From: Holophagaceae bacterium
GTDB lineage: Bacteria; Acidobacteriota; Holophagae; Holophagales; Holophagaceae
Assembly (NCBI GenBank): GCA_025358435.1
Contig: JANYJQ010000145.1
Coordinates: 1-34,475 of the forward strand
DNA: 34,475 nt
Reading direction: 5' to 3'
Of this stretch, positions 1-34,475 are shown piece after piece; position 1 is the first letter of the stretch, and each line of letters starts with the position of its first letter. Under the pieces are notes generated by a model that ran no database searches, had not been told where the DNA came from, and was given only the letters and a program-made list of their open reading frames with translations. The translations under genes and the position numbers were made by a program.

Positions 1-2
1 TT

Positions 3-998
3 CCTTTCGACGAGGAGGCCTACCGAGGTTCGATCGGAGTGCCGGCTCTGATCGGCGAACCCGGGTATACGGTCCTCGAGCGACTCGGATTGCGGCTTGG
101 GATGCGGGTCTTCATCGAAAAAGGCGGCGATGTGATCCCCAAAGTGGTGGCCGTAGTGCCTGGCCAGGATGCAGGTTTGTTGCCGCCGGTGGCCACTCCG
201 GAACAATGCCCGGTGTGCGGCGGTGAGGTTGGGAAAGACGAGGAAGGCGACGTGGCCATCCGGTGTTTCAACCCTGAATGTCCTGCCAAACTCGAAGCCA
301 GGTTGCTTCACCTGGGCGGCCGCAGTGCCTTGGATATCGAGGGTTTGGGCGATGCCATGGCTGAGCAGTTGGTGGCCTCCAGCCGTTTCGCCCAACCTTG
401 GGATATCTTCTCGATCCCAAGTTTCGAAGGCGAGGGCATGCCTTTCGTCGCAGGCCTGGAACGCATGGCGGAGAAATCCGGGCAGAACTTCATCGATGCT
501 TTGAAAATGGCTCGAACGAAGCCGCTGTCCCGATGGATTCATGCCTTGGGCATTCCCTTCGTGGGTGCCAAGACGTCTGAATTGCTGGCCGAAGCGCATC
601 CCGGTCTGGAGCAATTATGGAATGCCACAGAGGATCAGTTGCAGGCGGTAACAGAGGTTGGGCCGAAAGTCGCATCAGCCATCCGCGCCTTCGCGGCTTT
701 GCATCCCGACCTTCCCGCAAAGCTTCAAGCCATGGGCATCCGGCCAGAGCCCCCTGCGCCGAGGGACATGAGCGCGCTCCCTTTGAATGGCCAGGTAGCC
801 GTTGTGACTGGTGCGCTGCCAACCCTTAGCCGGGAAGCTGCTGAGGCCCTACTCAAGAAACTAGGCGCCAAAGTCACTGGCTCCGTCAGCGCAAAGACCA
901 CCATGCTGATAGCCGGGGAAAAGGCTGGCGCCAAGCTCGACAAGGCCCAGGAACTGAATATTCCCGTGCACGATGAAGCCTGGTTGTTGAGCCGCTAG
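3..998 (+). CDS. ligA: NAD-dependent DNA ligase, C-terminal part (5' end outside window)
   Basis: LigA seals nicks in duplex DNA during replication and repair using NAD+. The reading frame is open to the left edge, so the adenylation domain lies outside; about 331 residues are visible. Seen in order: the end of the OB fold (motif KGGDVIPKV), a four-Cys zinc finger (CPVC ... CFNPEC followed by PAK), the helix-hairpin-helix region (DIEGLG; ALGIPFVGAKTSELLAEA; VGPKVASAI) and a C-terminal BRCT domain (GQVAVVTGALPTLSREAAE ... DEAWLL). This is the standard LigA order. The segment just before the OB motif is less like the usual family sequence, but the window edge prevents judging it. Family assignment is firm; the internal GTG at 39 is not the true start. 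Confidence 0.95.
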   Translation, partial: PFDEEAYRGSIGVPALIGEPGYTVLERLGLRLGMRVFIEKGGDVIPKVVAVVPGQDAGLLPPVATPEQCPVCGGEVGKDEEGDVAIRCFNPECPAKLEARLLHLGGRSALDIEGLGDAMAEQLVASSRFAQPWDIFSIPSFEGEGMPFVAGLERMAEKSGQNFIDALKMARTKPLSRWIHALGIPFVGAKTSELLAEAHPGLEQLWNATEDQLQAVTEVGPKVASAIRAFAALHPDLPAKLQAMGIRPEPPAPRDMSALPLNGQVAVVTGALPTLSREAAEALLKKLGAKVTGSVSAKTTMLIAGEKAGAKLDKAQELNIPVHDEAWLLSR

Positions 999-1044
999 CT
1001 GCTTTGGGCGGTAGGCGGTGGGCTGTCGGCCTGGACCCAGGACG

Positions 1045-1067
1045 CTTGACTCTGAACTCTTGACTCT
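1045..1067. repeat. Short degenerate tandem repeat downstream of ligA
   Basis: The nonamer CTTGACTCT occurs at 1045-1053 and 1059-1067, giving a 14-bp period, with further decayed copies of a 'TTGAC/GGGACTTG' pattern to about 1090. The region is non-coding between ligA and the kinase gene. No function is visible; similar wording (GGACCCAGGAC) recurs at about 1033 and 4500. Confidence 0.45.
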
Positions 1068-1169
1068 CGACCTAAGGCTTGGGACTTGAATTGCCTTCCC
1101 ATCCGATAATCGAAATCGTCCGGTCAACCCTCGGCTATGCTGGGGCCTCTAACCCAAGAACGAGCCCAT

Positions 1170-2777
1170 ATGAGAACCCGCATCGGAAAATTTGAAATTC
1201 AGCGTCGCTTGGGCGAAGGCGCCATGGGCGAAGTATTCCTAGGGCGGGATCCCATCATCGGCCGCGAGGTGGCCATCAAGACCATCCGCCCTCAGATCGC
1301 CACCGGGGAGGAAGCCCGCGAACGCTTCTACCGCGAAGCCCGGGCTGCCGGAACGCTCAATCACCCGAACCTGGTGACCGTGCATGAATTCGGCGAGGAT
1401 GACGGAACACTGTTCCTGGCCATGGAGTATGTGCCGGGCCAGGATTTGCAAACATTGCTGCTGGACCACAGCCTCACGCGGCCGCAAATTCTGGAGATCG
1501 TGGCCCAGGTCTGCGATGGGTTGGCCTATGCCCATGCCCGCGGGATCATGCACCGCGACATCAAGCCTTCCAACATCCGCGTCGACTGGCACCAGGGGCG
1601 GCCCTTCGTGAAGGTCATGGATTTTGGCATCGCCCGCGTCGCGGGTTCGGACATGACAGGCTCGGGAACGATTCTCGGGACTTTCGGATACATGGCGCCG
1701 GAGTACATCTCGTCGGGTATTCCAGACCCGCGTGCGGATATTTTCGCTTGTGGCGTGATTCTCTATGAGGCTCTGGCGGGCGAACGTCCCTTCGCCGGTG
1801 ATACCACCGCCACGGTGCTATACCGCATTGTCCACGAGCCAGCAAAACCGCTGGATCCCGCCCACCTCCACGGCATCAGTCCAGCCGTGCAGGGCATTCT
1901 GGATCAGGCCTTGGAGAAGGACCCGGGCCAGCGCTATCAGAGGGCCGAAGTCATGTCTGCAGCCCTGCGCTCCGCCAAAGATCCGAATTGGCTGGGCGGC
2001 GTGGCCATGGGCACCACGGCATCGGCCAAGCAATCCAGCAGGGATGCGCAAATGGCGCCTACCGTGGCGACGAGCATGGCCAAAACGGCCATGTCATCAT
2101 CGAAGGCCGCGGGCAAGCCCATCACCAAACCCTCATCCACTGCGGGAGCGTGGGTGGCGGGGCTCATTGTCGTTGCCTGTCTTGCCGCCGGGGGAGCCTG
2201 GTACTGGACGCGGGATCATCAGCAGCCTTCGCCACCGCCGGTGGTTGTTGCCCAGGCCAACCCGGTGAACAGTTGGGCAAATCCGACACCTTTGACAATC
2301 AAAGAACCCGCTCCAAAGGCTGAAGAACCGCAGGCACCTCTGGCCGAGCCTAAGACGAAATTCTTGCCCAGACTCCTTCCGGTGATCGCTGAGAAAACAC
2401 CTGATCTGCCGGCAAGCCCCGAGCGCCCCCAACCCCTGAAGGAGAACCTCGAAAAATCAGGAATCAATGAAGCTGCTGGAGAAATCGAAGGCCATCCCCA
2501 AAGGGCGCATCAGCATTTTCAAAAAATTCACCAACAGGACCCTCAGAATGCCAGAGCTTACGCACTGGACCTGGTGGCGCTGTACCACCTGAACGAATAT
2601 GGCGAGATGGCAGCGCTCATCCACAAAGCCCGGGCCAACGGCGTGCATCCCAGGGCCTTCAATGCCTATCCCCGGTTCCGTATGATGATGAAGGAAGAGG
2701 CGCAGGCCCATCGGATTCCACGAGCTCTATCAGAACGCATCAAGGAAGCGGGAGCCGATTTCAACACCGGTGGCTAG
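1170..2777 (+). CDS. Membrane-anchored Ser/Thr protein kinase (PknB-like, Hanks type)
   Basis: Predicted 535-residue kinase phosphorylating Ser/Thr on proteins. The N-terminal kinase domain (about 8-270) is complete: glycine loop GEGAMGEV (15-22), catalytic Lys37 (AIK), HRDIKPSN with Asp130, DFG at 151-153 and an APE motif. A single transmembrane segment lies at about 326-346, preceded by an Ala/Ser/Lys-rich linker and followed by a Pro-rich stretch and a helical, TPR-like tail, presumably periplasmic. I chose ATG 1170 rather than ATG 1137 because the family starts a few residues before 'IGKFEIQRRLG'; the Shine-Dalgarno is weak at both. No PASTA repeats are present, so the outer part is not a typical muropeptide sensor. 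It ends 10 bp from the convergent lipoprotein gene. Substrate unknown. Confidence 0.92.
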   Translation: MRTRIGKFEIQRRLGEGAMGEVFLGRDPIIGREVAIKTIRPQIATGEEARERFYREARAAGTLNHPNLVTVHEFGEDDGTLFLAMEYVPGQDLQTLLLDHSLTRPQILEIVAQVCDGLAYAHARGIMHRDIKPSNIRVDWHQGRPFVKVMDFGIARVAGSDMTGSGTILGTFGYMAPEYISSGIPDPRADIFACGVILYEALAGERPFAGDTTATVLYRIVHEPAKPLDPAHLHGISPAVQGILDQALEKDPGQRYQRAEVMSAALRSAKDPNWLGGVAMGTTASAKQSSRDAQMAPTVATSMAKTAMSSSKAAGKPITKPSSTAGAWVAGLIVVACLAAGGAWYWTRDHQQPSPPPVVVAQANPVNSWANPTPLTIKEPAPKAEEPQAPLAEPKTKFLPRLLPVIAEKTPDLPASPERPQPLKENLEKSGINEAAGEIEGHPQRAHQHFQKIHQQDPQNARAYALDLVALYHLNEYGEMAALIHKARANGVHPRAFNAYPRFRMMMKEEAQAHRIPRALSERIKEAGADFNTGG

Positions 2778-2787
2778 CCACAGCGGT

Positions 2788-3213
2788 TCAAGGATTAGGC
2801 CCAGCTGATTCCAGGCTTCGGATCTTCCAATCGTTTCCGGTCCTGCGCCATCGGAGGACAAAACTTCGCCGCCCCATATCTTGGGGGATCAGCCCGCCTC
2901 CTTTGGAGGTGAGCACCAGCTCGACGGCTTGCAAGGCCCCATCCTGGTTGACCTGAACACGATTGGCCAGCACGGTCACACCCACTTTCTGCTGCCGGAA
3001 AATACCCATCAGGAACAGCCTCGCTGCGCTGCGATCCATACCTTCCGGCCCCTGGAAATCCTGAGTCAGCCTTTCCGCGACGGCGCCTGGTTCGCTCTTC
3101 TCCACGGCTTCGACCGTTGAAGCGAAGGCTGCCCTCACCTGGTCCTCAGGGCTGCCCTGCTTGCAGGCCAAGAGGCTACAAAGTGTCAAAGCGGTGAGTG
3201 TGAATGGGCGCAT
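2788..3213 (-). CDS. Small lipoprotein, NTF2-like fold possible
   Basis: A 141-residue protein with a clear lipoprotein signal: MRPF, a hydrophobic core (LTALTLCSLLAC) and lipobox L-L-A-C with the lipidated Cys at residue 17. The mature part (EDQVRAAFASTVEAVEKSEPGAVAERLTQDF ... WRRTGNDWKIRSLE) has the helix-then-sheet pattern typical of NTF2-like/SnoaL-like or DUF4440 proteins, in which the C-terminal strand often reads 'W+I'. The family call is inference from this pattern; no catalytic residues stand out. It is divergent from the PLP enzyme (47-bp shared upstream region) and convergent with the kinase. Function unknown. Confidence 0.75.
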   Translation of the reverse strand: MRPFTLTALTLCSLLACKQGSPEDQVRAAFASTVEAVEKSEPGAVAERLTQDFQGPEGMDRSAARLFLMGIFRQQKVGVTVLANRVQVNQDGALQAVELVLTSKGGGLIPQDMGRRSFVLRWRRTGNDWKIRSLESAGPNP

Positions 3214-3260
3214 GGGCTTTATGCTAAAGCTTTGGCCGATCTCCGGCCCCAGGGAAATTC

Positions 3261-4415
<1,155 letters not shown>

Positions 4416-4423
4416 AGTCCTGA

Positions 4424-4510
4424 GTCCTGGGGTTCAGTTTGGATGCGGCCCTAGGCCGCGACATGCTTGGTGCGCCAAAGGCGCCGCCAGGTTGCCTCGG
4501 GACCCAGGAC
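4424..4510. repeat. Nested inverted repeats between convergent genes
   Basis: The octamer GTCCTGGG (4424-4431) pairs with CCCAGGAC (4503-4510). Inside lie a perfect hairpin GCGGCC-CTA-GGCCGC (about 4445-4459) and a second GC-rich stem (GGCGCC-type, about 4478-4490). The region separates the convergent PLP-enzyme gene and the unknown minus-strand gene. It may act as a factor-independent pause or terminator in both directions, but there is no T-run, so this is inference. Confidence 0.4.
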
Positions 4511-4512
4511 AA

Positions 4513-5028
4513 TCAGGCAGGGACCAAGTCGCCATCATCCTTCTGCCTCTTGCGCAGAAAGTCGTGCAGAGCTTCATAGTCCACGGTGGCCTTGCGCCTT
4601 TCCCATGGTGCGCCGACGTGCCAGAGGCCGACCATGTCCTCTGGGCAACCCACACGTTCCCAGATGCTTTCAAGGATGATGGCCAGGGCTTCGGCGGTGA
4701 GGCCGGCTTGCAGGGCGTCCCGGATGAGGGCCAAGCGCCATCGGTCCTGGGCGGAGGACCACCTGGTGCCCCCAGGGCGCGGCAGCTTGCCGGTACATTC
4801 GCGACAGGCTTCCCATAGGGTCTCCTCGAAGCGGTCCAGACTTTCACCTTCCAGACGCAGCAACCGTTCGCAGGCATCTCCGTGGAATCCATGGCTGGAG
4901 ACCCAGGCCTGGATGTCGATTGGTTTCAGCAGACCGAAATCGTAGCCCACCACCATCTCGTTCCAGGTGATGGGATCATTGGCCTGGGACTGGCGCTGCA
5001 GCAGGGCCATCCAGTTGCTGATGGGCAT
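4513..5028 (-). CDS. Hypothetical protein, 171 aa, possibly DUF2247-like
   Basis: I do not firmly recognise this protein. The start at ATG 5028 (MPISNWMALLQRQ) is preferred to the upstream in-frame ATG 5103 because GAGAGGTG lies 5 bases before it. The product is acidic-helical and soluble, with no signal or membrane segment; a stretch 'ITWNEMVVGYDFGLLKPIDIQAWV' followed by Trp-rich helices resembles the DUF2247 group, sometimes seen among immunity-type proteins, but I cannot confirm this. It lies 78 bp downstream of the agmatinase-family gene in the same direction, so it could be the last gene of that operon. Codon use is like its neighbours. Confidence 0.65.
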   Translation of the reverse strand: MPISNWMALLQRQSQANDPITWNEMVVGYDFGLLKPIDIQAWVSSHGFHGDACERLLRLEGESLDRFEETLWEACRECTGKLPRPGGTRWSSAQDRWRLALIRDALQAGLTAEALAIILESIWERVGCPEDMVGLWHVGAPWERRKATVDYEALHDFLRKRQKDDGDLVPA

Positions 5029-5106
5029 GGGACACCTCTCATGACGCCAATGATGGTCTTCGGCTGTTAAGGCAACGTGAAGGTTTCTGGATATTGGTGG
5101 CACGCA

Positions 5107-6051
5107 TCAGGGAAATAGCTGTAACGCGAGGTGGGCTGCCACCCGTGCGCTGTCTCCGGCGCCTTCCAAGGTCGGCGCCAGCTCCATCACATCGGCCCCC
5201 ACCCAAGGAGCCGGCCAGCGGTGGATGGGTTGCAGCAGCGCGATCATCTCCAGCACGCTCAGGCCGCCGGGAACCGGTTCCGCCACCGCGGGACAATACG
5301 ATGGATCGAGCACATCGAGGTCCAGGGACACATAGGCCGGCCCCTGGGCAACGCGGGCGATATCGCCTTGCAGTTGAGCCGCCAGACGGCCTTCGCGGAG
5401 ATCCCACGGCGTCCACATGCGCACTCCGGCATTGGCGAGGAAGGCCAACTCCTCACTCTCGAAACGGGGCGCACGCAGGCCGATCTGCACGGTGCGCCGG
5501 GGATCGATCAGGCCTTCTTCGATGGCAGTGCGCACCCAGGTCCCATGGTGGTGTTCCGTGCCCCATGCATCGCCGCTGCCTGCATCCGGATGGGCATCGA
5601 AGTGCAAAAGTCCCAACTGTCCGTGCTTGCGCCGGTGGGCCCGCAGAGCGCCCAGCGTCATCAAGTGGTCACCGCCGAGCAGCAGCGTTCGAGCGCCCTG
5701 GTCGGTCCATGCGGCCACGGAATTCTGCACCTCCAGCAAGGCTTCTTCGATGCCGAAAGGGCGCGTGGGAATGTTTCCGCCATCCACCCATTCCAGGGCC
5801 GCAAATCCTCTGGGAACTTCATTGGAGCCGCTCCCTTGCAATCGCAGTGGCATTGGCAGCCGGCCCATGCCAAGGCTCGCAGCGCGCAGGGCCCAGGGGC
5901 CCAGGCGTGCGCCAGGACGGTTCAACACGCCCCCATCGAAGGGTGCGCCGAGCACCACGCCTGGGACCTCCACGGGGTCGAGCTGGAGTGGCAGGCCGAG
6001 AAAGGGCGTGAGGCCCGTTCGGAGGCCCTGGAGCAGCAGATCGGGCGTCAC
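5107..6051 (-). CDS. Agmatinase/arginase-family ureohydrolase
   Basis: A 314-residue binuclear-manganese hydrolase that should release urea from a guanidino compound. All six family metal ligands are visible: His129 (LGGDH), Asp152, His154 and Asp156 (HFDAHPD), Asp244 and Asp246 (SLDLDVLDPS). The motifs HHHGTWVRTAIEEGLID, QIGLR and EPVPGGLS place it nearer agmatinases/guanidinobutyrases than true arginases, so putrescine from agmatine is the likeliest product, but substrate is inference. GTG 6051 was chosen: GAGG lies 5 bases upstream and overlaps the stop of the acyltransferase gene; the longer ATG start at 6120 would overlap that gene by 62 bp. It is the third gene of a GNAT-acyltransferase-ureohydrolase operon. 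Confidence 0.9.
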   Translation of the reverse strand: MTPDLLLQGLRTGLTPFLGLPLQLDPVEVPGVVLGAPFDGGVLNRPGARLGPWALRAASLGMGRLPMPLRLQGSGSNEVPRGFAALEWVDGGNIPTRPFGIEEALLEVQNSVAAWTDQGARTLLLGGDHLMTLGALRAHRRKHGQLGLLHFDAHPDAGSGDAWGTEHHHGTWVRTAIEEGLIDPRRTVQIGLRAPRFESEELAFLANAGVRMWTPWDLREGRLAAQLQGDIARVAQGPAYVSLDLDVLDPSYCPAVAEPVPGGLSVLEMIALLQPIHRWPAPWVGADVMELAPTLEGAGDSARVAAHLALQLFP

Positions 6052-6058
6052 GGTTACC

Positions 6059-6820
6059 TCAATTCGAGCATGGATCGAGATGGTTGCGCAGCGCCCGCAG
6101 CCAGGCATCTTCCTCGCCATCGGGCGCCATCACGGAACCGGGGTGGACCCTGACCCGGGTCCGCTGCGAGCGGCAAAGCATTTGGATATGGGGAGGAAGG
6201 GAGGCCTCACCGATCCAGGGATAATGGGCGTCAGGGCTTTCCATGCGCAGGGGCAGGACGCTTAACCCCTGGCGAAAGGCAGCTCGCAGGCCGCCCTCGA
6301 AAAGGGGCGCCAACCTATCACCGGGTGTCGTCGTGCCTTCGGGGAAGAGCAGAAAAGGCCCACCCATCCGCCAATGGCGAAGGAGTTCAAGAAGGGCCGC
6401 TGCGCGATGCCCGGGGTTCTCCCGGTCCACGAACAGCAACCCGGCCCGGCGTGCATGACGGCCCAGCAGCGGATAGCCGGCCACTTCGGCTTTGACCAGG
6501 GTTCCCATGGGTCGCTGGGCCATGAGGACCACGGCATCCAACCAGCTCAGGTGGTTGGCCACCCAGATTTGGGCTCCTTCGGGGAGGGGTGCGCCGAACT
6601 CCACTTCCACATGGAGCGCATGCAGTAGATTTCGCGACCAGCGGCTCAGCACAGAGGCTGGGTCTGCGGCCTCACCAAGCCGCGGCAGGATGCAAGCGGT
6701 AGAGGCGAGAACCTCCGCCCAAGCCCAAAGCGTCCTGGGATGCCAGGCCGCTCTCAATCTACCAAGTTCCGCTCTGGAACCTGAGTACTTCCAGTCGCTG
6801 GCGGGAAGGCTCTGGATCAT
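6059..6820 (-). CDS. PlsC-like lysophospholipid/1-acylglycerol-phosphate acyltransferase
   Basis: A 253-residue membrane-associated acyltransferase transferring an acyl chain to a lyso-lipid. Seen: the catalytic HX4D motif NHLSWLD (His90, Asp95), the substrate motif FPEGTTT (159-165) where the family has FPEGTRS, and the intermediate 'GLLFVDRENP' block. A hydrophobic helix precedes the catalytic motif (WAWAEVLASTACIL). ATG 6820 is 2 bases after the stop of the GNAT gene (TGAGCATG), implying translational coupling; the longer start at 6895 would overlap that gene by 73 bp. It could be PlsC proper or an OlsA-like enzyme acting on an amino-acid lipid; the neighbours make the second worth considering. 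Confidence 0.88.
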   Translation of the reverse strand: MIQSLPASDWKYSGSRAELGRLRAAWHPRTLWAWAEVLASTACILPRLGEAADPASVLSRWSRNLLHALHVEVEFGAPLPEGAQIWVANHLSWLDAVVLMAQRPMGTLVKAEVAGYPLLGRHARRAGLLFVDRENPGHRAAALLELLRHWRMGGPFLLFPEGTTTPGDRLAPLFEGGLRAAFRQGLSVLPLRMESPDAHYPWIGEASLPPHIQMLCRSQRTRVRVHPGSVMAPDGEEDAWLRALRNHLDPCSN

Positions 6821-6822
6821 GC

Positions 6823-7353
6823 TCACGAAACCAGCCGCAGGCGTGTGTACCTGGTTCTCACACGGTCGAGATCCTCTTTGGTTATGGCGGACCAAAGGCG
6901 ATGGTCACCCTGATGGTAGTAGTCCTCCACTTCACGAACGACTCGTGCGCCCAGGGCATTGTGGACGCTGCGGGCATCACGGTTGTCCGGTGCCACCAGG
7001 AAGCGGCACTCAACCATGTCTTCCTGAAAAAGCTTGCCCAGCATGGCGCGGATCAGCAGGTAGTTGACCTTGCCCTTCTGGTAGTCGGGATGCACCGCCA
7101 GCGTGGCGCAATAGGCCACCTTGCCGTTGGGGAAATTCAGCACATACCCCACGGGCCGCTCGCCATCCAGCGCAATGAAGCACCACTCAGGATAAAGCTC
7201 GGTGCACAGCCGTAGGTAATAGGGACAGAGCTGGCCCGTGGCATCCCCGCCCCAGATCTCATCCTCCATGCGCCGCAGATGCCAAAAGTCATCGCTCTCG
7301 AGTGGACGGACGATGTAGCGGGGCGATTGAATTTCGAGCGCTTCGGTGGGCAT
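6823..7353 (-). CDS. GNAT-family N-acetyltransferase
   Basis: A 176-residue protein with the GNAT fold pattern: strand-helix start RYIVRPLESDDFWHLRRMEDEIW, central strands CFIALDGERPVGYVLNF and KVAYCATLAVHPDYQKGKVNYLLIRAML (acetyl-CoA loop, slightly atypical because Q-K-G-K-V-N lacks the usual Q/RxxGxG/A spacing), and FLVAPDNRDARSVHNALGARVVREVEDYY, the classic motif B. ATG 7353 is supported by AAGAGGTG 6 bases upstream; a longer form would start at 7389. First gene of the minus-strand operon with the acyltransferase and ureohydrolase. The acceptor is unknown: a polyamine, an amino acid or a ribosomal protein are possible. Confidence 0.87.
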   Translation of the reverse strand: MPTEALEIQSPRYIVRPLESDDFWHLRRMEDEIWGGDATGQLCPYYLRLCTELYPEWCFIALDGERPVGYVLNFPNGKVAYCATLAVHPDYQKGKVNYLLIRAMLGKLFQEDMVECRFLVAPDNRDARSVHNALGARVVREVEDYYHQGDHRLWSAITKEDLDRVRTRYTRLRLVS

Positions 7354-7552
7354 GGATACACCTCTTGGCCTCGAGTATCGGAGGAGCATGTGAAGTCACA
7401 GTTCCCTGCCTGCCGTATTTGTGCAGATTTTATGAAACCACCATGTAACCAGGGCATTGCCGCCAAACACCTTCGTTGTCTACAGGGCAGGTGGATGCAG
7501 GGTGCCGTGAGCAGGTGATGGGAAAAGCCTTGGCCGTTTTTGAAAATGGCAG

Positions 7553-8077
7553 CTAAGCGAGCCCATGCACCTTGAACAAGACCGCGTAGCTGCGGGGTTC
7601 GATATGGGATGCATCAAGGCCCAGGTGTTCCATGGTCAGGCGGATGGATAAGGGATCGCCTTCCAGCTCCAGATAGCTGCCAAAGGGGGTTTCGTCCAGA
7701 CAGGCTTCGAGCCCCTCCCGCCTGAAGATCGCCCGACGCTTGGTCATTCGCAGCACCGGGGCATATCCCAGCGACGAAAGGATGCCTTCCATGGCTGCAT
7801 GATCCATGATCACCGTCTGAATCTCCGGTCTGATCTTTAACTCCGGGTCTGGCTGCAGAGGGCCCTTCCAGGTGAGCAGGGATTTGCTGCCGTAGCGGCG
7901 AAGGCGCAGCGCGCAGCCATCGAAGAGCAACTCTCCCTTCCGGTCCCAAAGGGTGCTTTCCTCGTCCTGCACGGGTTCGACCGGGATGAAACTCAAGGCT
8001 GCCAGCAGGGGGCGCAGGGCTTCCGGGGAAGGAATGCGGAGTTTTACCTCGGTTTCTATCGGGATGCTCTGTGCCAT
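7553..8077 (-). CDS. CYTH-domain protein (class IV adenylate cyclase / thiamine-triphosphatase-like)
   Basis: A 174-residue soluble protein with the CYTH signature ExExK near the start (ETEVKLRI, Glu8, Glu10, Lys12), the CALRLRRYG strand, LTWKGP, alternating charged strands (LRMTKRRAIFRREGLEACLDETPFGSYLELEG) forming the triphosphate tunnel, and YAVLF near the end. The family binds and hydrolyses or cyclises triphosphates with Mg2+/Mn2+; members are adenylate cyclase (CyaB), thiamine triphosphatase or inorganic triphosphatase. 'FGSYLELEG' favours the CyaB/ThTPase side, but activity cannot be read from sequence alone. Only 18 bp separate it from the divergent Trp-rich protein gene. Confidence 0.88.
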   Translation of the reverse strand: MAQSIPIETEVKLRIPSPEALRPLLAALSFIPVEPVQDEESTLWDRKGELLFDGCALRLRRYGSKSLLTWKGPLQPDPELKIRPEIQTVIMDHAAMEGILSSLGYAPVLRMTKRRAIFRREGLEACLDETPFGSYLELEGDPLSIRLTMEHLGLDASHIEPRSYAVLFKVHGLA

Positions 8078-8095
8078 CCAGTTAATCTGTCATCG

Positions 8096-9403
8096 GTGCC
8101 ACAGAAACGCTACCTCATAGCCACGCTTTTTATCGCCGGCATGCTTTTGCTGGTCGCGGTGGTGCAGGCTTTCAAACCTCCGCGCGAAGGCGGGGTGGCT
8201 CCGGATGCAGCAGTGCTCAGCTTGAATCTGGAAAGTTTTGAGACCATCGCAGACCTCCGCCTGGAGGATGGCTGGGCTCCGCGTTTCACGTCTGCCCAGG
8301 ACCCGGATCAATGGGAATCATGGCCCTCAGGGGGTGGCTTCGGGACAGCGTGGGAACCCGCCTCCCCATACATGTTCGATCATGCCCTGGCGCTCAACGG
8401 ACCTGGAGGGCGTAGCGAAGTGGCCTTGTGGCACGGCTTGGAATGGCGCCACTTCCGTTTTGACGCGCCCATGGCATCAGCGCGCATGGACCCAGGTAGG
8501 CATAACCGGTTGCTGGTGACGCTCAATCTTGGCCGCGGGCGTTTCCAGACCAAACTATTGGAGGTGCCTGAAGGTCGAGTGCTCTGGGCTGTGAACAGCG
8601 GTCCATGGAGCCGCTTCAGTTGGGATGGAAAGTCGGTGCTGATGGGTCTGGCTGACCCCACCCAGGCCTCCCGGCTTCTGCTCACCGCCCTGCCAGTGGA
8701 AGGAGACTGGCCCGACTCAAGCTTGGCGCCCTGGAATGAAGAAGGCTTGCCTGGCGCTCCACGGGGGTTCCCGGTGCGCCTTGAACAACTCTGGGACGAC
8801 GGCAAAGATCTGCCAGGTCCGAAACTGCTCATCCCCTGGCGCCCAGGCAGCCAGTTTTGGATGCCCCAGCGGGACCGTCTTTGGGTTTCTTCTGAAGGGG
8901 TATGGACCTTCTGGAGGTTGAGGGAAGGCATTTGGCAGCGGGAGGCCAGCGGGTCGGGGGTTTTGTCGGCTCAGCCTCCTTGGAGAATGGGGCTTGTGGC
9001 TGATTCCCAAGATGGAGCTCTGCGGTCCCGCAGTGAAATTGGTACCGCGGAATGGGAGCCTGTTCCGGCGGACCTGCCTCCCTGGCCGGCATACGATGCC
9101 GCCTGGTTATGGCGCAAAGATGCGTCCCAGGGAGCCCTGACCGCTTGGGATCTGCGCTGGCATGAAGGCGAATCTCCACTTCCGAGGGAACGGCAGCGGA
9201 GTTCCTTGATGGGTGCCTACCGGGCTGAATGGCGGGCCGCTTCGAATTTACGGGCCTCGGTTCGGGGCTGGCTCCCCAGCGGACCCCAAATCGCGCTACG
9301 AGAACTGAACGGCGTGGCCTGGGTCTGGGTCGGGGACCGTGTTTTGATCGTGCGCTTGGTGAGCACTGAGCGCTTGCGCAAGCTGAAAGGGGCTGCCGAA
9401 TGA
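8096..9403 (+). CDS. Trp-rich membrane-anchored hypothetical protein
   Basis: Not recognised. The 435-residue product begins with a short basic N-terminus and one hydrophobic segment (about 6-26, YLIATLFIAGMLLLVAVVQAF), so it is likely anchored in the inner membrane with the rest outside. The large domain is unusually rich in Trp and Gly/Pro, with repeated short strands ending in Trp (WAVNSGPWSRFSWDGKSVLMG; FWMPQRDRLWVSSEGVWTFWRL), a pattern suggesting a beta-propeller or beta-sandwich; this is inference. The GTG start at 8096 is uncertain because no Shine-Dalgarno is visible and the gene is divergent from CYTH with 18 bp between; ATG 8138-8140 is an alternative that would shorten the anchor. 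Confidence 0.7.
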   Translation: MPQKRYLIATLFIAGMLLLVAVVQAFKPPREGGVAPDAAVLSLNLESFETIADLRLEDGWAPRFTSAQDPDQWESWPSGGGFGTAWEPASPYMFDHALALNGPGGRSEVALWHGLEWRHFRFDAPMASARMDPGRHNRLLVTLNLGRGRFQTKLLEVPEGRVLWAVNSGPWSRFSWDGKSVLMGLADPTQASRLLLTALPVEGDWPDSSLAPWNEEGLPGAPRGFPVRLEQLWDDGKDLPGPKLLIPWRPGSQFWMPQRDRLWVSSEGVWTFWRLREGIWQREASGSGVLSAQPPWRMGLVADSQDGALRSRSEIGTAEWEPVPADLPPWPAYDAAWLWRKDASQGALTAWDLRWHEGESPLPRERQRSSLMGAYRAEWRAASNLRASVRGWLPSGPQIALRELNGVAWVWVGDRVLIVRLVSTERLRKLKGAAE

Positions 9404-9492
9404 AATACTTCTTCCTAATTCATTCGCTGACTTGCCCTTGATTCTGGTAGCGTGATCGCTGTAACTCATGTAGTGATCCGCCCGAGGGAACC

Positions 9493-11103
9493 ATGCCCCG
9501 CCTTCTCCTTGTGGACGACAACCCCAGTATTCACAAGATCGCGGAAACGCTTCTCGGCTCGAGTTCCATCGAGTTGTTTTGCGTAGGTTCCGCCAGTGAA
9601 GCAATGATGATGCTTGATTCCGGCGAACGGTTCGACGTGGCATTGCTGGACACTGCGATGCCTGGCATGGATGGCTGGGAATTGCTTGCACGAATGCGCA
9701 AGCACCCCGATTCCGCATTCATTCCCATTGCGATGATGGCGGGGGTGCTGGATACGGTGGATCCGGAAAAACTGAAGAACGCCCCAATTCAAGGTTTCAT
9801 CAAAAAACCCATTGAGTTGCGTGAATTGGCAGAACGGGTTCAGCAACTTCTTGCCACCCCTGTGACCATCGCGGAAAACGAGGGGAGTTCAGAGGGACCC
9901 ACAGTTCTTTCGCCTTTCGCTACGGTGCCAGGAACAAAATTCAAGAGTCTGCCAGAGTTCAGGGGCGTGGTTGACGGTCCTCCGCCGGAAGAAATCCAGC
10001 CGAGGGCAACCTCATATTTTGAAGAATCGCCTGAAACAGTTCAGACAGATGGTCAGGATGATGTTCTTCTTCTGACGCCAGAGGATTTCTGGTTCGAAGA
10101 TGCTCAGATCGAAACTGATTCTCCTGATTTCCTTTTAGCCCAGGCCACGGCCCAGGCCATGGCAAAGGCCGAGCATGAGGCTCCGTTGCAATTGACGGCC
10201 CATGTGGACGCGACCCTGGACCTGGAGGAATTGGATCTGGAAGCTCTCAAAGATCTGCCGAATGACGAGCCTCCGACTCTGCCTGACGTTCCGGTTGTCC
10301 CGGAAACCCCCTATGGGCAACGGCCAGAGGACCTCCCCGAACAGCCTTTCGGTGAGGCGGTCGAAAGGTATCCTGACCACTCTGAACCTGTTCTGGCCAT
10401 GGAAGCATCCGCGATTACCGGTGGGTTGCATGAAGACGAGACTCTTGCCATTCCGGGTCTCGCGATTCGAGCTCAAACCCTTGCCGCTCGGGAATCAAAT
10501 GCGGCTGACTTCCCCACGCATGAATTCCTCACCGAAGCCATTCCTACCCATGAATTGTCAGACCTTGGTGAAGTGCCGGATTTCGAAGATTTCACCCCAG
10601 AGATTTCGCACGCCGAAGGCCCAGTGCCCCCGTTGGCCGAAGGCCCAGTGCCCACCTTGGCCGAAGGCCCAGTGCCCACCTTGGCTGAAGGCCCAGTGCC
10701 CACCTTGGCTGAAGGCCCAGTGCCAACCTTGTTCGAGGAAACCGAGGGGCATGCTGAACCCAATGACCATCCAGCATTCCCGTCCGCTGCCGCTTTTGCC
10801 TTGCCAGTCGCGGCGGTGGCTTTGCCGGCGGCCTTGGCATTGCATGCTGCCGGAGAGTCAACCGAATCCCCAATACCTTCAACTCCAATTGCCCCGATTG
10901 CCAGCTCTCTGTTAAATCCCCCCGGTGTGGACTCAGAAAAAGAAGTCCCGCGCGATGCCGCTGCTCTCGTCCAAGTCCTTATGTCCGATCCAGTTCTGAT
11001 GGATGCCTTGGCCAAGGCGGTGGTGGCCAGACTGGGTGATCAGGCCCTTCGTGAGATAGCATGGGAGTTGATGCCGGAATTGGCTGAGAAATTGCCACGA
11101 TAG
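9493..11103 (+). CDS. Response regulator with long acidic/Pro-rich linker, octapeptide repeats and conserved C-terminal helix
   Basis: A 536-residue protein. Residues 1-122 form a receiver domain: Asp8/Asp9, phospho-acceptor Asp53 (LLDTAMPGMDG) and Lys105 (FIKKP); the usual Thr/Ser switch residue is replaced by Ala83 in MMAG. A long low-complexity acidic and proline-rich region follows, with five copies of AEGPVPTL at 374-413 encoded by a perfect 24-bp tandem repeat, then an Ala-rich segment that looks hydrophobic (AAAFALPVAAVALPAALALHAAG). The C-terminus carries a conserved helix (GDQALREIAWELMPELAEKL) seen in receiver proteins of Deltaproteobacteria and Acidobacteriota. There is no DNA-binding domain. 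GAGGGA precedes ATG 9493 by 5 bases. Output mode unknown; it may work through protein contacts. Confidence 0.85.
   Translation: MPRLLLVDDNPSIHKIAETLLGSSSIELFCVGSASEAMMMLDSGERFDVALLDTAMPGMDGWELLARMRKHPDSAFIPIAMMAGVLDTVDPEKLKNAPIQGFIKKPIELRELAERVQQLLATPVTIAENEGSSEGPTVLSPFATVPGTKFKSLPEFRGVVDGPPPEEIQPRATSYFEESPETVQTDGQDDVLLLTPEDFWFEDAQIETDSPDFLLAQATAQAMAKAEHEAPLQLTAHVDATLDLEELDLEALKDLPNDEPPTLPDVPVVPETPYGQRPEDLPEQPFGEAVERYPDHSEPVLAMEASAITGGLHEDETLAIPGLAIRAQTLAARESNAADFPTHEFLTEAIPTHELSDLGEVPDFEDFTPEISHAEGPVPPLAEGPVPTLAEGPVPTLAEGPVPTLAEGPVPTLFEETEGHAEPNDHPAFPSAAAFALPVAAVALPAALALHAAGESTESPIPSTPIAPIASSLLNPPGVDSEKEVPRDAAALVQVLMSDPVLMDALAKAVVARLGDQALREIAWELMPELAEKLPR
10612..10731 (+). repeat. 24-bp tandem repeat, five copies (AEGPVPTL coding)
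   Basis: Five head-to-tail 24-bp units at 10612, 10636, 10660, 10684 and 10708 encode AEGPVP(P/T)L. Units 2 and 3 are identical; units 4 and 5 differ mainly by GCC to GCT at the first codon and one late change. Near-identity at synonymous sites points to recent expansion by slippage or unequal crossover, and copy number may vary between strains. Confidence 0.95.
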
Positions 11104-11181
11104 TTGAATCATCGGCAATGACCATCCAAACATCCGGAGCCGATTCCGGTCTCACATCAATTTGCGCATAGGCCCATCTGA

Positions 11182-11823
11182 ATGATCACTGGCTACAACA
11201 CCGACGTCCGGCATGGCAATCGGATTTACCACGTCCAGACCGAGGATAAGGGGTTCTCCAATCCGAAGATCGAAACGCTGATCTATGTGGGCGGCGAAAT
11301 TCTGGACAGCTACAGGTCATCCTATGAAGATCTGCTGGCAAATCCCCCGGTGTCCGATGCTGCCATCCAGATCCGGATGGATGAGCAACATAAGGCCATC
11401 ATCCGAGACATCAAGAATGGCAAATACGACAGCACACCGCCTGATATGCAGGAGCAGCAGGTATTCAACGAGCGCAGTCTGGATCAGGCCATCCTGGAAT
11501 TCCTGCAGCAAGAGGGCGAAGTGGACACCCTGGAATTGGTGCTCGAAAAACCATTGGCGCCGGTCTTCGGCAAGCTTTTCAGCGTTCAAATGCGCGCCCG
11601 CCTGACGAACAGCCAGAATCCTGTACGCGGTGCCGATGTAGCTATCCGATTGATTTCAAGCTTAAAAAAGGCCGCACCGCTGCTCAACGGCAAGACTGAT
11701 GAAGAGGGCGTCTTCCATGGCCAAGTGGAACTTCCCCCCAGCCAGCCTGGCCATTGCGCAGTCGTGGTGAGTTGTGCTTCGGAATTCGGGAATGATGAAT
11801 TGAAGGCCCTGGTCGCTTCCTGA
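11182..11823 (+). CDS. Conserved hypothetical protein, partner of response regulator
   Basis: A 213-residue soluble protein with the N-terminal signature ITGYNTDVRHGNRIYHVQTEDKGFSNPKIETLIYVGGEILDSYRSSY, which I recognise as a conserved uncharacterised family in Acidobacteriota and some Deltaproteobacteria. The middle part (MDEQHKAIIRDIKNGKYD) is helical and charged. The C-terminal part (VFGKLFSVQMRARLTNSQNPVRGADVAIRLISS ... EEGVFHGQVELPPSQPGHCAVVVSCASEFGNDELKALV) has the strand pattern of an immunoglobulin-like or carboxypeptidase-regulatory domain; that assignment is inference. No signal peptide. It lies 78 bp after the response regulator in the same direction and is followed by a terminator, so the two probably form one transcript. 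Confidence 0.8.
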   Translation: MITGYNTDVRHGNRIYHVQTEDKGFSNPKIETLIYVGGEILDSYRSSYEDLLANPPVSDAAIQIRMDEQHKAIIRDIKNGKYDSTPPDMQEQQVFNERSLDQAILEFLQQEGEVDTLELVLEKPLAPVFGKLFSVQMRARLTNSQNPVRGADVAIRLISSLKKAAPLLNGKTDEEGVFHGQVELPPSQPGHCAVVVSCASEFGNDELKALVAS

Positions 11824-11843
11824 GCTGCCTTTGGACGTCTGAG

Positions 11844-11871
11844 TAGCTGCCGCGGTGGGGCAGCTATTTTT
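11844..11871 (+). terminator. Rho-independent terminator of response-regulator operon
   Basis: An 8-bp perfect stem TAGCTGCC / GGCAGCTA (11844-11851 and 11859-11866) with a 7-base loop is followed by TTTTT at 11867-11871. It begins 20 bases after the stop of the partner gene and directly precedes the AT-rich promoter region of the CarH-like gene. Confidence 0.85.
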
Positions 11872-11925
11872 GTATAAATAATATTTTAGATTATTTTTGT
11901 CTATAATATAATATAGACATAATTG
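11872..11925 (+). promoter_or_regulatory. AT-rich promoter and palindromic operator of carH-like gene
   Basis: This stretch is almost entirely A/T, in contrast with the GC-rich surroundings. It contains an inverted repeat GTCTATA-N6-TATAGAC at 11899-11918, extendable to 11-bp arms with one mismatch. Two TATAAT boxes (11902-11907 and 11907-11912) lie inside the palindrome, so a bound dimer would occlude the -10 region; no good -35 is seen. GAGGAG at 11928-11933 lies 6 bases before the ATG. The arrangement fits autorepression by the downstream MerR-type protein, as described for CarA/CarH/LitR regulators; the target protein is inference. Confidence 0.65.
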
Positions 11926-11939
11926 ACGAGGAGACACCG

Positions 11940-12797
11940 ATGGGCACAGATTCCGGGTTGCTCAGTATCGGAGATATCTGTTCCGAGACGGGCTTATCGC
12001 CGGATGTGGTCCGTGTGTGGGAACGTCGATACGGTTTTCCGCGGCCTGTTCGCTTGCCATCGGGTCATCGCCGTTATCGCCCCAGCGATCTCAACCGACT
12101 GCGGCTGATCGCCGAGGCCGTGGCCGATGGCCATCGCCCCGCGCTGGCTGTCAAAGCTGATGAAGCTTCCCTGCGCAAACTCCTGGTCCGCGGCCAATCC
12201 CCTACATGGGCTCCAATCGTTGATCCGCTGATCAAGGCCGTGCTGGAAATGGAAAGTGCGCAAATCCGTGCTTTGCTCCAGAATGCCTTCACCCATTACG
12301 CTTTGAAAGATTTTCTAGGGCATGTGGTCGATCCCCTTTTGGAGTGGATAGGTTTCGCCTGGGCCGAGGGTTCTCTGGGCATCCACCAGGAGCATCTGGT
12401 CACCGAAATTCTGGAAGATTTTTTACGCGAGGTGCGCCTGGCTCTGCCAGCAAAACCAGGCAGAGGATCGGTGTTGTTGACCACGTTACCAGGAGAGCGA
12501 CACCGTTTAGGTCTCTTGATGGCGGCTCTGCTTTATGCGGCCAAAGGCGTGAGAGTGGAATTGCTTGGCGTCGATCTCCCCGTGGCGAGCATCGCGAACG
12601 CCGCACTCACTTTACGTGTGGACACAGTGGCTGTGAGCCTCTCCATCCAAAGTTCGGGCGAACCCACACGGCGATTGCTCTTGGATCTGCTGGAACGCCT
12701 GCCCCCCAGGTGCCGATTGCTGATCGGCGGCCAGGGAGCGGCCAGAACCCGCAAAATGGAGGGTGTGGAACGAATGGCCGGAATTTCCGAAATCTGA
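11940..12797 (+). CDS. carH: CarH/LitR-like B12-binding MerR regulator (candidate photoreceptor)
   Basis: A 285-residue regulator with three parts: MerR winged helix (1-75: SIGDICSETGLSPDVVRVWERRYGF), a four-helix B12-cap (about 90-170) and a cobalamin-binding Rossmann domain (175-285). It carries the CarH light-sensing signature W-x9-EH exactly (Trp141, Glu151, His152) and the lower-ligand motif E-x-H-x-x-G with His188. In characterised CarH proteins adenosylcobalamin drives tetramer formation and DNA binding in the dark, and light breaks the Co-C bond and releases DNA. The symbol reflects these motifs; the targets are not known. A strong Shine-Dalgarno and an AT-rich palindromic promoter precede it; the GDT1-like gene starts 23 bp downstream. 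No carotenoid gene is in the window. Confidence 0.88.
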   Translation: MGTDSGLLSIGDICSETGLSPDVVRVWERRYGFPRPVRLPSGHRRYRPSDLNRLRLIAEAVADGHRPALAVKADEASLRKLLVRGQSPTWAPIVDPLIKAVLEMESAQIRALLQNAFTHYALKDFLGHVVDPLLEWIGFAWAEGSLGIHQEHLVTEILEDFLREVRLALPAKPGRGSVLLTTLPGERHRLGLLMAALLYAAKGVRVELLGVDLPVASIANAALTLRVDTVAVSLSIQSSGEPTRRLLLDLLERLPPRCRLLIGGQGAARTRKMEGVERMAGISEI

Positions 12798-12820
12798 TGA
12801 AAAATGGAGTAGGGGGTGCT

Positions 12821-13090
12821 ATGACCCGATCACTGTTCTGGTCGACTTTTGCGACGGTTTTCCTGGCGGAGTTGGGCGATAAAACCCAGCTTGCCGCCAT
12901 GACTGCGACTGCCAGGAGCGGCGCGGTGATCACGGTGTTCCTGGCCGCAAGCGCCGCCCTGATTGTCGCTACGGCTATAGGGGTCTCTGTCGGTGAAGCC
13001 CTGTTTCGCGTTGTGCCCGAACACCTGATCCGCTACATCGCCGGTGGGGCCTTCATCGCCGTAGGAATGTGGGTCCTGGTGAAGGGGTGA
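12821..13090 (+). CDS. Half-size GDT1/UPF0016 (TMEM165) family cation transporter
   Basis: An 89-residue membrane protein with the family signature E-L-G-D-K-T (residues 17-22, FLAELGDKTQLAAM) and three predicted transmembrane segments (about 5-25, 35-57, 66-88). Full-length family members have two such halves; a single half should work as a homo- or heterodimer. Family members are linked to Mn2+ (and Ca2+) export or secretion. ATG 12821 has AGGGGG/GGAG just upstream; the longer in-frame form from 12344 is a shadow over the carH-like gene. It follows that gene by 23 bp and its TGA overlaps the GTG start of the DCC protein, so the three are probably cotranscribed. Confidence 0.85.
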   Translation: MTRSLFWSTFATVFLAELGDKTQLAAMTATARSGAVITVFLAASAALIVATAIGVSVGEALFRVVPEHLIRYIAGGAFIAVGMWVLVKG

Positions 13091-13497
13091 ATGAGAAGGA
13101 TGAACTTTTCTACGACGGAGGCTGTGGTCTCTGCCATGGGGCTGTCCGCTTCATTCTCAACTGCGGAGAGAAAGGCGAAGCCTTCCACTTTGCGCCCTTG
13201 GGTGGCTCAACCTATCACCAAAAGTTGACATCCGAAGATCTTGCGGGAATGCCTGACAGCCTGGTGATTCTCACGGTTTCGGGTGAAGTCCTATCGCGTT
13301 CCATGGCCGTATTCCACGTTCTTGATACTCTGGGCGGTGGATGGCGTCTGCTTGGAAGGATTGGACAAATCCTGCCACGGTCCCTCACAGATGCACTCTA
13401 CGGCTGTATCGCCAGCATTCGGCACCGGCTGACGGTGATTCCCGTAGATGTCTGTCCGGGTGCCAGCGAAGAGCAGCGAGAAGGATTTGACGACTAA
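13087..13497 (+). CDS. DCC-family (DUF393) thiol-disulfide oxidoreductase-like protein
   Basis: A 136-residue protein of the DUF393/DCC family, named for its DxxCxxC motif: here YDGGCGLCHGAV with Cys13 and Cys16, followed by VRFILNCGEKGEAFHFAPL and the conserved SRSMAVFHVLDTLGG...RLLGRI block. The fold is thioredoxin-like by family knowledge; real oxidoreductase activity is unproven. GTG 13087 overlaps the stop of the upstream gene (GTGA), pointing to translational coupling; GTG 13069 is a longer alternative. Its end overlaps the last 4 bases of the convergent rsmE gene. Confidence 0.85.
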   Translation: MNEKDELFYDGGCGLCHGAVRFILNCGEKGEAFHFAPLGGSTYHQKLTSEDLAGMPDSLVILTVSGEVLSRSMAVFHVLDTLGGGWRLLGRIGQILPRSLTDALYGCIASIRHRLTVIPVDVCPGASEEQREGFDD

Positions 13498-14210
13498 CTA
13501 TTCAGCTGGAACTGGATTGCACCCATCACAGCGATGGGGGCCGTAGCTGCGCGGAGGATGCTGCGCCCCAGACAAACGGGTTGCCAACCGGAATCTCTTA
13601 ACGCAACAAATTCTGCATCTGAAATTCCACCCTCAGGGCCACATGTGAATGCTAGGGCCTCCATGCTCAACGCGGGGTTCACCACGTTTGCGGTGGCTTC
13701 ATATGCGACCCAACGTTGGGGGATCCGCCAGTCCAACAGCGAAGTGAACTGCTGGGCGGGGAGCAATTCGGGAATGTGGCTCCGATGGCTTTGTTCAACC
13801 GCGGAGGCGATGATCCGGGACCAACGCGGAACTTTCGCAAGCGTTCTACGGGAATCGAATTCGCTTCGCGCGTAGATGATGGGATGGAAGTGTGTCACGC
13901 CCAATTCCACGAGAGGGGGAAGCCAATCCTCCCAGGTGGCCAGGTGGGATGTGATGGGCAGGCAGGCGTGCAGGGGGATGGGCGATTCCCTTAGCTCAAG
14001 CAAGGGCGATATGAGTCGCACATGGGCTACCTCAAGGGTGATTCCCGTAAGGTCAGCTTGCCAAGGGCCGCCGTCTAAAAGCAGCTCCAGAGCTGCGCCG
14101 GCCTTCAATCTCAAAGCATGCAGATGCCGTGCCTGTTCAGGGCTCAGGGCTATCATGCGCCCCTCAAAATAGGGACCCGGCGAGGGGACGATCAACCTTG
14201 GCAAGCTCAT
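13494..14210 (-). CDS. rsmE: 16S rRNA (uracil-1498-N3)-methyltransferase, RsmE
   Basis: A 238-residue SPOUT-family enzyme that methylates U1498 of 16S rRNA with SAM. Seen: N-terminal PUA-like part (ALSPEQARHLHALRLKAGAALELLLDG), the ELGVTHFHPIIYARS strand, AVEQSHRSHIPEL (usual A-x-EQS-R), the knot motif CGPEGGISDAEF and LGRSILRAATAPIAVMGA. The family usually reads LRxETA here; Ala replaces Glu, a substitution to note, but all other motifs are intact. It is a single gene convergent with the DCC-protein gene; the upstream end faces the MITE-like element. Confidence 0.9.
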   Translation of the reverse strand: MSLPRLIVPSPGPYFEGRMIALSPEQARHLHALRLKAGAALELLLDGGPWQADLTGITLEVAHVRLISPLLELRESPIPLHACLPITSHLATWEDWLPPLVELGVTHFHPIIYARSEFDSRRTLAKVPRWSRIIASAVEQSHRSHIPELLPAQQFTSLLDWRIPQRWVAYEATANVVNPALSMEALAFTCGPEGGISDAEFVALRDSGWQPVCLGRSILRAATAPIAVMGAIQFQLNS

Positions 14211-14237
14211 ACCCCATTCTCACGGCCTGTAGACTTA

Positions 14238-14548
14238 AGAGTGTGTCTTAAAATTCCCCGGCGCCGCGCTGGGAGCGCCGGGCGAGCGGTGCAGATATCA
14301 GTTTGTCTTGCCTATCGGCGGAGCCGATACCAAGAAGGCAGCCGACCAAGGCATATCGATCATACGCCACGGAAGGCTAACGCGGCCCCGCGAAGCCCGC
14401 CGCCCCAGCCCGAAGGGACGGGGCCAGCCGCGCACACCGCGGCGTCACGGGCCTTGTGCGTATGATCTATACGCCGCTGCGGCCCTTTCCTTGCGTTGCA
14501 TCGCGCCTGACCTCCGTCGCGGAACGGGAGAATTTTAAGACACACTCT
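14238..14548. mobile_element. MITE-like element, 311 bp, with 19-bp terminal inverted repeats
   Basis: The ends AGAGTGTGTCTTAAAATTC (14238-14256) and its exact reverse complement (14530-14548) form perfect 19-bp terminal inverted repeats. They are flanked by TTA on both sides (14235-14237 and 14549-14551), consistent with a 3-bp target duplication. Inside are nested pairs: 14354-14367 with 14458-14471 (13 of 14 paired, core GATCATACGC) and a hairpin TATCGGC-GGA-GCCGATA (14313-14329). There is no credible transposase frame, so it looks non-autonomous. It fills nearly all of the 351-bp gap between rsmE and terC and ends 2 bases before the terC ribosome site. Confidence 0.75.
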
Positions 14549-14561
14549 TTAGGGAGGCTTC

Positions 14562-15503
14562 TTGATCCAAATTTTATTGAGCGCGGCGCCTTGGTGGGCT
14601 TGGCTAGGGTTCCATGTTTTCGTATTCGCGATGCTGGCGCTGGATCTGGGAGTGTTCAACCGGAAGGTACACGCGCCCAGCGTCCTGGAAGCCGCCGTGT
14701 GGAGCGCCACATGGATCACTCTGGCTCTGGTTTTCAATATCCTGATATTCAAGACGCAAGGGCCGCAGCATGGCCTGGAATGGCTCACGGCCTACCTGCT
14801 GGAAAAGTCCCTCAGTGTGGACAATCTCTTCGTCTTCGTTCTCCTCTTCGCCAGTTTCCGTGTGGAACTGAGGCATCAGCACAAGGTGCTTTTCTGGGGT
14901 GTGCTTGGCGCTCTGGTGATGCGAGCGGGCATGATCCTGGCGGGAACGGCGCTGTTGATCAAGTTCGCATGGATGGTCTATGTCTTTGGCGGTTTCCTGG
15001 TGTTTACCGGGATGAAGATGCTGCTCTTCGAAAAGGCCGAGCGGGATCCTTCCCTGCACCCGGCGGTGCGGTTGTTCAAGAGGTTGATTCCCTTTGATGA
15101 CAAAGGCGGGTTTGAACATTTCTTCACTTTCAGCAATGGCCACCGCTATGCCACGCCCATGCTACTGGTGCTCTTGAGCGTTGAGATCACCGACGTTATT
15201 TTCGCCGTGGATTCCATCCCCGCGGTCTTGGCCGTCACGCGCGATCCATTCGTTGTCTATACCTCCAACATTTTTGCCATCCTTGGGCTCCGGAGCCTTT
15301 ATTTCCTTCTGGCGAAGATGATGGACCGGTTCCACCGGCTCGAAATGGGCCTCGCCGTGATCCTGGTGTTTGTGGGCGTCAAGATGTGCATAGCGGAGTG
15401 GTTGAAAATTCCCACCGTGGTTTCACTTCTGGTCATCATCACGGTGTTGATCGCAAGTGTGGCGATAAGCCTGGCTTGGCCCGCGATATCGGAGGAGGAG
15501 TGA
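14562..15503 (+). CDS. TerC-family integral membrane protein
   Basis: A 313-residue TerC/Alx family protein with about eight or nine transmembrane segments. Signature parts: FAMLALDLGVFNRK in the first helix pair, EKSLSVDNLFVFVLLFASF, the LFWGVLGALVMRAGMI stretch, and LSVEITDVIFAVDSIPAVLAVTRDPFVVYTSNIFAILGLRSLYFLL, the most conserved TerC block with its membrane acidic residues. Family members in other bacteria take part in Mn2+ export and in tellurite resistance. The start is TTG 14562: AGGGAGG at 14551-14557 sits 4 bases before it. The upstream region is now mostly the MITE-like element. The stop overlaps the ATG of ribF by one base (TGATG). Confidence 0.92.
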   Translation: MIQILLSAAPWWAWLGFHVFVFAMLALDLGVFNRKVHAPSVLEAAVWSATWITLALVFNILIFKTQGPQHGLEWLTAYLLEKSLSVDNLFVFVLLFASFRVELRHQHKVLFWGVLGALVMRAGMILAGTALLIKFAWMVYVFGGFLVFTGMKMLLFEKAERDPSLHPAVRLFKRLIPFDDKGGFEHFFTFSNGHRYATPMLLVLLSVEITDVIFAVDSIPAVLAVTRDPFVVYTSNIFAILGLRSLYFLLAKMMDRFHRLEMGLAVILVFVGVKMCIAEWLKIPTVVSLLVIITVLIASVAISLAWPAISEEE

Positions 15504-16441
15504 TGCAGGTGTGGCACCATAAGCTGGAAGCCGCGCCGGCGTCAGGCCCGTATGTCGTAACGCTCGGGAATTTCGATGGTGTCCATCGCGGCCATCGCGA
15601 GTTGCTCGAATTCGCCGCGTCGCGGGCGAGAGAACAAAAGCTGCCGTCCGCGGTGGTCACCTTCGATCCCCACCCCACAATTGTCGTGGCACCGGAACGC
15701 AAACCACTGCTGCTTATGACTCTGGCGCAGCGTCTCGCGGAGTTCGAAGCCGCAGGCATGGATTTGGCTTGGGTGATCCCCTTTTCCAGAGCCTTCTCGG
15801 AGTTGAGTCCTAGCGCCTTCCTTCACCAATTGAAGCGCACTCTTTCACCAGTGGAACTTCATGTGGGACGGGCCTTCGGGTTCGGGCGGAACCGAGCGGG
15901 GGATTTCCATACCCTGGAGACCTGGGGCAAGCAGGTTCATTGCGTGGTCTTTACGCACGCCCTCAAAGCGCCGGATGGCGGGCATCTATCCAGCACGCGC
16001 ATCCGCCATGCATTGGATGCCGGTGATGTGGACCATGCTGCGGAGCTTCTTGGGCATCCCTATGCCCTGACGGGTATTGTCGTGGAAGGCGAGCGGCGCG
16101 GGCGCCATCTGGGCTTTCCCACGGCGAACCTTCATTGGGAACAGGAACAGCTGCCGGGCCATGGCGTCTATGTGACTGAAGTGCACAGCCGATATTGGGA
16201 TGCACCCCGCCTGGGACTGACGAACATCGGCGAGAAACCAACCTTTTCAGGGCGGGCCTTATCGGTGGAAACGTTCCTACCCGGCTTCGAGGGGGATCTG
16301 TATGGTGCTTCATTGGAGCTGCGCTTCCTGCGCCGTATCCGCGGCGAGCGGCGGTTCGGGGACATCGAAGCTCTCCGTACCCAAATTGCCTCCGATGTGG
16401 CGGAAGGCCAGGCTTGGTGGGATAATCAAGGGTTACGTTGA
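15503..16441 (+). CDS. ribF: Bifunctional riboflavin kinase / FAD synthetase
   Basis: A 312-residue enzyme making FMN from riboflavin and FAD from FMN. The N-terminal adenylyltransferase domain shows VTLGNFDGVHRGHREL (nucleotide-binding), VTFDPHP and LSSTRIRHALDAGDVDHAAELLGHPY; the C-terminal kinase domain shows GRHLGFPTANL and GVYVTEVHS, then the family-typical LSVETFLPGFEGDLYG and LELRFLRRIRGERRF. Length matches RibF. ATG 15503 overlaps the terC stop and has a very strong GGAGGAGGAG site, so translation is coupled to terC; a longer in-frame start at 15386 lies inside terC and is rejected. Confidence 0.96.
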   Translation: MQVWHHKLEAAPASGPYVVTLGNFDGVHRGHRELLEFAASRAREQKLPSAVVTFDPHPTIVVAPERKPLLLMTLAQRLAEFEAAGMDLAWVIPFSRAFSELSPSAFLHQLKRTLSPVELHVGRAFGFGRNRAGDFHTLETWGKQVHCVVFTHALKAPDGGHLSSTRIRHALDAGDVDHAAELLGHPYALTGIVVEGERRGRHLGFPTANLHWEQEQLPGHGVYVTEVHSRYWDAPRLGLTNIGEKPTFSGRALSVETFLPGFEGDLYGASLELRFLRRIRGERRFGDIEALRTQIASDVAEGQAWWDNQGLR

Positions 16442-16471
16442 ATTCACTTCACTTCATCAAGGAGTTTCAGA

Positions 16472-17005
16472 ATGTCTTTGAAATCACTCTGCGTCGCAGC
16501 CGCTGGCGCTGCCGCCATACTTTCCGGAACGAATCTTTTCGCCGATACCAAGCAGTCCACCACTGCCCCCAAGCCGGCAGAAAAAACCGCGGTCAAGCCG
16601 GCCGCTGCGCCGAATGCCGCGAAGGTCGAAGCCATCAAGAAAATGCTGGCCGCCTCCGGTGCCGTGGATGCCAATGTGGATGCCGCCCGCAAGTCCATCA
16701 AGGCGATGATGAAGAACAGCTCCAACATCAATCCGAAATTTTGGGAAGAGCTTACGAAGAACGTCAACCATGCCGCGTTTGAGCAGATGTTGGTGGTAGT
16801 CAATGATAGAAATTACAGCTTAGAGGAAATCAAGGACCTCACGAAATTCTACGAGTCCCCTGTCGGGAAGACCTTCCGCGAGAAGAATGGGAAAGTGCTG
16901 GCCGAATCAGGACAAATCATGAAGGTATACATGGAGAGCAACTCCAAGGAACTGATGAAAAAGTACGGCCAGCCTGCTTCGAAGACAGATCCGAAAAATA
17001 ACTGA
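16472..17005 (+). CDS. Secreted DUF2059 protein
   Basis: A 177-residue exported protein. A signal peptide covers about residues 1-24 (MSLKSLCVAAAGAAAILSGTNLFA), followed by an Ala/Lys/Pro-rich linker, then the DUF2059 domain: repeated helices with the typical block YSLEEIKDLTKFYESPVGKTFREKNGKVLAES. Function of the family is unknown; it is periplasmic by signal. AAGGAG lies 8 bases before ATG 16472. It ends one base from the convergent MidA-like gene, and no terminator is visible between them. Confidence 0.88.
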   Translation: MSLKSLCVAAAGAAAILSGTNLFADTKQSTTAPKPAEKTAVKPAAAPNAAKVEAIKKMLAASGAVDANVDAARKSIKAMMKNSSNINPKFWEELTKNVNHAAFEQMLVVVNDRNYSLEEIKDLTKFYESPVGKTFREKNGKVLAESGQIMKVYMESNSKELMKKYGQPASKTDPKNN

Positions 17006-17006
17006 G

Positions 17007-18071
17007 TCAACACGAATCCCAACGCCATCCTTCAAGCACGCGAAACCGTTCGCCCATCATGCTTGGCATGGTGAGCTGCAGCAGGTTCTCCATGCGTTTG
17101 ATGCGAATAGCAGTTTCCAGGGCCTGCCATTGGGCTTCCCATTCCGTGAGCGGCGCGTGGGCGCGGATCCAGCGGCTTAGTGATTCGTGGGCGACCTCCA
17201 CCAACCCCGTGTCTTCAAGAATCGTCGAAAGCCGTGTGAAGTCCACATCTGCGGTGAGATCGCATTGGCCCACTTCCTCCCACCACTTGCCATCCACCGT
17301 ATGGCCCTTGTAACGGCGAAGATCTGCGCCCTTTGCCAGCAGGCGGGGCGCCAGATCGCCGTAGTCGATAGTTATGAAAAGACCCGCCCGCAGGGCATTC
17401 GCAAGGGTCGAAGCGACCATGGGAAGGGACTCGCACCACACGCTTCCATCGCCCGATTCAATTGAGCCATTTTGGGATTCGAACCACGCCGCGCTCATGG
17501 GTTCATGATGGGCCTGCCACTCTGGGCCTGTCTCCGTGAGCATTTCCCGGACCCATTGTTGGCCATCCCAGCGCCAAGGCTGCGCAGGAAGGGCATCGAA
17601 CAATTCGTTGCTGAGGACCGCCCCGAGGAAGGGTTCGAGGCATTCGCATTCACGCATGAACCAGGCGCGGCCTGTGGCAAGAAAGGGCGCCAGTGCCTCT
17701 TCTGCCGCTGTCCGGGCCGCCTTATTGTCATCGAGGTGGATGTATCGCAGCGAAGCAGCGAAGGGTCCGGCTGCCGCGTTGAGAATATCCCTGCCCAGCC
17801 ACCCTCGGCCCGCGCCAGCCTCCAATATGGTGAATTCAGCAGGCCGTCCCAATCGTTCCCAGGCCTGTTTCAACCGCAGCGCCAGTGCCTGCCCCAGCAA
17901 GGGACCAAGGTCGAGCGCGGTGTAGTAGTCCTTGCCTTCAAACCCCCAGGGTCCGACCGCACGGCGGTAGTACCCATGCTGCGGATGGTAGAGCGCCAGA
18001 GCCATCACATCGGCCGCGGGAAGGGGTCCCGCGGCGAGCAGGGTGTCCAGTTCAATGTTCAACGGGTTCAA
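17007..18071 (-). CDS. MidA/NDUFAF7-like SAM-dependent methyltransferase
   Basis: A 354-residue protein of the MidA (DUF185) family. Human NDUFAF7 methylates an arginine of complex I; the bacterial role is less clear. Seen: ALYHPQHGYY, GKDYYTALDLGPLLGQALALRL (family signature), the SAM-binding glycine motif EAGAGRGWLGRDIL, AVLSNELFDALPAQPW, ITIDYGDLAPRL and the tail LQLTMPSMMGERFRVLEG. TTG 18071 overlaps the stop of the RND gene by 4 bases (TTGA) with AAGG upstream; TTG 18062 is an alternative. The long frame to 18239 overlaps the RND gene and is rejected. Last gene of the dnaJ-hspR operon by layout. Confidence 0.9.
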   Translation of the reverse strand: MNPLNIELDTLLAAGPLPAADVMALALYHPQHGYYRRAVGPWGFEGKDYYTALDLGPLLGQALALRLKQAWERLGRPAEFTILEAGAGRGWLGRDILNAAAGPFAASLRYIHLDDNKAARTAAEEALAPFLATGRAWFMRECECLEPFLGAVLSNELFDALPAQPWRWDGQQWVREMLTETGPEWQAHHEPMSAAWFESQNGSIESGDGSVWCESLPMVASTLANALRAGLFITIDYGDLAPRLLAKGADLRRYKGHTVDGKWWEEVGQCDLTADVDFTRLSTILEDTGLVEVAHESLSRWIRAHAPLTEWEAQWQALETAIRIKRMENLLQLTMPSMMGERFRVLEGWRWDSC

Positions 18072-20629
18072 CCTTTTTCCTTTTGCAAGGGCCATTTCTC
18101 CAGCAGCCAGGGCAGCACCCACTGGGTGATGAGCAGGGCAAGCGCCACACCCCCGACGCAGGCGATGCCTAGGCTCCGGAGGCCACGGTAGCTGCTGAAA
18201 ATAAGACCGCCGAATCCCGCCAATGTTGTACCTGCGCAAACAGCGTTGACCCGCGCCACTTTAGCTGCGGCGTGAGGTTCCATGCGGGCGCGGTGCAGCA
18301 GGTTCAAGGCAGTGTCCACGCTTACCCCCAGCGCGATGGGGATGGCCATGAGCGATAGGAAGCTGAAGGGCTCGTTGGTCCAGGCAAGCATGCCGAGCAG
18401 ACCTATCTGGCCGGAGGCGATGGGAACCAGGGCCAGCACCACGAAGCGCAGGCGGCGACCGAAAAAGGCGACGATGAGAAGGACCAGTGTGAGGGCCACG
18501 AACACGGAATCACGGGTGGCTTGCCGCGCCACATCCTTGATGGCGGAAAAGAGAGGGCGTGTTCCCACCAAACGCGCTCCATCGGACTCGAGCAATGGCG
18601 TGAGCCTGAGCTGGGCTTCTTCGGGCAAACGGATGGGAATGGTGACAGTGGGCGTTTCGGGAATGGCAGCCTTGGACTTCAGCGCTCCGGCCAATGTCCA
18701 GCGCTGGGCAAGCACCGTCTTTTGAGTGGGTGGAAATAGTTGTTGCAGCGATGCGGGCACGGCGAGCGGATCTTCAAGGCTCCGGCTGAGGGCGGCCAAA
18801 GGGTGTTCCAGGGCCGTGGGATCAAGGCCTGCGGCGGAGGCAGCATCCAGTGTGCGGCGGCGCCAGGTATCAGAAGCCAGTACAAGCCGCAATTCTGGGC
18901 TGGTCTGCTCCCAGGCCGGCAGCGGCATGCCTTCGTTCAGCAACCTCTCGGCGGCACGATTCCATCGGCCGGGTAGCTGAGCTGCATCATCCAAGGTGAA
19001 CTGCAATGCAAGGGGCTGAAGACTGGACCCCAATACTTTTCCAAGCTTTTCCTGAAGCTCGAGGGCAGGGTTGCCGCCAATGCGGAAACGGCGCAGATCG
19101 TCTTCCCAGTGCAAGCGATAGGTTCCAAGCAGTGCGATGACCAGTAGACCCATGGCCAGCATGGGTTTCCAGGAAGCAAGGTGGCTTTGCGGGACTGGTT
19201 GATCTGGCACTGGCGCGAAGGCTCCACGACCTTTGTCCAGGGCCAGAAGGAGTGGCGGCAACAGAAGAAAACTAGCGAGGAGACAAGCCAGAAGACCAAG
19301 TCCCGCAGTGATGCCCAGATCCCTGAATCCAGGGAATGGCGCCACGATGGCGGAAAGGAAGGCCAGTGAAGTAGCTAGGCAACCCATCACCACACCGGGT
19401 CCGGTGCCCAGCATGGCTGCCCGCAGGGCGACCGGTTTGGTCCGCCCTGAACGGCGCTCGTCGCGGTAACGGCTGTAGAGCAGGATGCCGACATCATCGC
19501 CTATGCCCAGCAGCACCGCGCCAAAGCCGGCGCTCATCATGTTCAATTCGCCCAAGGACCAGCCCACCAGACCCAGGGCCCACACCATGCCGACCAGCAG
19601 CGGGCCCACCACGAACCCAAACCCCGAGAGTGTCCGGAAACCAATCCAATAGACGAGTCCGATGAGTATGAAACTGAGGGAAAGGCTGACCAGAATTTCC
19701 TTGGTGAGCCGTTGGGATTCCCAGAATGCCACTGCATGGGCACCGGTGATCTGCAGGGGAAACGCACGATCGCCATGAGCCGAGAGCGCGCCCTCGATAT
19801 CTTTCAGCGTCGCCCGAGCCGGCAGTTCGCCTGTGCCGCCCTCGCCCAGCCAGCGGATGATGCGAGCAGTAGCCTTGGCATCGGCGCTTGGGAAATCCAC
19901 CACCAAGGGCACAAGGACATAGCGGTCATCCTTGGTTTCGAGATACCCGGTCTTCATTCGAAGCGGAAAATTCTTTCCAGCAGAGGTGGCGCGGAGCAGT
20001 GCCTCCTGGTCGCTTGGAATGAGATCCCTCAGGTTCAGGGGGTCGAGTTGCGCGAAACGAGCCTGAATCGGGTTGGGGGATGCCAGTGCTTTGGCGGTGG
20101 CTGTCAAACGCCGATGCACTTCGGCGGAATCCAGGAGAGGCGCCAGGCGGTCGCCGAGGAGCGCGGGCGCCAGGGCATAGAGCTGTTCAGTGATGAGCCG
20201 ACCCACGGCCGCATCTCCATCCACGAGGCTTCCAGCGGCCAGTAGCGGTGGCCAGAGCGAAACACCTTGAGGGCCTGGAACCGGCTGCGGGCTGGAGAGG
20301 CGCCCTTCGCCGCTAAGTCCATTGAGAGGCAGCGTGCCGCGATCAAGCAGGCGGCCCACCATATTTTCCGCCCACTCTCCGCGCGACTCGATCGTCGCGG
20401 CATCGCCTTCGGCCACCAGCCACAATAATTCCTGCTGGCCCACTCCAGCTTCAAGGCTGGCGCGCACTACCGGGTGATCGGTGGGCAGCAAGCTCATGAG
20501 ATCCAGCCGCCGCTCTACGCGCAGCACGCCCCAACCCAAAAAGGCGGTGAGCAGGGCAGCGGAGGCCACGATGCGCCTGGGATATCGAAGATGGAGCCGC
20601 AGCAGGGCGCGCAGCAGCCGGTTCAGCAT
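18068..20629 (-). CDS. RND/MMPL-superfamily membrane exporter (HpnN-like)
   Basis: An 853-residue membrane protein with the two-fold architecture of the RND/MMPL family: one N-terminal helix (about 15-35), a periplasmic loop of about 250 residues, six helices, a second large loop and six more helices. Key motifs: LLGIGDDVGILLYSRYRDE in the first half and LGVSVDTALNLLHRARMEPH in the second half, both at the expected TM4 site. Such proteins carry lipids, including hopanoids (HpnN); the substrate here is not shown by sequence. TGAGGA lies 6 bases before ATG 20629. It follows the DnaC-like gene by 16 bp and overlaps the methyltransferase gene by 4 bp. Confidence 0.9.
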   Translation of the reverse strand: MLNRLLRALLRLHLRYPRRIVASAALLTAFLGWGVLRVERRLDLMSLLPTDHPVVRASLEAGVGQQELLWLVAEGDAATIESRGEWAENMVGRLLDRGTLPLNGLSGEGRLSSPQPVPGPQGVSLWPPLLAAGSLVDGDAAVGRLITEQLYALAPALLGDRLAPLLDSAEVHRRLTATAKALASPNPIQARFAQLDPLNLRDLIPSDQEALLRATSAGKNFPLRMKTGYLETKDDRYVLVPLVVDFPSADAKATARIIRWLGEGGTGELPARATLKDIEGALSAHGDRAFPLQITGAHAVAFWESQRLTKEILVSLSLSFILIGLVYWIGFRTLSGFGFVVGPLLVGMVWALGLVGWSLGELNMMSAGFGAVLLGIGDDVGILLYSRYRDERRSGRTKPVALRAAMLGTGPGVVMGCLATSLAFLSAIVAPFPGFRDLGITAGLGLLACLLASFLLLPPLLLALDKGRGAFAPVPDQPVPQSHLASWKPMLAMGLLVIALLGTYRLHWEDDLRRFRIGGNPALELQEKLGKVLGSSLQPLALQFTLDDAAQLPGRWNRAAERLLNEGMPLPAWEQTSPELRLVLASDTWRRRTLDAASAAGLDPTALEHPLAALSRSLEDPLAVPASLQQLFPPTQKTVLAQRWTLAGALKSKAAIPETPTVTIPIRLPEEAQLRLTPLLESDGARLVGTRPLFSAIKDVARQATRDSVFVALTLVLLIVAFFGRRLRFVVLALVPIASGQIGLLGMLAWTNEPFSFLSLMAIPIALGVSVDTALNLLHRARMEPHAAAKVARVNAVCAGTTLAGFGGLIFSSYRGLRSLGIACVGGVALALLITQWVLPWLLEKWPLQKEKG

Positions 20630-20645
20630 TGAATCCTCACACGTT

Positions 20646-21554
20646 TCACAGATGACTCAACAGGCGATCCAGAGTGGGCTTAAGCAATACTCGATGGCTT
20701 TGGCCCAGGCGCCGGAGCAAACTCGGATCATTGAGACGCCCCAGCGCATAGCCTTCATCATTCTCCAGGCTCTCGGCCCAGCGTGAAGCGGTGATCAGCG
20801 TGGGCCTCAGGGCCGCGTACCGGAAATCCAGCAGCTGGGCCAAGGCCCGGGCCACCCGGATGTCTGTGTCAAGCCGATCCAGATCATCCAGCACCAGGCA
20901 GGGTGCGTCCTGCAAGGGGGCCATGCGATCCCGTTCGGATTGGAAGCCTTGATTCTGGAAGCTGCGCACATCGTAGTAGGTGTCTTTCAACTCCTGGCTG
21001 AAAGTCCGGACCGATACAAAGAGTCCTGGCTTTCCTGTGCGTGCGCACCATGCGCGCAGCGCCGCGGCAACCAGTGTGGATCTGCCACTGCCGCTGGGGC
21101 CATCAATCCACCAGAGATCTGTATTGGTGCGATCTTTTTGAGCCCAAGCCTGGAAAGGCTGGAAGCCCGACGGCTCTTGGGCGGGCCTTATGGTTTTCCA
21201 AGTGGTTTCACCTGGTTTCTCACCGCTCTGCGGAATCAGTGCCCCGCACTTGTGGACGATGTGGTCCAGCTTGGATGAGATATCGGACCCAAGCGATTCC
21301 CGGCCGGCAGGGTGGTCCAGGAGTTCCAGGGCCTTGCCCAGGTTCAAAAGCACAGACTGGCGGGGATGCCGGTCCTTCCACCACTCCCAAAAATTTTCAA
21401 AGGTGGATTCGGTGTAGCGTTCGGGGATTCCCAGCTCGCTTCCTGGAGATATCGCGGCATCCGTGCAGCCGCAGGCCACTGCAGGCTTCATGGGATCGGA
21501 ATCCAAAATGAAGCCTTTGCCGCCGCACTTCGGGCAAGCGGGATCCGGCTTCAA
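20646..21554 (-). CDS. DnaC/DnaI-like AAA+ ATPase with N-terminal zinc ribbon
   Basis: A 302-residue protein. Four cysteines near the N-terminus (CPKC at 7-10; CGC at 28-30) look like a small zinc ribbon, as in helicase loaders. The AAA+ core has Walker A GPSGSGRST (152-160), Walker B CLVLDDLDR (219-227) and an RYAALRPTLITASRWAESLE sensor-like block near 245-265. A role as DnaB-helicase loader is likely by similarity to DnaC/DnaI, but the spacing (150 residues before Walker A) is longer than in DnaC. The TTG start overlaps the sigma-factor stop (TTGA). It lies between a sigma factor and an exporter in the chaperone operon, an unusual place for a loader. Confidence 0.82.
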   Translation of the reverse strand: MKPDPACPKCGGKGFILDSDPMKPAVACGCTDAAISPGSELGIPERYTESTFENFWEWWKDRHPRQSVLLNLGKALELLDHPAGRESLGSDISSKLDHIVHKCGALIPQSGEKPGETTWKTIRPAQEPSGFQPFQAWAQKDRTNTDLWWIDGPSGSGRSTLVAAALRAWCARTGKPGLFVSVRTFSQELKDTYYDVRSFQNQGFQSERDRMAPLQDAPCLVLDDLDRLDTDIRVARALAQLLDFRYAALRPTLITASRWAESLENDEGYALGRLNDPSLLRRLGQSHRVLLKPTLDRLLSHL

Positions 21555-22414
21555 GGCAGTTCTCCCCGCAGAAAATCGCCAAGCACTTCACGTCTGCGCT
21601 CACGAATTTTGTTGAAAGCCCGTTCCTCGATTTGGCGCACACGCTCCCTTGAGATGGGCGGCACAAAACTGCGGCCGATCTGCTCCAGCGTCATGGGCTC
21701 GTGGTTGTTGAGCCCGAAGTGCAGGCCCAGGATGCGCCGCTCTTTTTCAGAAAGGCTGTCCAGGCACTTTTGGAGTTGCGAAAGAAAAGCCTCGTGATCC
21801 AGGGACCGCATGGCGCTGGGTTGCACTTCCTGCTCAAGGCTGTCGCCGACCGTTAGGTCCGTGTCACCCATTCCCTGTTCGGTGGAGATGGTGTTCGTGG
21901 TTTGCTGCAGCACCTGAAGGCGGGTCACTTCTTCGGGTGAGAAATGGCTGGCTTCAGCTATCTCCGCCACGGTCGGCTGGCGGCCGAGAGACTGGGCCAG
22001 CTTGCCGGTATGGCGATTGAGCTGCACCAAATGGCCGGCCACTTTTTGGGGCAAGCGGATTTTGGTGCCGTGCTCGGCCAGCGCATGGAAAATGGCCTGG
22101 CGCACCCACCACGACGCATAAGTCAGGAACTTGTTTTCGCGCAGAGGATCGAAGCGCTTTGCAGCTTCTATGAGGCCAAGATTGCCTTCGCTGATGAGAT
22201 CCAACAGATCCAGGCCCATGCCTTCGAATTTGCGAGCCTCTTTCACGACGAAGCGAAGATTGCCTTCCACCAGTTTTCGCAGGCCCTCAGCGTTGCGGTC
22301 GTCTTGCCACATGTGTCCGTAGAGCCGCTCCTCCAGGGCTGTCAGCAGTGGCAGGTGGCGGATCGAATCGAAATATTTGTCGAGCGCGCGCTCTTCGAGA
22401 TGCCGAATGGGCAC
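21551..22414 (-). CDS. Sigma-70 family RNA polymerase sigma factor (group 2 type)
   Basis: A 287-residue sigma factor with regions 1.2 (ALDKYFDSIRHLPLLTALEE), 2 (EGNLRFVVKEARKFEGMGLDLLDLISEGNLGLIEAAKRFDP, then TYASWWVRQAI), 3 (LGRQPTVAEIAEA) and 4.2 (MTLEQIGRSFVPPISRERVRQIEERAFNKIR). No region 1.1, so it is not the primary RpoD; the RpoH-specific box is not seen, so a group 2 alternative sigma (stationary or stress-type) is likeliest. GTG 22414 has AGGA 6 bases upstream; ATG 22447 without a ribosome site is the longer option (298 aa). It follows the HspR gene closely and overlaps the DnaC-like gene. Confidence 0.92.
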   Translation of the reverse strand: MPIRHLEERALDKYFDSIRHLPLLTALEERLYGHMWQDDRNAEGLRKLVEGNLRFVVKEARKFEGMGLDLLDLISEGNLGLIEAAKRFDPLRENKFLTYASWWVRQAIFHALAEHGTKIRLPQKVAGHLVQLNRHTGKLAQSLGRQPTVAEIAEASHFSPEEVTRLQVLQQTTNTISTEQGMGDTDLTVGDSLEQEVQPSAMRSLDHEAFLSQLQKCLDSLSEKERRILGLHFGLNNHEPMTLEQIGRSFVPPISRERVRQIEERAFNKIRERRREVLGDFLRGELP

Positions 22415-22476
22415 AGGGATTCCTGACGGGGTGATTCCAGCATACAAGAGGACCGTTGGAAATTTCGATCAGCGAT

Positions 22477-22869
22477 TCACCGCTTGACGAGTCCTTGGCG
22501 TGGCAACCTGACCAGCCCGGTGGATTTCGATGGAGCGCGGGACTCACCGGGATCAAGGCCGGCATCTCGCATGCGCTGCTTCATGGCTTCGATGGCGCCA
22601 CCCATTTCATCCTGCATCTGCTGCATCCGGCTTCGCAGATCCAGCACCACCTCCACGCCCGCGAGGTTAACGCCCAGGTCGCGGATCAGACTCAGGATGA
22701 ATTCAAGGCGCTCCAGGTTTTCATCGCTGTAGAGACGGGTCTTGCCCTCCGTGCGGCTAGGGCGCAGCAGTCCTTCGCGTTCATAGAGCCGAAGGGTTTG
22801 AGGATGGATGTTATAGCGCGCGGCCACCACGCCGATCATGTACACGCCTTGTTTCGGATCACGGCGCAT
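22477..22869 (-). CDS. hspR: HspR-like MerR-family heat-shock repressor
   Basis: A 130-residue MerR-type regulator. The helix-turn-helix and wing (VYMIGVVAARYNIHPQTLRLYEREGLLRPSRTEGKTRLYSDENLERLEFILSLIRDLGVNLAGVEVVLDLR) read like HspR, which represses the dnaK operon in Actinobacteria and others; a C-terminal coiled coil (RMQQMQDEMGGAIEAMKQRM) follows. ATG 22869 overlaps the dnaJ stop (TGATG) and has GGAG 6 bases upstream. No canonical HAIR operator (CTTGAGT-N7-ACTCAAG) was found near dnaJ or dnaK, so its binding site is unknown. Symbol given on sequence and chaperone context. Confidence 0.88.
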   Translation of the reverse strand: MRRDPKQGVYMIGVVAARYNIHPQTLRLYEREGLLRPSRTEGKTRLYSDENLERLEFILSLIRDLGVNLAGVEVVLDLRSRMQQMQDEMGGAIEAMKQRMRDAGLDPGESRAPSKSTGLVRLPRQGLVKR

Positions 22870-23939
22870 CAGGTTCTCCAAGACTTCGCGCGGATCGCGC
22901 CATCATTTAGTTCACCAAGTTCCCGCAGCAGCTCCTTGCTGCGCTCATCGTGGATATCAGGGGTGAGCACTTGGATTTCCGCAATGAGATCTCCCCGTTG
23001 ATCACTATTGGGAATGGGCATCCCGCGGCCCTTGAGCCGTAACTTCCCGCCGCTTTGGGTGCCTGGCGGAACCTTTATGGTGGCCGTGGATTCGGGGGTA
23101 GGGATTTCCACTTTTGCACCGAGAGCCGCTTCGCTGAAGCTTATGGGAAGTCGTAGGTTGAGATTGGCTCCCCGGCGCTCGAAGCGCGGATCGGCATCGA
23201 CCTGGACTTCCAGGAAGAAGTCTCCTGGTCCGCCGCCACGGCGACCAGCTTCGCCTTTCCCCTTCACCCGCAGCTTTGTGCCATCTTCGACCCCGGCAGG
23301 AATGGCTACGGTCACGGACTCATGTTTTGGATTTCGGCCCCGGCCCTCGCAGGCAGAACAGGCGGGAGCTTTCTTGCCTGTGCCTCCACAATCCGGACAG
23401 GTTTGGCGGGTCTTGAAGAAACCCGAACCCTGCTCAAAATGTCCGCGACCCCCGCAGGTCTGGCAGGTGCTTTTCGCGCCACCGCTTTCACCACTGCCAT
23501 GGCAGGTTTTGCATGTCTCTGTGCGATGGAGGTTCAATGTGACCTTCGTACCTGTGAATGCCTCCTTGAATGGAATGCGTACGGTGTGCGACAGGCTTTC
23601 ACCTTTCACGGGCCCAGGCCGATGACGATCGCCACCGCTGAAAAGATCTCCGAACATGCTCCCGAAATCGAATGTCTGGGAACCGCCCCCTTGGCCGAAA
23701 TCCGCGGCTGAAGGCATTCCCGACGGATCCCCGAACTGGTCGTAATTACGACGCTTCTCGGGATCGGACAAAACATTATTGGCTGCGGTCAATTCCTTGA
23801 ATTTGGCCTCGGCCTCTTTGTTGTTGGGATTCAAGTCGGGGTGGTATTTTCGGGCCAGCTTACGGTATGCCTTCTTTATTTCCTCGATCGAGGCGGTCTT
23901 GGGTACACCAAGAAGCGCATAATAATCAGGGTGGGCCAT
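22869..23939 (-). CDS. dnaJ: Chaperone DnaJ
   Basis: A 356-residue type A Hsp40 that stimulates DnaK ATPase and hands it substrates. J domain (1-70) contains HPD at 33-35; a Gly/Phe-rich section follows ([22 protein letters not shown]), then four zinc-binding CxxCxGxG repeats: [24 protein letters not shown] and CSACEGRG, and the C-terminal substrate domains ([20 protein letters not shown] ... [18 protein letters not shown]). It overlaps hspR by one base. It is not cotranscribed with dnaK by readthrough if the terminator between them works, so the region 23940-23988 must hold its promoter, though none is clear. Confidence 0.97.
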
Positions 23940-23988
23940 GGTTTCACGCTAGCACGATTTGCGTGTTGGGGACTCAGGTTATAGGAGT

Positions 23989-24020
23989 AAAAAAAAAGAG
24001 GCCGGATGTTCTCCGGCCTC
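23989..24020 (-). terminator. Rho-independent terminator downstream of dnaK
   Basis: On the minus strand a perfect 8-bp stem GAGGCCGG / CCGGCCTC (24020-24013 and 24005-23998) with a 7-base loop is followed by nine T (23997-23989). It lies 15 bases after the dnaK stop, before dnaJ, and should separate dnaK from the dnaJ-hspR operon. Confidence 0.93.
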
Positions 24021-24035
24021 TCCTGGTTCCTCGTG

Positions 24036-25916
24036 TTAGTTCACGACTTCCGCATCAATCACGTTGTCGTCTTTCTTGGGTTCCTCGGCTGAAGGCGCCT
24101 GGCCCGGCGCCGGTGCGCCTTGCTGATAAAGGTGCTCGGCCATCTTGTGGGACTTGGTGTTGAGGTCGTCGAGAGCCTTCTTGATGCGGACGGCATCAAG
24201 GCTGCTGAGGGCGGCCTTCGCTTCGGTCACAGAGTCCTCGACCTCCTTCTTGTCGGCCTCGGGCAGCTTTTCACCACTTTCCTTAAGCAGTTTTTCCACT
24301 TGGTAAACGGTCTGATCAAGTGTGTTCTTGTCCTCGAGCAGCTTCTTCCGCTCTTCGTCCTCTGCCTTATGGGCCTCGGCTTCCTTGACCTTGGCTTCGA
24401 TGTCGTCCTTGGACAAGCCGGTGCTGCCCGTCAATGTGATGCTGGCGTCCTTGCCCGTGGCCTTGTCCTTGGCGGTGACGTGCACGATTCCGTTGGCGTC
24501 GATGTCGAAAACAACCTCGATTTGTGGCATGCCGCGCGGGGCGGGTGGAAGTCCACCCAGATGGAAGTGGCCCAGCAGTTTATTACCTTCAACCAATGGG
24601 CGCTCACCTTGGAAGACCTCGATGTCCACTCCGGGCTGGTTGTCCACGGCGGTCGTGTAGATTTCGGATTTCTTGGTGGGGATGGTGGTGTTGCGCTGGA
24701 TGATCACGCTCATCTGCCCGCCGTTGGCATTGATGCCGAGGCTGAGCGGGGTGACATCCAGAAGCAGAACGCCTTTCACGTCGCCGGCTAAAACTCCGCC
24801 CTGGACAGCCGCGCCCATGGCAACGACTTCATCGGGATTCACGCTCTTGTTTGGCTCTTTGCCAAAGATCGACTTCACAAGCTCCTGCACCTTGGGTGTA
24901 CGGGTAGATCCACCGACCAGGATCACTTCGTCAATTTCGTGATGGCGCAACTTGGCGTCGGTGATTGCGTTCTCGCAAGGGGTGCGAAGCCGCTGGATGA
25001 TGGGTTCGATCATGGCCTCGAAACGCGCCCGTGTTAGGGACTGGGTCAGGTGCTTGGGCACGCCATCCACCGCGGTGACGTAGGGCAGGCTGATCTCAGT
25101 CTGGGTGGTGGCTGAGAGCTCGACTTTCGCCCGTTCGGCGGCTTCCTTGAGGCGCTGCATGGCCTCTGGTTGCTTGCGTAAATCGATTCCTTCGGACTTC
25201 TGGAATTCCTCCACCAGCCAATCCATGATCACCTGGTCGACATTGTCTCCGCCCAGGTGGGTGTCGCCATTGGTGGACTTCACTTCCACCACGCCTTCGC
25301 TCACTTCGAGGATGGAGATGTCAAAGGTTCCACCACCGAAATCGAAGACTGCGATGGTGCCGTCCTTTTTCTTATCCATGCCATAGGCCAAAGCCGCAGC
25401 CGTGGGTTCGTTGATGATCCGCATAACCTCCAATCCTGCAATGGCACCGGCATCCTTGGTGGCTTGGCGCTGGGCGTCATTGAAGTAGGCGGGCACCGTG
25501 ATGACGGCTTGGCTGACCTTCTCGCCAAGGTAGGCTTCGGCGCTTTCCTTCATCTTGCCGAGAATGACCGCGCTGATTTCCTCGGGGGAAAGGTGCTTCC
25601 CGAGGATGCTGACAGCGCAACCGCCTTTGTCGGTGCGTTCCACGTCGTAGGGCACGAGTTTCTGTTCTTTATCCGAATCCGCATAGGGCAGACCCATGAA
25701 ACGTTTAATTGAGTAGACCGTGTTTTTGGGCTGGGCCACGGCTTGGCGTTTGGCCGCGGCGCCCACGAGCCGCTCGGTGGTTTTTGGGTTGAAACCTACG
25801 GTGCTGGGGGTGGTTTGCGAGCCTTCCGCGTTGGGAATGACTTTGGGTGCACCCCCCTCCATCACAGCGACGCAGCTGTTGGTGGTGCCTAAGTCAATAC
25901 CAATGATCTTTCCCAT
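24036..25916 (-). CDS. dnaK: Chaperone DnaK (Hsp70)
   Basis: A 626-residue Hsp70 folding chaperone with the ATPase domain (about 1-385: [59 protein letters not shown]), the linker and substrate domain ([13 protein letters not shown] ... ERPL) and a helical lid ending in an acidic tail (NVIDAEVV). Length is normal. ATG 25916 has AGAGGAGG 5 bases upstream; the ORF extending to 26018 is an artefact. It has its own promoter and terminator and lies upstream of dnaJ. No grpE gene is seen in the window. Confidence 0.99.
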
Positions 25917-25942
25917 GGGTCCTCCTCTTGATGGTTGGGCAG

Positions 25943-25994
25943 CGGGTGACAGCACCCGTAGAACCCAGTTTAAGAAAACGGGATGGGTTGTCAA
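25943..25994 (-). promoter_or_regulatory. Candidate dnaK promoter with hairpin in the 5' leader
   Basis: On the minus strand TTGACA (25994-25989) and TAAACT (25972-25967) are spaced 16 bp, a good -35 and a fair -10 for the housekeeping sigma. Just downstream, close to the expected transcription start, is a perfect 6-bp inverted repeat CGGGTG-N4-CACCCG (25943-25958), which could be a 5'-end mRNA stem or a repressor site. It lies about 27 bp before the start codon. Confidence 0.6.
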
Positions 25995-26178
25995 CAATAT
26001 CTTCATAAAGAAATTCATATTTTATTATTCAGAATCACTCAATTAAAATTTCAATTGTATCGATTTCATCCTTTACAGCATTCAATTCAGGCAAAAGGTG
26101 AGTCTGAAGTGCAATATTTGGGTTATAACAAAACAAACCGAAAAACACGGCCCATTCGCAACAGCTAGACTGGACCTC

Positions 26179-26385
26179 ATGCCCACCATCCGCCCTTGCC
26201 CGCTTTGCCGGAAACCCACTGCATGGGAAGGCAATGCATGGAAGCCTTTCTGCTCAGAGCGATGCCGCACCCTGGATCTGGGGGCTTGGAGTTCCGAAAG
26301 CTACCGGGTAGCAGACAAGGCCGAAGAAGAAATGGGTGATGGATGGAATTCTGAGCCTGGTTCTGGGGACGGGCCGGATCTATGA
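26179..26385 (+). CDS. yacG: DNA gyrase inhibitor YacG
   Basis: A 68-residue zinc protein that binds GyrB and inhibits DNA gyrase in E. coli. Four zinc cysteines are in place: CPLC (Cys7, Cys10) and FCSERC (Cys25, Cys29), followed by the typical TLDLGAW. ATG 26179 is the family start; the 27-residue extension from 26098 is a false start in the upstream AT-rich region. Divergent from dnaK with a 262-bp AT-rich intergenic region; 12 bp before exoD. Confidence 0.93.
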   Translation: MPTIRPCPLCRKPTAWEGNAWKPFCSERCRTLDLGAWSSESYRVADKAEEEMGDGWNSEPGSGDGPDL

Positions 26386-26397
26386 GCCTTTGACCAC

Positions 26398-26994
26398 ATG
26401 AGCGATCGTTCTTTTTTTGAAAAGCTTCATGCCAGGCTGGACGCGGAAGAAAGCCTGACGCTGGGCGCCTTTGTAGAAAAAGCCGGCGATCAGACGTTCG
26501 GCCTGCTGGTATTGCTGCTCTCGCTCCCGAGTTTGATCCCGGCCGTCAATGTGCCCTTGGCGCTCCTTGGAGGATTGGCCTTGATAGGACTGGGCCTCCA
26601 GATGGCGCTCGGCTCTGGAAAACCTGCCTTGCCCCCCCGCCTTCGTCGCCAGAGCCTCCATAAGGGCAAAATCAAAGAAGCCTTAGCGGCGTTTGAACGA
26701 CAACTCGACCGCCTTCCCAGCGGCCCACGGCGAGCCCTGAATCGGCGCTGGGTGGGTCTCTGGGTGGCCTGGACCGGCTTCCTGCTATTCCTTCCCGCGT
26801 GGCCACTACCCTTTGCCAACATCCTTCCAGCCGCTGTCCTATGTTTGCTGGGGGCGGCACTGATGGAAGAACGACCGCTTTGGGGCTGGTTTGGGGTTGC
26901 TGGAAGCCTTGGTGTCACCGCCTATTTCGGCTATTCCTTCGACATTGTCCTAAAGAGCCTTCACCACTTTTCAGATTGGTTTCATGCGCTTTGA
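26398..26994 (+). CDS. ExoD-family membrane protein
   Basis: A 198-residue inner-membrane protein of the ExoD family (named for exopolysaccharide synthesis in Sinorhizobium). The motif LTLGAFVEKAGDQTFGLLVLLLSLPSLIPAVN is characteristic, then hydrophobic segments at about 35-72, 118-136, 142-158 and 162-180. Family function is unproven. It lies 12 bp after yacG, and its stop lies inside the first codons of trmD (overlap of 11 bases), so translation of trmD may be coupled. Confidence 0.87.
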   Translation: MSDRSFFEKLHARLDAEESLTLGAFVEKAGDQTFGLLVLLLSLPSLIPAVNVPLALLGGLALIGLGLQMALGSGKPALPPRLRRQSLHKGKIKEALAAFERQLDRLPSGPRRALNRRWVGLWVAWTGFLLFLPAWPLPFANILPAAVLCLLGAALMEERPLWGWFGVAGSLGVTAYFGYSFDIVLKSLHHFSDWFHAL

Positions 26995-27775
26995 TGCCCT
27001 GACCCTTTTACCGGACTTCTTCGAGTTCCCCCTGCTCGGGGTGACCGGGCGTGCCTTTGGGGAACTGGGCCACGAGTTGCATACCCACAACTACCGGCCC
27101 TTTTCTGGCAATGCTTTCGGGCATGTGGATTCAGCCCCTTTCGGGGGCGGGCCAGGCATGGTGCTTCGGCCCGACGTCCTACGGGACACCCTTGCAGCGG
27201 TGCCGCGCCAGGCTTCTAGCCGCGTCGTCCACTTCAGTCCGGCGGCGCCACCACTGGACCACGCGAAAGTCCTCGAATTGACGAAAATCGATCAACTGAT
27301 TCTTGTATGCACTCGGTTTGAAGGTTTGGATCAGAGGGCGGTGGATCTCTATGTGGATGAGGAACTGCGGGTTGGGGACGCCGTGCTCAGTGGCGGCGAA
27401 CTCCCCGCGCTGTTCTTGATTGATGCTGTCTGCCGCTGGCTGCCTGGGGTTTTGGGAAACGATAGCTCAGCATCCGAGGACAGCTTCGCTCAAGGCCTTT
27501 TGGATCATGCACATTTCACGCGTCCAGCGGTTTTCGAAGGGCGCGAAGTCCCGTTGGTGCTGCAGGGCGGCAACCACGAGGCCATCCGGCTCTGGCGCCT
27601 GCGCGGAGCCATGGCGCGGACCAAGGCGTTGAGGCCCGACCTGTGGGGCAGCTATCTGGTGGAACACTTGGGAAACCTGGGCCGGGCAGAGCAGTGGTGC
27701 GCCTGGCAGGTGGAACACCCCGAGGCTTGGGACCACCCCAAACCCAAAGGATGGAAGGGGATTCGTACCAAATAG
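26984..27775 (+). CDS. trmD: tRNA (guanine-N1-)-methyltransferase, TrmD
   Basis: A 263-residue SPOUT-family enzyme that makes m1G37 in tRNAs, which keeps the reading frame. Seen: [95 protein letters not shown] with the knot loop, and [31 protein letters not shown] near the end. Standard length. The usual partners rpsP and rimM are missing upstream; exoD and yacG occupy this place, while rplS follows as normal. Confidence 0.97.
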
Positions 27776-27811
27776 GCTTTCATTCCTTAATAATTTCGAT
27801 ACACTGGTGGA

Positions 27812-27826
27812 CTCCGCAATGCGGAG
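27812..27826 (+). ncRNA. Hairpin in the rplS leader
   Basis: A perfect 6-bp stem CTCCGC-AAT-GCGGAG lies at 27812-27826 in the 115-bp gap between trmD and rplS. The following bases are not T-rich, so it is not a terminator. It could be part of a leader for autogenous control by L19, which is known in some other bacteria, but the sequence does not match a leader that I recognise. Confidence 0.4.
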
Positions 27827-27890
27827 CTTTCGTGTCTCATGTCCGCTGCTTCCAAGAAGGAACTGGACCGCTGGGCCCCCTGGAGAATCC

Positions 27891-28247
27891 ATGAACATCA
27901 TCGACAAACTCGAAGCTAGCCTTATCCGGAAAGACCTTCCGAAGTTTGCGCCGGGCGACACAGTGAAGGTCCACGTGAAGGTGAAGGAGGGCGAGAAAGA
28001 GCGCATCCAGATCTTTCAAGGGTTGGTGATCGGCATCAAAGGCGGTGGCATGCGCACCAGCTTCACAGTCCGCAAGATCTCCAGCGGAGTGGGCGTCGAG
28101 CGCGTCTTCCCGCTGAACAGCCCCACCGTTGACAAGCTGGAGGTCATTCGCAGTGGCAAGGTGCGCCGCGCCAAGCTCTACTTCCTGCGGGCCAAACTCG
28201 GCAAAGCCGGGCGCCTCAAGGAACGTCAGCACCACGCTGCCGAATAA
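27891..28247 (+). CDS. rplS: 50S ribosomal protein L19
   Basis: A 118-residue ribosomal protein at the interface of the subunits. All family features are present: [30 protein letters not shown], the [55 protein letters not shown] core. GGAG lies 6 bases upstream of ATG 27891; the in-frame extension to 27807 is not supported. It follows trmD by 115 bp and has its own strong terminator. Confidence 0.98.
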
Positions 28248-28265
28248 TAGGACTGGCAACTTTGA

Positions 28266-28296
28266 AACGCCCCCTTCTTTTCGGGGCGTTTTTTTT
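28266..28296 (+). terminator. Rho-independent terminator of rplS
   Basis: A perfect 8-bp stem AACGCCCC / GGGGCGTT (28266-28273 and 28283-28290) with a 9-base loop is followed by a run of T from 28289 to 28296. It lies 18 bases after the rplS stop. Confidence 0.95.
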
Positions 28297-28370
28297 ATTT
28301 GAACTCTTGTCCATTTCCGGCCATTCCTAGATAGCGGCCGCCTGATGCGGTCTTGATCTTTGGAGCCGTC

Positions 28371-28958
28371 ATGCGTCCCTTCAATGTTCGATTTTCACGT
28401 GTACTGCTGGTCCTGGTGGGATCCGTCGCGGTGCTTCAAGCTCAGGATGTGCGCTATGGCCTCCAGGCCCATGGAAACCTCCCCATGGGCGATTTGAAGG
28501 AGGCCGCCGATAGCAAGGCCGGCTTTGGTGGTGGCGCTCATATGACCATTGATTTCGGAGATGGCCATATGTTGCGGCCCCGCCTGGATTACGTGGTCTA
28601 CCCGGAAAACAAAGCCTTCGGGGGTGCAGCCTCTGTGAAGTCCAAAGTGAATGACGCCTCGCTGGGACTCGATTACATCTACGATTTCGGCGGTAAGGAT
28701 GGTGGCTTCTATCTCACGGCCGGGCTCGCTTGGCATCGGTGGAAGGCCGAGTATGACTACGCTGTTCTGGTCGGAGGCATCACAGTAAGCAACCGTACCA
28801 GCAGTACCAGCAGCAAGGCCGGCGCGGCGGCTGGGGCAGGATTCAACTTCAATCCCAGCTTCGGCGTCGAAGCCCGCTACGTGGCCACGAAATTCCAGCA
28901 GGGCACCGCAGATCGAACCGCTGGGGCGGTGCAAGTGGCCGCTTTGTACCGTTTCTGA
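28371..28958 (+). CDS. Small outer-membrane beta-barrel protein
   Basis: A 195-residue protein with a signal peptide (about 1-24; cleavage after VLQAQ region) and alternating strands ending in a C-terminal Phe (VAALYRF), the usual outer-membrane barrel end. Strands such as GLQAHGNLPMGDL, GAHMTIDFGDGHMLRPRLDYVVY, LGLDYIYDFGG and GFYLTAGLAWHRWKAEY fit an 8-strand OmpA/OmpW-like barrel. ATG 28371 has GGAG 6 bases upstream; the TTG 28353 is not supported. Single gene between two terminators. Function unknown. Confidence 0.85.
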   Translation: MRPFNVRFSRVLLVLVGSVAVLQAQDVRYGLQAHGNLPMGDLKEAADSKAGFGGGAHMTIDFGDGHMLRPRLDYVVYPENKAFGGAASVKSKVNDASLGLDYIYDFGGKDGGFYLTAGLAWHRWKAEYDYAVLVGGITVSNRTSSTSSKAGAAAGAGFNFNPSFGVEARYVATKFQQGTADRTAGAVQVAALYRF

Positions 28959-28971
28959 ACCAGGCCGATAC

Positions 28972-29003
28972 AAGAAAAAGGCCCCGATCGGGGCCTTTTT
29001 CTT
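28972..29003. terminator. Bidirectional Rho-independent terminator, perfect palindrome
   Basis: The 32 bases AAGAAAAAGGCCCC-GATC-GGGGCCTTTTTCTT are a perfect palindrome with an A-run and a T-run at opposite ends, so it can terminate both the beta-barrel gene (+) and ubiD (-). The first bases of the palindrome overlap the ubiD stop codon TAA (29004-29002). Confidence 0.93.
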
Positions 29004-30471
29004 ATAGTCCGTATTCGTTCCAGCGCATCGTTATTTTCTCCAGCAGCTCACCGGGAAAGACCAGATCCCGTGGCCACTCGCGTTTGAATCCATCAAATGG
29101 TTTGTTCTTGCGCGTGGCGTCGATGCCCACCTTGCTGCCGAAGGCGAAGCGGTCCGAGGAATGGTCCAGCACGTCCAGCGGGCCCTCGGTGAAGAGCATG
29201 TCTCGGCGGGGGTCCACATTGCTGGTGATGCGAAAAAGAACCTCATTCATGTCGTGGGGATCGATGTCTTCGTCTACCACCACCACGCATTTGCTGAACA
29301 TGATCTGGCCGGTACCCCAGATGGCGCTCATCACCTTTTGCGCATGGCCTGGATACTCCTTCTTCAGGGAGACGATGACCAGGTTGTGGAAGCCGCCCGC
29401 GGCGGGCAGGTGCATATCGCGGATTTCAGGAAGGACCATACGGAGCAGGGGCAGGAAGATACGTTCGGTGGCCAAGCCCAGGTAGGCGTCTTCCTGCGGT
29501 GGGCGGCCCACGATCGTGGCGGGATAAACGGCGTTCTGACGCATGGTGATGGCTTCCACATGCAGCACCGGATAGTCATCCGCCAGGGAGTAGTAGCCCG
29601 TGTGATCGCCGAAGGGGCCTTCAGTGCGCAGTTCGCGGGGATTCACATAGCCCTCGATGATGATCTCGGAATCGGCCGGAACTTCCAGATCGTTGGTGAT
29701 GCACTTCACCATCTCGATGCCGCTCCCGCGTAGGAACCCCGCGAACATCAGCTCTGAAAGAAAGGGTGGCAAGGGTGCCGTAGCGCAGTAAGTCAGGTTC
29801 GGGTCGCCACCAAAGCTCACGGCCACGGGCATCTTTTCCGTGTCGTCGTAGCCGTGGCGGTTGCGCGCGCCATCGTGATGAAGCTGCGTGTGAAAACCGA
29901 GGGTCCGGTCATCAAATACTTGCAGGCGGTACAGGCCCACGTTGCGGTGGCCAGTCTCTTTGTTGCGGGTGTGGCTCAAGCCCAACGTGATGAAGGGCCC
30001 ACCATCTTCGGGCCAGGTGGTGAGCACCGGCAGCCTTGAAAGTTGCACCTCGGCGCCCTGCAGCACAATTTCCTGGCAGCTGCCTTTGCGAACGGATTTC
30101 GGCATCCAATTACCAACCTCCGCGAGCATGGGAAGCTTGGCCAGCTTGTCAAAGAAGCCCAAGCCTGGCTTGGGCATGGCCTCCTGGATGAGCTTTTCGA
30201 TCCTGTCCGCGATGGCATCCAGGCCGCGTTCTTCCTTGTCAACGCCCAGGGCCATGGCCATGCACTTGTACGAACCATAGGCATTCATCACCACTGGCAT
30301 GGAGTGACTCTTGGGTCTTTCGAAGAGCAGGGCCCTGCCCCCGCCCGGTTGTTTGGAAACGCGATCCGCGATGGCGCCCATCTCCAGGAAGGGATCCACC
30401 TCCACGGGAATGCGGTGTAGTTCCCCGGCGGATTCAAGCTGTTGGAGGAAGGTCTGAAAATCGTGATTCAT
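29002..30471 (-). CDS. UbiD-family prenylated-FMN decarboxylase
   Basis: A 489-residue enzyme of the UbiD family, which needs prenylated FMN to decarboxylate aromatic or alpha,beta-unsaturated acids; the usual roles are quinone biosynthesis or aromatic degradation. Seen: GGGRALLFERPKSH near the start, FITLGLSHTRNKETGHRNVGLYRLQVFDD, TRHGYDDTEKMPVAVSFGGDP, EIIIEGYVNPRELRTEGPFGDHTGYYS (conserved catalytic block) and KEYPGHAQKVMSAIWG. ATG 30471 is chosen because it gives the length and start of UbiD (E. coli 497 aa); the longer 515-aa frame to 30549 lacks support. No ubiX is nearby. Menaquinone synthesis is a reasonable but unproved role. Confidence 0.92.
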   Translation of the reverse strand: MNHDFQTFLQQLESAGELHRIPVEVDPFLEMGAIADRVSKQPGGGRALLFERPKSHSMPVVMNAYGSYKCMAMALGVDKEERGLDAIADRIEKLIQEAMPKPGLGFFDKLAKLPMLAEVGNWMPKSVRKGSCQEIVLQGAEVQLSRLPVLTTWPEDGGPFITLGLSHTRNKETGHRNVGLYRLQVFDDRTLGFHTQLHHDGARNRHGYDDTEKMPVAVSFGGDPNLTYCATAPLPPFLSELMFAGFLRGSGIEMVKCITNDLEVPADSEIIIEGYVNPRELRTEGPFGDHTGYYSLADDYPVLHVEAITMRQNAVYPATIVGRPPQEDAYLGLATERIFLPLLRMVLPEIRDMHLPAAGGFHNLVIVSLKKEYPGHAQKVMSAIWGTGQIMFSKCVVVVDEDIDPHDMNEVLFRITSNVDPRRDMLFTEGPLDVLDHSSDRFAFGSKVGIDATRKNKPFDGFKREWPRDLVFPGELLEKITMRWNEYGL

Positions 30472-30629
30472 CAAGAGTCCCATATGGATGGGGCGCAGCG
30501 CCCTGGAGGGAAGGTTGCCCAAAAGAGCGGCGACTCCATTGGACATCATCCCATCCCCGTTGGTACTCCGATACAGGCCCTCCGTGCGAAACCCTGGACT
30601 GATTGGGCCTGTGGCTGGATGCTGCTTCC

Positions 30630-31640
30630 ATGGCCTATTCTGCCAGCCAACGCCACAGCTACATTCGCGAGCACCCTCTGCGGTGGGCCCTTCAAGCCGT
30701 TAGCGTTGGCGCGCTCGCCGGCATGGGCGTCGGGTTTTTCTTGGGGGCGCACAGTCCCCTCGATTTTGCGATGAATGCGCTCGTTGGAACCATTTTCAGC
30801 AGCGTGATGTGGGCGGGCTTCGACATCCTCCACAGTCCCTTTGAATCCTATAAAAGTGGCTGGTCTCCAGAGCGTGTGGGCCTCATGTCCATCCTGTGGA
30901 TGCTGTTGCTCTATGGGGTCCTGCTCCTGGTAGCGGTGGGCCTGATCCGCCTTCTGACGGGATTGAACCTGCTCGGGAACCGCAGCGCTCTCGTGTTCAC
31001 TGTGCTGGTGGGCTTGGCGGTATCGGGGTTCATCGCCACCAAGGAAACCATCTCGGCGCACGTGGCGACGGAGCGAAGATTAGTGCAGGCCGAGGCCCGG
31101 GCCAGTTTCCTGAGCCTTCAAGCCCAGATTCAACCCCATACCCTTTTCAATGCGCTGAATACGATCGCCGCCCTCATCCCCGAAGACCCGCGCCGAGCCG
31201 AGGAGGCAACCGAACGGTTATCGGCCCTGCTTCGCCGAATCCTAGGCGCCCTGGAACAACCCGTCTGGAGCTTGCAGGAGGAATTCGCGCTCCTGGAACA
31301 CCTGCTGCGCTTGGAGGCCCTGCGCTTCGGCGAACGCCTCAACTACCAGCTCATTTTGGAGCCCGCCATGGCCGAGCAGCAGATCCAGCCTCTGCTCTTG
31401 CTGCCCCTGGTGGAAAACAGCCTCAAGCATGGCTTCAGGCCGAAAGTCGAGGCGTGCCATCTCACGGTGCGGGCCGAGGGGGGGTACATCCGAATCGAGG
31501 ATGACGGAGTTGGCCGGGCGGAGGGGGCCCCCGATGGCGTGGGCCTGCGCACCGTGCGTGAGCGGTTGGAGGCTTCTGGGGGTTCGCTGCATTGGCTTCC
31601 GGCGGAGGAGGGTTGCGCCCTGGAGGTGAGGCTTTCATGA
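30630..31640 (+). CDS. LytS/YehU-type sensor histidine kinase
   Basis: A 336-residue membrane kinase. Four hydrophobic segments span about 17-40, 46-62, 84-110 and 118-136, followed by the His_kinase (PF06580) domain with LQAQIQPHTLFNALNTI, where His170 is the phospho-acceptor (PHfLFN is usual; Thr replaces Phe here), and an ATPase domain: LLLPLVENSLKHGF, then IEDDGVGRAEGAPDGVGLRTVRERLEASGG. No extracellular sensory domain is seen; the signal probably comes via the membrane. ATG 30630 lacks a strong ribosome site. Its stop overlaps the regulator start (ATGA), so the pair is coupled. Confidence 0.93.
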   Translation: MAYSASQRHSYIREHPLRWALQAVSVGALAGMGVGFFLGAHSPLDFAMNALVGTIFSSVMWAGFDILHSPFESYKSGWSPERVGLMSILWMLLLYGVLLLVAVGLIRLLTGLNLLGNRSALVFTVLVGLAVSGFIATKETISAHVATERRLVQAEARASFLSLQAQIQPHTLFNALNTIAALIPEDPRRAEEATERLSALLRRILGALEQPVWSLQEEFALLEHLLRLEALRFGERLNYQLILEPAMAEQQIQPLLLLPLVENSLKHGFRPKVEACHLTVRAEGGYIRIEDDGVGRAEGAPDGVGLRTVRERLEASGGSLHWLPAEEGCALEVRLS

Positions 31641-32386
31641 AGCCCATGCGCTTTGCCATTATCGAAGACGAGCCGCCGGCCAGGGTCCGCCTCAAGCGTC
31701 TCGTGGCGGAGTTGGAACCGGAATCCGTTTGCGTCGCCGAAGCCGGGGATGGCCGCGCGGGTCTGGCGTTGTTGCGGGAACATCCAGTGGACCTGCTCTT
31801 CCTGGATATTGAATTTCCCCCATCAGGAGCCTTCGGGTTATTGCGCGAGGCCCGGGAGGCTGGACTCCGGCTGCCTCCCATCGCCTTCGTCACGGCCTTC
31901 GACCAGCATGCCCTGGTGGCTTTCAGATGGGCTGCCTGCGACTACCTGCTGAAGCCCGTGGAGCGGGAGCGGCTCAGGGAGACCCTGGATCGCCTGGTCC
32001 CTATCCAGCCGGATTTCGGCCTGCTGCTCCAGGCCTTGGAGGCCGCCCAGCGCAAACAAATCCCTGAGCGGTTCTCGGTGTCCGTGAAGGGCCGGTTGCG
32101 AGTATTGAACTGGGCGGACGTGAGCCACCTCTCCACTGAAAACCGCCTTCTCTTTGTGCACACCACCGAGGGACGCTTCGTGCTGGACCGCACGCTCGAT
32201 GAGTTGGAGGGTCTTCTGGCCCCGCGGTTCATCCGCACCCACCGGGGAGCCATGGTGGCTATCGAAGCAGTCAAGGAATTGGTGTCGGATGCCGGGGGCA
32301 CAGGTGAGTTGCGATTGAAGGATGAGGCTCGCGTGCCCGTGAGCCGAGACCGCATGGCGGAGCTGCGAAAGTGCCTCGGAGGCTGA
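31637..32386 (+). CDS. LytTR-type response regulator
   Basis: A 249-residue regulator partnered with the kinase just upstream. Receiver domain with Glu10/Asp11, phospho-acceptor Asp57 (LLFLDIEF), Thr86 and Lys106 (YLLKPVERERLRETLDRL), then a LytTR DNA-binding domain (FSVSVKGRLRVLNWADVSHLSTENRLLFVHTTEGRFVLDRTLDELEGLL ... FIRTHRGAMVAIEAVKELVSD). GGAGGTGAGG precedes ATG 31637 by 6 bases; ATG 31637 overlaps the kinase stop. A target is not visible in the sequence; the secreted TPR protein and the TonB receptor genes lie directly downstream. Confidence 0.95.
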   Translation: MKPMRFAIIEDEPPARVRLKRLVAELEPESVCVAEAGDGRAGLALLREHPVDLLFLDIEFPPSGAFGLLREAREAGLRLPPIAFVTAFDQHALVAFRWAACDYLLKPVERERLRETLDRLVPIQPDFGLLLQALEAAQRKQIPERFSVSVKGRLRVLNWADVSHLSTENRLLFVHTTEGRFVLDRTLDELEGLLAPRFIRTHRGAMVAIEAVKELVSDAGGTGELRLKDEARVPVSRDRMAELRKCLGG

Positions 32387-32495
32387 TATCCCGCCTTTCG
32401 TGCGGGGGATCCCCCCGTTGGTGCGTCAGGGTGGGCGAAGGGGACGGTAACTCAGGAATCTGGCTCTGTCGCGCCGTGCGCGTTTGGAGTCCACC

Positions 32496-33224
32496 ATGCG
32501 AATGCATCTGCTCTTGTTGCCCGTCCTGGCTTTCACCTTAAGCGCCCAGGAACCTGACCTCCCGACCCAGTTGCAACGGACCCAGCGCTTGGGCACCGAA
32601 GCCCTGCAGGATCTTCAAGCCAAATTGGCGATGGATCCTGCTACCTCTGAACAGAAGGCCTACTTCCAGGCCCTCGTGGGCTACACCCTGGCCTCCCATT
32701 TGCAAAACCGCGATGCCAAGGCCTCCGAAGCGCTCCTGGATCGCACGTTGAAAGGTCTTGAGGGGCGTAAGGACGCCGAGAGCCTTGCCCTGATGGGTGC
32801 CTGCTTCGGTTTGAAAATCGGCTTCGCCCCTGCGTCGGGAATGACCCTGGCGCCGAAAGCCATGGGGCTATTCCAGCAGGCGCTCAAGCTGAGCCCAGGG
32901 AACCCCCGAGCGCTCTTCTTTCAAGGTCTGCATGTCTATCACACGCCCGCCTTTTTCGGTGGAGGTGGGGAGAAAGCAATGCCCATCCTCGAAGCGGCCG
33001 GGATGGCGGCCAGAGATGAAAAGCCCACCGAGAACGCTTGGGCACCGCGTTGGGGCAAGGCCGAAAGCCTTGCCTGGCTGGCGTTGGTGCAGCTCGATCA
33101 ACATCAAATCGAAGCCGCCAACCAGAGCATCAACGCCGCCTTGGCGGTGGATGGGGACTGGGCTTTCGCGGCAAAAGTCGCGAAACCAAAGATTGACGCA
33201 GAATTGGCCAAGGCTGCGAAGTGA
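32496..33224 (+). CDS. Secreted TPR-like protein
   Basis: A 242-residue exported protein with a signal peptide at 1-17 (MRMHLLLLPVLAFTLSAQ). The mature part is all-helical with TPR-like pairs (QKAYFQALVGYTLASHLQNRDAKASEALLDRTLKGLEG; APKAMGLFQQALKLSPGNPRALFFQGLHVY; AESLAWLALVQLDQHQIEAANQSINAALAVDGDWAFA), suggesting a protein-binding scaffold in the periplasm. GGAG lies 7 bases before ATG 32496. The last codons overlap the GTG start of the TonB receptor gene (GTGA). A role as partner of that receptor is inference from position. Confidence 0.85.
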   Translation: MRMHLLLLPVLAFTLSAQEPDLPTQLQRTQRLGTEALQDLQAKLAMDPATSEQKAYFQALVGYTLASHLQNRDAKASEALLDRTLKGLEGRKDAESLALMGACFGLKIGFAPASGMTLAPKAMGLFQQALKLSPGNPRALFFQGLHVYHTPAFFGGGGEKAMPILEAAGMAARDEKPTENAWAPRWGKAESLAWLALVQLDQHQIEAANQSINAALAVDGDWAFAAKVAKPKIDAELAKAAK

Positions 33225-34475
33225 TCCCCATCCTGCTGCAGTCAGCGGCCCTTCTGGGCGGCGTGGTGATGGGCTCCGGCGGCGCGCCTATCGCGGGTGC
33301 GGTGGTGGCGGTAGGAGAGCAACAGGTGCTGACGGACGCCAAGGGAGGGTTTTCCTTGAAGGTGGCGGGGGCGGTCGTGCTCCGCATCTCCGCCAAGGGT
33401 TTCAGTCCCCAGGAGCGGGAAGCGAAGCCCGGGGAGACAGTGCTGGTGCTTCTGGAGCGGGAAGCCCAGGGCGCCACCGTGGAGGTGGTGGAGGGTTCGG
33501 GTTACTCCAGCGAGGGACCTTCAAGCTCCATCTCCAGGCTGGAGATCTACCTGACTCCGGGGGCCGCGGCGGATGTTTTCCAGGCCACCAAGGCTCTGCC
33601 CGGCGTGAGCAACGCCAGTGAAGGCGCTGAGCTTTTCGTCCGGGGTGGCAAACCTGAGGAAGTGGGCATCTATCTCAATGGGGGTCGCCTGCCGAGGCCC
33701 TACCACCACCCAAATACCCAGGGCGGCATCTTTTCCTCCGTGGACACGGCCATGGTCACGCGCCTGGACTTCATCCCCGGCGGTTTTTCAGCCAAGTACG
33801 GGGACGCGCTCTCGGCGGTGCTGGACCTCAGCACCGAGGAGAGCTCCCCCGTGCGCGCAGGCAGCGCCCTCATCAACCTGGCTGGCCAGGGCATCCAACA
33901 GGATGAACCGGTGGGTGGCGGCGTGCTGCGGGGTTCCTATCGACACGCTTCGCCGGTGTTGCTGGACAAGCTCTACGGGCTCGCTCCGAATTTCACGGAT
34001 TCCCCCATCAGCGATGACCTGCAGCTGAACCACCAGACCCCACTGGGGACGGGCCGCCTCACCATGACCGCCCTTTTCTCCCAGGACCACCTCGCGGTGG
34101 ACACCCGCATCGCCAACGAACTTGGCATCTACGACAACCGCAGCCGCACACGTTTTCTCACGGCCCAGTTCACTCAAACCCTGGGAGAGCGGACGGTGCT
34201 GAACTTCACGGCTTCCGACTCTCGCTTCCACGAGGCGTGGTCCTTCAAATCCTGGGGCATCATCCAGGAGGAACACGATGGTTTTATGAGGGCTGAAGGG
34301 GTCATCCAGGTGAATGAGTCCATCACCCTCGAATCAGGATTGGATCGCGACCAGCTGCGGCTGGATCCCAAGGGCCAGGTTCCCTTCGACCTGTCCAATT
34401 GGGCCCAGGAAGCGACACCCAGAATCTTCGCGTATGGCTTCGATGGTGATGGACTCATTCACCTGGATGACCCCT
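33221..34475 (+). CDS. TonB-dependent receptor, N-terminal part (3' end outside window)
   Basis: The frame is open to the right edge, giving 418 visible residues. GTG 33221 overlaps the stop of the TPR-like gene. A short signal-like N-terminus (IPILLQSAALLGG) leads to a carboxypeptidase-regulatory-like beta-sandwich (GSGGAPIAGAVVAVGEQQVLTDAKGGFSLKV), then a plug domain: DVFQATKALPGVSNASEGAELFVRGGKPEEVGIYLNGG and VDTAMVTRLDFIPGGFSAKYGDALSAVLDL, and the first barrel strands. TonB-type receptors import large ligands across the outer membrane using TonB energy; no substrate can be read. The ribosome site is weak; translation is probably coupled. Confidence 0.9.
   Translation, partial: MIPILLQSAALLGGVVMGSGGAPIAGAVVAVGEQQVLTDAKGGFSLKVAGAVVLRISAKGFSPQEREAKPGETVLVLLEREAQGATVEVVEGSGYSSEGPSSSISRLEIYLTPGAAADVFQATKALPGVSNASEGAELFVRGGKPEEVGIYLNGGRLPRPYHHPNTQGGIFSSVDTAMVTRLDFIPGGFSAKYGDALSAVLDLSTEESSPVRAGSALINLAGQGIQQDEPVGGGVLRGSYRHASPVLLDKLYGLAPNFTDSPISDDLQLNHQTPLGTGRLTMTALFSQDHLAVDTRIANELGIYDNRSRTRFLTAQFTQTLGERTVLNFTASDSRFHEAWSFKSWGIIQEEHDGFMRAEGVIQVNESITLESGLDRDQLRLDPKGQVPFDLSNWAQEATPRIFAYGFDGDGLIHLDDP

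Follow-up and report, generated by a model that had tools for sequence, protein, structure and literature searches.

The window, the whole stretch of 34,475 nucleotides of Holophagaceae DNA analysed here, comes from an assembly of 2.4 Mb that is 76% complete. In its middle part, a gene for a CarH-type regulator stands behind a palindromic promoter region and is followed by genes for a half-size GDT1 transporter and a DCC-family protein (Table 1).

Table 1. Features of the carH locus (positions in the window)
Feature	Position	Strand	Evidence and remarks
Terminator-like hairpin and T-run closing the upstream romY-like gene and parting it from carH	11844..11866	+	RNA fold -17.8 kcal/mol, z -3.5
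Degenerate operator copy TGTATA-N10-TAGATT	11871..11892		Three mismatches; lies 27 bp ahead of the perfect copy
Sigma-70-like promoter match TTTAGA-N16-TATAAT	11885..11912	+	Consensus match; number of such matches at chance level
Proposed CarH operator, palindrome TGTCTA-N10-TAGACA	11898..11919		Perfect 6-10-6 inverted repeat, TGTCTATAATATAATATAGACA
carH, MerR-type DNA-binding and cobalamin-binding domains	11940..12797	+	285 aa; profile searches, structure-database match
Half-size GDT1 (UPF0016) cation transporter	12821..13090	+	89 aa; one ELGDKT motif (residue 17); Pfam E 2e-20, whole model
DCC-family (DUF393) thiol-disulfide-like protein	13087..13497	+	DGGCGLC (DxxCxxC) motif; Pfam E 3e-15

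The carH product is a CarH-type MerR/cobalamin regulator with predicted B12 binding. It matched Pfam MerR_1 (E 3.5e-12), B12-binding_2 and B12-binding, all over the cut-off, and the closest solved structures were those of Thermus CarH (3whp and 5c8d; E about 2e-36, full-length alignment). Its match to the NCBIfam CarH model NF052513 (E 8e-45) reached 153 bits against an equivalog cut-off of 400 bits, so we call the protein CarH-type, that is, a relative and not an equivalog by the NF052513 rule. In CarH, the Wx9EH motif caps the adenosyl group of adenosylcobalamin (AdoCbl). This motif is whole here (W141-x9-E151-H152, WAEGSLGIHQEH at residues 141-152), and so is the cobalamin-ligand motif ExHxxG (E186-R-H188-R-L-G191, with His188 as the ligand). 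The full B12 motif reads ExHx2G-x41-SLS-x27-GG. Its consensus is D/ExHx2G/P-x41-SxT/V-x22-27-GG, so Ser stands at the third residue of SxT/V, and this SLS is common to most close relatives in the family alignment. The recognition helix RxWERRY is present as R25VWERRY. An earlier reading of this DNA from sequence alone (the sequence-only reading) had recognized a CarH-like MerR gene by Trp141, Glu151, His152 and His188; the Pfam domains, the match to Thermus CarH and the motifs agree with it.

Thermus thermophilus CarH (PDB 5C8D/5C8E/5C8F) resembles the window protein over the full length (E 2e-36) in its MerR and four-helix/Rossmann cobalamin domains, the Wx9EH motif, the lower ligand His and the RxWERRY helix. 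Arg187/Asp212 and Gly203 of the window protein align with Arg176/Asp201 and Gly192 of Thermus CarH, by numbering counted on the alignment. These Thermus residues have interface roles. Named relatives are Holophagaceae, among them the cultured Geothrix rubra, which carries a CarH-type gene (locus L128). In the CarH relatives of genus g9 (L037-L039, from genomes of about 1 Mb), EK replaces EH in Wx9EH. One Geothrix-group genome holds three CarH-like genes, and in one of these paralogues (L041, G032:C24) both the EH motif and the cobalamin-ligand His motif are gone; it is a CarA-like copy, possibly B12-independent.

The arms of the palindrome upstream of carH are complementary over 8 bp. When the 116-nt intergenic region was shuffled 5000 times with its dinucleotides preserved, the exact motif never appeared (0/5000), and 10 of the shuffles held some perfect 8+8 palindrome with a gap of 6 nt. 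It is the sole match with fewer than three mismatches in the whole window, and it overlaps the sigma-70-like promoter, which is the only such match found in 11000-15600. The palindrome that the sequence-only reading had placed ahead of carH is confirmed, and it is operator-like. Tandem palindrome copies like those of the window were also seen, by eye, at the carH promoters of two congeners (G002 and G004), and the carH promoters of genus g9 genomes hold two palindromes at a distance of 32 bp.

The operator repeat unit of CarH is an 11-bp nAnnTnnACAn with the core TnnACA (PMC8156234), and the operators of characterised CarH proteins are tandem direct repeats of 11 bp (PMC8156234, PMC9304148), three in the case of Thermus CarH. 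The proposed window operator is instead an inverted pair: each half of the palindrome holds the TnnACA core, and one half fits the full 11-bp unit. CarH/CarA of Myxococcus (PMC9304148, PMC8156234) likewise share the protein architecture and an operator that overlaps promoter elements, but their operators are tandem 11-bp direct repeats and control a carotenoid operon. The family is a natural case in which to test if inverted operators can serve CarH.

The palindrome recurs in the family. Perfect TGTCTA-N10-TAGACA was found at 18 places in 77 family genomes, compared with none for a reversed-pattern control. By reading of the listed site positions, 10 of these were assigned to carH, 3 to ribA, 3 to a TIGR01777 oxidoreductase gene and 2 to other places (16/18 at the first three). 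At carH promoters, the 22-bp palindrome was found in three species of the window's genus, in three of genus g9 and in several Geothrix-group genomes; many Geothrix carH and TIGR01777 promoters are without a good site. Genome scans allowing one mismatch gave counts close to those of the control, so lone weaker sites mean little without conservation. One such site lies just upstream of a gene for a PYP-like PAS (TIGR02373, 80 bits, below cut-off) and V4R/BchJ-like protein in G004:C46 (L063:7001-8136); it could be due to chance, and given the control-level counts we do not claim this gene as a target.

The product of ribA is GTP cyclohydrolase II, which catalyses the first step of riboflavin synthesis. 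A site with one mismatch begins 101 nt ahead of the ribA match start in the window's genome, and sites recur at a similar place across the Geothrix group. With up to three mismatches allowed, the ribA site was present in 19 of 29 CarH-positive rows of the genome comparison and in 2 of 24 CarH-negative rows (Fisher p 2e-5; the rows are related). Because of this relatedness by descent, contrasts were drawn on the tree; only six independent contrasts were well supported, of which about four agreed and none opposed (p 0.125). The tree-corrected test is suggestive, and the evidence that the ribA site tracks CarH presence is good, not conclusive. Of the CarH-positive rows, only G004, where a variant with 9-nt spacing is found, and a single nine-member Geothrix clade, in which several members carry multiple CarH copies, lack the site; conversely, the site occurs with no carH detected in G086 (94% complete) and G065 (64% complete). 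A limited literature search found no report linking CarH to ribA, an absence that proves little. In a Myxococcales MAG (L165:1442-2639), a CarH relative is followed by a ribA-like stretch, with a divergent fasciclin-like gene beside it; that stretch is divided over different frames, and we rejected this adjacency as anything but a lead.

At the TIGR01777 gene, a site lies just upstream of the start in the CarH-positive species of the window's genus (0, 2 and 3 mismatches), and none was found in the two CarH-negative species of that genus. In the Geothrix group, the site is strong only in a few species of one clade (Fisher p about 0.1). In G080, the TIGR01777 gene stands behind a perfect palindrome and is followed by a polyketide-cyclase-like gene. 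The conservation of the palindrome points to ribA and the TIGR01777 gene as wider CarH targets in the family. Photolyase was also considered and rejected: the gene is present in several CarH-positive genomes, and the upstream regions inspected showed no palindrome.

CarH is known chiefly for switching carotenoid genes. Phytoene/squalene synthase (PF00494) was found in none of 17 family genomes, single-contig and near-complete relatives among them, while the same search was positive in 7 of 14 control genomes. At 76%, the assembly of the window is incomplete, but near-complete relatives give the same result. Canonical carotenoid control by CarH is therefore unlikely, and we rejected carotenoid synthesis as its output in this family. 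Here the family departs from Thermus, and the suggestion of the sequence-only reading that this regulator has a different output holds in that respect. The class II LitR proteins PmlR2/PplR1 of Pseudomonas (PMC9758184) are also among the closest known systems. Their targets overlap in type with those predicted here: both sets include a short-chain dehydrogenase and a gene for a GTP cyclohydrolase (folE in Pseudomonas, ribA in this family). The Pseudomonas operator, T(G/A)TACA-N12-TGTA(C/T)A, is likewise built as an inverted repeat. However, the ACA ends of its half-sites point inward, not outward as here, and the spacing differs; moreover, PmlR2 senses light through a LOV partner, and photolyase is a target in Pseudomonas (PMC9758184).

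The products of the two genes that follow carH show the hallmarks of their families: the ExGD-K/R-S/T motif and HMM match for GDT1, and the DxxCxxC motif and HMM match for DCC. The GDT1 gene is the only one found in the window's assembly, which is 76% complete. Homodimers are the predicted working form of half-size GDT1 proteins (PMC7380456); GDT1 proteins carry Mn2+/Ca2+ against H+ (PMC7380456, PMC10148156). The gap between carH and the GDT1 gene is 23 nt and has no terminator-like site, and the DCC gene begins with GTG and overlaps the GDT1 stop by 4 nt. This operon-like spacing makes cotranscription of carH, GDT1 and DCC in the window likely, and carH was correctly described as leading the two genes. 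No metal riboswitch (yybP-ykoY) was found in the window at the Rfam gathering threshold.

From these observations, we consider it somewhat probable that an AdoCbl-binding CarH-type repressor acts on TGTCTA-N10-TAGACA at its own promoter, at ribA and at the TIGR01777 gene. CarH bound to AdoCbl would occupy the inverted repeat overlapping its own promoter and so regulate itself; it would also bind this palindrome ahead of a few further genes, ribA and the TIGR01777 NAD(P)-oxidoreductase gene. The AdoCbl-bound state would repress these genes, and repression would be lifted when AdoCbl is lost, whether through light or through lack of B12. In the window's genus, GDT1 and DCC would have joined the carH operon at its distal end, and CarH should then set their expression as well. 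Extra flavin in light would be a sensible response, given the light sensitivity of flavins and the FAD requirement of photolyases. We tentatively propose, without giving it even chances, that this family has turned a CarH-type regulator from carotenoids towards flavin supply and an oxidoreductase by means of a palindromic operator, with a metal-transporter/thiol-protein operon as a further target in one genus. The Ala in place of His132 would then mean either another light mechanism or a report of B12 status instead of light. A family seemingly without carotenoid synthesis that keeps CarH, its autoregulatory site and the ribA site would be a testable case of CarH control of flavin synthesis, possibly also of metal export.

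The GDT1-DCC part of this proposal depends on how the neighbourhood arose. The order carH-GDT1 was found in all three CarH-bearing species of the window's Holophagaceae genus (G000, G002 and G004), with DCC in two of them. The order is RomY-CarH-GDT1-DCC-RsmE-TerC in G004 and RomY-CarH-GDT1-RsmE-TerC, without DCC, in G002. Another congener, G001, has RomY-GDT1-DCC-RsmE-TerC with neither carH nor the palindrome found, and G003 yielded neither CarH nor GDT1; a gene missing from a draft genome is not a proven loss, and the window's own genome is 76% complete. In Geothrix-group genomes (g4), the gene corresponding to 8096-9403 (p8096), the response regulator, RomY and CarH are kept together and GDT1 lies elsewhere; in G016, GDT1-RsmE-RibF lies away from CarH. 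In the flanking DNA of the best 80 named CarH loci, GDT1 or DCC was found beside CarH only at L124, which is the G004 place, and at none of the other 79. The gene order proposed as conserved thus stands for carH-GDT1 in the three CarH-bearing congeners, and fails for DCC in G002 and for carH-GDT1 at the other CarH loci examined. Since the cassette is limited to the genus and is kept without CarH in G001, GDT1-DCC is a genus-level addition and not the ancestral CarH output. Two older gene blocks meet in the window's genus, so the carH-GDT1 neighbourhood is young.

It is a serious alternative, falling just short of an even chance, that this meeting is a positional accident. The blocks p8096-response regulator-RomY-CarH and GDT1-DCC-RsmE-TerC-RibF would then simply have been joined in the genus, with metal and thiol homeostasis under no meaningful control by light or B12. 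The separate blocks of the Geothrix group and G016, the CarH-free cassette of G001 and the loss of DCC in G002 all fit such an accident. The close packing of the genes (a gap of 23 nt, then 4 nt of overlap), the lack of a terminator between the genes and the order kept in 3/3 CarH-positive congeners argue against it. Moreover, if GDT1 and DCC are read from the carH promoter, they would be controlled by CarH whatever their origin.

The weakest link of the proposed mechanism is the light step, because of Ala142. This residue follows Trp141, at the matching place of His132 in Thermus CarH, and is close to invariant across the family alignment of CarH-type proteins. His132 is the cobalt ligand of the light state (PMC10442372). 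A light-state His after the Trp is frequent, not universal, in CarH; it is absent from the window protein, and light sensing is therefore uncertain. The protein may be an AdoCbl sensor reporting B12 status, or a light-insensitive regulator, instead of a working photoreceptor, which we regard as possible yet rather unlikely. In one study, Thermus CarH H132A stayed mostly tetrameric after light (PMC10442372), which fits this alternative, as do the EK of genus g9 and the Geothrix paralogue L041 that lacks both motifs. On the other hand, an earlier study, as cited in PMC10442372, saw full-length H132A dissociate in light. Also, the CarH-defining Wx9EH and His-ligand motifs are whole in the window protein, and the predicted targets (the TIGR01777 and GTP-cyclohydrolase genes) are like known LitR light regulons (PMC9758184). 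The Ala142 proteins provide a natural test of the need for the light-state His.

The sequence-only reading had suggested that, if the three genes are cotranscribed, a light and B12 signal may set metal or redox homeostasis. It is improbable that dedicated control of Mn2+ export and thiol redox by light and B12, exerted through carH-GDT1-DCC, is the main adaptive output: the operon-like layout, the transport of Mn2+/Ca2+ against H+ by GDT1 proteins (PMC7380456, PMC10148156) and a TerC/Alx metal-homeostasis gene two genes downstream speak for it, but the cassette is genus-limited, has lost DCC in one species and occurs without CarH in another, where TerC also stands beside GDT1-DCC-RsmE (G001). 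Least probable of all, we very much doubt that the palindrome belongs to another regulator and that CarH uses a different site, since it lies inside the carH promoter in three genera and its half-site fits the TnnACA core of CarH, despite an operator style unlike the direct repeats of CarH proteins characterised so far, and despite ribA sites in the CarH-negative G086 and G065, the latter just 64% complete.

Two further features of the neighbourhood were observed. Upstream of carH, at 9493-11823, a response regulator with a long repetitive linker adjoins the gene with the RomY N-terminal domain. The two resemble a RomR-RomY polarity pair, and together with the gene at 8096-9403 they are kept beside carH across the Geothrix group. 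Downstream, an element of about 310 bp with 35-nt terminal inverted repeats (86%) lies between the RsmE-like and TerC genes (14234-14552). The RsmE-TerC gap is only about 40 bp in G002 and G004, so this element looks like a recent MITE-type insertion.
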